Below, piece after piece: positions 1-64,000 of a stretch of DNA of 64,000 nt. Both the position numbers and the translations under genes were made by a program. Position 1 is the stretch's first letter. The number at the start of each line of letters is the position of its first letter. The notes below the pieces were generated by a model that saw nothing but the letters and a program-made list of their open reading frames with translations, ran no database searches and was not told the origin of the DNA. Source of the stretch: Spongiibacter nanhainus (GTDB taxonomy: Bacteria > Pseudomonadota > Gammaproteobacteria > Pseudomonadales > Spongiibacteraceae); the NCBI RefSeq assembly GCF_016132545.1, contig NZ_CP066167.1, positions 1,887,001-1,951,000 on the forward strand. Direction: 5' to 3'.

Positions 1-793
1 GTGAATGGTCGCCGCAGTCGGGCGGTGTCTGCGCTGTCCCGAGGGCTGGCGTACGGTGATGGTGTTTTCGAAACACTGCTGTGGCGAGCCGGTGAGGCAC
101 TGTGGCTGGAGGATCACTTGCAGCGCCTGGCGTCGGGTTGCCGGCTGCTGGGGCTGGAAACAGACTTGATCGCGATTGAGGACGACGTTGCGCAGCTAGG
201 TCGGACCATTGACAGCGCTGGGGTGATCAAAATTGTTGTGGCTCGACGGGCTGGTGGGCGAGGTTATACGCCATCCCACTCGCACAGTGACAGAGTGGTG
301 GCATCGTTTCCGGCACCGGGCGGCGATAACTACTGGCAACACGGGGTGAGGATTGACTTATGCCAGCAGCGCCTATCACCGCAGCCGACTCTGGCCGGTA
401 TCAAGCATCTCAACCGTCTGGAGCAGGTACTTGCCGCCCGGGAGCTCAATGAACGGAGCTTGCCTGAAGGACTGATGCTGGATACTACTTCAGCCGTGGT
501 CGAAGGTACCCGAAGTAACCTGTTTATCGTGCGCGATGGACGCCTTTACACCCCGGATCTGGCTAACTGTGGCGTGGCCGGTATTATGCGTCAGCGCTTA
601 CTGGCAAGCTGCGATAATTCCGGTGTAGTGGCGACTCTCAGACGTCTGTCGGTGGCTGAAGTATTGGCCGCCGACGAAGTATTTCTTTGCAACAGCGTAT
701 TCGGCATTTGGCCGGTCACGGCGATCGGTTGTGTTCACAAGCCCATCGGTGCGCTGACCCGACAATTTCAGCAGCAATTCAGCGACGTATTTC

Positions 794-801
<8 letters not shown>
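1..801 (+). CDS. pabC: Aminodeoxychorismate lyase (5' end probably cut by window)
   Basis: PLP-dependent fold-type IV enzyme that splits 4-amino-4-deoxychorismate into p-aminobenzoate and pyruvate for folate synthesis. Seen: the family N-terminal segment RGLAYGDGVFET near residues 14-25 and the region LAGIKHLNRLEQ, whose Lys (about residue 135 counted from base 1) should be the PLP lysine, followed by GVAGIMRQRLL. The frame is open from base 1. The GTG there probably encodes the Val of the family's conserved VNG near the N terminus, so the true start likely lies a few codons upstream, outside the window. The last 8 bases overlap mltG. A pabC-mltG-tmk-holB order is common in gammaproteobacteria, so one transcript is likely. 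Confidence 0.9.
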
Positions 802-3535
<2,734 letters not shown>

Positions 3536-3565
3536 GGTCGCCGCTGTAGACCGACCCCGGCGATT

Positions 3566-3574
3566 TGCTATGAT
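3566..3574 (+). promoter_or_regulatory. Extended -10 promoter candidate for pilZ
   Basis: TGCTATGAT lies 31 bases before the pilZ start: a TGn extension directly before a near-consensus -10 (TATGAT). No convincing -35 box is visible 17 bases upstream, as expected for an extended -10 promoter. It could give pilZ expression independent of holB. Sequence match only. Confidence 0.4.
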
Positions 3575-3604
3575 ACAAAATCGATCTAGCCTGGAGCACA
3601 CAGA

Positions 3605-3955
3605 GTGACAGCCGGACAAAGTGCAAAAAACGGTATTCTTTCCCTCACAATCAGGGATAAAGCTGTCCTTTACGCCGCCTATATGCCCTTTATCAAGGAC
3701 GGCGGTTTATTTGTGCCCACCACCAAACCGTATAAGGTTGGCGACGAAGTGTTTATGTTGCTGAGCCTGATGGAAGAGGCGGAGAAACTGCCGGTCGCCG
3801 GTCGGGTGGTCTGGGTCACCCCCCGGGGCGCTCAGAGTAACCGCGCCGCTGGTATTGGCGTACAGTTTATCGGCGACGACAACACCGCAAACAAAAAGAT
3901 CGAAGCCTATCTGGTCGGCATTATGGAGTCCGATAAACCGACCCACACCATGTAG
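3605..3955 (+). CDS. pilZ: Type IV pilus PilZ-domain protein
   Basis: A 116-residue, single-domain PilZ protein. The GTG start follows CTGGAGCACACAGA. Seen: the beta-barrel pattern LYAAYMPFIKDGGLFVPT, then GDEVFMLLSL, VAGRVVWVTP and GIGVQFIGDD, typical of the PilZ encoded beside holB in pseudomonads and xanthomonads. In that subfamily the N-terminal RxxxR motif for c-di-GMP binding is missing, and I do not see it here either. It is thus expected to act through partner proteins (PilB/FimX-type) in pilus assembly rather than by binding c-di-GMP. A fimL homologue at 54841-56580 supports type IV pili in this organism. Confidence 0.9.
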   Translation: MTAGQSAKNGILSLTIRDKAVLYAAYMPFIKDGGLFVPTTKPYKVGDEVFMLLSLMEEAEKLPVAGRVVWVTPRGAQSNRAAGIGVQFIGDDNTANKKIEAYLVGIMESDKPTHTM

Positions 3956-4012
3956 CCCCCGGGACAGTCAGGGCGCACACCGTTAACTTTCCAAGCTTGA
4001 AGATGTGATTCT

Positions 4013-4780
4013 ATGTTGGTAGATAGCCATTGCCATTTGGACCGTATTGATCTGGCGCCCTACGATGGCGACCTGGGCGCTGCGGTGGCCGCGGCACAGG
4101 CCCGAGGGGTCGAGCGCATACTGTGTATCGGTATCGATATGTCCAACGCTCCCACTGTAGTGGAGATCGCCGAGCGCTTCGACAATATCTACGCCTCGGT
4201 AGGGGTTCACCCGCTGGATATCAGCGACCAGTTATGCACCGAAGACGAGTTGCTGCAACGGGCCGATCACCCCAAGGTGGTGGCCATCGGCGAAACCGGC
4301 CTGGATTACTATTACAGTGGCGACAATCGCGAGCAGCAAATGGCCAGCTTTGCCGGTCATCTGCGGGCATCGGCCCAATGCGGCAAACCTGTAATTGTGC
4401 ATACCCGCAACGCCCGGGAAGACACTCTGGAGTTAATCAAAGAGCACAGCGACCCCAAGGTGGCCGGTGTGTTGCATTGCTTTACCGAATCCTGGGAGAT
4501 GGCCAGCGCGGCGATGGATATGGGCTATTTCATTTCTTTCTCCGGCATTATCACCTTTAAAAACGCGGCAGAGCTGCGGGAAGTGGTAGCGCAAGTTCCC
4601 ATGGAGCGCTTGCTGGTGGAAACCGACTCGCCCTATCTGGCTCCTGTGCCTTATCGGGGCAAGAAGAACGAACCCAAGAATGTGGTGGAAGTGGCCCAGT
4701 GCGTCGCCGACATCAAGGGCTTGAGTTATCAGGAGGTGGTGGAGCAAACCACCCGCAACTTTGACCGGCTGTTTTTCTAA
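4013..4780 (+). CDS. TatD-family metal-dependent hydrolase (YcfH-type DNase)
   Basis: 255-residue TIM-barrel amidohydrolase-like nuclease. The metal ligands are easy to place: DSHCHLD at residues 4-10 (HxH), GETGLDYYY (Glu), PVIVHTRNA (His), GVLHCFTES (His) and ETDSPYLAP (Asp). Family members have 3'-5' exonuclease or D-aminoacyl-tRNA deacylase-like activity; the exact substrate cannot be told from sequence. Its position after holB-pilZ is as in Pseudomonas and E. coli (ycfH follows holB). Confidence 0.92.
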   Translation: MLVDSHCHLDRIDLAPYDGDLGAAVAAAQARGVERILCIGIDMSNAPTVVEIAERFDNIYASVGVHPLDISDQLCTEDELLQRADHPKVVAIGETGLDYYYSGDNREQQMASFAGHLRASAQCGKPVIVHTRNAREDTLELIKEHSDPKVAGVLHCFTESWEMASAAMDMGYFISFSGIITFKNAAELREVVAQVPMERLLVETDSPYLAPVPYRGKKNEPKNVVEVAQCVADIKGLSYQEVVEQTTRNFDRLFF

Positions 4781-4805
4781 TCCGCGATTCCACAGGGAGA
4801 CCGTC

Positions 4806-5921
4806 TTGACCGATTCGACACTTCAAAAGACCGCTTTGCACCGTCTGCATGTGGAGCTGGGTGCCAAGATGGTGCCCTTCGCCGGCTACGATATGCCGGT
4901 CCAATATCCCCTGGGGGTGAAAAAAGAGCACCTGCACACCCGGGCCGCCGCTGGCCTGTTTGATGTCTCCCATATGGGGCAGGTTCGGCTCAGCGGGGAA
5001 GGCGTGGTGGAAGCCCTGTCGGTGCTGCTGCCCCAGGATGTCGCTGGACTTGCCGAGTCGCGACAGCGCTACACGCTGATGTTGGGTGAGCAGGGCGGTA
5101 TTCTCGATGACTTGATGTTGGCCAACCGCGGCGAAGATTATCTGGCGGTGGTCAATGCGGCCTGTAAGCAGGATGATCTGGCCTGGATGCGCCGCCACCT
5201 GCCAGCGTCGGTGACCTGTGAGCTGCTTCCCGAGCAGTCCTTGCTTGCCTTACAGGGGCCTCAGGCCAGGGCGGTTCTCAGCCGCTTCAGCGACGACATC
5301 TCGGAAATGGTGTTTATGGATACCGCGTTTGTCACTATCGCGGATATGCCCTGCTGGGTCAGTTGCTCGGGTTACACCGGCGAGGACGGTTTTGAGATAT
5401 CGGTGGCTGACCAACACGCTGAAGCACTGGCGCGATTGCTATTGGACCAGGATGACGTCGAGGCCATCGGTCTCGGTGCTCGGGACTCATTGCGCCTGGA
5501 ATCTGGCTTATGCCTTTACGGTCACGATATGGACGGCCAAACCACACCGGTGGAGGCCAATTTGATGTGGGCCATCCCCAAATCGCGTCGCCCCGACGGG
5601 GAAAAAGCCGGTGGCTATATCGGTGCCGATGCCGTGCAAGCTGCCTTGGCCAGCGGTCCGACCCGGCGGCGGGTGCTACTCGATATCGACGGTCGTGCGC
5701 CGGTGAGAGAGGGGGCCAATATCGTCGACGGGCAGAACGGGGTAATCGGCTCGGTTTGCAGTGGCGGTTTTGGCCCCTCGGTATCGAGTCCGATCGCCAT
5801 GGCTTATATTAATGCCAGTGCACTGGACGGTAGCCTGTCGCTTTACGCCGACGTCCGGGGCAAATTGATCCCGGTCACAGTGCGCAAAGCGCCTTATATT
5901 ACCCAGCGCTATGTCCGCTGA
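4806..5921 (+). CDS. gcvT: Aminomethyltransferase, glycine cleavage T protein
   Basis: Tetrahydrofolate-dependent T protein of glycine cleavage, which takes the aminomethyl group from lipoylated H protein and forms 5,10-methylene-THF. I chose the TTG at 4806, preceded by AGGGAGA; there is no ATG near the family start, and this gives 371 residues, normal for GcvT. Seen: TALHRLHVELGAKMVPFAG, FDVSHMGQ, the folate-binding SCSGYTGEDGFEIS and the C-terminal PSVSSPIAMAY. No gcvH or gcvP is in the window, so it is separated from its partners. The last 11 bases overlap the next gene. Confidence 0.9.
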   Translation: MTDSTLQKTALHRLHVELGAKMVPFAGYDMPVQYPLGVKKEHLHTRAAAGLFDVSHMGQVRLSGEGVVEALSVLLPQDVAGLAESRQRYTLMLGEQGGILDDLMLANRGEDYLAVVNAACKQDDLAWMRRHLPASVTCELLPEQSLLALQGPQARAVLSRFSDDISEMVFMDTAFVTIADMPCWVSCSGYTGEDGFEISVADQHAEALARLLLDQDDVEAIGLGARDSLRLESGLCLYGHDMDGQTTPVEANLMWAIPKSRRPDGEKAGGYIGADAVQAALASGPTRRRVLLDIDGRAPVREGANIVDGQNGVIGSVCSGGFGPSVSSPIAMAYINASALDGSLSLYADVRGKLIPVTVRKAPYITQRYVR

Positions 5922-6981
5922 GGACTTTACTCTCGGCATTGTCGAGGGGTTTTACGGGCGTCAGTGGAGCTGGGCTCAGCGCCGGGAGCTGGTGGGCAAA
6001 CTCCCTGCCTGGGGTTACCGGGATTATGTCTATGCCCCCAAAGGAGACACCCAGCTTCGCAGTCACTGGCGTGCGCCGTTTCCGGCGGCATGGCGCGAGG
6101 CAGTAATGGCCTGGGCGACATGCTGCCAGGCAGCCGGGATCCGCTGGGGACTGGGGCTGTCGCCGGCGGGTGCTCAGGCAAAGTTTACCGACGCCGACCG
6201 GCAGGCGCTGGAATCGAAGCTTGCCGAAATTGCCCAGCTAAACCCCGATATTCTGTGGGTACTGTTTGACGATTTGCCAGCGGGCAACCCCAATCTGGCG
6301 ACCAACCAGGTAGCGGTGGTGGAGGCCGTTCGCAGGCAACTACCTGCTGTTAAGCTGGCGGTCTGCCCCAGCTACTACAGCGACGATCCCATCCTCGAAG
6401 AGGTCTTCGGCGCGAGGCCTGTGGGCTATTTTGAAGACTTGGCGGCGGGCTTGCCCAAGGATGTCGAGATCCTTTGGACCGGCCCCAAAGTCATCAGTGA
6501 CAGCTACAGCGAGGGCGATATGCGCCGCGCTGAACGGCAACTGGGCCGCAAGCCCTTACTGTGGGACAACTACCCGGTGAATGACGGCCGCAAAACCAGT
6601 CGCTTTTTGCATCTCCAGCCCTTTGTCGGCCGCCCGGCGGGGCTGGCAAAGTGGACCGCTGGACACTACGTTAACCCCATGAATCAGTTCCACCTTTCGG
6701 AGCTGGTGTTATCGGGTTTGGCCAATATCTACCGCGAGGGAGGGGACTACTCTGCCCAGCGGCAGTTTGATCTTGCCCTCGCTGAGCTGCCACAGGTGTT
6801 GGCGTCATTGCTGCGCCGGGACGCGCAAGTGTTCCAGAGCCAAGGGCTGGATGCCCTGACTGATAATGATAAATCTACCTTGATTCACGACTATGCGACG
6901 ATTGATCACCCTGTCGCAGAGGAAGTGCGGGCCTGGCTAAACGAAGAGTACCGTTTCGATCCGGCTTGCTTGACTGAGTAG
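5911..6981 (+). CDS. GH84 beta-N-acetylglucosaminidase, O-GlcNAcase-like, predicted cytosolic
   Basis: 356-residue glycoside hydrolase family 84 domain. Seen: GIVEGFYGRQW (9-19), YAPKGD with Lys44, LWVLFDDLP with the catalytic Asp120-Asp121 pair, CPSYYSDD, EILWTGPKVIS and WDNYPVND (Asn220, Asp225). These line up with the substrate-assisted active site of human OGA and bacterial NagJ. There is no signal peptide, carbohydrate-binding module or acetyltransferase domain, so the enzyme should act in the cytoplasm on beta-linked GlcNAc. The ATG lies 11 bases inside gcvT, which suggests coupling but no obvious metabolic link. The natural substrate (glycoprotein, amino sugar or peptidoglycan fragment) is unknown. 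Confidence 0.85.
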   Translation: MSAEDFTLGIVEGFYGRQWSWAQRRELVGKLPAWGYRDYVYAPKGDTQLRSHWRAPFPAAWREAVMAWATCCQAAGIRWGLGLSPAGAQAKFTDADRQALESKLAEIAQLNPDILWVLFDDLPAGNPNLATNQVAVVEAVRRQLPAVKLAVCPSYYSDDPILEEVFGARPVGYFEDLAAGLPKDVEILWTGPKVISDSYSEGDMRRAERQLGRKPLLWDNYPVNDGRKTSRFLHLQPFVGRPAGLAKWTAGHYVNPMNQFHLSELVLSGLANIYREGGDYSAQRQFDLALAELPQVLASLLRRDAQVFQSQGLDALTDNDKSTLIHDYATIDHPVAEEVRAWLNEEYRFDPACLTE

Positions 6982-7040
6982 CTTTCGCGCACCACATTGA
7001 GGGCATACGGGCCCTTGCCATCAAGTAACGATTGCGGTAG

Positions 7041-7083
7041 CTTACCTCGCCCATGTTTACACGGTAAACATGGGCGAGGTAAG
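7041..7083. promoter_or_regulatory. Perfect 20-bp inverted repeat before fadB (operator or hairpin)
   Basis: Two exact 20-base arms (7041-7060 and 7064-7083) flank a 3-base spacer ACG, with GTTTAC-ACG-GTAAAC at the centre. No T-tract follows, so it is not an ordinary terminator. A weak sigma70-like promoter (TTGCCA 7015-7020, 17-base spacer, TAGCTT 7038-7043) would place the repeat over the -10 and transcription start. That fits an operator for a TetR/PsrA-like fatty-acid regulator, but no regulator binding can be shown from sequence. The fadB ribosome site (ATGAGGAC) lies downstream and outside the repeat. Confidence 0.6.
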
Positions 7084-7115
7084 ACGCCGCCATTGCCAAC
7101 GAATGAGGACATGCA

Positions 7116-10456
<3,341 letters not shown>

Positions 10457-10462
10457 ACGCTC

Positions 10463-10525
10463 TGTGCCGGCGACGGCCACCTTCCCGACAGGGCTCCCTT
10501 GCGGGGCGAGGTGGCCTGTGGCACA
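10463..10525 (+). other. Long imperfect hairpin after fadA
   Basis: Outer arms TGTGCC (10463-10468) and GGCACA (10520-10525) enclose inner arms GGCCACCT (10475-10482) and AGGTGGCC (10509-10516), which together could fold into a long stem. It begins 7 bases after the fadA stop. Only ATTTCCC follows, so it may be a Rho-linked 3' end or an mRNA-stabilising structure rather than an intrinsic terminator. Confidence 0.5.
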
Positions 10526-10533
10526 ATTTCCCG

Positions 10534-10559
10534 CCTCGCGAGCACGGTACCTCGCGAGG
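10534..10559. other. Perfect 9-bp inverted repeat upstream of tRNA-Leu
   Basis: CCTCGCGAG at 10534-10542 and CTCGCGAGG at 10551-10559 flank an 8-base loop. No T-tract follows. It lies between the fadA 3' hairpin and tRNA-Leu, and could be a second fadBA 3' structure or a protein-binding dyad. Confidence 0.45.
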
Positions 10560-10610
10560 TGTTGGCTTTAAGTTGTTGAAAATCAAATAGTTAGACAGCT
10601 TTTGCCGTGT

Positions 10611-10695
10611 GCGGATGTGGTGAAATTGGTATACACGCCAGATTTAGGTTCTGGTGCCGCAAGGCGTGAGAGTTCGAGTCTCTCCATCCGCACCA
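10611..10695 (+). tRNA. tRNA-Leu (anticodon UAG)
   Basis: An 85-base class II tRNA with encoded CCA. The acceptor stem GCGGATG (10611-10617) pairs with CATCCGC (10685-10691), followed by A and CCA. The anticodon stem CCAGA/TCTGG holds the loop TTTAGGT with anticodon TAG at 10645-10647, reading CUA and other CUN leucine codons. A variable arm (TGCCGCAAGGCGT) and the T loop GTTCGAGTC are visible. It stands alone between fadA and tig. Confidence 0.97.
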
Positions 10696-10775
10696 TTTAA
10701 TCGAATTTTTCCGGGTCGCCAGCCGCTATGGTGCGGCGATTCGGGCACCCGTATATCGCATTTCGAGGAATTCCC

Positions 10776-12116
10776 ATGCAAGTTTCCGTTGAAACGACCA
10801 CAGGTCTGGAGCGTCGCCTGATCGTCGGTGTTCCGGCTGAGCGTATTGATAGCGCCGTCGACAGCCGTCTGCAAGAAGCCGCTAAAACCGTAAAACTCAA
10901 CGGCTTCCGCCCCGGTAAAGTGCCGATGAAGGTTGTCCGCCAGCGTTTTGGCCAGTCGGTGCGCATGGAAGTCCTGGGCGAAGTAATGAACGAGAGCTTC
11001 CAGGAGGCCATTCAGCAGCAAGGCCTGAAGCCCGCCGGTCGTCCGGAAATCGAGCCCAAGAACCTGGAAGGCGGCAAAGACGTTGAGTTTGTCGCAACCT
11101 TCGAAGTGTTCCCAGACATTGAGCTGAAAGATTACAGCGGCATTGTAGTGAAAAAGCCGGTGTGTGAAATCTCTGCGGCCGATGTTGATACCATGATCGA
11201 AAATCTGCGCCAGCAGCGTGCCAGCTGGGAGGCAGTAGAGCGTCCTGCTCAGGAAGGAGATCAAGTCAATATCGACTATGTTGGCACCAAAGACGGTGAA
11301 GCCTTTGAAGGCGGCAGCGCCGAGGGCAGCGACCTGGAACTGGGTTCCGGTCGAATGATTCCCGGCTTTGAAGACGGCATCGTGGGCATGAGCGCCGGCG
11401 AAGAGAAAGTGCTGGCTTTGAGCTTTCCCGAGGACTACCACAGCGAAGAGCTCAAAGGCGCTGCAGTGGAGTTCAAGATCACTGTGAACGCGGTTAAAGA
11501 GAAAAAACTGCCCGAGCTGGACGAAGAGCTGTTTAAGGCTTTTGGCGTTGAAGAGGGCGGTGAAGAAGCTTTCCGGGCCGAAGTCGAAAAGAACATGTCC
11601 CGGGAGAAGAAAAACGCCACCGAGAACCGCGTCAAGACTCAGATCATGGATGGCGTGCTGGAAGCTCACAGCGACCTGCAGGTGCCCAAGGCGCTGATCT
11701 CTCAGGAAATTGATGCGCTGCGCAACCAGCAGATGCAGCAGTTCGGCGCGTTGGCCGAGAAGATCAATCCCAAAGACATCATGCCCGATGAGCTGTTCAG
11801 CGAAAATGCCGAGCGCCGGGTCAAGCTGGGTTTGGTGCTGAACGAAATTATCGCTCAGGAAGAGATCAAGGCTGACCAGGCTGCCGTAAAGGCAAAAGTC
11901 GAGGAAATGGCCGAGAGCTACGAGGATAAAGACGAGGTTATTCAGTGGTACATGAGTAATCCGCAGTACCTTCAGCAGATTGAAGGTCTGGTTATCGAAG
12001 AAGCTGTGGTTGAAAAACTACTTGAAAAATCACAGCTTAGCGAAGAAACTTTGAGCTATCAGGAATTGATGTCGCCTCCCGCGCCCGCAGAGAGTGACGA
12101 CGCCAGCGAAGACTGA
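10776..12116 (+). CDS. tig: Trigger factor, ribosome-associated chaperone and peptidyl-prolyl isomerase
   Basis: Binds at the ribosomal exit tunnel and shields nascent chains. I use the ATG at 10776, behind CGAGGAATTCCC; this starts the protein at MQVSVETT, as in the family, giving 446 residues. Seen: ribosome-binding signature GFRPGKVP (43-50), a central FKBP-type domain (NIDYVGTKDGEAFEGG, MIPGFEDGI) and a helical C-terminal chaperone domain. A terminator follows, then clpP. Confidence 0.96.
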   Translation: MQVSVETTTGLERRLIVGVPAERIDSAVDSRLQEAAKTVKLNGFRPGKVPMKVVRQRFGQSVRMEVLGEVMNESFQEAIQQQGLKPAGRPEIEPKNLEGGKDVEFVATFEVFPDIELKDYSGIVVKKPVCEISAADVDTMIENLRQQRASWEAVERPAQEGDQVNIDYVGTKDGEAFEGGSAEGSDLELGSGRMIPGFEDGIVGMSAGEEKVLALSFPEDYHSEELKGAAVEFKITVNAVKEKKLPELDEELFKAFGVEEGGEEAFRAEVEKNMSREKKNATENRVKTQIMDGVLEAHSDLQVPKALISQEIDALRNQQMQQFGALAEKINPKDIMPDELFSENAERRVKLGLVLNEIIAQEEIKADQAAVKAKVEEMAESYEDKDEVIQWYMSNPQYLQQIEGLVIEEAVVEKLLEKSQLSEETLSYQELMSPPAPAESDDASED

Positions 12117-12151
12117 GCGCAGACGACGCGCCACTTCGCGTTGTAAGATGG

Positions 12152-12192
12152 CAAGCGGCAGGGCGGAGCGTCCTGTCGCTTGTTTTGTTTTT
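12152..12192 (+). terminator. Intrinsic terminator after tig
   Basis: CAAGCGGCAGG (12152-12162) pairs with CCTGTCGCTTG (12172-12182), with one G-T pair, around a 9-base loop. TTTTGTTTTT follows directly. It separates tig from clpP. Confidence 0.75.
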
Positions 12193-12205
12193 GGCCACCC
12201 TATTT
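12179..12205 (+). promoter_or_regulatory. clpP: Possible sigma32-type promoter for clpP
   Basis: CTTGTTT (12179-12185), a 12-base spacer and CCCTATTT (12198-12205) resemble CTTGAAA/CCCCATnT. The -35 overlaps the 3' arm of the tig terminator. The -10 ends 19 bases before the clpP ATG, leaving only a short leader. This is weaker than the clpX and lon candidates. Confidence 0.3.
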
Positions 12206-12224
12206 TGAGCAGAGTGATCACACT

Positions 12225-12854
12225 ATGACCCGGAATTCCTTTGAAGGTATCGATAATTCCCGCATCAACAACCTCGGCCTGGTGCCGATGGTGGTTGAGC
12301 AAACGGCGCGAGGCGAGCGCTCCTACGATATCTATTCCCGCCTACTCAAGGAGCGGGTGATCTTCTGTGTGGGGCCGGTAGAGGACCACATGGCGAATTT
12401 GATTGTTGCCCAGATGCTGTTTCTCGAATCGGAGAACCCCGACAAAGATATCCACCTCTATATCAATTCTCCGGGCGGCTCGGTGACGGCGGGCTTGTCT
12501 ATTTACGACACCATGCAATTTATCAAGCCCGATGTTAGCACCATGTGTATTGGCCAGGCGGCCAGCATGGGCGCCTTCCTGCTAACCGGGGGCGAAAAGG
12601 GCAAGCGCTTTATCCTGCCCAACGCCCGCACCATGATTCACCAGCCCAGCGGCGGTGCCCAGGGCCAGGCGACAGATATCGATATCCACGCTCGGGAAAT
12701 CCTGATCATTCGCGAGCGCCTCAACCATTTAATGGCTGAGCACACCGGGCAGAGCTATGAGACCATTGCCCGGGATACCGAGCGGGATAACTTTATGAAT
12801 GCGCAGCAATCCTGCGATTACGGGCTGGTCGACGAGGTGATTTCGTCGCGTTAA
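12225..12854 (+). CDS. clpP: ATP-dependent Clp protease proteolytic subunit
   Basis: Serine protease that forms the two-ring tetradecamer working with ClpX or ClpA. I use the ATG at 12225 (MTRNSFEG), giving 209 residues. Seen: Ser114 in [11 protein letters not shown], His139 in TMIHQPSGG and Asp188 in TERDNF, the catalytic triad, plus the oxyanion motif YINSPGGSV. Its substrate-unfolding partner ClpX is encoded next. Confidence 0.97.
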
Positions 12855-12890
12855 TCCCAAGGCGAGGGGAATTTCAAGTAGATTCCACAA

Positions 12891-12919
12891 CTTGCAAAAG
12901 CCCTAAAAAGGCGTCATCT
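12891..12919 (+). promoter_or_regulatory. clpX: Sigma32-like promoter candidate for clpX
   Basis: CTTGCAA (12891-12897), a 14-base spacer and CGTCATCT (12912-12919). Spacing and the TCATCT core of the -10 are the same as in the candidate before lon. It lies in the 113-base clpP-clpX gap, 48 bases before the clpX start. It would let clpX be induced apart from clpP. Confidence 0.45.
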
Positions 12920-12967
12920 TTACATTTAAGTGAAAGATGCCCGCAAGCATTACCAAGGTGAGTGTGA

Positions 12968-14242
12968 ATGAGTAGTAAAGACGGCGCAGATGACAACGGC
13001 AAGCTGCTGTATTGTTCCTTCTGCGGCAAAAGCCAGCACGAAGTCCGCAAGCTGATTGCTGGCCCATCGGTCTTCATTTGTGATGAGTGTGTGGACCTGT
13101 GTAACGATATTATTCGTGAAGAGGTTCAGGAAGCCTCAGGTGAGACCAATCACGAAAAGTTGCCGACACCGCTGGAAATCAACGAAACGCTGGATCAGTA
13201 CGTTATCGGTCAAGCGCGGGCCAAAAAAGTCCTCTCAGTGGCGGTATACAACCACTACAAACGCCTTCGCCACGGCGATAGCGGCCGAGACGAAGTGGAG
13301 CTGGGCAAATCCAATATTCTATTGGTAGGCCCCACTGGTAGCGGTAAAACTCTGCTGGCCGAGACCCTGGCCCGGCTGTTGGATGTTCCCTTTACCATCG
13401 CCGACGCCACCACACTGACCGAAGCCGGTTATGTGGGCGAAGACGTTGAAAATATCATCCAGAAGCTGCTGCAGAAGTGCGATTACGACGTAGAGAAAGC
13501 CCAAATGGGTATTGTCTACATCGACGAGATCGACAAGATTTCCCGCAAGTCTGACAACCCATCCATCACCCGAGATGTGTCAGGCGAAGGCGTACAGCAG
13601 GCTTTGCTGAAGCTGATCGAGGGCACAGTGGCGTCGGTGCCGCCCCAGGGTGGTCGCAAGCATCCCCAGCAGGAGTTCCTGCAAGTGGATACGGCCAATA
13701 TTCTGTTTATCTGTGGCGGTGCATTCGCCGGCCTGGACCGCGTTATTCGCGATCGTTCAGAAAAAGGCGGTATTGGCTTCGGGGCCGAGGTCAAGAGCAA
13801 AGACGACTCCCGTAACGTGGGTGAAATCCTGGCCGATGTGGAGCCGGAAGATCTGGTCCGTTACGGTTTGATTCCCGAATTTGTCGGCCGTTTGCCGGTA
13901 ATTGCGACCCTGGAAGAGCTGGATATCGACGCTCTGGTGAGCATTTTGACCGAGCCAAAGAACGCGCTCACCAAACAGTACGCCAAACTGTTTGATATGG
14001 AGGGTGTCGAAGTCGACTTCCGCGAAGACGGCCTGCGCGCCGTGGCAGAAAAGGCGATGGTCCGCAAAACCGGGGCCCGGGGTCTGCGCTCCATTCTGGA
14101 GTCAGTATTGCTGGATACCATGTACGACCTGCCTTCCACCGACAACGTCAGCAAGGTGGTCATCGACGAGTCGGTCATCAAAGGCGAGTCGCCACCAATA
14201 CTGGTTTACAGCGAGCAACGCAAAGCCGCGCCTGAAGAGTAG
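12968..14242 (+). CDS. clpX: ATP-dependent Clp protease ATP-binding subunit ClpX
   Basis: AAA+ unfoldase that feeds substrates into ClpP. The 424-residue protein has an N-terminal zinc-binding domain (Cys16, Cys19, Cys38, Cys41), Walker A GPTGSGKT (121-128), Walker B VYIDEID near 183-189, the pore motif GYVGEDVE and sensor-2 GARGLRS. Length and motifs are standard. A strong terminator follows the stop. Confidence 0.97.
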
Positions 14243-14250
14243 TAGCGCAA

Positions 14251-14285
14251 AACCCGCCAACACAGTGTGTTCGGCGGGTTTTTTG
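14251..14285 (+). terminator. Intrinsic terminator after clpX
   Basis: AACCCGCC (14251-14258) pairs with GGCGGGTT (14273-14280), followed by a T-run. It lies 8 bases after the clpX stop, so lon needs its own promoter. Confidence 0.9.
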
Positions 14286-14307
14286 TCAGTTTCTTTACAA
14301 GTCAAGA

Positions 14308-14336
14308 CTTGTTTTTCCCGCCTTTAGTCCTCATCT
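14308..14336 (+). promoter_or_regulatory. lon: Sigma32-like heat-shock promoter for lon
   Basis: CTTGTTT (14308-14314), 14-base spacer, CCTCATCT (14329-14336); the consensus is CTTGAAA and CCCCATnT. It lies between the clpX terminator and lon, about 70 bases before the lon ATG, where a promoter is required. lon is a classical heat-shock gene. Confidence 0.6.
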
Positions 14337-14406
14337 TAGAAACAAGCGAGTCATAAACACGACACGGTCGTGCTGTGACCAGTCACTCATCAGATGAGGC
14401 CAACTA

Positions 14407-16833
14407 ATGTCTGATACGCGAGAATCCCTGGAGCTTCCGCTGCTCCCACTTCGCGACGTTGTAGTCTACCCCCACATGGTTATCCCCCTGTTTGTAGGTC
14501 GGGATAAATCCATTCGCGCTCTGGAGCTGGCGATGTCCAGCAACAAGGAAATCGCCCTGGTGGCGCAGCGCAATCCCGATGTGGACGAACCGGATACCAG
14601 CGACCTGTACGATATCGCCACGGTGGCGAATATTCTCCAGCTGCTGAAACTGCCCGATGGCACGGTTAAAGTGCTGGTTGAGGGCAGTTATCGGGCTCAG
14701 GTCGACGCCATTACCGCCGAAGAGGACTACTTCAAGGCCGAAGTCACCGGTATCGACGAGAGCAAAATTCCCGAGCAGGAAGCCGAAGTGATCCTGCGCT
14801 CCGCTGTCTCCCAGTTTGAGAAGTTCGTCAACCTCAGCAAGAAGATTCCTGCCGAGGTACTGACCTCGTTGTCTGGTATCGAAGACCCGGGCCGTTTGGC
14901 CGACACCATTGCTGCCCATATGAGCATGGACCTGGAGCAAAAGCAGGCTGTGCTGGAAATGGCTGATGAGCGGGAGCGACTCGAGCACTTGATGGCGCTG
15001 ATGGAGGCGGAAATCGACCTGTTCCAGGTTGAAAAACGTATCCGCGGTCGCGTTAAGAAGCAGATGGAAAAGAGCCAGCGCGAGTACTACCTCAATGAGC
15101 AAATGAAGGCCATTCAGCGGGAGCTGGGTGAGACCGAAGAAGGTGTCAACGAACTCGAAGAGCTGGAACAGCGCATCGAAAAAGTCGGCATGAGCAAAGA
15201 GGCCCTGGAAAAAGCCAAGGCCGAGCTCGGCAAGCTGAAAATGATGTCGCCAATGTCTGCCGAAGCTTCGGTGGTGCGCGGTTATTTGGATTGGCTGGTT
15301 AATATCCCCTGGCAAAAGCGCTCGCGGGTGAAGCACGATCTAAAGCGCGCCGAAACCATCCTCAACGAAGATCACTATGGCCTGGAAGAGGTCAAGGATC
15401 GGATTTTGGAATATCTGGCAGTGCAGAAACGGGTCAAGAAAGTCAAAGGACCGGTACTCTGCTTGGTGGGCCCCCCGGGTGTCGGTAAGACATCTCTGGG
15501 TGAATCCATCGCCCGTGCCACCAACCGCAAGTTTGTGAGGATGGCGCTGGGTGGCGTGCGGGACGAAGCAGAAATTCGCGGCCACCGACGCACCTACATT
15601 GGCTCCATGCCCGGCAAGGTTGTGCAAAAAATGTCCAAAACAGGGGTGCGCAACCCGCTGTTTCTGTTGGACGAGATCGACAAAATGGGTATGGACCACC
15701 GCGGCGATCCTGCCTCGGCACTCCTCGAGGTACTCGATCCTGAACAGAACAATTCCTTCAACGATCACTACCTGGAGGTCGATTACGACCTGTCAGACGT
15801 GATGTTTATCTGTACCTCCAACTCCTTGAATATCCCTCCGGCATTGCTGGACCGGATGGAGGTTATTCGCATCCCCGGTTATACCGAGGATGAGAAGATC
15901 AATATCGCCAAGCGCTATTTGATACCCAAACAGTTAAAAAACAATGGGCTTAAGGCGAAGGAAGCCGAAATCGAAGACGGTGTGTTAAAGGACATTGTCC
16001 GCCACTACACCCGCGAGGCCGGGGTCCGTAGCCTCGAGCGAGAGATTGCTAAAATCTGTCGTAAGATCGTTAAAAACGTCGCGCTCAGCAAAGAGGATGC
16101 GCCGATCACTGTGACCAGTGACAACCTGGAAGACTATCTCGGCGTGCGCCGTTATACCTTCGGCAAAGCCGAGGAAGAGAACAAAATCGGTCAGGTAACC
16201 GGCTTGGCCTGGACCCAGGTGGGTGGCGAACTGCTGACTATTGAAGCCGTCTCGGTAGAGGGTAAAGGGCGTCATGTGCGAACTGGCTCTCTGGGCGACG
16301 TGATGCAGGAATCGATTCAGGCGGCAATGACAGTTGTCCGCAGCCGCTCAAAGCGCTTGGGGATCCCTGCGATCTATCACGATAAGCACGATATCCACAT
16401 CCACATTCCTGAAGGCGCGACGCCCAAAGACGGCCCCTCTGCCGGCATCGGCATGTGTACCGCTCTGGTCTCAGTGATCACTGGTATACCAGTGCGCTCC
16501 GATGTCGCCATGACGGGTGAAATCACCCTGCGCGGCCAGGTTTTGGCGATTGGAGGGCTCAAGGAAAAACTGCTGGCGGCACACCGGGGTGGCATTCGCA
16601 CCGTGGTGATTCCCGCTGAAAATGAACGGGATTTAAAAGAAATTCCGGACAATATCAAAGCCGACCTGGAGATCCGCCCTGTGAAGTGGATAGATGAGGT
16701 GCTGGATATTGCCCTGGAGCGCATTCCTGAGGAAATTTCCGACGAAGCCTACCTTGCGGGACTGGACGACGCCCAAAAGGCTGTGGAGACGGCGGAGAAT
16801 AGTGAGGGTGCATCGCGCCCCAGTGCCCATTAA
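14407..16833 (+). CDS. lon: ATP-dependent protease La
   Basis: Homo-oligomeric cytosolic protease that degrades misfolded and regulatory proteins. The 808-residue protein has the N-terminal LON substrate domain (LPLLPLRDVVVYPHMV), Walker A GPPGVGKTS near 355-363, Walker B LFLLDEIDKM and a C-terminal protease domain with the Ser678-Lys721 dyad in PKDGPSAGI and GGLKEKLLAAH. Length and dyad spacing (43 residues) agree with E. coli Lon. The order clpX-lon-hupB-ppiD is conserved in gammaproteobacteria. Confidence 0.97.
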   Translation: MSDTRESLELPLLPLRDVVVYPHMVIPLFVGRDKSIRALELAMSSNKEIALVAQRNPDVDEPDTSDLYDIATVANILQLLKLPDGTVKVLVEGSYRAQVDAITAEEDYFKAEVTGIDESKIPEQEAEVILRSAVSQFEKFVNLSKKIPAEVLTSLSGIEDPGRLADTIAAHMSMDLEQKQAVLEMADERERLEHLMALMEAEIDLFQVEKRIRGRVKKQMEKSQREYYLNEQMKAIQRELGETEEGVNELEELEQRIEKVGMSKEALEKAKAELGKLKMMSPMSAEASVVRGYLDWLVNIPWQKRSRVKHDLKRAETILNEDHYGLEEVKDRILEYLAVQKRVKKVKGPVLCLVGPPGVGKTSLGESIARATNRKFVRMALGGVRDEAEIRGHRRTYIGSMPGKVVQKMSKTGVRNPLFLLDEIDKMGMDHRGDPASALLEVLDPEQNNSFNDHYLEVDYDLSDVMFICTSNSLNIPPALLDRMEVIRIPGYTEDEKINIAKRYLIPKQLKNNGLKAKEAEIEDGVLKDIVRHYTREAGVRSLEREIAKICRKIVKNVALSKEDAPITVTSDNLEDYLGVRRYTFGKAEEENKIGQVTGLAWTQVGGELLTIEAVSVEGKGRHVRTGSLGDVMQESIQAAMTVVRSRSKRLGIPAIYHDKHDIHIHIPEGATPKDGPSAGIGMCTALVSVITGIPVRSDVAMTGEITLRGQVLAIGGLKEKLLAAHRGGIRTVVIPAENERDLKEIPDNIKADLEIRPVKWIDEVLDIALERIPEEISDEAYLAGLDDAQKAVETAENSEGASRPSAH

Positions 16834-16945
16834 ACTGCATTGATTCCTTGACCGGCCCTGGAGCAGTTGGTATAAAACCCACTCTCTGAATGGCCGGTCA
16901 GGCCTGATATTTCGCAGGTTTCAGCTCTGCCATCCAGTTGTAAAT

Positions 16946-17000
16946 GTTGACGGAAAAGTCGACAAAAAAGTTGACAACACAGTTTCTACAAATCGTTGAC
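16946..17000. repeat. Tandem GTTGAC motifs upstream of hupB
   Basis: GTTGAC at 16946, GTCGAC at 16958 and GTTGAC at 16970 sit exactly 12 bases apart, followed by A-rich spacers. A degenerate fourth unit starts at 16982 and another exact GTTGAC at 16995. They lie 40-95 bases before the hupB GTG. They could be operator repeats or stacked -35 elements; no good -10 was found for most of them. Confidence 0.5.
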
Positions 17001-17039
17001 CACGAGTTGGTTGCATAACAATTCAAAGGGGAAGGATAA

Positions 17040-17312
17040 GTGAATAAATCTGAGCTAATCGACGCTATCGCCGAATCGGCGGATCTCTCTAAAGCATCTG
17101 CCGGTCGCGCGTTGGATGCCGCAGTCGACGCGATCACCAATGCGCTGAAAGCTGACGACACGGTGTCTCTGGTTGGCTTCGGTACCTTTAGCGTTAAAGA
17201 GCGTGCAGCTCGCACCGGACGCAACCCGCAAACTGGCGAACCCATCGAAATTGCTGCGGCGAAAATCCCCAGCTTTAAAGCGGGTAAAGCCTTGAAGGAC
17301 GCCTGCAACTAA
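17040..17312 (+). CDS. hupB: Nucleoid protein HU-beta
   Basis: 90-residue histone-like DNA-binding protein that bends and compacts DNA. The GTG start follows AAGGGGAAGGA. Seen: [12 protein letters not shown] at the N terminus, the GFGTF core (59-63 region), the beta-arm [12 protein letters not shown] with its intercalating proline, and the [11 protein letters not shown]-terminal helix. It lies between lon and ppiD as in many relatives, with its own terminator. Confidence 0.96.
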
Positions 17313-17389
17313 GTTGTTGCCGTTGGAGTCCTGTGCGATTAGGCGCTGAAAACAATCCAGTGGTTTCGAGGTAAGCCCTCGACCGAAAG

Positions 17390-17414
17390 GCGCATCGAAA
17401 GATGCGCTTTTTTT
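17390..17414 (+). terminator. Intrinsic terminator after hupB
   Basis: GCGCATC (17390-17396), GAAA tetraloop, GATGCGC (17401-17407) and seven Ts. A compact, strong terminator between hupB and ppiD. Confidence 0.92.
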
Positions 17415-17437
17415 ATTTATAACCGGAAAACAAATTA

Positions 17438-19318
17438 ATGCTGCAGAATATTCGCGACAATATCCAGGGAACCGCAGCCAAGGTCATTATTGGGATTATT
17501 GTCATTCCCTTCGCTTTTTTTGGCGTAGACAGTTTGTTCAGTGGCAGCGGCCAAACACCCGCTGCCGTCGTCAATGGCGAAGACATTTCGGAACAGTCGC
17601 TTTTGCAAGCGGTCGCCCTGCAAAAACGTCGCTTAATCGGCATGATGGGCGACAGCGTCGATCCCGCCATGTTGGACGACAGCGTGCTGCGGGGGCCGGC
17701 ATTAAATACCTTGATCAAACAGCAGTTGCTGCTGCAAACCGCGGATGACGCCAATGCGGTGATCTCAGACGCCCAGCTCAATCGGGTTATTGTGGGTATG
17801 CCGCAGTTCCAAGAGGACGGGCGTTTCTCTCAACAACGTTACCAACAAGTGCTGCGCTTGCAGGGCTACAGCAGCCAATTTTTTAAAGAATTACTGCGCT
17901 CAGATCTGCTTATTCAGCAACTTTCCGCGGCAATCTCATCATCCAGTTTTGTTACTGATGCCCAACTGAACAACTATATTCAGGTGGCCTTTGAAGAGCG
18001 CGACTACCACTACCTGACAGTGAAGGCGGATGACTTTGTCGACACGGTGTCGGTCTCTGAGGAGGAGATAGAGGCCTATTACCAGCAGAACAGTGCTGAC
18101 TATGTTAGTGAAGAGCAAGTACGTTTCAGTTACCTGGAGCTAAACCAAGAAGACTTTTACCAGGCGGTGGATGAGTCAGCCTTGCAACGAGAGTATGAGC
18201 GCTTGCTTGCTGCCAGCGAAGAAGATGTGCAGCGTGAAGCTGCCCATATCCTCATAGAAATCGGTGGCGGTGAGAGTCGGCAAGATGCGCTGAAAAGCGC
18301 TGAAGAGATTCGCCAGCGAGTGGCCGCAGGTGAAGATTTTGCGGAACTCGCCAAGCAATACTCTGATGACATTGGCTCTGCCGGCGACGGTGGCCGTCTC
18401 GGTTTTACCAGCGGTGATAGCTTCCCCACAGAGTTTGAAGCGGCACTGGCCGTACTGGAAGAGGGAGAAGTCTCTGCGCCTGTGGAAACCGAGTCAGGCG
18501 TACACCTGATTAAACTGCTAAGCGTTCGCCAGCCAGAAATGGCCAGTTTCGAAGAGATGAAACCTGAACTCACTGAGCAGCTTCAGCAACAGCAAGCCAA
18601 GCCGCGCTTTGTTGCAGCTGTCGAGGACCTGCGAGACCTGGTGTTTAATGCCGAGGACCTCACATTACCTGCAGAGGAAATGGAGCTGAACGTGGCGCGC
18701 AGCGAGCTGTTGGAACGAAGCAGTAACGAAGGTTTGTTCCAGTACGAAGCGGTAAAGCGGGCGGCCTTTAGTGAGTCATTGAGGGAGGCCGGTCACAACA
18801 GTGAGGTGATTGAGCTAACGCCGGAGCGCTATGTGGTTCTGCATGTTGAAGAGTACAAAGCGCCAACGCCCAAACCCCTGGAACAAGTTCGCGACAGCGT
18901 AGTCACCGCTTTAAAGGCCCAAAAGGCATCTCAAGCCGCGGCTGAACGCGCCGAGTCGATAGCCAATGCGCTGCGGGAGGGCAGCACCATGGAATCTCTT
19001 GCCAAGCAGAACGAGCTTGAATGGGACGCCGTTGTGGCTGGAACTCGTAACGATCTCGCTGTCGAAGCTCCGTTGCGCCAGCAGGTGTTCGCAATGCCCA
19101 AGCCTGAAGCGGGCAGCAACACGGTGAGCGTGACACAAACCGACGAAGGCAATCACTATGTTGTCAGCCTTCTAGCTGTTAGAGCGGGACAGCCCAATAG
19201 TGTATCGCAAGAACAAATAGCACAAGCACGACAGGGTTTGCAGCGCCGACAAGCCTCTGAAGATTTTGCCCACTACTTTAATGTCCTTTGGCAAAACGCT
19301 GACATTAAAATCAATTAG
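17438..19318 (+). CDS. ppiD: Periplasmic chaperone / peptidyl-prolyl isomerase-like PpiD
   Basis: 626-residue inner-membrane-anchored SurA-like folding factor acting on proteins emerging from the Sec translocon. Seen: a single N-terminal membrane segment (about residues 14-32, IIGIIVIPFAFFGVDSLF), a SurA_N-type helical chaperone region (PAAVVNGEDISEQ onward), one parvulin-type domain (about 265-360; AAHILIEIGGGES to GVHLIKLLSV) and a long C-terminal chaperone region. The ATG follows the hupB terminator by 24 bases, with a weak ribosome site. Family PpiD proteins are often poor isomerases; activity here is not known. Confidence 0.93.
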   Translation: MLQNIRDNIQGTAAKVIIGIIVIPFAFFGVDSLFSGSGQTPAAVVNGEDISEQSLLQAVALQKRRLIGMMGDSVDPAMLDDSVLRGPALNTLIKQQLLLQTADDANAVISDAQLNRVIVGMPQFQEDGRFSQQRYQQVLRLQGYSSQFFKELLRSDLLIQQLSAAISSSSFVTDAQLNNYIQVAFEERDYHYLTVKADDFVDTVSVSEEEIEAYYQQNSADYVSEEQVRFSYLELNQEDFYQAVDESALQREYERLLAASEEDVQREAAHILIEIGGGESRQDALKSAEEIRQRVAAGEDFAELAKQYSDDIGSAGDGGRLGFTSGDSFPTEFEAALAVLEEGEVSAPVETESGVHLIKLLSVRQPEMASFEEMKPELTEQLQQQQAKPRFVAAVEDLRDLVFNAEDLTLPAEEMELNVARSELLERSSNEGLFQYEAVKRAAFSESLREAGHNSEVIELTPERYVVLHVEEYKAPTPKPLEQVRDSVVTALKAQKASQAAAERAESIANALREGSTMESLAKQNELEWDAVVAGTRNDLAVEAPLRQQVFAMPKPEAGSNTVSVTQTDEGNHYVVSLLAVRAGQPNSVSQEQIAQARQGLQRRQASEDFAHYFNVLWQNADIKIN

Positions 19319-19361
19319 CCACATCCGAGCAGGTAGTGGTAGTAAAGGATGTATAAAAATA

Positions 19362-20153
19362 ATGCACATTGATAATTCCCGCCGGGTGCTCCAGCCCGGC
19401 CAGGTGGATATCTGGTTTTGCGCCACGCAAGATCGCCGCCTGGATAGTCACTTTAAGAACTACGAAGCGCTGATCTCCGACGAGGAGCGCGAGCAGTATA
19501 AGCAAATGGCATCCAGCGACCAGGGCCGGGATTACCTTATCAGTCGGGCTCTGCTGCGTACGGTGCTCGCTCAATATTGTGACGCCGCGGCGGATGAGCT
19601 AGCCCTCAGTACCAACGAGTTTGGCAAGCCGCAGCTGGACACCCAAAACAGTGGGCTCCAGTTCAACACCGCCCACAGCCCGGGGCTGACCCTCTGTGCG
19701 GTGTCCAGTGCCGAAGTCGGTATCGACGCGGAATATCACAGTGATGCCGGTGGCATGCTGGATGCTGCTGATGACTATCTTTCCGCTCGCGAACTGCAAG
19801 CATTGCGGAGCCATCCCGCCGACGGGCAATTATCTCTCTTTTTCCGCTATTGGACTTTGAAGGAGGCTTATCTAAAAGCCAGAGGGGAGGGCTTGTCCAC
19901 TCCGCTCCATGACTTCTCAATCATCTTGGATGGGGGGGAGTTTGCTGAATTTGACGGGCCTGATTCGGAGCAATGGGATTTCCGTGTATTGGCCCAAAAC
20001 GAGCAGTACACGGTCTCACTGGCGCTTCGCGAACACATTGAGTCATTAAACTATTTTCAAACCATCCCTTTGGCGACCGACGAAGAGCTGCCTACGGCTG
20101 GCGAAGGCCTGCCGAAATACGAGGCGCGCAGCGCAAACCGCTTGACGGGATAA
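19362..20153 (+). CDS. 4'-phosphopantetheinyl transferase, Sfp type
   Basis: Transfers the phosphopantetheine arm of CoA to carrier proteins. I place the start at the ATG at 19362 (MHIDNSRR), behind AAAGGA, giving 263 residues. Seen: GRDYLISRALLR, FNTAHSPG (102-109, the FNxSHS equivalent), the metal-binding GIDAEY (Asp122, Glu124) and WTLKEAYLKARGEGL (164-178) with Lys167, Glu168 and Lys172. The broad-substrate Sfp class serves fatty-acid ACP as well as PKS/NRPS carriers; no such cluster is in this window, so housekeeping ACP activation is likely. Confidence 0.92.
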   Translation: MHIDNSRRVLQPGQVDIWFCATQDRRLDSHFKNYEALISDEEREQYKQMASSDQGRDYLISRALLRTVLAQYCDAAADELALSTNEFGKPQLDTQNSGLQFNTAHSPGLTLCAVSSAEVGIDAEYHSDAGGMLDAADDYLSARELQALRSHPADGQLSLFFRYWTLKEAYLKARGEGLSTPLHDFSIILDGGEFAEFDGPDSEQWDFRVLAQNEQYTVSLALREHIESLNYFQTIPLATDEELPTAGEGLPKYEARSANRLTG

Positions 20154-20174
20154 GTAGAGGTTAAGCACGACCCC

Positions 20175-21347
20175 ATGTACAGAATTCTTACTCTGAATAA
20201 TATCTCCATCAAAGGCCTTGAGCGCTTGCCTCGGGACGAATACGAAATTGCCAGCGAATTCAGTAGCCCGGATGCCATTTTGCTGCGCAGCCACAAACTG
20301 TCTAACGACGATATTGCCAGCTCGGTAAAGGCAATAGGCCGTGCCGGTGCCGGCACCAACAATATTCCCGTCGGTGAGTGTACCCAACGGGGTATAGCGG
20401 TGTTTAACAGCCCCGGTGCCAATGCCAATGCGGTTAAAGAACTGGTGATCTCAGCCTTAACGCTTGGATCCAGAGGCATCCTCCCAGGTATTGCCTACGT
20501 CGATACATTGGCGGATATGACCGACGGCGCGGCAATGTCCAAGCTGTTGGAGAAAGAGAAAAAGCGTTTCAAAGGGCGTGAGCTAGCCGGCAAAACGCTG
20601 GGCATTGTCGGCTTGGGAGCGATTGGTTCCATGATTGCCAGAGCGGCTTTAGACCTGGGTATGGACGTCATTGGCTACGACCCGGCGCTGTCAGTGGATG
20701 CGGCCTGGCGGCTACCCAGCTCGGTTCAGCGCATGGATAACATCGGCAGTCTTTTTGCCCGCGCGGACTATATTACCTTGCATTTGCCGGTATTGGACGC
20801 AACCCGCGGATTGGTCAATGAAAGCCTGCTGAAGAACTGCAAGCCCGATGCCTGCCTGTTAAATTTCGCCCGGGAAGAGATCGTGGATACCGACGCGGTG
20901 GTGCAGGCATTGGATGAGGGCATCCTGAGGCAGTTTATTACCGATTTCCCATCGCCGGCATTAATTGGCAGAGACGACGTGATTTTGATGCCGCACATTG
21001 GTGCCAGCACCGATGAGGCAGAGGAAAACTGTGCGGTAATGGCCGCGGATCAACTGCGGGACTTTCTGCGTAATGGCAATATCAGAAACTCGGTCAACTT
21101 CCCGAACCTTCAGCTGGAGCGCAGCGGCGAAGTCAGATTGGCGATCACCAATCGCAATGTCCCCAAAATACTCAACAGTATTTTAGGGATTCTCGCCGAT
21201 GCCGAAATTAACATTGTCGACATGCTCAATAAGAGTCGGGAAGACATTGCGTACAATTTGATCGATCTCGGCAGTGATGTCAGCGATGAGCTGATTACGC
21301 AAATACAGTCACTGGAAGGTGTGATTAATGTCAGGGTGATTGCCTGA
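20175..21347 (+). CDS. serA: D-3-phosphoglycerate dehydrogenase (variant short type with ACT domain)
   Basis: Predicted first enzyme of serine synthesis, 390 residues. Seen: Rossmann motif GLGAIG (146-151), Arg233 in the NFAREEIVD segment, His274 in MPHIGAST, and a C-terminal ACT-like domain from about 318 (EVRLAITNRNVPKIL to GVINVRVIA). The loop that in E. coli SerA carries the active-site Glu (DVFPTEP) reads TDFPSPAL here, so that Glu is absent. I recall similar TDFP-type sequences among SerA-like enzymes elsewhere, but could not check. Serine synthesis is the best guess; another 2-hydroxyacid substrate is possible. Confidence 0.85.
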   Translation: MYRILTLNNISIKGLERLPRDEYEIASEFSSPDAILLRSHKLSNDDIASSVKAIGRAGAGTNNIPVGECTQRGIAVFNSPGANANAVKELVISALTLGSRGILPGIAYVDTLADMTDGAAMSKLLEKEKKRFKGRELAGKTLGIVGLGAIGSMIARAALDLGMDVIGYDPALSVDAAWRLPSSVQRMDNIGSLFARADYITLHLPVLDATRGLVNESLLKNCKPDACLLNFAREEIVDTDAVVQALDEGILRQFITDFPSPALIGRDDVILMPHIGASTDEAEENCAVMAADQLRDFLRNGNIRNSVNFPNLQLERSGEVRLAITNRNVPKILNSILGILADAEINIVDMLNKSREDIAYNLIDLGSDVSDELITQIQSLEGVINVRVIA

Positions 21348-21373
21348 CATCGCCTTCCACAGGGGAGGGCAGT

Positions 21374-21907
21374 ATGGCGAGTTTAGAACATTTGGAAACT
21401 CTGTTGGCCGATCAGCGCGGTCGGCCACCCATTGAAAAATGGCACCCGGAATTCAGTGGCGATATCGATATCGTGATACGCCGGGATGGCAGCTGGTGGC
21501 ACGAGGGCGGGGAAATCCGCCGCTTTGAGCTGGTCAAATTGTTTGCCTCGATTCTTCGCCGGGAGTCTGACGGCGAGTACTATCTGGTGACGCCAGTTGA
21601 GAAATGGCGTATCACTGTAGAGGACTTACCACTCTCGATTGTCGATGTTGAATGCGCGTCGGATCATTCGCGGATCGCAGTGAAAACCAATGTCGAAGAG
21701 TGGTTGGAGCTGGGTGCGAGTCACCCCTTAACGGTCCATTACCAGCCGGGAAGCGATGAGCCACAGCCCTCGGTAAGGGTGCGCCATGGCGTTGATGCAC
21801 GGGTGAATCGCAGTTGTTTCTATCGCATGGTGGAGATGGGTGAGCAGGAACAAGACCAGCTCATTCTCACTGCAGGCGGAGAGACCTTTGTGTTGGGTCC
21901 AATATAA
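21374..21907 (+). CDS. DUF1285 family protein
   Basis: 177-residue protein of unknown function. Seen: the family N-terminal pattern PPIEKWHPEFSGDIDIVIRR, WWHEGGEIRRFELVKLFASIL and YYLVTPVEKW. No signal peptide or membrane segment, so it should be cytosolic. It follows serA by 26 bases behind AGGGGAGGGC and ends at a strong bidirectional terminator, so it is probably the last gene of this transcript. Confidence 0.85.
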   Translation: MASLEHLETLLADQRGRPPIEKWHPEFSGDIDIVIRRDGSWWHEGGEIRRFELVKLFASILRRESDGEYYLVTPVEKWRITVEDLPLSIVDVECASDHSRIAVKTNVEEWLELGASHPLTVHYQPGSDEPQPSVRVRHGVDARVNRSCFYRMVEMGEQEQDQLILTAGGETFVLGPI

Positions 21908-21950
21908 CCATCGCGCTGCATCGGGATAGATAAAAAATATCAGTAAAAGA

Positions 21951-21977
21951 AAAAGGGGCCGCTAGGGCCCCTTTTTT
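21951..21977. terminator. Bidirectional intrinsic terminator
   Basis: AAAAGGGGCC (21951-21960), loop GCTAG, GGCCCCTTTT (21966-21975) and further Ts. With A-tract and T-tract on opposite sides, it can end both the DUF1285 transcript (+) and the ETF-QO transcript (-). Confidence 0.9.
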
Positions 21978-21999
21978 GTATCGCGCGTCTTTGTCCGAG

Positions 22000-23655
22000 C
22001 TACATATTGGGGTAGTTTGGACCACCCAGGCCTTCAGGGGTTACCCAGACAATATTTTGAGACGGGTCTTTGATGTCACAGGTCTTACAGTGAACACAGT
22101 TCTGACCGTTGATCTGGAAGCGAGGCGTGCCATCGTCATCTTCAACCACTTCGTAAACACCCGCCGGGCAATAACGCTGAGCTGGCTCAGCGTATTTGGG
22201 CAGATTTTCTCGAATTGGCAGCTCAGGGTCCTTGAGAGTCAAGTGACAGGGCTGGTCCTCTTCGTGGTTGGTGTTTGACAGGAACACCGAGCTCAAGCGG
22301 TCAAAGCTGAGTTTGTTGTCCGGCTTGGGATACGTGATCTCGCTGACCTCAGACACCTGCTTCATCTGCGCGTAATCCGGCTTGGTGTCTGCCAGAGTCC
22401 AGGGCAGCTTGCCACCGAAAATATTGATGTCGATAAAAGCGTAAGCGGAACCGATGAAGTTACCGTACTTGTGCTGTGCCGGGCCAAAGTTGCGCTGTTC
22501 GTAGAGTTCTTTGTACAGCCAGGAGCCTTCGAAGGCCGCTTTATACTCGGAGAGTTCCTGACCGGTTTTCTCTTCTTCAGTAATGGCCTTGTGAACCACC
22601 TCTGCGGCCAATAGGCCGGATTTCATCGCTGTGTGGCTGCCTTTGATTTTGGCAAAGTTCAGGGTGCCAGCGTCGCAGCCAATCAGCAGACCGCCGGGGA
22701 AGGTCATCTTGGGCAAGGACTGCAGTCCGCCTTTGGAAATGGCCCTGGCGCCGTAGGATACTCGCTCGCCACCTTCCAGATACTGCTTGATCACCGGGTG
22801 CTGTTTAAAGCGCTGGAATTCCTCAAAGGGCGACAAATAGGGGTTGTCGTAGCACAGGTCTGTGATCAGGCCGAGGGCAACTTGATTGTCTTCAATGTGG
22901 TACAGGAAGCTGCCACCCAGGGCGCCGTTCTCGGCCAGAGGCCAGCCAGTAGCGTGGACGACTTTGCCCTGCTCGTGCTTGTCGGCATCGATTTTCCACA
23001 GCTCTTTAATGCCGATACCGTAGTGCTGAGGGTCTTTGCCTTCGCTCAGCCCGAATTTCTCGATCAACTGCTTGCCCAGATGGCCTCGGCAACCTTCCGA
23101 GAACAAGGTGTACTTGGCGTGCAGCTCCATACCGGGCATGTAGCTGTCTTTCTGGCTGCCGTCAGCGGCGATACCCATGTCGCCAGTAGCAATACCCTTT
23201 ACGCTGCCATCATCGTTATAAAGTACTTCAGCAGCGGCGAAACCGGGGTAGATTTCCGCACCCATCCCTTCGGCCTGCTCGGCCAACCAGCGGCACAAGT
23301 TACCCAGGCTGATAATGTAGTTGCCTTCGTTGTGCATGGTTTTGGGTACGGCGAAGCCGGGGACTTTGACCGCTTTCTCTTCGCTGGTCATGTAGTAGAT
23401 ATCGTCGCCGGTCACTTCGGTATGGAGGGGCGCGCCTTTTTCTTTCCAATCGGGGAACAGCTCGTTCAGGGCGGTGGGCTCAAAAACCGCGCCGGAGAGG
23501 ATGTGCGCACCGACTTCGGAGCCTTTCTCCACCACGCAAACACTGATGTCTTTGCCGGTGGTTTCGCTTAACTGACGAATTTTGCAGGCCGCTGACAGAC
23601 CAGCGGGGCCCGCCCCGACGATCAGGACGTCAAACTCCATAGATTCGCGTTCCAC
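22000..23655 (-). CDS. etfD: Electron transfer flavoprotein-ubiquinone oxidoreductase
   Basis: Membrane-associated FAD and [4Fe-4S] enzyme that passes electrons from reduced ETF to ubiquinone. The GTG at 23655 follows GAGGAGAG, giving 551 residues; an ATG 15 bases further in (MEFDVLIV) is an alternative. Seen: FAD-binding VGAGPAGLSAA near residue 13, SEVGAHILSGAV, EGCRGHLGKQL, and the C-terminal iron-sulfur site (CPAGVYEV, then NCVHCKTCDIKDPSQNI). It is divergent from etfBA and completes the route from acyl-CoA dehydrogenases to quinone. Confidence 0.95.
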   Translation of the reverse strand: MERESMEFDVLIVGAGPAGLSAACKIRQLSETTGKDISVCVVEKGSEVGAHILSGAVFEPTALNELFPDWKEKGAPLHTEVTGDDIYYMTSEEKAVKVPGFAVPKTMHNEGNYIISLGNLCRWLAEQAEGMGAEIYPGFAAAEVLYNDDGSVKGIATGDMGIAADGSQKDSYMPGMELHAKYTLFSEGCRGHLGKQLIEKFGLSEGKDPQHYGIGIKELWKIDADKHEQGKVVHATGWPLAENGALGGSFLYHIEDNQVALGLITDLCYDNPYLSPFEEFQRFKQHPVIKQYLEGGERVSYGARAISKGGLQSLPKMTFPGGLLIGCDAGTLNFAKIKGSHTAMKSGLLAAEVVHKAITEEEKTGQELSEYKAAFEGSWLYKELYEQRNFGPAQHKYGNFIGSAYAFIDINIFGGKLPWTLADTKPDYAQMKQVSEVSEITYPKPDNKLSFDRLSSVFLSNTNHEEDQPCHLTLKDPELPIRENLPKYAEPAQRYCPAGVYEVVEDDDGTPRFQINGQNCVHCKTCDIKDPSQNIVWVTPEGLGGPNYPNM

Positions 23656-24049
23656 AAACTCTCTCCTCTCTGCTATGGGTGCTCACCCTTATAAATAGGT
23701 GCTTTTTTCACCAAGTCGAAACGCGTAATTATAAGGTTCGACGCATGAAAAGGCTACTCGACCCAGATTTTAGCTACTGCCCATCTGTTTTCGGCTGGCG
23801 GCTGAGGACATTTTGTAACATCTTGAAATAACAACAATAAATTGCTGTTGATCCAGCGGCAATTAAACTCATGCATACCGACTATAACGGCTTTTAATGC
23901 CCCGGTTTTGTTGACCTGTGGAGCCTTAGGCGTCAATATAACGGCGCTTTTTTATCGAGGCACGGTCCATTTGTAATCGCTTTTAGCGGTTCGCTGCGTA
24001 AGGACACATGCCATTTCAATTCATTTACGCGTGTACTACTGGGGAATCC
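23656..24049. promoter_or_regulatory. Divergent etfD / etfBA promoter region
   Basis: 394 bases without a gene. On the minus strand a perfect TATAAT (23733 to 23728) lies about 75 bases before etfD, inside an imperfect dyad TCGAA (23716-23720) / TTCGA (23737-23741). On the plus strand, TTGACC (23911-23916) and TATAAC (23937-23942) are 20 bases apart, too long for an unassisted sigma70 promoter. TATAACGGC occurs twice (23883 and 23937). I could not assign a regulator. Confidence 0.4.
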
Positions 24050-24799
24050 ATGAAGGTTCTTGTTGCTGTCAAACGAGTCGTTGACTACAACGTGAAGGTG
24101 CGTCCCAAATCAGACGGCACCGACGTTGATCTAAACAATGTCAAAATGGCGATCAATCCATTTTGTGAAATCGCTGTTGAAGAAGCGGTTCGCCTTAAAG
24201 AGAAAGGCGTAGCTACCGAGGTTGTGGCTGTCTCCATCGGCCCCAAAGTGGCTCAGGAGCAGATCCGTACTGCTCTGGCACTGGGTGCAGACCGGGGTAT
24301 CCTGGTCGAGACCGACGAAGCGGTACAACCCCTGGGCATTGCCAAGCTGCTGAAAGCCGTTGTCGACAAAGAAGAGCCACAACTCGTCATCCTGGGCAAG
24401 CAGGCCATTGACGGTGATAACAACCAGACTGGTCAGATGCTGGCTGCACTGGCAGGCATGGCTCAGGGCACTTTTGCTTCTGAGGTGGCGGTTGACGGTG
24501 AAAGCCTCAACGTTACCCGGGAAATCGACGGTGGTCTGCAGACGGTCAAACTGAACCTGCCCGCTGTCGTGACGACAGATCTGCGCTTGAACGAGCCGCG
24601 CTACGCGTCTCTGCCCAACATCATGAAGGCCAAGAAAAAGCCTCTGGATACACTGACTCCCGACGAGTTGGGTATCGATGTAACGCCCCGGGTTAAGACC
24701 CTGAAGGTCGAGCCGCCGGCAGAGCGTCAAGCTGGTATCAAGGTCGCCGACGTGGCCGAACTGGTAGACAAACTGAAGAACGAGGCGAAGGTATTCTAA
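24050..24799 (+). CDS. etfB: Electron transfer flavoprotein subunit beta
   Basis: AMP-binding small subunit of ETF, which accepts electrons from acyl-CoA and other flavin dehydrogenases. I use the ATG at 24050 ([10 protein letters not shown]), preceded by GGGGAA, giving 249 residues. Seen: [30 protein letters not shown] and the signature region [20 protein letters not shown]-like ([20 protein letters not shown]). The stop abuts the etfA ATG with no gap. Confidence 0.96.
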
Positions 24800-25729
24800 A
24801 TGAGCATTCTAGTAATCGCAGAACACGACAATGCCTCGATCAATGGGGCGACCCTGAACACCGTCACCGCTGCCAAAGAAATCGGCGGTGATATCGCTGT
24901 ACTGGTTGCTGGCGAAGGTTGTGGCGCTGCTGCGGAAGCGGCAGCCAAAATCGACGGCGTCAGCAAAGTACTGGTTGCCGATAACGCCGCTTACGGCCAC
25001 CAACTGGCGGAAAACGTCAGCCTGCTGGTAGCAGAGTTGGGCAAAGATTACGGTTATATCCTGGCTCCCGCGACCACCAACGGCAAAAACATGTTGCCCC
25101 GCGCGGCAGCACTACTGGACGTGGCGCAGATCTCAGAGATTATCTCGGTAGAGAGCGGCGACACCTTTAAGCGTCCTATCTACGCAGGTAACGTTATTGC
25201 CACTGTTCAGACAGATGACCCCATCAAGGTGATCACTGTCCGTGCCACAGCTTTTGATGCCGCAGCGGCCGAAGGCGGCTCTGCCAGTGTTGAAGCGGTT
25301 GATAGCGCTCACGATGCGGGTAACTCCAGCTTCGTCGGCGAAGAACTGGCCAAGAGCGATCGCCCCGACCTGACCGCAGCTGATATCGTCATCTCAGGTG
25401 GTCGCGGTATGCAAAACGGCGACAACTTCAGCATGCTGTACTCCATTGCTGACAAGCTGGGTGCCGCGGTCGGTGCTTCTCGCGCCGCTGTAGATGCTGG
25501 CTTTGTGCCCAACGACATGCAGGTGGGTCAAACCGGTAAAATCGTAGCGCCTGGATTGTACGTCGCTGTCGGTATCTCCGGTGCGATCCAGCACTTGGCG
25601 GGTATGAAAGACTCTAAAGTCATCGTCGCCATCAACAAAGACGAAGATGCGCCCATTTTCCAAGTGGCCGATTACGGCCTGGTAGCCGACTTGTTCGACG
25701 CGCTGCCTGAGTTGGAAAAAGCGATCTAA
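24800..25729 (+). CDS. etfA: Electron transfer flavoprotein subunit alpha
   Basis: FAD-carrying large subunit of ETF, 309 residues. Seen: the N-terminal [11 protein letters not shown] start, VVISGGRGM-like [21 protein letters not shown], and the C-terminal FAD-binding block [20 protein letters not shown] followed by IQHLAGM and [10 protein letters not shown]. It follows etfB directly and ends at a strong terminator. Confidence 0.96.
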
Positions 25730-25755
25730 TCTGGCTTTAAGCGACTAAGCTAGCA

Positions 25756-25793
25756 AAAGCCCGGTGACGTTAACGTCTCCGGGCTTTTTTTTT
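25756..25793 (+). terminator. Intrinsic terminator after etfBA
   Basis: AGCCCGG-T-GACGTT pairs with AACGTC-T-CCGGGCT around the self-complementary centre GACGTTAACGTC, followed by nine Ts. It lies about 27 bases after the etfA stop. Confidence 0.92.
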
Positions 25794-25919
25794 GCCCCGA
25801 CTTTTAAAACGCGGCACTTATAGACAGTGGCACCAGTGCGAAACAGGTGAGTACAAGTAGACTGGGCAAATGCCTATTGGGTATGCTGTAAGCAATCATT
25901 TTCATCTGGGGTGTGTGGT

Positions 25920-26492
25920 ATGAAAAAACTTGGAGTATTACTGTTAGCCTTACAAAGCAGTGTGTTGGTGGCGGCTGAACTTAAACTCGACAACAGTGAG
26001 TCGGCGCTTAATTTTGTCAGCACTAAAAACGCCCAAGTCGCCGAAGTCCTGAGTTTTGACAATCTGCAGGGCAGCGTTGATACCAGCACCGGCAAAGCCA
26101 ATATCGGCATCGATCTGAGCAGCGTCAATACCGGTATAGATATCCGCGACGAGCGGATGCGCACCTATTTGTTCGATACTGCCAATAATTCCCAGGCAAC
26201 CTTTACGGCTACCGTAGACATGGCGACGCTCCAGGACCTAAAGGCCGGGGAGCAATCTGTGGTGAAACTTGAGGGTGAGTTGAATCTGGCTGGCCAGAGT
26301 AATTCTGTCGCTATCGACGCAGATGTGACGCGTTTGACAGGAGGTGGTTACCAGGTGGCGACTCGAGCCCCGGTGATCCTAAAGGTCGATGCCTTTGGCC
26401 TGACGCCAGGTGTGGCCAAACTTCAGGAATTGGCAGGCTTGAACAGCATCAGTGTTGCCGTACCGGTAACCTTCTCTGTGGTATTTCGCTAA
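25920..26492 (+). CDS. YceI family periplasmic lipocalin-like protein
   Basis: 190-residue protein with a signal peptide (MKKLGVLLLALQSSVLVAA, cut after about residue 19-20). Its YceI beta-barrel shows SALNFVSTKNAQVAEVLSFDNLQG, DERMRTYLFDTANNSQATF and FGLTPGVAKLQELAG. YceI proteins bind isoprenoid or lipid-like molecules; the ligand here is unknown. I use the ATG at 25920; a GTG 9 bases upstream is in frame but would spoil the signal peptide start. Confidence 0.88.
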   Translation: MKKLGVLLLALQSSVLVAAELKLDNSESALNFVSTKNAQVAEVLSFDNLQGSVDTSTGKANIGIDLSSVNTGIDIRDERMRTYLFDTANNSQATFTATVDMATLQDLKAGEQSVVKLEGELNLAGQSNSVAIDADVTRLTGGGYQVATRAPVILKVDAFGLTPGVAKLQELAGLNSISVAVPVTFSVVFR

Positions 26493-26507
26493 CACCCTTC
26501 GCTGTGG

Positions 26508-27674
26508 TTAATCCCGGCGCAGTGAATCATTAATGGCAATGGGCGTCGGGTAGCGCATAACGACAATGTAGGATGACACCACAAAGGTAAGTATGGCAGT
26601 GGCCTGAATCAACAGGGACGCTGCCTCACCAATCAATGCCATTTCCAGCGCCACATAGGCGATCAGCAGTGAAAATTCGCTGATCTGTCCCATCCTGAAA
26701 CCCAAGTCCCAGGCCAGCTTTCGAGAGTGCATCATCTTTGCGGACAAATAGCGGAACACCACCGGCTTGATGGCCAGCATCAGGGTGGCGAGAACCAGGG
26801 ACGCAAAGAGAATTTCGCTCAGTAAGCCGACATTGAAGCGGGCACCCAGAGAGAAGAAAAACAGGATCAGGAAGAAATCCCTTAAGGGTTTCAAGCTGAT
26901 AGCAATGTACTGGGAGATAGGGCTTGTGGCCAGGCTGATGCCTGCCAGAAAAGCCCCCATCTCCACTGATAGCCCCATAATGTGCGCCAGCTCAGCCATC
27001 CCCAGACACCAGCCAATGGCCACCAAAAACAGGTATTCATGGAAGCGGTCAAAGCGCTGCAGCAAAGGCAATATGGCAAAGCGAACTGCTGCGAAGGCGA
27101 TCAGAATTAACACCGGGAAGGCGATCACTGTCTTTAGCAGGGCAACACCGGAAAACTCCCCCAAGCTCATACTGAAGAGTATCAGCAGCACAAAAATGGC
27201 GATCATGTCCTGAATTAACAGCAGTCCCACCATCAGCTCGCCGGTGTAGCGGTGGTGCAATACCGTGGTGGGTAGCAGCTTTATGCCGATGATGGTGGAG
27301 GAAAAAATCATCGCTGCGCCAATGATCCAGGACTCCCGTTGAGTAAAGCCAAAAGCCAAAGCCACTAGGTATCCCACCGCCATAAAGATCAGTGAGCTGA
27401 TCACCGCAACCCGGCTGGTCTGTTTAATGGTGGAGACCAGGGACTTGGGCTGCATATCCAGGCCCAGCAAAAATAACAAAAAGATTATGCCGAACTCGGC
27501 GACTTCGGCCAGGAGGTTGACGTCGGTGACCCAGGCCGCACCGTAGGGGCCAATAAGCGCGCCCAGAGCGATATAGGCGATAAGAAGAGGTTGACGGGTT
27601 AGCAGAGCCAGAGAGGCGAGTAGGGCGGCGCCACTAAAAATAAAGAAAAACGTTGTTGTCAGGTTAATGTCCAC
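26508..27674 (-). CDS. Kef-type CPA2 cation:proton antiporter
   Basis: 388-residue inner-membrane antiporter with about 11-13 hydrophobic segments. The GTG at 27674 is preceded by GAGGAGA at 6-base spacing. Seen: LGALIGPYG, LLFLLGLDM, FSSTIIGIKLL and LLIQDMIAIFVLL (the conserved Asp helix of CPA2), and GAFLAGISLA. It lacks the C-terminal TrkA-N regulatory domain found in KefB/KefC, so it is a short form. The transported ion (K+ or Na+ against H+) cannot be assigned. Downstream is yceI on the opposite strand. Confidence 0.88.
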   Translation of the reverse strand: MDINLTTTFFFIFSGAALLASLALLTRQPLLIAYIALGALIGPYGAAWVTDVNLLAEVAEFGIIFLLFLLGLDMQPKSLVSTIKQTSRVAVISSLIFMAVGYLVALAFGFTQRESWIIGAAMIFSSTIIGIKLLPTTVLHHRYTGELMVGLLLIQDMIAIFVLLILFSMSLGEFSGVALLKTVIAFPVLILIAFAAVRFAILPLLQRFDRFHEYLFLVAIGWCLGMAELAHIMGLSVEMGAFLAGISLATSPISQYIAISLKPLRDFFLILFFFSLGARFNVGLLSEILFASLVLATLMLAIKPVVFRYLSAKMMHSRKLAWDLGFRMGQISEFSLLIAYVALEMALIGEAASLLIQATAILTFVVSSYIVVMRYPTPIAINDSLRRD

Positions 27675-27778
27675 GGCGGCTCTCCTCTGGGAAAGGCCAT
27701 GATACACAGTTGACCCCGTTCAGGTCAGGTCTGAAACGGGGTCCTTATCAAGACGGGGCAATTGCAGTACTGAGCGTC

Positions 27779-28261
27779 TCAGGCCCGGCGTCGAAACAGT
27801 GGCAAGGGTTGATCAACGCTTGGCTGGTAGCACTCGTCGAAGTCTCTGAGGCTTGCCAATGCGGCTTCCAAGTCATCGTTGTCCAGGGCGAAACTGTTCA
27901 CACCGCAGCGCTGAAGGTAAAACAGTTGGTCCCGCATAAAGTCGCCGATGGCACGGATTTCACCTTCAAATCGGTGTTGCTCGCGGAGTTCCCGGGCATA
28001 GGAAAAGCCCCGGCCGTCGGCGAATTTGGGAAAGTCGATAGCCACCAATGGCAGCGCATCGAGACTGTCGGCGATTAACTTGGGTGTTTCGTCACTGGCC
28101 AAAAATACTGCGACCTCACCCAGGGTCTGTAATGCCTCGCGTTGTGATTGCCACAACGAGACAGGAACGATGACCCGGCCCTGTTGAGGCAGGGTTTCGC
28201 TGTCGCGCCATACCGTCCAGCTATCCTCGACAACGCTTCCGTCTTTAATGATCTTAGGCAT
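27779..28261 (-). CDS. DUF934 family protein linked to sulfite reductase
   Basis: 160-residue cytosolic protein. Seen: the DUF934 pattern LVAIDFPKFADGRGFSYARELRE and GDFMRDQLFYLQRCGVNSF. In many proteobacteria this family is encoded directly after the one-subunit cysI and is presumed to help assimilatory sulfite reduction; a biochemical role has not been established as far as I know. Its start overlaps the end of cysI by 8 bases, so the two are translationally coupled. Confidence 0.88.
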   Translation of the reverse strand: MPKIIKDGSVVEDSWTVWRDSETLPQQGRVIVPVSLWQSQREALQTLGEVAVFLASDETPKLIADSLDALPLVAIDFPKFADGRGFSYARELREQHRFEGEIRAIGDFMRDQLFYLQRCGVNSFALDNDDLEAALASLRDFDECYQPSVDQPLPLFRRRA

Positions 28262-29897
28262 AGACGCGCTCCTTGAAGGGGTCGATACCGACCCGGCGAT
28301 AAGTATCTATAAACTGCTCGTCCTCGTGGCGAATCTCAACGTAGGTCGTGAGAATCTTTTCCATCACATCAGGGATATCGTCCTGGGAGAACGACGGTCC
28401 CAGGATTTTGCCCAGCGAGGTATCGAGCCCGGCATTACCGCCCAGGGAAACTTGGTAAAACTCCTGGCCTTTTTTGTCTACGCCGAGAATGCCGATGTGG
28501 CCGATGTGGTGGTGGCCACAGGCGTTCATGCAGCCGGAGATGTTCAAGTCGATATTGCCCAGGTCATACACGTAGTCGATATCGTCAAAGCGGCGCTGAA
28601 TGGCTTCGGCGATGGGAATCGATTTGGCGTTGGCCAATGAGCAAAAGTCGCCGCCGGGGCAGCAGATAATGTCGTGCAGGGTACCTACAGTGGGCGCGGC
28701 CATATCTGCGTCCCGAAGCTCCTTCCACAAGGCCAGCAACTGCTGTTGCTCCACATCGGGCAGCACAATGTTTTGATTGTGGGTAGTACGAGCTTCCCCA
28801 AAGCCATAGCGCTCCGCCAGGTCGGCGACGACTTCAAACTGCTCGGCGGTAATGTCGCCGGGGGCGATGCCCACTTCCTTGAGAGACAGGGTGGCTATCG
28901 CGTAGCCATCCTGTTTGTGGGGGTGGACGTTGTGTTGCAGCCAGCGGGCAAACTCGGCATCCTCAAGAGCCAGCGCTTGCATATCCTGATTTTCCAGTTC
29001 GCGGTAGGCAGGGCGCTGGAAAAAGGACTGGGCCCGTTCAATTTCCTCATTGGTCAGGGTTATGGCGCTGTCTTTGATATGAGTCCATTCCTCCTCGACC
29101 TTGGCCTTAAATTCCTCGGCGCCCATGGCCCGCACCAATATCTTGATCCGCGCTTTAAACTTGTTGTCCCGACGGCCGAGCTGATTGTAGACCCGGAGAA
29201 TCGCCTCCAGATAGCTCAGTAAGTGCTCGGCGGGAAGGGCGTCGTGAATGACACTGCCGATAACGGGGGTACGACCCAGGCCGCCGCCGACAATGACGCG
29301 GAAGGCGGTGTCGCCGGACTCGGTTTTAACGATCTGCAAACCGATGTCGTGGACCATCACCGCAGCGCGATCGCTTTCTGAGCCGCACACACCAATTTTG
29401 AATTTGCGGGGTAGAAAGGCGAACTCAGGGTGAAAAGTGGACCACTGGCGGATAATTTCACACCAGGGGCGGGCGTCTTCAATCTCGTCGGCAGCAACCC
29501 CAGAGAACTGGTCTGCGGTGACATTGCGGATGCAGTTGCCGCTGGTTTGCACGGCGTGCATCTCTACCTCAGCGAGCTCCTCAAGGATGTCGGGTACTTC
29601 TTCAAGCTGTGGCCAGTTGAGCTGAATATTCTGCCGGGTGCTGACGTGGGCATAGCCCTTATCGTAATCCCGAGTAATCTTGGCTAGGCGGCGCAGCTGG
29701 GTGGCATTGAGGGTGCCGTAGGGCACGGCAATGCGCAGCATCGGCGCCAGGCGCTGAATATACAGGCCGTTTTGCAGACGCAGAGGCAGGAATTGCTCCT
29801 CGCTGATTTGCCCGTCCAGGTAGCGGGCGGTCTGGTCGCGGAATTGGGCGACCCGTTGTGCGATGATTTTGCGGTCGTAATGATCGTAGGTATACAT
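28254..29897 (-). CDS. cysI: Assimilatory sulfite (nitrite/sulfite) reductase hemoprotein
   Basis: 547-residue siroheme/[4Fe-4S] enzyme reducing sulfite to sulfide for cysteine synthesis. Seen: YAHVSTRQNIQLNW in the N-terminal ferredoxin-like half, TSGNCIRNVTADQFSG, and the cluster cysteines in CPGGDFC and GCMNACGHHHIG (C-x5-C and C-x3-C). The presence of DUF934 next to it favours sulfite over nitrite. The start ATG follows GGATGGG. A strong hairpin lies in the leader just upstream. Confidence 0.92.
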   Translation of the reverse strand: MYTYDHYDRKIIAQRVAQFRDQTARYLDGQISEEQFLPLRLQNGLYIQRLAPMLRIAVPYGTLNATQLRRLAKITRDYDKGYAHVSTRQNIQLNWPQLEEVPDILEELAEVEMHAVQTSGNCIRNVTADQFSGVAADEIEDARPWCEIIRQWSTFHPEFAFLPRKFKIGVCGSESDRAAVMVHDIGLQIVKTESGDTAFRVIVGGGLGRTPVIGSVIHDALPAEHLLSYLEAILRVYNQLGRRDNKFKARIKILVRAMGAEEFKAKVEEEWTHIKDSAITLTNEEIERAQSFFQRPAYRELENQDMQALALEDAEFARWLQHNVHPHKQDGYAIATLSLKEVGIAPGDITAEQFEVVADLAERYGFGEARTTHNQNIVLPDVEQQQLLALWKELRDADMAAPTVGTLHDIICCPGGDFCSLANAKSIPIAEAIQRRFDDIDYVYDLGNIDLNISGCMNACGHHHIGHIGILGVDKKGQEFYQVSLGGNAGLDTSLGKILGPSFSQDDIPDVMEKILTTYVEIRHEDEQFIDTYRRVGIDPFKERVYA

Positions 29898-29920
29898 AAC
29901 CCATCCAGTATTAAGTCATG

Positions 29921-29991
29921 CCCAATGCGTTAGCGCCGCGTGTCGCTGCTGTCTGGTGGCAGGGGGCGTCACGCGGCGCTAAACAATTGGG
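29921..29991 (-). promoter_or_regulatory. Strong hairpin in the cysI leader
   Basis: A perfect 13-base stem TTAGCGCCGCGTG (29930-29942) with CACGCGGCGCTAA (29970-29982) is extended by CCCAAT (29921-29926) with ATTGGG (29986-29991) across a 3/3 internal loop. The 27-base apical loop is G-rich. It ends 24 bases upstream of the cysI start codon, so it could be an RNA leader controlling translation, or a DNA operator. No known riboswitch was recognised. The rest of 29992-30134 shows nothing assignable. Confidence 0.55.
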
Positions 29992-30134
29992 TGGTGTATT
30001 CGACTAATTAGCGCAAATTTTAAAAGCTAATCGGCTCAGTCTCTAACGCGTTTTGCGGATAAAGCTTATGAGGGGACTCGATTAAGCACTTTGGCTCAAT
30101 TGTCGGCGCGAAGCCGTGGCCTCAGGTTGGAATC

Positions 30135-30143
30135 TGGTATAAT
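30135..30143 (+). promoter_or_regulatory. Extended -10 promoter for the 39-residue membrane protein
   Basis: TGGTATAAT: a perfect TATAAT with a TGn extension, 95 bases before the small gene. No clear TTGACA lies 17 bases upstream. This is the best-looking -10 in the 340-base gap 29898-30237. Confidence 0.55.
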
Positions 30144-30237
30144 AAATGCGTTATTTCCCTGCAGTCTTTATGGCTGCTTGCCACAACAATCCCAAGGCGC
30201 TGTTAAAACGCCCTTATCGTGAGAAATGAGGTTGTCC

Positions 30238-30357
30238 ATGACTGATCAATCCCAAGAAAGCCGCGAAGATAACTTCGCCGATGCCTGTGCTGCCATTGCG
30301 GTAATCGCGCTGGTTGTCGGTACCGCTGTGTACTGGCTGGCGGGCATGCCCTCGTAG
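30238..30357 (+). CDS. Small single-span membrane protein, function unknown
   Basis: A 39-residue frame starting ATG behind a GAGG seven bases upstream. Residues 1-15 are polar and acidic (TDQSQESREDNFAD), followed by one hydrophobic helix about residues 16-35 (CAAIAVIALVVGTAVYWLAG) and a short MPS tail. Its promoter, ribosome site and downstream hairpin together argue that it is real despite its size. I do not recognise a named family. It lies between the divergent cysI and the convergent metH, so it is its own transcription unit. Confidence 0.7.
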   Translation: MTDQSQESREDNFADACAAIAVIALVVGTAVYWLAGMPS

Positions 30358-30396
30358 TTGGTCTTAGTTGGATCGCAGTTAGATCTTAGCTGGGGC

Positions 30397-30426
30397 GTGG
30401 CCGCACAGGCGGCCACACTTTCTTTT
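30397..30426 (+). terminator. Terminator after the small membrane protein
   Basis: GTGGCCGC (30397-30404), loop ACAG, GCGGCCAC (30409-30416) and a T-rich tail ACTTTCTTTT. It lies 40 bases after the small gene. Between here and metH (30427-30621) the only structure seen is a hairpin CCGGCTG/CAGCCGG at 30578-30596 near the metH end. Confidence 0.65.
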
Positions 30427-30621
30427 AGCCGTCCTTTTTTGCCTTTTCTGTCCTCACTTTTTCCCTTACCCCGGCCTCGTTTTACCTGCCTTATCCTCCC
30501 CTGAAGCGTCTGCCTATACCACTCAGATCGGGGACTTTCGGGCCAATTCCACCTGACTACAGAAGGAAGTCTCACCCCCGGCTGTGATTCAGCCGGAGGC
30601 GGTGACAGTGTGGCTGCGCTA

Positions 30622-33600
30622 CTAGGGATCGTAATCCAGGCTGGGTGACAACCAGCGTTCAACCTCGGCTACTGAGGCCCCTTTACGCTCAGCGATGGAC
30701 TCGACCTGATCCTTGCCGATCCGGCCCACCGCAAAGTAGCGGGACTCGGGGTGGGAGTAGTAGAAGCCACTGACTGCAGCAGCAGGGTGCATCGCCAAGT
30801 GTTCGGTCAGGGTAATGCCGGTGTTGTTGGTGGCGTCCAGCAGTTTGAATAGCGTCACTTTCTCGGTGTGGTCCGGGCAGGCCGGATAGCCGGGAGCAGG
30901 GCGGATGCCCCGGTACTGCTCCTTGATTAGGGCGTCGTTGTCCAAGTCTTCATCTGGCGCGTAGGGCCAGAATTCCTGTCGCACGCGCTTGTGGAGATGC
31001 TCAGCAAAAGACTCGGCCAGGCGATCTGCCAGGGCTTTGACCATAATGGCACTGTAGTCATCATTGGCGGCCTCGTACTCGGCCGCCAGCTCATCGGCGC
31101 CGAGCCCCGTGGTCACCGCGAAGCCGCCAATATAGTCCTGAACACCCGCTTCGGCTGGCGCAATGTAATCCGCCAGGCTCATATTGGCTTTGTCGTCAGA
31201 CTTCTGGGTCTGCTGGCGCAAGTGGTGGAGCACTGCCAAGGGCGCGCCACTGTCATCGAGGACCTGAATGTCATCGCTGCCCTTGCGCTGTGCCGGCCAG
31301 AAGCCAATTACACCGTTGGCGCTGAGGCGCTTCTCGGCTATGAGCTTATCCAGCATGCGCTGCGCGTCGTCGTAAAGGTTGCGGGCCGCTTCGCCGACTT
31401 TTTCGTCGTCCAGTATCTTGGGGAATTTACCCGACAGGCCCCAGGAGATGAAAAACGGCGTCCAATCGATGGTTTCCCGCAGCGCCTCCAATGAATAGTT
31501 CTCAAATACCTTGGTACCGGTAAAACTGGGTGCCGGGGGCTGATACTGGCTCCAATCAAATTGAAAGCCATTGTTGCAGGCGTCACTGTAGGGCAGCAGG
31601 CGGACTTTCTTGCCGCCGGCAGCACGGCGGGCCCGGATACGCTCGTATTCGTCCCGGCGTTCGGCGATAAACTTGTCTTTGAAGTCGTCGCTGATTAGCT
31701 GACCGGCCACCGATACGCTGCGGGAGGCATCCGGCACGTAGACCACGGCATCGTTGCTGTACTGGGGCTCGATTTTGACGGCCGTGTGGGCCTTTGAGGT
31801 TGTGGCGCCACCGATCATCAGCGGTACTGAGAAACCCTGGCGCTGCATTTCGGCGGCAACGTGGACCATTTCATCCAGCGACGGCGTGATCAGGCCGCTG
31901 AGGCCGATGATATCGACGTTCTCTTTCTTCGCCGTCTCCAAAATGGTTTCGCAGGGCACCATCACGCCGAGATCAATGACCTCAAAGTTGTTGCACTGCA
32001 ACACGACACCGACGATGTTCTTGCCGATGTCGTGGACATCGCCTTTAACGGTCGCCATCAAAATTTTGCCGTTGGTCTTGGCGCCGACGGATTTTTCCGC
32101 CTCGATATAGGGGTTGAGGTAGGCCACCGCCTGTTTCATTACCCGGGCGGATTTGACTACCTGGGGCAGGAACATTTTGCCATCGCCAAACAGATCGCCC
32201 ACCACATTCATACCGTCCATGAGCGGCCCTTCGATCACGTCGATGGGCTTGGTGGCTTGTAGTCGGGCAGCTTCGGCATCTTCTTCAATATAAGTGGCAA
32301 TGCCCTTGACCAGGGAGTGCTCGATGCGTTTTTCCACTGGCCATTCCCGCCAGCTCAGGTCTTCCTGCTGACTGCTGCCCTTGCCGTCGCCCCGGTAGCG
32401 CTCGGCGATCTCCAGTAGGCGCTCGGTGCTGTCGTCCCGGCGATTGAGAATGACGTCTTCAACGTGTTCCCGGAGTTCTTCTGGCAGATCGTCGTAGATG
32501 GCCAGCTGCCCGGCGTTGACGATGCCCATATCCATACCCGCCTTGATGGCGTGGTACAGGAAGACTGAGTGTATGGCCTCCCGTACTGGGTTATTGCCCC
32601 GGAATGAGAAGGACACATTGGACACGCCGCCAGACACCAGGGCGTGGGGTAGGGACTCCTTGATAAAGGCGGTGGCTTCGATGAAGTCGACGGCGTAGTT
32701 ATTGTGCTCGTCGATACCGGTGGCCACAGCAAAGATATTGGGGTCAAAGATAATGTCCTGGGGCGGCAAGCCTTCCTCCACCAGGATGTGATAAGAGCGT
32801 TTGCAAATCTCGGATTTGCGGGCGTAGGTGTCAGCCTGACCGTCTTCGTCAAAGGCCATGACCACCACTGCGGCGCCGTATTTCATACACTGGCGGGCTC
32901 GCTGGCGAAATTCGTCCTCCCCCTCCTTGAGGGAGATGGAGTTCACCACGGCTTTGCCCTGAATACATTTCAAGCCGGCTTCAATCACCTCCCACTTGGA
33001 GGAGTCCACCATGATCGGCACCCGCGAGATATCGGGCTCTGAGGCAATCAGGTTAAGGAAGGTCACCATGGCTTCCTTGGCGTCCAGCATGCCCTCGTCC
33101 ATATTGACGTCGATGATCTGGGCGCCGTTCTCTACCTGTTGCCGAGCCACCGACAGGGCCTCGTCGTAGTTGCCCTCCAGAATCAGTCGTTTGAAGGCGG
33201 CGGAGCCGGTGACATTACAGCGTTCGCCAACGTTGACGAACAGGCTGTCTTTGCCAATGGTAAAAGGCTCCAGGCCGGATAGGCGGCAGGCGACTTCTCG
33301 GCTTGGCAGTGGCCGCGGGGCAACACCGTCTACCGCAGCGGCGATGGCTTTGATATGGGCTGGAGTGGTGCCACAGCACCCGCCCACTAGGTTGAGGAAG
33401 CCACGCTTGGCAAAGTCGTGGAGTTCAACCTGCATGTCCTCGGGCGTTTCGTCGTATTCGCCAAATTCGTTGGGCAGGCCGGCGTTGAAGTGACCGCTAA
33501 AATGGCAATCGGCGGCTTCTGCCAGCTCCTCGACAAAGGGGCGGATTTCGCTAAAGCGCCGTCCACAGTTGGTGCCCACAATCAGCGGCTTGGCGTGGGC

Positions 33601-34329
33601 AATGCTGTTCCAGAACGCCGTCGGCGTCTGGCCTGACAGGGTCCGTCCGCTGACATCGGGGAAGGTCACCGAAATCATAATGGGGACTTCCAGCCCGCTG
33701 TCTTCAAAGTATTGCAGTACCGCGTAGACGGCGGCCTTGGCATTGAGACTGTCAAAAATAGTCTCAATCAGCAGCAGATCGGAGCCCCCTTGAATCAAGC
33801 CCCGAGCGGCGACGTAATAGTCGGCCACCAATTGATCGAAATTGATGTTTCGGGCGCCGGGGTCGTTGACGTCGGGGGAAATCGACGCGGTGCGAGGGGT
33901 GGGGCCGATAACACCGGCGACAAAGCGAGGCTTGGCGGGGTTTTTCGCGGTTTCAGCGTCCGCCACTTCCCGGGCTAAACGGGCACCTTCTAAATTGAGC
34001 TCTTCAGCGAGCTCGCCCAACTTGTAGTCATCCATCGCCACAGCGGTGGAGTTAAACGTGTTGGTTTCGATAATGTCGGCGCCGGCATCCAGAAAATCCT
34101 GGTGGATGTCGCGAATCAATTGTGGCCGGGTCAGGGTCAGCAAGTCATTGTTGCCGCGCAAGTCCAGCGGGTAGTCGGCAAAGCGCTCCCCGCGGTAGGC
34201 TGCTTCGTCCAGTTTGTAGCTCTGAATCATGCTGCCCATGGCGCCGTCCAGCACCATAATACGGTCTTTAAGGGCGGCTTTGAGTTCGGCGACACGAGCA
34301 GATGGCGAAGAGGTTTGACGACTATTCAT
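30622..34329 (-). CDS. metH: Cobalamin-dependent methionine synthase
   Basis: 1235-residue enzyme transferring methyl from methyl-THF to homocysteine via B12; E. coli MetH is 1227. Domains in order: homocysteine-binding barrel with zinc-ligand motifs ([22 protein letters not shown]), pterin-binding domain ([15 protein letters not shown]), B12 cap and Rossmann domain with [11 protein letters not shown] (His as lower axial ligand), and C-terminal reactivation domain with [12 protein letters not shown]. The ATG follows AGGACC. It needs B12; no B12 riboswitch was recognised upstream. Confidence 0.97.
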
Positions 34330-34648
34330 GAAGGTCCTGAAAAATTAATAATATGCTTTACGCGGTCGGCGGCGTTGCCCAAGGCTGGGGCCACAGCGGC
34401 CAATCTGTTAAACTAGGCGCAACGAGGTAAACGCGCAATTCTAGCAGATCGAACGCGGAAGAGTGACTGCCTGGGCAAGGCCCGGGGTAAAATGCTGATG
34501 TGAATGTTGCAAATGATGTTGCGAATATTGAACCACGCTTAGAATTTGAGTGTGAGATGTTCTCGACCAGAAACGTAAACTAGCAGCACTGATCAGAAGC
34601 ATACGCAAAAATCCTGCCGCTTCCGCACGGCGATGTAACGAGGTATCT
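34330..34648. other. metH-nfuA divergent intergenic region
   Basis: 319 bases without a gene between two divergent genes. It must hold both promoters. On the plus strand I see only a weak candidate (TTGCGA 34519-34524, 15-base spacer, TAGAAT 34540-34545). I found no recognisable SAM, SAH or cobalamin riboswitch and no convincing intrinsic terminator. Confidence 0.4.
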
Positions 34649-35251
34649 ATGACAGCCGTACAATCCGACGTAAATCTGACCATCACCGAATCGGCCCAAG
34701 ACTACTTGGCCGAGCTGCTGTCCAAGCAGGATGATGTGATTGGTGTGCGGGTGTTTATCACCCAGCCGGGGACGCCCAAGGCCGAAACCTGTATTGCCTA
34801 CTGTCGTGAGGGCGACGCCAATGACAACGACGTGGTGGTGGACTACAAGCAGTTTAAGGCCTATTACGAAGGCCGCAGCGTGCCGTTCTTGGATGAGGCC
34901 TATATCGACTACTCCACGGACCGTATGGGTGGCCAGCTCACCATTAAAGCGCCCAACGCACGCCTGCCCAAAGTTAGTGCAGACAGCCCGGTGGAAGACC
35001 GCATCAACTATGTTCTCTACAACGAGATCAACCCCTCACTGGCCGCCCACGGTGGTGAGGTGTCGCTTTTGGAGGTGACCGAGGACCAGTACGCCGTGCT
35101 CAAGTTCGGTGGCGGCTGTCAGGGTTGTGGCATGGTGGATGTGACCCTTAAAGAAGGGGTGGAGAAAACCCTGTTGGAGCAGGTGCCTGAACTGGCCGGG
35201 GTCAAAGACACCACCGACCACAGCAACACTGAGAACGCCTATTTCAAGTAA
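34649..35251 (+). CDS. nfuA: Iron-sulfur cluster biogenesis protein NfuA
   Basis: 200-residue carrier delivering [4Fe-4S] clusters to apo-enzymes. The N-terminal half is a degenerate A-type domain ([13 protein letters not shown]). The C-terminal Nfu domain has the CxxC cluster ligands Cys157 and Cys160 in [11 protein letters not shown]. The start follows GAGG at 6-base spacing. Fe-S enzymes here such as CysI, EtfD and RlmD could be clients, by inference. The next gene follows in 17 bases. Confidence 0.95.
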
Positions 35252-35268
35252 GCGCGGAGAACTGGTCG

Positions 35269-36045
35269 ATGCAACGGCTCCGGGTGCTGTCTTACAACGT
35301 GCACAAAGGGTTTTGCGCGGCCAACCGGCGTTTCTTGCTGGAGGAAATCCGCGACACGATCAGGTTGGTGGATGCCGACCTGGTGTTTCTGCAGGAGGTG
35401 GTGGGTGAAAATACCCGTCACGCAGCGGAGCTTTCTGACTGGATAGACGAAAGTCAGTTTGAATACCTCGCCGACCGCAGCTGGCCTCACTACGCCTATG
35501 GCCGCAATGCAGTGTATCCCCACGGTCACCATGGCAACGCCATTCTCAGCAAGCACCACATCCTCAGCAGCGACAATATCGATATCTCCCACTACGCCCG
35601 CTCTCAGCGTGGTCTGTTGCACACCGTGATCGAACCCGGCATTCATCTCATTTGTACTCATATGGGTCTACTGGGTTGGGAGCGTAACCGCCAATTTCAA
35701 CAGTTGGTGGAAGTGGTAGAGGAGCGGCTGCCGCCAGAAGCGCCGCTGATCATTGCCGGAGATTTCAACGATTGGCGGGGTAAGCTGCACGGCTTGTTTC
35801 AGCATCGCCTGGGCTTAAAAGAGGCGATCACTCAAATTGATGGCAAGCCGGCGCGGAGTTTTCCCTCCCAGCGGCCGCTGTTGAGGCTGGATAGAATTTA
35901 CTACCGAGGGTTCAACGCGGTGACGGCGGCGGCCCTGAAAGGAGCGCCCTGGAACGCCTTGTCGGATCATTGCGCGCTATTTGCTGAGCTGGCGCCGCAA
36001 GATTGGCAAGGCAGACAAATTGTCGGGGGAAAAGTCCAGGCATAA
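35269..36045 (+). CDS. Endonuclease/exonuclease/phosphatase (EEP) family hydrolase
   Basis: 258-residue Mg-dependent phosphohydrolase. Seen: SYNVHKGF at the N terminus, VFLQEVVGE (Glu metal ligand), ICTHMG, the AGDFNDWR core and the C-terminal SDHCALFAEL. No signal peptide or membrane segment. Members include DNases, phosphodiesterases and sphingomyelinase-like enzymes; the substrate here cannot be told. It follows nfuA closely and may be cotranscribed with it. Confidence 0.85.
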   Translation: MQRLRVLSYNVHKGFCAANRRFLLEEIRDTIRLVDADLVFLQEVVGENTRHAAELSDWIDESQFEYLADRSWPHYAYGRNAVYPHGHHGNAILSKHHILSSDNIDISHYARSQRGLLHTVIEPGIHLICTHMGLLGWERNRQFQQLVEVVEERLPPEAPLIIAGDFNDWRGKLHGLFQHRLGLKEAITQIDGKPARSFPSQRPLLRLDRIYYRGFNAVTAAALKGAPWNALSDHCALFAELAPQDWQGRQIVGGKVQA

Positions 36046-36066
36046 AAAAGCCCCACAGAGTGGGGC
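36044..36066 (-). terminator. Leftward intrinsic terminator (second after aroG)
   Basis: On the minus strand, GCCCCA, a 5-base loop and TGGGGC are followed by TTTTTT. It overlaps the stop codon of the EEP gene. It backs up the bidirectional terminator at 36124-36153 for transcripts arriving from aroG. Confidence 0.8.
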
Positions 36067-36123
36067 AATGCCTTAGATGGTATAGAAGCACTGGTGCTTA
36101 CGGGGCGCCGATGACTTTGGATC

Positions 36124-36153
36124 AAAAAAAATGCGCCAGTGGCGCATTTTTTT
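36124..36153. terminator. Bidirectional terminator between EEP gene and aroG-type gene
   Basis: ATGCGCC (36131-36137), AGT, GGCGCAT (36141-36147), with an A-tract before and a T-tract after. It can stop both convergent transcripts. Confidence 0.9.
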
Positions 36154-36177
36154 ACTTATTTAGAAAAAGCGTGGTGC

Positions 36178-37254
36178 TTAGCCACGTTTGCGCTTGGGCA
36201 GCACTTCTCGCAGCTTATCCCGCATTTCCCGCAGCGCCGCTTCGGTTTCAGTCCAGCCGATGCAGCCATCGGTGACCGAGACGCCGTATTTCAGGTCGCT
36301 GAGATCTGCGGGAATACTCTGTTTGCCGGATTCTAGGTGGCTCTCAATCATTAATCCAATAATTGAGGTATTGCCTTCAAGTATTTGATTTGTAACATCT
36401 TCAACAACTAAAGGCTGAAGCTCTGGCTTCTTGTTGGAGTTGGCATGGCTGCAGTCCACCATGATGTTGGGGGTAATGCCCGCTTTCTCCAGTTCCTTCT
36501 CACAGAGTTTGATGTGCACAGAGTCGTAGTTGGGGCCCTGGCTGCCGCCGCGCAGTACGACGTGGGCGTAGCGATTGCCCCGGGTGTGGATCACTGCCAC
36601 CTGGCCGTCGCCGTTAATACCCAAAAAACGGTGGGGATTGACCGCCGATCCAATGGCATTGATGGCGACATCTAGACTGCCATCAGTGCCGTTTTTAAAG
36701 CCCACGGCGGAAGACAGGCCGCTGGCCATTTCCCGGTGGGTTTGGGATTCGGTGGTGCGGGCACCGATTGCCGACCAGGAAATACAGTCTTGAAGGTACT
36801 GGGGAGAGATCGGGTCCAATGCCTCGGTGGAGGTGGGCAATCCCAGCTCAGAGATATCCAACAGCAGGCGGCGGCCGATATGCAGGCCTTCTTCAATCTT
36901 GAAAGTGTCGTTGAGGTAGGGGTCGTTGATCAGACCTTTCCAGCCGACAGTGGTGCGGGGCTTCTCAAAATACACCCGCATAATAATCACCAGCGTATCG
37001 GAGAGTTCGTCGGCCAGCTTTTTAAGGCGGCGGGCATAATCCATAGCTGCTTCGGTATCGTGAATCGAGCAGGGCCCCACCACGATAAACATACGGTGGT
37101 CCTTGCCGTCGAGAATATCCCGCACGGTTTGGCGCCCGGCGGTGACCACGGCTTCGGCGTTCTCGCTCATTGGCAGCGCCGCTTTGAGGCGGGCCGGCGT
37201 AATGAGCACTTCCTGAGCTTCAACGTTCAGGTTTTCAATAACTGTATCAGACAT
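36178..37254 (-). CDS. 3-deoxy-7-phosphoheptulonate (DAHP) synthase, class I
   Basis: First enzyme of the shikimate pathway, condensing PEP and erythrose-4-phosphate. 358 residues. Seen: VVGPCSIHD with metal-ligand Cys62, MRVYFEKPRTTVGWKGLINDP, TESQTHREMASGLSSAVGFKNGTDG split over the active site, and DCSHANSNKKP. This is the AroF/AroG/AroH type with N-terminal extension, which is normally feedback-inhibited by an aromatic amino acid; which one cannot be told from sequence. It stands alone with two terminators behind it. Confidence 0.94.
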   Translation of the reverse strand: MSDTVIENLNVEAQEVLITPARLKAALPMSENAEAVVTAGRQTVRDILDGKDHRMFIVVGPCSIHDTEAAMDYARRLKKLADELSDTLVIIMRVYFEKPRTTVGWKGLINDPYLNDTFKIEEGLHIGRRLLLDISELGLPTSTEALDPISPQYLQDCISWSAIGARTTESQTHREMASGLSSAVGFKNGTDGSLDVAINAIGSAVNPHRFLGINGDGQVAVIHTRGNRYAHVVLRGGSQGPNYDSVHIKLCEKELEKAGITPNIMVDCSHANSNKKPELQPLVVEDVTNQILEGNTSIIGLMIESHLESGKQSIPADLSDLKYGVSVTDGCIGWTETEAALREMRDKLREVLPKRKRG

Positions 37255-37462
37255 TCAACTACCGCTTGATAAGGGGGAAGTGCGTGGTTATGCGCGTACC
37301 TTCCCCGATCTGTGCTTCCCTAATATGCCTTTGCTGCGCTGCCCGTCGTTTCAGGGCGCATCTGCCAAAGGAGTGAGTCGATATTCGCGACGAGCGCGGA
37401 ACCCCGCATTCTACCTTAAAAATCGACGATAAAAATATGCTCTAGACAAAGGTGTGGGTAGA

Positions 37463-37822
37463 ATGTCGGTTTTTCAAGAACAATCCCCACGGTTTCGTCA
37501 CCATATGCGCATTATAGGGCTCAATGTTGCGGCAGTATTAAACGCGATCTTTTCGTTTTCCCTCCTTGTTGTAGCGATGACCGCATCGGCGCAGTCTTCA
37601 TCCAGCCAGGGTGACGAGGAACAGCCATTGCCGGTGGTCAAACTCAGTCCAGCCGTTCGCAGTGAGGTCATTGATCCCTATGCCGAGCTGCCGTGCAGGA
37701 AGCTGGGTACGGTCAGCCCCGACACCGAGGTTCAGCGCGAGGCCTTGAAACGGCGCAGCAAGGCTTGCTTAAAAGCTCACGAAGCCTTTCTCCCATCGGC
37801 GACTGCGCCAGGGCCCCGCTAA
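37463..37822 (+). CDS. Hypothetical exported protein
   Basis: About 119 residues from the ATG at 37463 (GTG 37454 and ATG 37505 are alternatives). A hydrophobic segment (LNVAAVLNAIFSFSLLVVAM) followed by TASAQS looks like a signal peptide with cleavage after ASA. The mature part is polar and has two cysteines (ELPCRKLG and RSKACLKAHE), which may pair in the periplasm. I do not recognise a family. It ends 2 bases before rlmD, so the two are probably cotranscribed. Confidence 0.6.
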   Translation: MSVFQEQSPRFRHHMRIIGLNVAAVLNAIFSFSLLVVAMTASAQSSSSQGDEEQPLPVVKLSPAVRSEVIDPYAELPCRKLGTVSPDTEVQREALKRRSKACLKAHEAFLPSATAPGPR

Positions 37823-37824
37823 GC

Positions 37825-39153
37825 ATGGCAAAGTTATTCAAGCCCGCCGGCAGCAAATCCCGGGGCAAAGTCAAAGTATCGCGCCATAAGCCCAAGCGCG
37901 TCGAGCTGGATATCCAGCGCTTGGCAGACGACGGCCGGGGTATTGCCCACCACAACGGCAAGGTCGTGTTTGTGGCTGGCGCGCTGCCGGGGGAAACCGT
38001 CCAGGCCACGGTGAAAGAACAATCGCGCCGTTTTGATCAGGCTATTTGCGACACCCGGTTAAATGATGCCCCTGAGCGAGTTGAGCCATTCTGCCAGCAC
38101 TACGGTGCGTGCGGAGGCTGTCAGTTACAGCATCTGGATATTGCCGCCCAGCGCCAGCACAAGGTACAGCGACTGGCGCAGGCACTGCCGCCAGCGGCAT
38201 CAATCCCGGAAATTGCAGTGTTGTCTGGCAAGCCCTTAGCTTATCGCCACCGGGTCAGGCTGCACTATCGACAGGGACGGCTGGGCTTTCTGGCGCGCCA
38301 ATCCAATTCCCTGGTGGAAGTCGCTGAATGCCCCTTGCTTCAAGATGCGCTGTCGGCGTCACTAAAGGCGATTCGTCAGCCCTTGCTTGAAGCCCTGGGA
38401 CAGCACGACAGCGGCGAGTTGCGACTGGCTGTGGGTGATGACGGCCGTGTGGGCTTGTCTCTGAGCTCCCATCAGGCCCGCAGCGAATCCTGGTGTGAGC
38501 AGTTAGCTCAGCATTTAACGCCTGACGCCACGCTTTACCAAGTTGCCAGCCAGTGCGGAGAGTGGCACAGCGACGCATCGCCACTTACCCTGAATGTTTA
38601 TGATGACTCTGCAGGCTCCCAGCTGGCGCTGTTATTTCGCCCCAATCACTTTAGCCAGGCAAGCCCGGAGCTGAACCGGGGCATGGTCGATTGGTGTATG
38701 GCGGGCTTACAGGCCCAATCCGGGGAGCCGGTGGCAGACTATTTCTGCGGACTGGGTAACTTTAGCCGGCCCCTGGCACAGCGGGGCGCAAAGGTGTTGG
38801 CCGTTGATCTGGATCGGGCCATGTTGGCAGAGGCGGATGCCCAGCGCGACCGCGCGCGGGAGGCGATTGATTACCGCTGTGCAGACCTCTTTGACGGCGA
38901 ACAAATACCGCTGCCCAAAGCACTGACCAAAGTACTGTTGGACCCGCCCAGGGCGGGAGCAAAGTCGCTGTGCGAACGTCTGGCCGTGGCGCGCCACGTG
39001 CGCACTGTCGCTTACGTGTCTTGCGATCCCGCCACTTTAAAGCGGGATCTAGCGATACTGGCCGGTGCGGGCTTTAGTGTCAAAGCGGCGGCGATGGTAG
39101 ATATGTTTCCCCACACCCAACACCAGGAAAGCATGGTGCTGTTGACCCGGTGA
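37825..39153 (+). CDS. rlmD: 23S rRNA (uracil-1939-C5)-methyltransferase
   Basis: SAM-dependent tRNA/rRNA methyltransferase of the RumA class. I use the ATG at 37825 (MAKLFKPA), giving 442 residues. Seen: N-terminal TRAM domain (VELDIQRLADDGRGIAHH), iron-sulfur cysteines CQHYGACGGC, SAM motif VADYFCGLGNFSRPLA, LLDPPRAG, and the nucleophilic Cys in AYVSCDPATLKRD. This matches RlmD (433 residues in E. coli); assignment against the paralogue RlmC/TrmA rests on length and motif pattern. Confidence 0.93.
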   Translation: MAKLFKPAGSKSRGKVKVSRHKPKRVELDIQRLADDGRGIAHHNGKVVFVAGALPGETVQATVKEQSRRFDQAICDTRLNDAPERVEPFCQHYGACGGCQLQHLDIAAQRQHKVQRLAQALPPAASIPEIAVLSGKPLAYRHRVRLHYRQGRLGFLARQSNSLVEVAECPLLQDALSASLKAIRQPLLEALGQHDSGELRLAVGDDGRVGLSLSSHQARSESWCEQLAQHLTPDATLYQVASQCGEWHSDASPLTLNVYDDSAGSQLALLFRPNHFSQASPELNRGMVDWCMAGLQAQSGEPVADYFCGLGNFSRPLAQRGAKVLAVDLDRAMLAEADAQRDRAREAIDYRCADLFDGEQIPLPKALTKVLLDPPRAGAKSLCERLAVARHVRTVAYVSCDPATLKRDLAILAGAGFSVKAAAMVDMFPHTQHQESMVLLTR

Positions 39154-39194
39154 TCCGCCGATCCGCTAAGCTTATAAAGCCGGGTGCGCAGAGC

Positions 39195-40064
39195 TCAGTC
39201 AAACTTGGCGATAATGTCCTGGGCAAACCGGCGGATACCCTCGCAGCGTTCGGCGACATCGTCGGTATTGCCGTAATAGAAAGGCCAAGGCTGGGTCAGT
39301 ATATGGGTGACACCGCCGGCTTCCAGCTCCCGGTAGCCCTCCACGGTAAAGGCGTCGGAGGGCGTCGCCATTACCGAAAACGGCCGATCTTCGCGGTCGT
39401 ATTCCCGCCGATAGTCGCGGATTTTTGCCACGCTGGCGAGAATCTCCTCGCTGCTTTGCAGGTCGCTGACCCAGCCGTCGCCAGCCCGGGCCGCCCGACG
39501 CATGGCCGCATCGCTAATACCGCCCACCCAAATAGGAATGGGACCACCGGGGGCGGGGTTCATCTCCAGCCTGGGAAAGGAATAGTAACGCCCGGAGTAA
39601 GACACCATTTCGCCGCTCCACAGCAGGGGCAGGATGTCGAGAATTTCGTCGCAGCGTTTACCCCGGGTATGGAAATCCTGCTCTAGCAGGGTGAACTCAT
39701 CTTTAGACCAGCCGACCCCAATCGCGGGTATCACTCGATTTCCAGACATCACTGCCGCTGTGGCTATGGCTTTGGCCACCAGGAAAGGGTTGCGCATCGG
39801 CAACACAAAAATATTGTTGGTGAACTTCAGGCGCTCGGTGAGACTGGCAAGAGCGGCTGTCATCACCCAGGGGTCGGGCCAGTCGGTAAAGGGTTCCCAG
39901 CGGCGAGAGCCATCGTCAGTGTAGGGGTAGGGGGTGTTTAGGGTTTCCAAATTGGCCACATGGTCGGAAAACGAGATGGCCTCCCAGCCACACTGATCAG
40001 CGGTAACCGCCAGTTTTGACAACTGTGTCAGCTCACAGAATGAACCGGACAATACGAATTTCAT
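39195..40064 (-). CDS. Luciferase-like (LLM class) flavin/F420-type oxidoreductase
   Basis: 289-residue TIM-barrel protein of the bacterial luciferase superfamily. Seen: SFSDHVANLETLNTPYPYT, LPMRNPFLVAKAIAT, GVGWSKDEF, PIPIWVGGISDAAMRRAAR and a C-terminal His-poor tail. The pattern resembles subfamilies annotated as F420-dependent LLM oxidoreductases, but FMN use is as likely; no F420 synthesis gene is in the window. Substrate unknown. It lies 18 bases downstream of the LMW phosphatase gene on the same strand. Confidence 0.8.
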   Translation of the reverse strand: MKFVLSGSFCELTQLSKLAVTADQCGWEAISFSDHVANLETLNTPYPYTDDGSRRWEPFTDWPDPWVMTAALASLTERLKFTNNIFVLPMRNPFLVAKAIATAAVMSGNRVIPAIGVGWSKDEFTLLEQDFHTRGKRCDEILDILPLLWSGEMVSYSGRYYSFPRLEMNPAPGGPIPIWVGGISDAAMRRAARAGDGWVSDLQSSEEILASVAKIRDYRREYDREDRPFSVMATPSDAFTVEGYRELEAGGVTHILTQPWPFYYGNTDDVAERCEGIRRFAQDIIAKFD

Positions 40065-40082
40065 AGGGACCCTGCCGTAGAG

Positions 40083-40574
40083 TTAATTATTATTACCGAG
40101 CGCGTGACGCTGTATGAGAAAAGTGAGCAGACCGTCGACGGCGCTCTCCAACTCGGAGATCATGCGTTGAAATTGTGAGGCATCGCCATAGTAGGGATCA
40201 TCCAGCTGAGCCTGCTTGGCGGCGCCGGCAAACTCCATCAACAGCCGAATTTCAGCTGCACTTTGGTCAGTAGCCCAGCACTCGACCTGCATCAGATTTT
40301 TGCGATCCATCGCCAGTAGATAGTGCGCTTGCTGATAGTCGCTGTCGTCGATTTGCCGGGCCACCTCTGCTGACAGGTCGTAGCCTGCCGCGGCGGCAGC
40401 CTGTGTCGCCCTGGGGTCGGCGGGCTTGCCAACATTGAAGGCGGCGGTGCCGCAGGCATCGCTGGTGAGCTGATCGCTTAGGCCGGCCGCGGCTACCCGC
40501 TGATCAAAAATCACCCGCGCTGCCGGGGAGCGGCAGATATTGCCCAGGCACACAAACACAACGTGGATGGCCAT
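40083..40574 (-). CDS. Low-molecular-weight protein-tyrosine phosphatase
   Basis: 163-residue phosphatase. Seen: the P-loop CLGNICRS at residues 9-16 (nucleophile Cys9, Arg15) and the general-acid Asp in LDDPYYGD. In bacteria such enzymes often act on exopolysaccharide tyrosine kinases, but neither a kinase nor a capsule cluster is here, so the substrate is open. It is transcribed with, or just before, the LLM gene. Confidence 0.92.
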   Translation of the reverse strand: MAIHVVFVCLGNICRSPAARVIFDQRVAAAGLSDQLTSDACGTAAFNVGKPADPRATQAAAAAGYDLSAEVARQIDDSDYQQAHYLLAMDRKNLMQVECWATDQSAAEIRLLMEFAGAAKQAQLDDPYYGDASQFQRMISELESAVDGLLTFLIQRHALGNNN

Positions 40575-40672
40575 AGTGGCGTGAATCCCTACAAAACCTG
40601 CACGGTATCACGGCTGTTTTGACGGCTATATCATCCGTTTAGAGGTTCGTCGCCAGTGGAGCTACGCGCTAC

Positions 40673-41803
40673 TCAGCGGGCTTTGCTGCTGAGGAGAACC
40701 ACGAATTTGCGGTCCGATAGCACCACCTCAGCCCCACCGAAGAGTTTTTTAAGGGTGAGGTGATAACCCAGATGGCGATTGCCAACCACGCACAATTTGC
40801 CACCGGGGCGAAGGTGACGCTTGGCATCCTTAAACATCTGCCGGGCGATATGATCACCGATTTGTTGTCCCTGGTGAAAAGGCGGGTTGCAGAGCACCAA
40901 GTCGAAACTCGGGCCGTTGTACTGGCCCATGCAGTCGTCGCAGTGGAAGTGGTGATTGGCTGGGTGGGTCAGGTTTCGCTGGGCGTTGTCCCGGGCGCTG
41001 TCGACGGCCAGAAATGACTCGTCAAAAAAGTGTACTTCAGTATCTGGCCAGTGTTTGGCCGCCATAATACCCAACAGGCCGTTGCCGCAGCCAAGGTCGG
41101 CAATGCAGCTGGCATGGGGCAGTTGGGTAAGGGCTTGAAGCATAAGCCGACTGCCCCGGTCCAGTTTGTCGCGGCTAAAAACATTGGCACGGTTGCGCAG
41201 GGTCAAACCGTATTCTGCGGCGTCCAGAAAGTGGCTGTCGTCCTGTTGATGCCGGCTATCTGAGAGGGCCGAGAGTTCCAGTAGGCGGGATTTTTTCCAG
41301 GCCAGTGAAGGCTGACATGGCCCGATATTTTGCTCAAATACCTTCAGCAATGCGATATCGATGTACTTGGCCATCGCCGCCGCAACGAACTGCGTCGGGG
41401 ATGAAATCAGATTGCCAATGGCTTGCAGTTGGTAGCTTAGCAGAGAATGGCTTCGGGGCGGGCGCAACAGCACCAAGTCAAAGGGGCCCTCAGGAAGGTC
41501 TGTGGCAGGCAGACAATGGGGAGAGGGGCGCTGATTTAATGCCGCATTTTCAGCCGCGGCCAAATGGCTTACCGCGGAGTCTGACCACAGGGTACATTGA
41601 AACTCCGACAGTGCCGTGGCGAGGGTGCCAAAGCTGTCGTTAACCAGCAGAATCCGCGCTGATGATGGCAGGTTGAGCTCTGCGACCCGTTTCAGTAGAT
41701 AGCGGTCGGCCGCATCCCAGGCTTGCAAAACCTCATTGCGACGACGGGGCCGGCGCTGTAATTGCAGCTTGCCAAAGGGGCAGTCCAGATAGTCGCTATT
41801 CAT
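40673..41803 (-). CDS. rlmG: 23S rRNA (guanine-1835-N2)-methyltransferase-like protein
   Basis: 376-residue two-domain methyltransferase: a degenerate N-terminal domain and a C-terminal catalytic domain with motif I ADLGCGNG (235-242) and NPPFH (306-310), typical of guanine-N2 methyltransferases of the RsmC/RlmG class. The overall length and CPFGKLQLQRRPRR start favour RlmG; RsmC is the alternative. The start ATG is the first element of a 16-bp tandem repeat array (41801-41912), and its ribosome site AAAGG lies inside the same repeat unit. Confidence 0.85.
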   Translation of the reverse strand: MNSDYLDCPFGKLQLQRRPRRRNEVLQAWDAADRYLLKRVAELNLPSSARILLVNDSFGTLATALSEFQCTLWSDSAVSHLAAAENAALNQRPSPHCLPATDLPEGPFDLVLLRPPRSHSLLSYQLQAIGNLISSPTQFVAAAMAKYIDIALLKVFEQNIGPCQPSLAWKKSRLLELSALSDSRHQQDDSHFLDAAEYGLTLRNRANVFSRDKLDRGSRLMLQALTQLPHASCIADLGCGNGLLGIMAAKHWPDTEVHFFDESFLAVDSARDNAQRNLTHPANHHFHCDDCMGQYNGPSFDLVLCNPPFHQGQQIGDHIARQMFKDAKRHLRPGGKLCVVGNRHLGYHLTLKKLFGGAEVVLSDRKFVVLLSSKAR

Positions 41804-41912
41804 AAGGGCCTTTGGTCATAAGGGCCTTTGGTCATGAGGGCGCCTGGTCATAAGGGCCTCTGATCGCGAGAGTCTCTGGTCATGACGGCTCTTGCTCATT
41901 ACGGCCGGGGGT
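41801..41912 (-). repeat. Seven tandem 16-bp repeats filling the rlmG leader
   Basis: Seven consecutive 16-base units run from the rlmG start codon to the stop codon of the upstream gene. Units 1 and 2 are identical (CATAAGGGCCTTTGGT, plus strand) and units 3-7 diverge progressively. On the coding (minus) strand each good unit reads ACCAAAGGCCCTTATG, that is a Shine-Dalgarno-like AAAGG, 5 bases, and ATG. The extra ATGs start short frames that end at TGA or TAG at or near the next ATG. This is a multiplied translation start module. Confidence 0.9.
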
Positions 41913-42811
41913 CAAGACAGTGCTTCGCTATTGTCCAACAGTAGCGTTTTCAGGCGCTGTCGTTCGCTATCACCAATGCCGAGACCCACTTGAAGGTAGC
42001 GATCGATATCACCGTAATCCTTTTCAATAGCGCCGTAAGCGGCGTTAAGAAACTCTGGCGATGCACGCAATAAACTGCCCAGTGCGGCGTCACTGTGCCG
42101 CCACTCGGGATGCTCCGTGAGGAGGCCCAGTATGCGGCGCACCCGAGCCTCTGTATAAGTGTTGGTCGCCAGGTAGTCCTGCATAATCACATCGTCATCT
42201 ACCCCCAGTGCATGCAGTACCAGTGCCGCCGCCAGGCCAGTGCGATCTTTTCCCGCAGAGCAGTGGAACACTTGGGGGTAGAAGTCCTCTTCCAAAAGCA
42301 GCTGCATCCACTGGCGGAAGGTAGGGGTAAATCGCTCGATCATTTCCCGGTTGGCGGCAATAAGGAAATCGGCCATTTCTTCAGCGCCGATGGAGGCCGC
42401 TGTAAGTCGGGCGGTCAATTTATCGAAGTTGGCGGCCTCCACGCTGACTGGCAGCAGGTGGATGGCAACGTCGGCATCGGGCCACAGCGAGTGGGGGTTA
42501 GATTGATATTCTTCCGGCGAGCGGAAGTCTACTATTCGGCGCAGATTCAGGCGTTTGAGGTATTTGATATCCTCGTCACTAAGGCCGGCAATCTTATCGG
42601 AGCGGTACAGTCGGCCCCAGCGCAATGGCCGTCCGTCAGCGGTGTAATAGCCCCCCAAATCCCGAAAGTTATGCATTTTTTCAAAGGGCAGTTTACGCCA
42701 CTGTTCCCGCTCTGGATGCTCGGTCAAATGGGGTAGGGGGCGTTCGTTTGCCGGTGCCAGTTCGGCGTCAGCTCGGGCGTCGAGCAAGCTTAGAAAGGGT
42801 TTAGCGTCCAT
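41912..42811 (-). CDS. Tyrosine phosphatase, dual-specificity-like (Y_phosphatase3 type)
   Basis: 299 residues from the ATG at 42811, which overlaps the AraC gene end by 11 bases and has AAAAGG upstream; a longer frame to 42895 would overlap that gene by 95 bases. Seen: HNFRDLGGYYTADGRPLRWGRLYRS, the hallmark start of this family, RIVDFRSPEEY, and the P-loop HCSAGKDRTG. Family members act on phosphotyrosine or phosphoinositides; substrate unknown. The N terminus is rich in MDAKPFLSLLD-type sequence without a signal peptide, so it should be cytosolic. Confidence 0.88.
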   Translation of the reverse strand: MDAKPFLSLLDARADAELAPANERPLPHLTEHPEREQWRKLPFEKMHNFRDLGGYYTADGRPLRWGRLYRSDKIAGLSDEDIKYLKRLNLRRIVDFRSPEEYQSNPHSLWPDADVAIHLLPVSVEAANFDKLTARLTAASIGAEEMADFLIAANREMIERFTPTFRQWMQLLLEEDFYPQVFHCSAGKDRTGLAAALVLHALGVDDDVIMQDYLATNTYTEARVRRILGLLTEHPEWRHSDAALGSLLRASPEFLNAAYGAIEKDYGDIDRYLQVGLGIGDSERQRLKTLLLDNSEALS

Positions 42812-43943
42812 CAAATTCTGACCTTTTATAATTGCCAGTCGCAGCGGGAGCCGCGCTATCGTGGGTGAGAGACTGGCGGCTTGTTCGGTATTCACCGGGC
42901 GTCATCCCGGTCCATTTTTTAAAAGAGCGATGAAAGGCGCTGGGTTCATCAAAACCCAATAGCGCCGAGATCGCATTGATCTTAAGCTCCGGCTGGTTCA
43001 ACCAGCGCATGGCGTGTTCCCGGCGCAATTCATCTTTGAACTGCTGGTAGGTGGTGCCGTGCTCCTTCAGCCGACGGCGAAGGGTTCGCACCGACATATG
43101 TAACCGATCCGCCATCGCCACCACGCTGGGAAACTCGTGGCTGAGATCATTGCCGACAATGCGTTTCATCTGGGATAGCAGGGTACTGTCGTCTTCATCT
43201 GGTGACACCAGCAAATGGTAGGGCGCGTCCCGCAAGAAACGCCGCAATGAATCCTCGGTCCGCACCAGCGGGCAGTCCAGCGTATAGCTGGGCATGAAGA
43301 AGGCATTGTATTCGGCGCCAAACACCAACTCGGTATCAAAAAGCTGATCGAAATAGGCGCGTTTTTCTGGCTCGGGAGCCTGTAAGTGCACAGAGCGCAA
43401 ATCCAGCGGTTTGCCTATCAGCCACTGGCAGAAGCGCCGCCAGATGGCCATGGTGTGGGCAGTGGTGTAGCGCTGCTGATTGACATCGCCACTGCCGGCC
43501 AGGTCGCCATCGTCGGGAAAACGAAAACGTGCACTGCCGTCCTCAAGTAATTGCACCGGATATTTTACGCCGCTGGGTGTGTCGGTGAGTGTGCGGCAAA
43601 AACTCATAAACTCCGCCGCCCGTTGCAGTGCCTGGCCCAGGGTTTCGCAGTGGATGATAAACAGGGCAAGCATGCGAAAACTCCCCGCCGGGGTGCGTTG
43701 GCGCAGGCCCAGACCAAAGGATTCGTCTTGCAGTAGCCACATTACCCGCCGATAAAGCCGGGTATAAAGTCTGGCATCAATCATGGCGTCGCGGTCGGCG
43801 TTTGCCGCCAGCGGATCTACCGGGAACTGCAGAGAGTGCAGCAATTCGGCAGGGTTGTAGCCCTGTGCGGTGACCACCTGCAGCATATTGCGGGCGTATT
43901 TCAGGGGCACTTGGCCGGGTTTGAGGTTGGCGGGTTTAGGCAA
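42801..43943 (-). CDS. AraC-family transcriptional regulator
   Basis: 380 residues with an N-terminal Arabinose_bd-type ligand domain (VPLKYARNMLQVVTAQGYNPAELL) and a C-terminal double helix-turn-helix (FPSVVAMADRLHMSVRTLRRRL and ISALLGFDEPSAFHRSFKKWTG). The start is a TTG at 43943 with a weak ribosome site; no ATG is closer to the family start, so the exact start is uncertain. It is likely cotranscribed with the phosphatase and rlmG. Its ligand and targets are unknown; the peptide ABC genes downstream-convergent in position are not obviously linked. Confidence 0.88.
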   Translation of the reverse strand: MPKPANLKPGQVPLKYARNMLQVVTAQGYNPAELLHSLQFPVDPLAANADRDAMIDARLYTRLYRRVMWLLQDESFGLGLRQRTPAGSFRMLALFIIHCETLGQALQRAAEFMSFCRTLTDTPSGVKYPVQLLEDGSARFRFPDDGDLAGSGDVNQQRYTTAHTMAIWRRFCQWLIGKPLDLRSVHLQAPEPEKRAYFDQLFDTELVFGAEYNAFFMPSYTLDCPLVRTEDSLRRFLRDAPYHLLVSPDEDDSTLLSQMKRIVGNDLSHEFPSVVAMADRLHMSVRTLRRRLKEHGTTYQQFKDELRREHAMRWLNQPELKINAISALLGFDEPSAFHRSFKKWTGMTPGEYRTSRQSLTHDSAAPAATGNYKRSEFDGR

Positions 43944-44023
43944 TGCCGGTTCCGTATCTGTTTATCTTATCGGCCGATAGTGTAACCGGGCTGTGCTGGC
44001 CGGCCCAAATTCGTTGCTAAAGT

Positions 44024-45055
44024 TTAATTCTGCGGCGTGAGTTTGCCCGCGCTGATGTCTTGCCAGTAATGGCAGGCAGCGTGGTGTTGACCGCGGGCCG
44101 GTTGCTGGGGTGTGCCAGAGGGAGTCAAGGTCGGGCGCTGGCTCTTACAGTCGGCCTGGCGGTAGGGGCAGCGGCTGTAAAAGCCACAGCCCGGTTGCTC
44201 AATCAACGGTGATGGCAAGTCACCGGCGATCACAGGGTGGCTTACCCGGGTCTTGCCGATACTGGGGATGGCAGCCAAAAGCGACTGGGTATAGGGGTGG
44301 CGGGGCGCCTGATAAATGGCCTCAGCGTCGCCGACTTCGACCAACTTGCCCAGGTACATTACCGCAATGCGGTCGCTCATATGCCGGACTACCGACAAAT
44401 CGTGGGAGATAAACAGCATACTCAGCTCCAGCTCCTGCTGTATTTCCAGCAACAGGTTAAGGATTTGTGCTTGCACCGAGACGTCCAGAGCCGATACCGC
44501 TTCGTCGCAGATCAGCACTTTTGGGGTCAGAGCAATGGCCCTGGCAATGCCGATGCGTTGGCGCTGCCCACCAGAGAATTCATGGGGGTATTTGTCGGCG
44601 GCTGACGCCGGCAGGCCAACCCGATCCAATAGCGCCATTACCCGTTGCTGGCGGCTTTTACGGTCCCCTTGACGGTGGATAATCAGAGGTTCCTCGACAA
44701 TGGCCCCGACGGTGTGGCGGCTGTTGAGGGACTCAAAAGGATCCTGAAAAATCATTTGCAGATCCCGGCGCAGCGGCCGCATTTGTTTTTCAGGCAAGCC
44801 GGCGATGTCACGACCCTGATAATGCACGCTGCCGCTGGTAGGGCGGTGTAGGTTCAGTAGAGCTTTGCCCAGACTGCTCTTGCCGCAACCGGATTCGCCC
44901 ACCAGGCCCAAGGTCTCGCCGCGATCGAGCTTGAAGCTGACGCCATCCACCGCCCGCAATACCGGTGGCTCACCCCAAAGGCGTTTGCCCTGGGGAAAAT
45001 GCAGACACAGTTGGTCTACCGTCAGCAGATTAGAATCCGGATCAATCGCCGTCAT
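44024..45055 (-). CDS. Peptide ABC transporter ATP-binding protein (OppF/DppF-like)
   Basis: 343 residues from the ATG at 45055, overlapping the previous gene by 14 bases. Seen: Walker [14 protein letters not shown]-loop MIFQDPFESLNSR, signature FSGGQRQRIGIARA, Walker B LICDEAVSALDVS and H-loop FISHDLSVV. The C-terminal oligopeptide-specific extension has a Cys-containing segment (GCGFYSRCPYRQADC). It pairs with the OppD-like ATPase; in E. coli the two halves are fused as YejF. Confidence 0.93.
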   Translation of the reverse strand: MTAIDPDSNLLTVDQLCLHFPQGKRLWGEPPVLRAVDGVSFKLDRGETLGLVGESGCGKSSLGKALLNLHRPTSGSVHYQGRDIAGLPEKQMRPLRRDLQMIFQDPFESLNSRHTVGAIVEEPLIIHRQGDRKSRQQRVMALLDRVGLPASAADKYPHEFSGGQRQRIGIARAIALTPKVLICDEAVSALDVSVQAQILNLLLEIQQELELSMLFISHDLSVVRHMSDRIAVMYLGKLVEVGDAEAIYQAPRHPYTQSLLAAIPSIGKTRVSHPVIAGDLPSPLIEQPGCGFYSRCPYRQADCKSQRPTLTPSGTPQQPARGQHHAACHYWQDISAGKLTPQN

Positions 45056-46067
45056 ACAATTCGTTCCAATGATGGCAGGCAACCTGGCCGCCGTGTTGGC
45101 TGCGTTCCATGGCCGGGGTCTGCTCCCTGCACATGGCGCTGGCGCGATCACAGCGATTGGCAAAACGGCAGCCGCTGGGCATGTTTTCAACGCTGGGGAC
45201 CTGCCCGGTCATCGCCCTCAGAGGCGTCTTGGGGGCGTGCTGTCCACCTGGCAGAGCAGAGAGCAAGCCTTGGGTATAGGGGTGGCAGGGCGCGGAAAAC
45301 AAATATTGTGCATGGTTTTCCTCGACGATTTTGCCGGCATACATTACTGCCACGTGGTCACTTACCTGGGACACCAAGCCCAGGTCGTGGGTGATAAATA
45401 GCATCGCCATGCCATTGTTGCGCTGTAGGGATTTCAGCAGATCAATAATCTGAGACTGAATGGTGACATCCAGGGCGGTGGTAGGTTCGTCGGCAATCAG
45501 CAACGCCGGTTCGCAGGCCAGTGCCAGGGCGATCATGACCCGCTGCCGCATTCCACCCGACAATTGGTGAGGGTAGGTGCCGAGCCGAGTAGCGGGGTCG
45601 GGGATGCCGACGTCCTTGAGCAGGTCGATGGCGCGCTGCCGATGTTGCCGGCGTTTGCGCTGGGGAAAATGCAGCTTGAGGACTTCAATAATCTGCCGAC
45701 CAATGGGCTGTACGGGATTCAGCGCTGTCATGGGATCCTGAAAGATCACCGCGATTTCCCGGCTGCGCAGTTTGCGACGAGCGCTGGGATCCAGGTCGAC
45801 TAAAGCCTGATTGCGATAGCGAATGTCACCGCCGCACACCCGGGCTTGGGGCCGAGGCAGTAGGCCTAATATCGACATTGCAGTGAGGCTTTTGCCACAG
45901 CCAGACTCGCCCACCAGCCCCAGCGTTTCGCCGGCGGCAATGTGGAACTGCACTCCATCTACCAGGGTGCGCTCCTGGCCTTGTTCGTCCCGCAGGGCGA
46001 TGGCCAGATCGGTCACCGAGAGCACCGGCGTGTCGTCTGACCGGGCGGCAGCTGGTGCAGTACTCAT
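45042..46067 (-). CDS. Peptide ABC transporter ATP-binding protein (OppD/DppD-like)
   Basis: 341 residues from the ATG at 46067, which has AGGAGG seven bases upstream and overlaps the binding-protein stop as ATGA. Seen: Walker [26 protein letters not shown], signature [14 protein letters not shown], Walker [23 protein letters not shown], and C-terminal [17 protein letters not shown]. It acts with the OppF-like partner to power import through the two permeases encoded upstream. Confidence 0.94.
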
Positions 46068-47980
46068 TGGCTGGCCTCCTGAAGCGAATCTCGCTCGCTG
46101 TTCTGGCCGCCTTGAGCCCATCGACGGTCCTCAATATACAGAGGTGGCAGGGCTTCGCCTTCAGATTTAGCCGTTTCAATCTCGTGTTTGGCATCCTCAT
46201 CGATCCAGAACAGGCCGCCGCTGCTACCCAGCGGGCTGAACAGCTGGTCACTGGTACGAGTGCCGTAAAACTCGGGCAATTTTAGCCAGCGCCAGAATGC
46301 TTCCCGGGTGTAGGGCACCTTGAAGGTGGGGATATGGGAGCCCTGCTCGTAAACCAGTTGCTCAAGTTCTTTGGCCAGGCGGACCCGGGTGGCTTTATCG
46401 CTGGCCTGGCGGTAGGCCTCGATCTTGCGGTCCATCTCCGGGTTGTCGGTGTTGGTAATGTTGTTGGTTTGGGGTTTATGGGCGTTGACCGAGTGATAAA
46501 ACTCCCAGTAGCGGGGCGACAGGCCACCGCCCGACCAGGCCATCCAGGCCGCCTGGTGTTTGTTTTCGAGAATTTGCTTAAAGGCGGCTGAGGCATCCAG
46601 CAACTGTAACTTTAGCTCGATCCCCGCTTTGCGGGCCTCCTGGGCGAGGATTACCAGGCGGTCATTGTGGCCGCTGCTGTAATAGGTAACCCGGATGCTT
46701 AAGCGCTGCCCGTCCTTGACGCGAATACCATCTTCGCCGCGCTGATCCCAACCGGCCTCATCCAGGTAGGCATTGGCCTTGTCAATGTCAAATTGGCGGG
46801 CGCGGATTTGGGTGTTGCTGTAATCACCGTAGCCCTCGTGGGCGGTTTGCAGGCGTTCGTAGTCACCCCGCAACACGGTGTTGATCACCTTGTCGATATT
46901 GAGGGCATGGGCGATGGCATAGCGCACCCGGCGGTCCCCCAGTGGCGGCGCATCCTCGTTCAAAAACAGACCGGCGATGGGCTGGGGCACGTCGTTGTAG
47001 AACTTGATTTTGGCCACGTAGCCCTGGTCGTAGATTTCACCTTGTGCTTTCTTGTGCCACAGCCTTGGCATTAATAGCGTAAAACTGTCCAGCTCGCCCT
47101 TGCGAAAGTACTGATAGGCGATATTGATGTCCCGAATCAGTTTGACCTTGAGGTAGTCTGGGTTGAAACGGTGCTTAAAGTAGCGCTTGTCGTTGGCCCA
47201 CCAGTCGTCCTTGCGCTTGAACTCGATGTACTTGCCCTTGCGGATATCGCTGATGCGGTAGGGACCGGTGTTGGGGGCTATCTTCCAGTTGTAGTCACGT
47301 ACCCAATGCTCATCAAGCTGGTGATAGTGCTGGGGAACGGGACTGATGCTGTACTCAAACAGCATCTCTTCCCGGGGTTTGGCCACCGCCCCCAGTATGC
47401 CGATGGTATGGCGGTCGTACTTGACCACGTCTTTGATGATTTCGCTGTAGTAGTTGTTATACCAGGGCGCCAGAATGTATTTAGAGCGCATGAACTCCAG
47501 TGCAAAGGTGTAGTCATCGGCCGTGACCGGCGTGCCGTCGCTCCAGCGCGCATCGGGGTCCAGGCGGTAATAGATGCTGTGGCCATCTTCACCAAAAGCC
47601 CAGTGCGTCGCTAATTCGGGAATGGGGTTGAGGGTATTGGGGTGAATGCCTACCAAACTTAGATTATTGGCCCGCATATAACTGGCAAAGCTGCCATTGG
47701 AGTCCGGGCCGACCAGCCGAAGCGTCAGTGGAAAAGTGGTGATAAAGCTGCGAAAGCGACCACCCCGTTTGGCCTTGGGGCTGGCAAATATCGGGTCGGC
47801 GTCGTTGCTCTGCCACTCCAGATTGGCGGGAAGGGTGTCCGGCAGAGATCGCTCCGGGTTTGTAGTGGTTTCTTCGTTACCGACGGCTTCGGCCCAGGTT
47901 GGTAGCGGTAATACCAAACTTACAGCCAGTAGCAATGGCCCTAGCACTAGCCAAATTTTGCGGTTCCAGTCGTTACTCAT
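46064..47980 (-). CDS. Family 5 extracellular solute-binding protein (YejA-like)
   Basis: 638-residue periplasmic peptide-binding protein from the ATG at 47980, with a signal peptide (IWLVLGPLLLAVSLVLPLPTWA, cleavage near AEA). Seen: GGRFRSFITTFPLTLRLVGPDSN, the SBP_bac_5 region (ATHWAFGEDGHSIYYRLDPDARWSDG) and LFLNEDAPPLGDRRVRYAIAHALN. Large size and sequence match the YejA branch, known in E. coli for microcin C and peptide uptake and similar to the Npp system of P. aeruginosa. It overlaps the permease gene by 8 bases. Confidence 0.92.
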   Translation of the reverse strand: MSNDWNRKIWLVLGPLLLAVSLVLPLPTWAEAVGNEETTTNPERSLPDTLPANLEWQSNDADPIFASPKAKRGGRFRSFITTFPLTLRLVGPDSNGSFASYMRANNLSLVGIHPNTLNPIPELATHWAFGEDGHSIYYRLDPDARWSDGTPVTADDYTFALEFMRSKYILAPWYNNYYSEIIKDVVKYDRHTIGILGAVAKPREEMLFEYSISPVPQHYHQLDEHWVRDYNWKIAPNTGPYRISDIRKGKYIEFKRKDDWWANDKRYFKHRFNPDYLKVKLIRDINIAYQYFRKGELDSFTLLMPRLWHKKAQGEIYDQGYVAKIKFYNDVPQPIAGLFLNEDAPPLGDRRVRYAIAHALNIDKVINTVLRGDYERLQTAHEGYGDYSNTQIRARQFDIDKANAYLDEAGWDQRGEDGIRVKDGQRLSIRVTYYSSGHNDRLVILAQEARKAGIELKLQLLDASAAFKQILENKHQAAWMAWSGGGLSPRYWEFYHSVNAHKPQTNNITNTDNPEMDRKIEAYRQASDKATRVRLAKELEQLVYEQGSHIPTFKVPYTREAFWRWLKLPEFYGTRTSDQLFSPLGSSGGLFWIDEDAKHEIETAKSEGEALPPLYIEDRRWAQGGQNSERDSLQEASQ

Positions 47981-49022
47981 AATAGCTGTATTGTCGCGGG
48001 TCGTAGGCATCGCGAATGGCTTCGCCGATATAGGCTACCAACATCAGAATCAGTGTCATCGCCACCACCACAGAGCCCACTAACCACAGGGATTCCATAT
48101 TCTCTGTACCTTGTTTCAATAACTCACCCCAGCTGGGTGTGGGTGGCGGCAGGCCAAAGCCAAGATAGTCCAGGGCGGTCAACGCGGTAATGCCCGAGGC
48201 CACCGAGAAGGGCACAAAGGTGATCAGTGTCGACACGCTGTTGGGCAAGATGTGGCGGAACATAATCCGGCTGCCGGAGGCCCCCAAAGCCCGAGCCGCC
48301 ATCACGTAGTCCCGGGCCACCTCCTTATAGGTGGCGGTGCGCATATACCAGGTCATGGCGGTCCAGCCGAAGAAGGCCATGATGAACAATAGCGTCCAGA
48401 AATTGGGGGTGATGACGGACGCGACAATCATGATCACGTAGAGAAAGGGGATATTGGACCAGATCTCGATAATGCGCTGAAAAATCAAATCGAAGGCACC
48501 GCCCCAGTAGCCCATCAGGCAGCCGATCGCCACGCCCACAGCGTAGTTAAAGGCCAGCAAAATCAGCGAAAAAAGCATTGCCGTGCGGAAGCCGTAAATC
48601 AAACGCGCCAGTACATCCCGGCCGCTGGTGTCGGTACCCAGATAGTGATGGCGGTCCAGGGAGGGGGCGTGAGGGGGGAAGTCGCCAGCCACCAGATCAG
48701 TCTCTAAGGGCCCCCATGGCACCGGGGGCATCACTACCCAGTTGGCACTGTCAGCACTGGCAAACTGGTTTTTCAGGTCCCGGTAATCGACTTCGTAATC
48801 ATAATCCAGGCCAAAGTCCCGACCGCTGTACACCGCCCCGTAGGAGGGGAAGTACAGTTGGCCCTGATAGGAAACCACCAATGCCCGGTTGCTGGCCAAC
48901 AGTTCGGCAGCAAAGCAGACCACGGTCAATACCAATAATAACCAGGCTGACACGTAGCCGCGACGTGAGCTCTTGAAGCGCTGCCAGCGTTTGCGGGCAA
49001 CCGGGTTGCTGAGCAAGAACAT
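47973..49022 (-). CDS. Peptide ABC transporter permease (YejE-like)
   Basis: 349-residue inner-membrane permease. N-terminal membrane helix (YVSAWLLLVLTVVCFAAELLA), a periplasmic insert with SYQGQLYFPSY as in YejE, then five helices and the EAA loop (AARALGASGSRIMFRHILPNS). HHYLGTDTSGRDVLARLIYG is the OppC-type hallmark. Its ATG shares one base with the stop of the YejB-like gene (TGATG), showing tight coupling. Confidence 0.93.
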   Translation of the reverse strand: MFLLSNPVARKRWQRFKSSRRGYVSAWLLLVLTVVCFAAELLASNRALVVSYQGQLYFPSYGAVYSGRDFGLDYDYEVDYRDLKNQFASADSANWVVMPPVPWGPLETDLVAGDFPPHAPSLDRHHYLGTDTSGRDVLARLIYGFRTAMLFSLILLAFNYAVGVAIGCLMGYWGGAFDLIFQRIIEIWSNIPFLYVIMIVASVITPNFWTLLFIMAFFGWTAMTWYMRTATYKEVARDYVMAARALGASGSRIMFRHILPNSVSTLITFVPFSVASGITALTALDYLGFGLPPPTPSWGELLKQGTENMESLWLVGSVVVAMTLILMLVAYIGEAIRDAYDPRQYSYYE

Positions 49023-50077
49023 CAGCCTGCCGCCCTCCCGCCAAAGCGAATCCGCGGGTCTACCAGGGCGACGCAGATATCCGAAAGAATATTGCCGATC
49101 AGGTAGAGCAGAGAAGATATCACCAGAATGCCCATCACAATGGGGTAGTCCCGTTCCAGAATCGCCTCGTAGCCCAATAGGCCAATGCCATCGATATTGA
49201 AGATGGTCTCGATCAAAAAAGAGCCGCCAATTAGCAGTGAGATATTGTTGCCAAAGGAAGTGGCAATGGGGATCAGGCTGTTGCGCAGCGCGTGACGGCG
49301 AACGCTCTGCCCCCGACTGAGGCCCTTGGCCGCAGCGGTGCGCATGTAGTCTGCAGACAGGTTGTCCATTAGCGCGTTTTTCATCATCAGCGTGGTTACC
49401 GCAAAGCTGCCCGCCAGATACGCGATCAAGGGCAGTACCGCGTGATGAAAGATATCCTGAGTTTTGCCCCAGGCGCTTAGATCGTCAAAATCATCGCTGA
49501 CAAAGCCGCCCAGGGGAAACCAATCATAGTAACCCGCAAACAGGGATATCAGCGCAATACCGATAACATAGCTGGGCAGGGCATAGCCCAGAAACACGAC
49601 TGCCGATGACAAGCTATCAAAGCGGCTGCCGTGGTACATGCCCTTGAATACACCGAGGGGAATACACACCAAGTAGGTGAGAATCAGTGTGGTCACACCG
49701 TAGAAAATCGACACCGGAAAGCGCTCTTTAATGATTTGCCATACCGGGTCTTGATAGCGAGTGGACAGGCCTAGATCAAACTGCAGGACTTTCTTCAACC
49801 AGATGCCGTAACTGATGAGTACTGGCTTATCAAAGCCATAGTACTTTTCCAGCTCAGCGATTTGTTCGTCGGAGAGGCTGCCGCCTCCCTGGCTGCGGTG
49901 CAGGCTGCCGGCCTCGCCACCGAGCTGCGCCTGGGTCATCAAGCGTTCGATGGGACCGCCGGGGACCACCCGGGTGATGGTGAAAACCAGCAAGGTAATA
50001 CCAATAAAGGTCGGCACGATAAGCAACAGGCGGCGCAGAAAATAGCCGGTCGTGCCTTCCAGGAGAAATTGCCCCAT
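49022..50077 (-). CDS. Peptide ABC transporter permease (YejB-like)
   Basis: 351-residue inner-membrane permease and first gene of the five-gene transporter unit. Seen: YFLRRLLLIVPTFIGITLLVFTI, PGGPIERLMTQ, FGYALPSYVIGI-like FLGYALPSYVIGIAL, and the EAA loop AAAKGLSRGQSVRRHALRN. The insert after PGGP with the Gly/Ser-rich stretch is as in YejB. Order here is B-E-A-ATPase-ATPase, whereas E. coli has yejABEF. Confidence 0.93.
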   Translation of the reverse strand: MGQFLLEGTTGYFLRRLLLIVPTFIGITLLVFTITRVVPGGPIERLMTQAQLGGEAGSLHRSQGGGSLSDEQIAELEKYYGFDKPVLISYGIWLKKVLQFDLGLSTRYQDPVWQIIKERFPVSIFYGVTTLILTYLVCIPLGVFKGMYHGSRFDSLSSAVVFLGYALPSYVIGIALISLFAGYYDWFPLGGFVSDDFDDLSAWGKTQDIFHHAVLPLIAYLAGSFAVTTLMMKNALMDNLSADYMRTAAAKGLSRGQSVRRHALRNSLIPIATSFGNNISLLIGGSFLIETIFNIDGIGLLGYEAILERDYPIVMGILVISSLLYLIGNILSDICVALVDPRIRFGGRAAG

Positions 50078-50135
50078 GTGGTTTGTCTACACCCTCACCG
50101 CTTACAGCACAGTAGAAACGCCAAACCATAGCAAA

Positions 50136-50149
50136 GCCGCGAATGCGGC
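50136..50149 (-). terminator. Short hairpin after mltD or before yejB-like gene
   Basis: On the minus strand GCCGC, ATTC loop, GCGGC followed by TTTG. It lies in the 88-base gap between the mltD 3' end and the yejB-like start; for minus-strand transcription it is upstream of mltD's... that is, it sits after the yejB-like start region and before mltD's end only in map order. Stem is 5 bp and the T-tract short, so it is a weak candidate. Confidence 0.2.
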
Positions 50150-50165
50150 AACAAGCTATTTTGCG

Positions 50166-51749
50166 TTATAAATCAGCGGTAGTGATATCGACGAACAGGG
50201 TTAGCGACTGCCCCGGGCGGAGGTGGTTGCGAGAGGTGATGGAATTCCACTCCAGTATGTCGGCGACGTCGACCTTGAAGCGTCTGGCAATCGCCCACAA
50301 AGAATCGCCGTTGCGCACGGTGTAGCCCACTTTGCGAGTCATATCCCGGCCGCTGGCGCTGTTGATCCACACCGTCAATTGGTCACCCGGATGAATAATA
50401 TCCCGGGCACTGAGGCGGTTCCAGCGCAGCAAATCGCGGGTGCTGACATCAAACTGGTTGGCGATCTTGCTGAGGTTGTCGCCGCGGCGAACGGTGTATA
50501 AACGTTTCTCCCGGTCGGCGGCGGCAACGCCCCGGTTCAAGGCATCGGATTGCTGTTCGCCCATCGGGATGCTCAAGGTCTGCCCGGCCTTGAGAAAATC
50601 CCCTTTCAACTTGTTGGTGGCGCGCAGGGTAGCGAGGTCAATATGGTGTTTACGGGCGATGCTGATCAGGGTGTCGCCGGGCTTAACGGTGTAGATGCCG
50701 CCGATCACTCTTCTCTGATCCGGGGACAGTTTCGCCAGCTGGTGATTAAAACGCTTGGCCTTTGCCACCGGCACTAGAAGGTTGTGGGGGCCATTGGGCG
50801 CTGTGGTGGAGCGATTTAAAGCCGGGTTTAGCTTGTAAAGCTCGTCAACAGTGGTATCGGCTAATTTGGCTGCCTGACTGAGAGACAGCTGTCCACCCGT
50901 TTTGACCAAGGCAAAATAGGGTTCGTCCGGAGCGTCAGGGAGGGTGATATTGTAACTGGCAGGGTTCCGAAAAACCTTAACAAGTGCCAATAATTTTGGG
51001 ATGTAACGCTTTGTTTCTCTTGGAAGTCTAAGTGACCAAAAGTCAGTGGGACGACCCGCTTTACGGTTGTGGGTAATGGCGCGGTTTACTCTTCCGCCGC
51101 CGGCATTGTAAGCGGCGAGGGTAAGCAACCAGTCGCCATCAAAACGCGCATTCAACTCTTGCAGGTAGTCCAGGGCCGCATTCGTTGACACGATCACATC
51201 CCGGCGGCCGTCGTACCACCAATCGATGGGGATGTTCATGTGCTCGGCGGTATTGGGTACAAATTGCCACAGGCCGGCGGCCCGACCGTGGGAGTAGGCA
51301 AAGGGGTCGAAGGCGCTCTCTACAAAGGGCAGCAGGGCCAAATCGATGGGCATATCCCGCTGTTCCACAGCGTGGAGGATATAGTGCATGTAAGGGATGG
51401 CCCGCTGACTAATCTTGGTCAGGTAGTAATTGTGGCTGGCGTACCAGTCTTCCATGTCTTCAACGGCTTCGTGGCTTCCCAGCTCATCAAACTGCAACTG
51501 GGTACCAATACGCTCCCAGAGTGAGTTAAAGCCGGGCGCGGCTTGCTTTGCGGGGCGGGTTTGGACAAAGTCCCGGTCTAATGCAGCGCCAACGACACGC
51601 TCTTCTTGAACACAGCGGGTCGCTTTTGAACAACTCTTTTTGGCCGCGTATTGGGCAGGAGCCGATGGTGATTGCGCACAGGCCACAAGGGTTGTGACTG
51701 TAAAGAGCAAGGCGCACCGCAGTGGCGTATACAAGTTGGCTTTAATCAT
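50166..51749 (-). CDS. mltD: Membrane-bound lytic murein transglycosylase D with three LysM domains
   Basis: 527 residues from the ATG at 51749. The N terminus is a lipoprotein signal (TTLVAC lipobox, Cys24). Then an SLT domain with catalytic Glu144 in LLPFVESAFDPFAYS, GLWQFVPNTA and AAYNAGGGRVNRAI, and three C-terminal LysM peptidoglycan-binding domains at about 352-394, 418-461 and 476-519 (each starting Y-T-V-x-x-G-D). It cleaves peptidoglycan glycan strands at the outer membrane. It begins 4 bases after gloB, as in relatives. E. coli MltD has two LysM domains. Confidence 0.94.
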   Translation of the reverse strand: MIKANLYTPLRCALLFTVTTLVACAQSPSAPAQYAAKKSCSKATRCVQEERVVGAALDRDFVQTRPAKQAAPGFNSLWERIGTQLQFDELGSHEAVEDMEDWYASHNYYLTKISQRAIPYMHYILHAVEQRDMPIDLALLPFVESAFDPFAYSHGRAAGLWQFVPNTAEHMNIPIDWWYDGRRDVIVSTNAALDYLQELNARFDGDWLLTLAAYNAGGGRVNRAITHNRKAGRPTDFWSLRLPRETKRYIPKLLALVKVFRNPASYNITLPDAPDEPYFALVKTGGQLSLSQAAKLADTTVDELYKLNPALNRSTTAPNGPHNLLVPVAKAKRFNHQLAKLSPDQRRVIGGIYTVKPGDTLISIARKHHIDLATLRATNKLKGDFLKAGQTLSIPMGEQQSDALNRGVAAADREKRLYTVRRGDNLSKIANQFDVSTRDLLRWNRLSARDIIHPGDQLTVWINSASGRDMTRKVGYTVRNGDSLWAIARRFKVDVADILEWNSITSRNHLRPGQSLTLFVDITTADL

Positions 51750-51753
51750 TGTT

Positions 51754-52545
51754 TTAGCTTCTATCTTTCCAGGCTCGTAGCGCGGCAAAATATTCCACTG
51801 CCGTTCCCTCACTGATCTGTGCGGCTTGCGCGACAGTCCGTTGCAATTCCTTGCTTTGGGTCCGCAGAAAGGGGTTGGTATCCAGCTCCAAAGCAATGGT
51901 AGAGGGCACTGTGGCGAGGTTGTCAGCCCGCAGTTGCTCTGTGGTATCCATGCGTTTGGCGAGGGCAGCGTTGCCAGGTTCGGCCTGAAGGGCAAATTTT
52001 AAATTGTTAAGAGTGTATTCATGGGCACAATAGACGCGGGTAGGGCCAGGAAGTTCGCTCAAGGCGCCAAGTGACGCGTACATTTGTTCGGGTGTGCCCT
52101 CAAAAAGACGGCCACAGCCACCGGCAAACAAGGTGTCGCCACAGAACAGGGCAGGGGTATTGTTTTCGCTGTCCTCGGCGCGGAGGTAGTAAGCGATGTG
52201 ATCGAGAGTGTGTCCGGGAACGGCAATGACCTCAAACGTGCTGCCGAGAAGCTGAACGCTGTCGCCACCCGCTACCCGGTGATTGATGGTCTCGCAGTGA
52301 TTTTGAGGCCCGTATACCGGAATATCGCCACAGGCATTTAGAATTTCCGGCAGTCCGCCAACATGATCGGGGTGATGATGCGTGATTAAAACTGCGTTAA
52401 GCTGCAGGTGGTGGGCTTTCAGATGGGCGAGCGCGGGCTCGGCGTCTCCCGGGTCGACAAGCAGGGCGTTGCCGTCGACGTCGGATAGGCACCAGATATA
52501 GTTATCACTGAAAGCTGGGATAAATTCTATTTTAGCTAATGTCAT
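51754..52545 (-). CDS. gloB: Hydroxyacylglutathione hydrolase (glyoxalase II)
   Basis: 263-residue metallo-beta-lactamase-fold thioesterase that hydrolyses S-lactoylglutathione in methylglyoxal detoxification. Seen: the metal site ITHHHPDHVGG (His56, His58, Asp60, His61), PGHTLDHIAYY, FCGDTLFAGGCGRLFEGT and YCAHEYTLNNLKFA. It is divergent from the methyltransferase gene and upstream of mltD, an order also found in Pseudomonas and Vibrio. Confidence 0.95.
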   Translation of the reverse strand: MTLAKIEFIPAFSDNYIWCLSDVDGNALLVDPGDAEPALAHLKAHHLQLNAVLITHHHPDHVGGLPEILNACGDIPVYGPQNHCETINHRVAGGDSVQLLGSTFEVIAVPGHTLDHIAYYLRAEDSENNTPALFCGDTLFAGGCGRLFEGTPEQMYASLGALSELPGPTRVYCAHEYTLNNLKFALQAEPGNAALAKRMDTTEQLRADNLATVPSTIALELDTNPFLRTQSKELQRTVAQAAQISEGTAVEYFAALRAWKDRS

Positions 52546-52682
52546 AGGACCCCCACTCCATCCGGCAGGTTAAACTTTTGTGGTTAATTCAGCAACTTTA
52601 GTACTGATACCAATCCACGATTGTGAGAATTCTGTCACGCAGAGGGGTGTTAATTTAAGGTCCGAATGAGGAGGCAAGGAAC

Positions 52683-53543
52683 ATGCCCAGATGGCGCGCA
52701 CAACATTCGCCAGAATTCCTGCTACCGGCGCTGCGGCAATGGTTTAAAACCCCGGTGGGGCAAACCGTGCTTCAGGAGGAGCAGCAGCTCATCAGTGAGG
52801 CTATCGAGACTGCGATTGCGCCGGGCCATCGTATTCTGGGGCTCAGTATCATCCCAGAGCGCTGCTGCCTGGATGTGGGCAACAATGGGCGGGTTTTCCG
52901 CCTGGGCAGCAGCGGTCACTACGGATTTACCCAGGTACTGGACGCCATTTGCGATTTTGACCGTCTGCCGGTGGAGAGCGAGTCCCAGGATATTGTCGTG
53001 CTTCACCATCTGCTGGAGTTTGTTGAAAACCCCCACAGCGTGTTGCGTGAGGTGGAGCGGGTCATGGTGCCCCACGGTCGGCTGATTGTTTGTGGCATCA
53101 ACCCGTGGTCGCTGTTGGCCTTGCGGGGCGTAATGGGGCGCCTTCGTCGCAGTGCCATGTGGCAACACCACAGTTTAAGTTTGTCGAGGGTTAACGATTG
53201 GCTGTCACTACTGGGCTTTGAGGCTGACGAGACCCGCTATGCCTTCCACCGTCTGCCGGTGAATCGACCGGCGTTTTTTATGAATCATCGCGCCCCGGCC
53301 AGTCGCTTTCCCATGGGTGGCGTTTACGTCCTCAATGCGGTGAAATACCGCGCCCCACTGACGCCCTCCGAGGAGGGGCTTCGCCGGCGTGCTCAGGTCT
53401 TAGCTCATCCCGCTATGTTGGGGGCCACCCGGGGCATTGGCGCGACACCGCAGGGCATGAGCACGACGCAGAGGGTCGCAACAAACCGCCGTTACCGTCG
53501 CCGGCTTCCCAAAATTATTAAAATTGAACCGCAGAATGACTGA
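52683..53543 (+). CDS. SAM-dependent methyltransferase (YafS-like)
   Basis: 286-residue class I methyltransferase domain. The ATG follows GAGGAGGCAAGGAA. Seen: [36 protein letters not shown] split around motif post-I/III, and [11 protein letters not shown]. Motif I is poorly conserved ([10 protein letters not shown]), so SAM binding is inferred from the fold pattern. The C-terminal tail is strongly basic ([13 protein letters not shown]). Its place between gloB and rnhA matches E. coli yafS and Pseudomonas. Substrate unknown. Confidence 0.8.
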
Positions 53544-53982
53544 TACCAACAATCCGATAGAAATTTTCACCGACGGCGCCTGTCGCGGTAACCCTGGACC
53601 AGGGGGCTGGGGCGCGCTACTGCGGTCCGGCTCCCGGGAAAAATCCCTGTACGGCGGCGAGCGCGACACGACCAACAACCGCATGGAACTGACCGCGGCC
53701 ATAGAGGGCTTGAAAGCGCTGAAACGTCCCTGCAAAGTCGTACTGACCACCGATTCCCAGTATGTTCGCAAGGGCATTACCGAGTGGATGGGCAACTGGA
53801 AAAAGAAGGGATGGAAAACTGCCGCCAAAAAACCGGTCAAGAACGCTGACCTGTGGCGCGCCCTCGACGAACTGAGCCAACAGCACGATATAGATTGGCA
53901 CTGGGTAAAGGGGCACAGCGGCCACCGGGAGAATGAGATAGCGGATGCTCTGGCCAATCAGGGTATCGACGAGCTGAGCTAG
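53536..53982 (+). CDS. rnhA: Ribonuclease HI
   Basis: 148 residues from the ATG at 53536; a TTG four codons upstream is possible. Degrades RNA in RNA-DNA hybrids. Seen: [16 protein letters not shown] (Asp13), [13 protein letters not shown] (Glu51), [11 protein letters not shown] (Asp73), [16 protein letters not shown] (His127, Asp137): the full DEDD set plus the mobile His. It overlaps the methyltransferase end by 8 bases and is followed by dnaQ, a highly conserved pairing. Confidence 0.97.
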
Positions 53983-54027
53983 CAGAGATTCAACACCGGG
54001 CTTTGCCAGGTCACAACGAGGAAAGAA

Positions 54028-54774
54028 ATGAGTCGCCAAATCGTACTGGATACCGAAACCACCGGTCTGGAGCCCTCCCAGGGCCACAGGATCATTGAGA
54101 TCGGCTGTGTGGAGATGGTCAATCGGCGGCTTACCGGACGCCACTTCCACCAATACATCAATCCGCAGCGGGAGGTGGAAGCCGGCGCCATTGAGGTTCA
54201 CGGCATAACCAATGAAATGCTGGCCGACAAACCGGTATTTGCCGATGTGGCAGGGCCCTTCCTTGAATTTGTCAAAGGCGCAGAGCTGGTGATCCACAAC
54301 GCGCCCTTTGATGTTGGCTTCTTGGATGCAGAGCTGAGTCAATTGGGCAGCGACCTGCCGCGCATCAACGAAATATGCAGCGTGCTGGATACCCTGGTGA
54401 TGGCCCGGCAGAAACACCCCGGCCAGCGCAATAGCCTGGACGCGCTGTGCCAACGCTACGATGTGGACAATTCCCAGCGGGATCTCCACGGCGCACTGCT
54501 GGACGCGGAAATACTGGCCGACGTCTATCTGATGATGACCGGCGGCCAAACCAACCTTGCCTTGGCCGGGGATGACCACGGCGACCGCTCGGGTGGGGCG
54601 CAATCCCAGGAGGGCTTCCGCCGGCTTGCCGCCGAACGCCCGGCATTGGCGGTGATCCGGGCCAGCGACGAGGAGCTCAGCGCCCACGAGGCGCAGCTGC
54701 AAATTATCGATAAAGCCAGTGGCGGTCAGTGCCTGTGGCGGTCGGCCGTGGCCAACGATGTCATCGAGCAGTAG
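54028..54774 (+). CDS. dnaQ: DNA polymerase III epsilon subunit, 3'-5' proofreading exonuclease
   Basis: 248 residues. Seen: ExoI VLDTETTGLEP (Asp8, Glu10), ExoII VIHNAPFDVGFLD (Asp95) and the DEDDh-type ExoIII LHGALLDAEILADVYL (His154, Asp159). The C-terminal part (from about 180) should carry the binding segment for the polymerase alpha subunit. It follows rnhA on the same strand, 45 bases apart, with GAGGAAAG as ribosome site. Confidence 0.96.
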   Translation: MSRQIVLDTETTGLEPSQGHRIIEIGCVEMVNRRLTGRHFHQYINPQREVEAGAIEVHGITNEMLADKPVFADVAGPFLEFVKGAELVIHNAPFDVGFLDAELSQLGSDLPRINEICSVLDTLVMARQKHPGQRNSLDALCQRYDVDNSQRDLHGALLDAEILADVYLMMTGGQTNLALAGDDHGDRSGGAQSQEGFRRLAAERPALAVIRASDEELSAHEAQLQIIDKASGGQCLWRSAVANDVIEQ

Positions 54775-54840
54775 TTTTTTTGCTCCAAATACGATACAAA
54801 CCCGATACTTAGCTTAATAAATGAAAGCGGTGCCTGCATT

Positions 54841-56580
54841 GTGTCGATCCGGGTAGATATCAATACCAGTTCTTTCGCCCTGGTGGCGGACGAGCTCAAT
54901 AATACAGTTCAGCAAGCGACCAACGTCTTCGAGACTTTTCTCGCCGAGCGGCACGGTTTGCACTTGTTGGAGGAGTGCGAGCAGGCGCTGCGCCAGATTG
55001 GCGGCACCTTACGGCTGATTGAGGTGCGGGGTGCCGCACTGTTGGCCGATGAAATGCGCTCCTTGTGCCAGGCCATCGTCGGCAACACTGATGCGCTGCC
55101 CGACGCCCAGCTCAACGCCCTTAGCACCGCGTTTTTTGTGCTACCACGCTATTTGGAGTTCGTCCAGAGTCAAGGAGCGGATATTCCGCTATTGGCCCTT
55201 GGCCACGCCAACGATCTGCGCGCCGCTCACCAGCAGCTTCTGCTGCCAGATAGCTACTTTAACCGCGATGACGGTTGGCTATTCAGCCGCGATGCCAATC
55301 TGCGCTTGCGCAATGAGCCGCTGGAGGGTGACGCCCTTCAGGACATCTATAAGCGCACCCGCCATATGTATCAACGCGGTCTTCTGGGCTTGCTAAAAGG
55401 TGGTCAGGAAGAATTGCAGTTGATGATGATGACACGGGCTCTACAGCGCCTGTGTCGCCATATTCCCCCCGGACCCAGTCAACGTTTTTGGCTGTTGGCC
55501 AACGGCGTAGTGGAGGCCTTTAGCCGGGAAGGGCTCAAGGTGACGACCCAGCGTCGGCGGGTCTTGGCTTCACTGGAGGGGCAACTTCGCGCTGCGGTGT
55601 TGGGCCGCTTCAATATTAACGAGGTATTGGAAAAAGAACTGATTTTCCTGCTGTCCCTGTCCAGCTACAAAGAGGGGTTTACCGGTCGCATACAGCACGC
55701 CGCCAAGATTCGCAGCGCCGACCTGGACGATGCCGATTTATCCCGCCTGCAGCAGCAAATGTTGGGACTCAGTTACGACACAGTCTCATCGGTTTTGGGT
55801 GAGCTGCGTATCGAGTTGCGTCACGCCAAGGATATCCTCGAATTATTGGCTCAGCACGGCCGCAGCGACGCTGAGGAAATCCAGCCCTTAAGCAGCCTGT
55901 TGCAACAGTGCGCCGATGTATTGTTGGTGCTGAATTTGACCGGCCTGGCGGCAACCCTGAACGAGCATGTCGCCATTCTTAACAAGGCGATCGGCAGTGA
56001 TCTTGAGCAGCACCGCGACGACCTGGAAAACCTCGCCGAGAATTTGCTGTTTATTGAAAGTGGCCTGGCGCAGATTGACCGACGCAAGCTCAATTACGAT
56101 GAGCTGGCCAGTTTGAGTTTTGATCAGCGCGATGCCGTCAATACCGATAATATTGTCAGCGAGGCCAAGTCGCTGGTGGTAGACGAGGCCAAAAGCGTCG
56201 TGGCACTGGCCAAGCGAGCCTTGGCTGCCTATATCGAATCGGGCTTCGACATTATGCAGATCACCAATCTGCCCTCTAACTTCGATGCGGTGCGGGGCGC
56301 CTTTGAACTGATCGGTACCACCAGGCTGGCCGCGGTACTGGCGTCTTCCCGAGATTTTATGAACGCCTACCTCAAGCGAACTGAAGATGGCGATGAAGGC
56401 GATGCCAGAGCAATGGAAATCCTGGCAGATGCGATGATCAGCATAGAGTACTACCTCTCCGAGCTGGAACGGCGCTTTATTGCCAATGACGATATCCTGC
56501 TGGTAGCCGAAGACAGCCTGCAGCAACTGGGTTTCCCGGTGCAGCGGGACGCAACCGGCCAGGCCTATGGCGCTGCCTGA
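54841..56580 (+). CDS. fimL: FimL-like scaffold protein (ChpA N-terminal homologue)
   Basis: 579-residue, almost all-helical cytosolic protein. It resembles the N-terminal domain of the chemosensory kinase ChpA and P. aeruginosa FimL, which links the Chp/Pil system to cAMP and type IV pilus function. Seen: VADELNNTVQQATNVFETFL, a degenerate HPt-like helix with no clear phosphorylatable His, and AEDSLQQLGFPV at the C terminus. Position after dnaQ also fits P. aeruginosa (fimL lies a few genes after rnhA-dnaQ). The start GTG at 54841 has a poor ribosome site and may be off by a few codons. The next gene overlaps by 14 bases. Confidence 0.8.
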   Translation: MSIRVDINTSSFALVADELNNTVQQATNVFETFLAERHGLHLLEECEQALRQIGGTLRLIEVRGAALLADEMRSLCQAIVGNTDALPDAQLNALSTAFFVLPRYLEFVQSQGADIPLLALGHANDLRAAHQQLLLPDSYFNRDDGWLFSRDANLRLRNEPLEGDALQDIYKRTRHMYQRGLLGLLKGGQEELQLMMMTRALQRLCRHIPPGPSQRFWLLANGVVEAFSREGLKVTTQRRRVLASLEGQLRAAVLGRFNINEVLEKELIFLLSLSSYKEGFTGRIQHAAKIRSADLDDADLSRLQQQMLGLSYDTVSSVLGELRIELRHAKDILELLAQHGRSDAEEIQPLSSLLQQCADVLLVLNLTGLAATLNEHVAILNKAIGSDLEQHRDDLENLAENLLFIESGLAQIDRRKLNYDELASLSFDQRDAVNTDNIVSEAKSLVVDEAKSVVALAKRALAAYIESGFDIMQITNLPSNFDAVRGAFELIGTTRLAAVLASSRDFMNAYLKRTEDGDEGDARAMEILADAMISIEYYLSELERRFIANDDILLVAEDSLQQLGFPVQRDATGQAYGAA

Positions 56581-57226
56581 ACTCGACACGCTGTTACTGG
56601 TTACCAGCGGCGTCTGCCTGCTGCTCAGTGCGCTTGTCATCCTGCAGATTCGTCGTCGACCACTTCGCACCTGCTGTCTGTCCCTGGTGTTGGTGCCGCT
56701 TACCGGTGCTGTCGTTGTGCTCACCCAGGATGTGATTAGTTATCGCCTTTTGGCGGAAGAAGAGCAGGTGGCCAAGGTGTTTGTGGCTCAGAGTGGGGAC
56801 CAACGTTTTGATATTGTCCTGGACCGCTTTAACGGTGGACCGAGCCAGCGATTTACCCTTAACGGCGATCAGTGGATGTTGGAGGGTAGGGTGCTGCGTT
56901 GGCAGCTGCCAATGGCCAGAATGGGGCTACAGAATTTGGTCCGCCTAAGCCGTGTCTCGGGTCGCTATCAGTCTCTTGAACAAGAAAGAAACCAGACACA
57001 GCGCAGTGTTTACGCTGTAGAGAGCGGCGAATTAGTGGACAGTTGGCAGTGGTTGGGTGACTTCAAACCGCTGCGCCGATGGGTGGAGGTAGACTTCGGC
57101 AACGCGGTCTTTGCGCCACTGCAAGACGGCGCCGTGTACGCGGTATACCTCGGCCGCAGCGGCTTGTTCCTCAAGGGGGAAAACCCCATTGCCATCAAAG
57201 CCTTGCAGGATTGGAGCAGTTCTTGA
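56567..57226 (+). CDS. Hypothetical membrane protein coupled to fimL
   Basis: 219 residues. Two hydrophobic helices at the N terminus (about 8-27, LLLVTSGVCLLLSALVILQI; about 37-57, CLSLVLVPLTGAVVVLTQDV) are followed by a soluble domain of about 160 residues that should face the periplasm or cytoplasm (WMLEGRVLRWQLPMARMG, FLKGENPIAIKAL). I do not recognise the family. The ATG lies inside the fimL end (14-base overlap), which argues for coordinated expression, possibly in pilus or surface sensing; that link is inference. Confidence 0.75.
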   Translation: MALPELDTLLLVTSGVCLLLSALVILQIRRRPLRTCCLSLVLVPLTGAVVVLTQDVISYRLLAEEEQVAKVFVAQSGDQRFDIVLDRFNGGPSQRFTLNGDQWMLEGRVLRWQLPMARMGLQNLVRLSRVSGRYQSLEQERNQTQRSVYAVESGELVDSWQWLGDFKPLRRWVEVDFGNAVFAPLQDGAVYAVYLGRSGLFLKGENPIAIKALQDWSSS

Positions 57227-57299
57227 CTTGGCGCGGTCCCGCATAAGACTATGGTCGATCTTTTTTGCCTGATTTTATTTATCTAACCTGGAGCCTTCG

Positions 57300-58340
57300 T
57301 TGGAATTTTTGTCTGAGTACGGATTGTTTCTCGCTAAAGTCGTCACCGCTGTGGTGGCCATTGTGATTGTGGTGGGCGCCATTGTTGCCATCAGTCAGCG
57401 CAGCCGCAAAGAGGGTGAGGAGGGGCACATTGAGGTCACCAATCTCAACCACCGTTATGAGGATTGGGAAGACGCGCTTCACTACTCCCTAATGAACGAG
57501 GCCGACTATAAAAAGCACCACAAGGAACGCCGGAAAAAAGACAAAGCCGAGCGCAAAGGTAAGCTTCCGGCAGAAGATAAGAAGCGCATATTTGTACTGG
57601 ATTTTGACGGTGATATCCGCGCCTCTGCAGTGGAGCATCTGCGCCGGGAAATCTCTGCGGTACTGACTATAGCCAGGGACAAAGACGAAGTGCTACTGCG
57701 ATTGGAGAGCCCCGGAGGTATGGTGCACAGCTACGGCCTGGCGGCTTCCCAGCTGGCGCGTATTCGCGATCGGGGCATTCCTTTAACTATCGCCATTGAC
57801 CGGGTGGCGGCGTCGGGGGGGTATATGATGGCCTGTATCGGCAATCGCCTGCTGGCCGCGCCTTTTGCCATCCTCGGTTCCATCGGGGTGGTGGCGCAGA
57901 TGCCCAACTTCCACAGGCTTCTGAAAAAACACGATATCGACGTTGAACTTCACACTGCGGGCGAGCACAAGCGAACCCTGACTATGGTGGGTGAGAACAC
58001 CGAGGCCGGACGCCGAAAATTCCTGGAAGAGCTGGAAGATACCCACCAGCTCTTTAAAGAGTTTGTTAAAGAGCACCGCCCGCAGTTGGATGTGGACGGC
58101 ATCGCCACCGGCGAAGTGTGGTTTGGTCAGCGCGCCCTGGACAAGCAACTGATCGATGAGTTGGGTACCAGCGATGACTACCTGTTGAAGCAACGGGATC
58201 AAGCTGATCTGTTTGCGGTTCGCTATCGACAAAAACGCCGTATTCAAGAAAAGCTCGGCTTGGCCGCCGAAGCCACAGTTGAGCGTTCGCTGTGGAAAGT
58301 GGTTGAACAGCTAAAGTCGAACCGTTACTGGTCGTTATAG
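57300..58340 (+). CDS. sohB: Inner-membrane peptidase SohB (S49 family)
   Basis: 346 residues from a TTG at 57300, with CTGGAG eight bases upstream. A signal peptide peptidase-like serine protease. Seen: one N-terminal membrane segment (VVTAVVAIVIVVGAIVAI, about 13-30), FVLDFDGDIRAS, LRLESPGGMVHSYG, and the nucleophile Ser172 in VAASGGYMMACIG; the Lys partner lies in a later helix. Members degrade membrane protein fragments. It is well conserved next to this region in relatives. Confidence 0.93.
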   Translation: MEFLSEYGLFLAKVVTAVVAIVIVVGAIVAISQRSRKEGEEGHIEVTNLNHRYEDWEDALHYSLMNEADYKKHHKERRKKDKAERKGKLPAEDKKRIFVLDFDGDIRASAVEHLRREISAVLTIARDKDEVLLRLESPGGMVHSYGLAASQLARIRDRGIPLTIAIDRVAASGGYMMACIGNRLLAAPFAILGSIGVVAQMPNFHRLLKKHDIDVELHTAGEHKRTLTMVGENTEAGRRKFLEELEDTHQLFKEFVKEHRPQLDVDGIATGEVWFGQRALDKQLIDELGTSDDYLLKQRDQADLFAVRYRQKRRIQEKLGLAAEATVERSLWKVVEQLKSNRYWSL

Positions 58341-58384
58341 ATTACGGTGACAAAGTTTTCGGTTTTGGATCCACGCTCACTTCT

Positions 58385-58861
58385 ATGCGATTAGCGACTC
58401 GTACACCCAAACTGGCGAAACGCCGGGAAGCCGGTATATCCCTGCGGGAGGTTATGCTGGTGTTGGCCGTTGTGGCGGTCCTGGCCTTGATATTTGCTTA
58501 CATCCTCATGCAGCGCCTCGACGGTGCGGTAGGCAAGCAGGTGGACAGCGAACTCAACCGTCTCTCTGCTGCTCTGCATCGCTACAAGCTGGACAATCGT
58601 CGCTACCCCACCTCAGAGCAGGGTTTAGAGGCTTTGCTGGCGGTGCCGATAGTCGAGCCCATCCCCAACAAGTGGCAGGGGCCGTATGTAGATCGGCCTT
58701 CTCTGACTGAAGACCCCTGGGGTAGGCCCTATCGTTATCAGTCATCCCACGCGCCACCGCGATTTGAGATAGTCACCCTGGGGGCTGACAACACCGCCGG
58801 CGGCAAGGGCGTCAACGCGGATATTTCCCTCGTCTACCAGAGCGACACGCTGTTGGACTAG
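58385..58861 (+). CDS. GspG-like major pseudopilin (orphan)
   Basis: 158 residues with a type III prepilin signal: basic leader (KLAKRREAG) followed by ISLREVMLVLAVVAVLALIFA, with Glu5 of the mature form. The first mature residue is Ile rather than the usual Phe. The globular part has the GspG pattern RRYPTSEQGLEALL, PYVDRPSLTEDPWGRPYRY and LGADNTAGGKGVNADI. No other type II secretion gene is in the window, so it is separated from any gsp operon. The role may be in secretion or in type IV pilus-related assembly. Confidence 0.85.
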   Translation: MRLATRTPKLAKRREAGISLREVMLVLAVVAVLALIFAYILMQRLDGAVGKQVDSELNRLSAALHRYKLDNRRYPTSEQGLEALLAVPIVEPIPNKWQGPYVDRPSLTEDPWGRPYRYQSSHAPPRFEIVTLGADNTAGGKGVNADISLVYQSDTLLD

Positions 58862-58881
58862 GCGCACTGCCAGTAAGGCCG

Positions 58882-59319
58882 CTAAAAGTCGCAATACTTG
58901 TGGTACATCACGTTCCAGTGATGGTGCTTATGGCGCAGTTCCCGATTAGTTAATCCACAGTCGTTTTCCCTAACGCAGCGCTCCATACGACGCAATTGAC
59001 TTTCGTATTGACGGCACTCGGCTTTTGTGTGGCGATTGCGGTTACGATCGCTGCGTTGTTGATAGTAGGCGCCGCTGCCGCTGCTGCCCTTGCTCCTGGT
59101 GGACGGATAAAGTTTTTTGTCTGCGGGTGGAGTGATGTGCAGGCTTGGTAGGTCGTTAGGTTTTAACTTCCTATAGCTGCGGTTATCGCCTGGTGGCGAC
59201 TCGCTGTAGTGGGGCCTGCCGGCGTCATCGTGCCAGAAATACAATGGCTCGGCGGCCAATACCTGGGAGGCGATGCACAGGCACAGCAGCGCCGAAAGCC
59301 ATCCGTGTGTGGTTTTCAT
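58882..59319 (-). CDS. DUF4124-domain secreted protein
   Basis: 145 residues with a signal peptide (LSALLCLCIASQVLAA, cleavage before EPLYFW). The N-terminal mature part has the DUF4124 pattern LYFWHDDAGRPHYSESPPGD. The C-terminal half is basic and His/Cys-rich (CRQYESQLRRMERCVRENDCG, HKHHHWNVMYHKYC), which may form disulfides. Function unknown. It lies convergent to the gspG-like gene and divergent from the copper cluster. Confidence 0.8.
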   Translation of the reverse strand: MKTTHGWLSALLCLCIASQVLAAEPLYFWHDDAGRPHYSESPPGDNRSYRKLKPNDLPSLHITPPADKKLYPSTRSKGSSGSGAYYQQRSDRNRNRHTKAECRQYESQLRRMERCVRENDCGLTNRELRHKHHHWNVMYHKYCDF

Positions 59320-59442
59320 GACAGTGATCGTCCCTGATCAATGCGATATCCTCAGACAATAGCAAGGGCCTAGGCCTGTTACAAACCCTCGTATAGTTGC
59401 TGCTATTCTCCTTGATAAGTCAGTCTGCGAGCAGGGCAAACG

Positions 59443-59470
59443 TTGAAATCGACGCAGATTCAGGTATGTT
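59443..59470 (+). promoter_or_regulatory. Sigma70-like promoter candidate before the Met/His-rich protein and cusCBA
   Basis: TTGAAA (59443-59448), 16-base spacer, TATGTT (59465-59470), 30 bases before the ATG at 59501. No clear CueR/CusR-type dyad was recognised in the spacer, so copper control is not shown by sequence. Confidence 0.35.
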
Positions 59471-59500
59471 TTATTTATCAATCAGCGTTGCGTTCCTTTT

Positions 59501-59971
59501 ATGCGGCATCGTACATTCAGAATTCATATTGCCTGCGTCGTGCTTCTGGCGGTGTTCAGTCAGGCCTTTTCGGCGCTAGCCGCGCCCTGCGGTAGTGTGG
59601 GCTCTCACCTTTCCATGACGGCTCCCGCGTCCATGTCCGATATGCCTGAGACGCTCGACCAAACACGCGATGGCATCGCCAGTGATATGGGTGTGGATGG
59701 GGATAGAGATATGGCCGGGCATGACATGCGCCCTCAATCCATCCACCAAGCCAACCACCACCTGTCCATGGATCACTCCGGCTTCGAGAACGCGGATTGC
59801 TGCCAGGACAGCCTCTGTGCAAAAGCCGGTTGCGCTGCCACTGTCGCCGCTCTAGTGGACGATCGTGGACAGCCCCTGATTTCAAAGTCCCCCACCCATT
59901 ACTCGGTCTATGCCGTGTACCTCCAGGGCATCGAGCCCAGCTCTCCGTTCCGTCCCCCCATTTCCCACTGA
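59501..59971 (+). CDS. Met/His/Cys-rich exported protein of the copper efflux cluster
   Basis: 156 residues with a signal peptide (HIACVVLLAVFSQAFSALAA, cleavage near residue 28). The mature part is rich in Met, His and Asp (MSDMPET, DMGVDGDRDMAGHDM, HQANHHLSMDHS), followed by CC-x4-C-x4-C and a C-terminal segment ending PFRPPISH. This resembles small leader proteins encoded before czc/cus operons (CopL-like), probably periplasmic metal binders. The ATG at 59501 lacks a clear ribosome site, so the start is uncertain. It is followed by cusC on the same strand. Confidence 0.65.
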   Translation: MRHRTFRIHIACVVLLAVFSQAFSALAAPCGSVGSHLSMTAPASMSDMPETLDQTRDGIASDMGVDGDRDMAGHDMRPQSIHQANHHLSMDHSGFENADCCQDSLCAKAGCAATVAALVDDRGQPLISKSPTHYSVYAVYLQGIEPSSPFRPPISH

Positions 59972-60106
59972 TACAGGGTAGTTGCGCCTAAACGTCGGGC
60001 CGCAGCACGCCTCAGTTAGTGGGCGCCCCAGGGCTCCCGACCTCACAATTTGCGCGATCGCTACGGCCATTTCTGGGCGGTGATTGCAGGCTTATTCGGG
60101 AATACC

Positions 60107-61444
60107 ATGAAACGATTTTTGCCCATGCAGCGGGCTTTGCTGCAGACCCTGTCGCTGGCGTACTTGGCCACAATGGCCTCTGCCGCGGCGGCACAATCGC
60201 CGCTGTCACTTGAGCGAGCCTTGCAGCTCGCTGTCGAATCGGATCCTTGGCTGGAAGGCAGTCACCACCGCGAGGTGGCGCTGGAGAGTGAGTCAATCGC
60301 GGAGTCCAGCCTGCCGGACCCAACAATCAATCTCGGTGCGGTCAACTTCCCTACCAATACCTTCGATAGCGATCAGGAGCCGATGACCCAACTGAACATT
60401 GGCGTGAGCCAACGCTTTCCCCGGGGCGAGACCCGCGCCTTGTCGCAGCGGCAAAAGCAACAATTGGCCGCACGTGAGCCCCTGCTCAGAGAGGATCGCA
60501 AAGCCAAGGTCGCGACCACCGTAACCCAGCTCTGGCTGGAGGCTTTTAGGGCACAGGAAAGTATTCGCCTGATCGAAAAGGATCGGGCCCTGTTCGAACA
60601 CCTGGTGGACGCCACCAAAGCCAGTTACTCCTCGGCGCTGGGGCGAGCCCGGCAACAGGATGTCATACGGGCGCAACTGGAGCTGACCCGCCTTGATGAC
60701 CGCCTCACTGTTCTGCGGCAGCAACTGGAAAGCTATCAGCAAAAATTGGCTGAGTGGGCGGGCAATAGCGCCCGTGGGCCCCTCGCAGCGGATCTTCCCG
60801 AGCGGGCTCCGCCCCTGGAAATGTTGGCCGACCACAGCGGCCCCCGGCCTGAACAGTGGTACTACACCCGGGTACAGCAACATCCCACACTGCGGGCCCT
60901 CAACAAGCAAATCCTGGCTCGGCAAACCGAAGTGGCGTTAGCGAAAGAACAATACAAACCGGCCTGGGGGGTATCAGCACAATACGGATACCGGGACGAC
61001 ACCCCGCTGGGTGCTGAAAGAGCGGATTTGGTCTCTGTCGGTGTCAGCTTTGACCTCCCTGTGTTTACAGCTCAGCGCCAGGACCAGCGCTTAAAGGCGG
61101 CCAGCGCCAGAGTCGAGGCGTTAAAAACACAGCGGTCACTGTTGCAGCGGCAATTAGTTGCACAGTTGGATGCCCGCATTGTGCAATTCAAGCGACTGGA
61201 TCAGCGGCGAGCACTGTATGACCAGGCATTGCTGCCGCAAATGGCAGAGCAGGCAGAGGCCGCACTGGCAGCCTACAACAACGATGTGGGAGATTTTGCT
61301 GAAGCCGTTCGGGCCCGTATCGCTGAGCTCAATGCCAAGATTGATTTTTTACAGATCCGGATCGATCTACAAAAAACCGTTGCCGAATTGAACTACCTGC
61401 TCAACACGGCCCCAGCCAACCCGACGAAGGAGGTTCGCCCATGA
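60107..61444 (+). CDS. cusC: TolC-family outer membrane channel of Cus/Czc efflux system
   Basis: 445 residues from the ATG at 60107 (GGGAA four bases upstream); an in-frame TTG at 60050 is less likely. Signal peptide (LLQTLSLAYLATMASAAAAQ). Then two OEP domains with SLERALQLAVESDPWL, PDPTINLG, VSQRFPRGETRAL and long coiled-coil-forming Gln/Ala/Glu/Arg-rich helices. It forms the trimeric exit duct for the CusBA pump. Start of cusB overlaps the stop as ATGA (61441-61444). CzcC is an alternative name. Confidence 0.88.
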   Translation: MKRFLPMQRALLQTLSLAYLATMASAAAAQSPLSLERALQLAVESDPWLEGSHHREVALESESIAESSLPDPTINLGAVNFPTNTFDSDQEPMTQLNIGVSQRFPRGETRALSQRQKQQLAAREPLLREDRKAKVATTVTQLWLEAFRAQESIRLIEKDRALFEHLVDATKASYSSALGRARQQDVIRAQLELTRLDDRLTVLRQQLESYQQKLAEWAGNSARGPLAADLPERAPPLEMLADHSGPRPEQWYYTRVQQHPTLRALNKQILARQTEVALAKEQYKPAWGVSAQYGYRDDTPLGAERADLVSVGVSFDLPVFTAQRQDQRLKAASARVEALKTQRSLLQRQLVAQLDARIVQFKRLDQRRALYDQALLPQMAEQAEAALAAYNNDVGDFAEAVRARIAELNAKIDFLQIRIDLQKTVAELNYLLNTAPANPTKEVRP

Positions 61445-62949
61445 AAAGGCCTGATAAGCACTCCGTCCTCATCATCAGCGCGCTGCTCCTTGGCACGGCC
61501 GTCACCGCCTACAACCTGGCGCTATGGCAGGGCGACGGCGCTGACGATAAAAACAACAAAAAGCCCCTGTATTGGGTGGCGCCGATGGACCCAAATTTTA
61601 AGCGGGATCAACCCGGCAAGTCCCCAATGGGCATGGATTTAATCCCTGTGTATGAGGAGGGCGATAACGGGGGAGAGCAAGGCGCCGGTGCGGTGACGAT
61701 TTCGCCCAATGTGGTCAACAATCTGGGGGTGCGCACCGCGGGAGTGACGCGGGGGCAGTTGGCGATGACGGTGAATACCGTGGGTTATGTCCAATACGAT
61801 GAAGACCGCTTGATCCATATTCACCCCAGAGTTGAAGGCTGGGTGGAAAAACTCCACGTCAAGGCGGCTGGCGACCCCGTCGCCAAGGGTGCCGTCCTCT
61901 ACACCCTGTATTCGCCGATGCTGGTTAATGCCCAGGAAGAACTTCAGTTGGCTTTAAAGCGGAACAACCCCACCTTGATCGCTGCCGCTATGGAGCGTTT
62001 GGAAGCCTTGCAGGTTCCCCAGGCCGATATTGATCGCATTAAGCGCACCGGCAAGGTCAGCCAAACCATCACCGTAGCCGCGCCACAATCCGGGGTACTG
62101 GACAACCTGATGGTGCGAGAAGGCATGTTTGTGAAGCCTGGAATGGAGATGATGTCCATTGGCCAGCTAGAGCATATTTGGGTGATCGGTGAAGTCTTCG
62201 AGCGCCAGGCTGTCAGCGTTAAAGAGGGCGATCCGGTGCGCATGAGGCTGGACTACGTGCCGGGTCGGGAATGGACTGGCAAGGTGGATTATATCTATCC
62301 GACCCTTAACCCCAAGACCCGCACTGCCCAGGTCAGGGTGCGATTTGATAACAATGACCGCTACCTGAAACCGGGTATGTTTGCCCAGATGGCTATCGAT
62401 ACACACCCGTCTGAAGCGGCACTGCTCATCCCCCGGGAGGCGTTGATCCGCACTGGCAGCCAATCCCGGGTGGTGCTGGCACAGGGAGAGGGACGGTTTA
62501 AATCCATTGCTGTGAAAGTAGGGCGGGTCGGCGAGGATCAGGTGGAAATTCTGTCCGGTTTGGTGGCGGATGATCGCATTGTGACATCAGCGCAGTTTTT
62601 GATCGATTCCGAGTCCAGTAAAAGCTCTGATTTTAAACGCATGGACCACGGCGATATGAAGGTCGAGCCCGATAACACGGCGGAGGTCAGTGGCACTGTC
62701 AACCGAGTCGACGTGCAAGCTGGCACCGTGAACATCTCCCGGGGGGCCATAGCGAAGTGGGGTAGACCGGCTTCGACACTGGATTTTGGCGTGGGTCGGG
62801 GAGTAGACCTCGACGCATTGTCTGAGGGGGATCGTCTTCGATTTCGCTTTCGGGTCGACAATGGCACCTTCACCGTCGTAGAGGTCTTGGAGCACGGCGC
62901 CAGTCTCAGTGACACAGATCAGCGGGCACAGGAGCACAGCCATGATTGA
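61441..62949 (+). CDS. cusB: RND periplasmic adaptor CusB with fused CusF-like C-terminal domain
   Basis: 502 residues. N-terminal membrane anchor (about 8-28), a heavy-metal-binding segment ([10 protein letters not shown]...[10 protein letters not shown], 44-71), lipoyl/hairpin and beta-barrel adaptor domains ([41 protein letters not shown]) to about 400, then a CusF-like OB domain (about 415-486). In CusF the Cu/Ag ligands are His36, Trp44, Met47 and Met49; by alignment the same positions here are Arg434, Arg442, Ser445 and Leu447, so the site looks lost. Substrate Cu(I)/Ag(I) is inferred from CusA. Confidence 0.9.
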
Positions 62950-64000
62950 AGCTTTGATCCGCTGGTCGGTCCACAACCGGTTTTTTGTGGTGCTGGTGAC
63001 GCTGATTCTGGTTGGTGTTGGCGGCTGGTCCCTGAAAAACACCCCGGTGGACGCCATACCCGACTTGTCCGATGTGCAGGTCATCATCAAGACCAACTAC
63101 CCCGGCCAGGCACCCCAGGTGGTTGAGGACCAGATTACTTACCCCTTAACCACCGCCATGTTGTCGGTACCCGGGGCGGTAACCGTGCGGGGCTATTCCT
63201 TTTTTGGTGACTCCTACGTCTATGTGATTTTCGACGAGGATACCGACACCTATTGGGCTCGCTCCCGTGTATTGGAGTATCTGTCTCAGGTAGCGCCTAC
63301 CTTACCGACGAACGCCCGGCCGCAACTTGGACCAGACGCCACGGGGGTGGGCTGGATCTATCTCTATGCCCTGGTGGATCGCAGTGGCAAGCACGATATC
63401 AGCCAGCTACGGAGTCTTCAGGACTGGTTCTTAAAATACGAATTGCAGACGGTACCCGGCGTTTCTGAAGTGTCGGCACTGGGCGGCATGGTGAAGCAAT
63501 ACCAGGTCAAGGTGAATCCCGACAAGCTTCGCGCCTTTAACATTCCCCTGTCCCATATTCAGATGGCTATCCAGCGTGGCAACCAAGAGGTCGGGGCCTC
63601 GGTGGTGGAAATGGCCGAAGCCGAGTACATGGTTCGCGCCAGCGGTTATATCCAGAGCATCGACGATCTGGAAACGATCCCTCTGGGCCTGGACGTGAAC
63701 GGCACGCCGCTGTTGCTAAAAGATGTGGCCGATATTGGGCTTGGCCCGCAAATGCGGCGGGGCATTGCTGAACTGAATGGCCAGGGCGAAGTCGTGGGTG
63801 GCATTGTGGTCATGCGATCCGGAGAAAACGCCCAGCAAACCATCAACGGTGTAAAGGCGAAACTTGAATCTTTGAAAGACGGCCTGCCTGAAGGGGTCGA
63901 GGTGGTGACGGTTTACGACCGCTCCAGCCTGATCGAGCGTGCCGTGGACAATCTGTGGCACAAATTGCTGGAGGAATTCATCGTGGTTGCTCTGGTGTGT
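62942..64000 (+). CDS. cusA: Heavy-metal RND efflux pump CusA (3' end outside window)
   Basis: First 353 codons, open to the window end; complete CusA is about 1040 residues. It overlaps the cusB stop by 8 bases. Seen: [18 protein letters not shown] with TM1, [53 protein letters not shown] and [11 protein letters not shown], all typical of the Cu(I)/Ag(I) CusA branch rather than CzcA (Zn/Co/Cd), and the start of TM2 near 350 ([10 protein letters not shown]). Proton-driven export with CusB and CusC is the expected role. The Met ligands for copper lie beyond the window, so specificity is inferred. Confidence 0.93.

Follow-up and report, generated by a model that had tools for sequence, protein, structure and literature searches.

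On the minus strand of the window (the whole 64,000-nt stretch of DNA analysed), the entire gap between a tyrosine phosphatase gene and an rlmG-like gene was filled by seven 16-bp units (41915-41804). Such an arrangement raises the question of how an array came to lie between the two genes, and of whether ribosomes leaving the phosphatase can still be handed to rlmG across it.

Layout of the junction and its repeat units

The genes and units were arranged as follows.

42801..43943, minus strand: AraC-family regulator gene, upstream of the phosphatase (present in 13 of 17 congener loci)
41912..42895, minus strand: tyrosine phosphatase gene (Y_phosphatase3), taken as the longest ORF, start codon provisional
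41912..41914, minus strand: phosphatase stop TGA, inside the TTGA of U7 (-4 overlap with a TTG)
41804..41915, minus strand: seven-unit 16-bp array, U7 to U1, originally a stop-SD-start module
41915-41900, minus strand (5'->3'): U7, TTGACCCCCGGCCGTA
41899-41884, minus strand (5'->3'): U6, ATGAGCAAGAGCCGTC
41883-41868, minus strand (5'->3'): U5, ATGACCAGAGACTCTC
41867-41852, minus strand (5'->3'): U4, GCGATCAGAGGCCCTT
41851-41836, minus strand (5'->3'): U3, ATGACCAGGCGCCCTC
41835-41820 and 41819-41804, minus strand (5'->3'): U2 and U1, both ATGACCAAAGGCCCTT
40673..41803, minus strand: rlmG-like 23S rRNA methyltransferase gene, best NCBIfam match the RlmG model
40083..40574, minus strand: low-molecular-weight phosphotyrosine phosphatase gene, downstream of rlmG (adjoining it in 13 of 17 congener loci)

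The rlmG-like protein matched the RlmG model at E 8e-71 with 239 bits, under the model cutoff of 468, and its ATG (41803-41801) directly followed U1. Neighbour genes at congener loci were counted within flanks of 1.5 kb.

The array displayed a periodicity that shuffled sequences did not reach. Identity at lag 16 was 66/96 across the array, and the top periodicity score (lags 5-40) was 10.4, against 5.6 for the best of 2000 dinucleotide shuffles (0/2000 reached the array). The well-kept part was also recovered by TRF (41800-41859, score 92). Head-to-tail units of at least about 10 bp, repeated beyond chance, make the array a tandem repeat (minisatellite). A sequence-only reading of this DNA had described a 16-bp array filling the gap at 41801-41912, which is the same array in a different phase, with identical units near rlmG and decayed ones further away. 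Both points held, since substitutions relative to U1 numbered 0, 4, 4, 4, 5 and 6 of 16 going from U2 to U7, the latter being the weakest unit (10/16 agreement). The ATG was kept in five of the seven units (TTG in U7, GCG in U4), and the ATGA, in which the stop overlaps the start, was likewise retained by five, U4 having lost both ATG and TGA. The further claim that each intact unit recreates AAAGG-N5-ATG was true of two units and failed for the remaining ones.

The sequence of the proximal unit was found at a single genomic locus at ≤1 mismatch and at two places at 2 mismatches (six for the reversed control pattern). A dispersed element was ruled out for this unit sequence by the genome-wide single locus at ≤1 mismatch.

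Congener junctions and the origin of the array

The search of relatives comprised 57 genomes including the source genome and covered 17 other species of the genus. The phosphatase gene was directly upstream of rlmG in all 17 congeners, at a spacing of -1 to +16 nt (17/17) when measured to the nearest plausible in-frame start, with start codons picked by the analyst, and the junction often read TGATG or TAATG. TRF (score ≥40) detected an array at none of the 17 congener junctions; two weak two-copy matches (L008, L021) were located inside congener rlmG, off the junction. The window gap of 108 nt equals exactly 12 + 6x16, the stop itself lying within the first unit (TTGA). Taken together, the tight junctions of the congeners and the size of this gap indicate that a tight stop-start junction was multiplied. 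The translation-start module seen as multiplied in the sequence-only reading is thus part of a larger unit, which includes the stop of the upstream gene and hence the whole junction. The rlmG start agreed with the N-termini of the congeners, and the alternative start further inside the gene that this reading had considered is therefore unlikely.

In congeners L006, L007 and L008 the in-frame candidate start of rlmG is a TTG, and TTG starts may serve here.

The array is almost certainly a tandemly amplified stop-start junction. A 16-bp segment spanning the phosphatase stop and the rlmG start was most likely amplified in tandem through replication slippage between two TGA tetramers, the TTGA of the stop and the ATGA of the start, which lie 16 nt apart. 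Slippage at such tetramers would duplicate exactly the stretch from stop to start, and could have carried an ancestral gap of about 12 nt to 108 nt. The identity of U1 and U2 and the growing decay of the units further out suggest that the youngest copies adjoin rlmG. The unit may possibly derive from the first codons of rlmG itself, whose first 16 nt agree with U5 at 12/16; 10 of the 1637 ATG sites in the window fit a unit equally well.

Micro-ORFs and the passage of ribosomes

The starts kept in the array open the following short frames.

41880..41915, minus strand: possible micro-ORF from the U7 TTG, 11 codons; TGA overlaps the U5 ATG (-4)
41816..41899, minus strand: micro-ORF from U6, 27 codons; TGA overlaps the U1 ATG (-4)
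41848..41883, minus strand: micro-ORF from U5, MTRDSRDQRPL (11 codons); TGA overlaps the U3 ATG (-4)
41816..41851, minus strand: micro-ORF from U3, MTRRPHDQRPL (11 codons); TGA overlaps the U1 ATG (-4)
41800..41835, minus strand: micro-ORF from U2, MTKGPYDQRPL (11 codons); TGA overlaps the rlmG ATG (-4)
41796..41819, minus strand: micro-ORF from U1, MTKGPYE (7 codons); TAG within rlmG (-8 overlap)

All five ATG micro-ORFs and the TTG one terminated on the start of a later unit or ≤8 nt from the rlmG start, as did the frames of the sequence-only reading, which had correctly placed a seven-codon frame ending at a TAG across rlmG codons 2-3 and two frames whose TGA overlaps an ATG; the latter are the 11-codon frames of U2 and U3. 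The micro-frames also link up through -4 overlaps, a feature beyond that reading, and form an unbroken overlap chain from the phosphatase stop to rlmG, into which they intrude by ≤8 nt. The chain exists because the unit contains ATGA, because 16 = 1 mod 3 and because most TGA copies survive; the U6 frame extends to 27 codons because U4 is without its TGA. The micro-ORF junctions, at -4 and -8, are of the overlapping or very close stop-start kind at which termination-reinitiation operates.

According to extracts of a study in E. coli, two gene pairs lost 80-90% of their reinitiation and a third lost all of it when the upstream stop was shifted to +38 nt, 40-80% of reinitiation was lost at +14 nt, and the overlaps seen most often across 1,695 species were -4, -1 and -8, of which -8 was less efficient than -4 (PMC10666635). 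As +38 nt nearly abolishes reinitiation, a bare gap of 108 nt should uncouple rlmG, whereas some coupling could persist along -4 and -8 overlaps in series. Given the loss at +14 nt, coupling may have been weak even across the presumed ancestral gap of about 12 nt.

The reading favoured here, with moderate confidence, is a junction minisatellite born by slippage in which a reinitiation relay is plausible, that is, an amplified junction with micro-ORFs able to pass ribosomes along. Ribosomes coming from the phosphatase, or loading within the array, would be passed to rlmG by termination-reinitiation, along a route from the TTG at 41915 to 41883, 41851 and 41819 by -4 overlaps and then by -8 into rlmG, or along a second one from 41835 to rlmG by -4. 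Expansion would then have been cheap and nearly neutral for rlmG, since ribosomes would still be handed on. As far as the letters tell, the chances that the relay is actually used are about even. Its first step depends on initiation at a TTG whose SD is nearly absent (-0.4 kcal/mol), the loss of ATG and TGA in U4 cuts the even chain, U7 is a weak unit, and four to five serial steps could deliver few ribosomes. Furthermore, ATGA units of this length produce a relay by default, and its presence is therefore no evidence of selection.

SD energies, computed with the standard anti-SD rather than one taken from the host genome, were -3.2 kcal/mol each for the rlmG and U1 starts, and -2.5, -2.1, -1.7 and -0.4 kcal/mol for U2, U5, U6 and the U7 TTG, respectively. 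The U3 start (41851) had the best value within the array (-5.8 kcal/mol), and would be the likeliest internal entry site. For reference, 390 long ORFs gave a median of -4.8 kcal/mol at their first ATG, against -2.6 at 1230 random sites. The SD columns were the most mutated of the unit (10 substitutions in 28 cells). Weak and variable SD letters therefore disfavour a selected ribosome-loading array, an idea raised by the sequence-only reading on the AAAGG that is present in U1 and U2 and stays weaker than the ORF median. Selection on the SD was likewise considered and not seen, the SD columns varying most. TGA columns were mutated in 1/21 cells vs 22/91 elsewhere (P=0.036 uncorrected, one of four column tests and lost after correction), and protection was not significant for ATGA columns (3/28 vs 20/84 mutated, P=0.11) or ATG columns (3/21 vs 20/91, P=0.33).

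A possible though less probable reading is that the array is a plain decaying minisatellite, in which slippage expanded the junction, ribosomes now start rlmG at its own ATG regardless of the array, and the micro-ORFs see little or no use. Its evidence on origin is identical to that for the amplified junction with a relay, and the progressive decay of distal units and the unprotected SD columns agree with it. The weak SD of rlmG itself sits poorly with an independent start, and ribosomes are unlikely to bypass completely five upstream ATGs whose frames finish on starts.

Capture of ribosomes by the out-of-frame starts, which as a decoy or attenuator would lower rlmG output in proportion to copy number, is unlikely. 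Five upstream ATGs with short frames exist and the SD at U3 is stronger than that of rlmG, but the frames end ≤8 nt from the rlmG start or on a unit start, the commonest reinitiation distances in the extracts of PMC10666635.

A slippage-prone switch of rlmG expression (phase variation), also proposed by the sequence-only reading, is very improbable. Slippage is still conceivable between U1 and U2, the adjacent identical pair, but identical units number only two and a low slippage rate is expected from so few; moreover, rRNA methyltransferase genes are not known as typical targets of phase variation. In phase variation copy number alters the frame or promoter of the gene, whereas the rlmG start lies outside the array; copy number has no power over the rlmG frame because its ATG is downstream of the array and the TGA in U1 closes the upstream frame. 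The length of the repeat upstream of fpg1 does correlate with mRNA level in M. tuberculosis, as stated in extracts of PMC2734929.

A DNA- or RNA-level element (operator array, terminator or structured leader) can practically be dismissed: direct repeats as such would suit it, but the RNA fold of the array region was unremarkable (z-score 0.56), no promoter (searched over 41600-42200) or terminator matched, the Rfam search of the array region gave no match, and the proximal unit has no second place in the genome at ≤1 mismatch.

Junction repeats in the literature and in other genomes

The nearest known systems are the mycobacterial MIRU repeats and junction VNTRs. MIRUs (Supply 1997, as cited in the parts consulted of PMC12548453 and PMC2734929) are gene-junction repeats with an internal ORF coupled to the downstream gene at -4 nt, and the U2 micro-ORF, overlapping rlmG by -4 in its ATGA, resembles a tolerated MIRU unit. 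Unlike the rlmG unit, MIRUs are described there as 40-100 bp long, scattered over 41 M. tuberculosis loci and thought to be mobile (PMC12548453, PMC2734929); at 16 bp the rlmG unit is outside this size range, is found at this locus only (proximal unit, ≤1 mismatch) and appears to be born from the local junction. The rnc-fpg1 region of the M. tuberculosis complex is also similar, with 279-358 bp mostly made of repeats reaching as far as the start codon of fpg1, and a shorter gap (1-54 bp) in other mycobacteria, but its units are larger, complex, strain-variable and linked to mRNA level (extracts of PMC2734929). The -4 and -8 overlaps recall termination-reinitiation at ATGA/TGATG gene overlaps (PMC10666635 and PMC6728339, in extract), from which serial micro-ORFs in a tandem array, rather than two genes, differ. 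The TAACTGA repeats of Beggiatoaceae are likewise short direct repeats just upstream of starts, but consist of a fixed heptamer without start codon, with 170 sets in one genome (PMC4679880, in extract).

No description of tandem 10-25-bp stop-SD-start arrays was found in the partly accessible literature searched, which mostly leaves out subscription literature and does not prove absence. The components (minisatellites, -4 coupling and MIRU-like coupled repeats) are known; a 16-bp unit that derives from its own junction and gives a serial relay was not found described in that literature and is apparently new.

Further arrays were sought by TRF in 864 kb of the source genome (the window and 40 sampled stretches), which gave 34 rows of period ≤60, including 18 rows (15 distinct arrays) outside genes. 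A second stop-SD-start array (L135 14473-14562; G000:C1, about 2,514,500) was found between a 361-aa ORF and a HupE/UreJ gene, with about four copies of a 21-bp unit, ATGAGCTATAGGGAAACAGCC, carrying ATGA plus AGGGA. The gene pair overlapped by -4 or -1 at all 15 congener loci that have it, none with a TRF array (G007 and G009, with distant HupE matches only, are omitted). The HupE units merely lengthen the N-terminus in frame because 21 = 0 mod 3, adding MSYRETA-type repeats if the first start is used, and form no relay.

Other arrays of this genome lie at gene ends without an evident start module, which favours the plain minisatellite. Between purF and metZ, five 16-bp copies (L153 17651-17727) repeat the last three purF codons and the stop, i.e. 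the stop side only, and the gap is 131 nt vs 9-59 nt in 17 congeners (starts picked by the analyst, ATG except GTG in one). The stop of the upstream gene is also included in 13-15-bp arrays at L125 11647-11689, L129 7129-7225 and L140 16553-16611. Non-coding arrays were placed over stop codons in 6/15 cases vs 2.99 expected (P=0.056), a count favoured by extending the window, L135 and L140 arrays by eye past the TRF ends, and were not enriched over start codons (3/15 vs 2.94 expected); by the gene set of that test, the array at L157 9328-9371, which is among the 15, fell within a gene. With no enrichment at starts and a weak one at stops, generic slippage in tight junctions explains the placement. 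The stretch holding the L129 array also contained a 107-bp unit in 4.8 copies (8671-9178, 93% matches) and several further arrays within its 20 kb.

Among relatives, a parallel to the amplified rlmG junction came from scanning 96 genomes for ATGA at period 16 and involved two sister species, one of them the congener G004. In G004, a 202-aa and a 111-aa ORF (no Pfam match) were separated by two additional identical GAGCCGGAGGTCAAAT units, while its sister G016 (upstream protein 83% identical) had a plain -4 ATGA junction; the difference (L249 2092-2139 vs L250 2092-2107) is exactly two 16-bp stop-SD-start units. TTGAG and ATGAG stand 16 nt apart in G004, one at either end of the unit, and the added units leave an 11-codon micro-ORF that bridges the junction with -4 at each end. 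Whether a terminated ribosome scans onward or restarts purely locally is disputed (PMC10666635, in extract), and a 108-nt gap paved with overlapping micro-ORFs, together with the two-unit difference of this pair, provides a natural test. These junctions also suggest a route by which compact operons could lengthen while keeping coupling.

Stop-SD-start arrays at gene junctions were also found in G081 (L238) and in G538, from another family of the class, where an 18-bp in-frame array of GGGGAGACAGCCATGAGC type (L261, about 1990-2115) precedes a protein that, judged from a motif, seems to begin like a NiFe-hydrogenase large subunit. Pattern scans were little above their reversed controls. ATGA at period 16 matched 29/96 relatives (control 22/96), RGG-N5-ATGA twice at period 16 matched 27/293 genomes (control 16) and GGAG-N6-ATGA twice 26/369 (control 10), as tallied by the analyst from tables; many matches are chance or other repeats, e.g., in G515/G613 and G200. 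Besides the window, L135, L227, L238 and L261 were judged by eye to be stop-SD-start junction arrays, among the sample from G000 and the inspected places (20/59, 3/36 and 6/36 rows of the three scans, respectively, picked by eye). Recurrence thus refers to individual cases chosen by eye and implies no prevalence. It is rather doubtful, though conceivable, that stop-start junctions multiplying in tandem make up a recurrent, self-buffering class of minisatellites, in which a serial relay would keep coupling at otherwise failing distances, and the parity of the unit number, together with unit length mod 3, would set ribosome yield.

At L259 (G581) a start module was repeated in frame with no stop nearby, and at L178 (G014) an array ran into a start. 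The latter genome also harbored near-perfect heptamer arrays, GACGCTG x38 (L177 8112-8379, beginning at an ORF end) and CGTCTAG x28 (L179 16920-17118).
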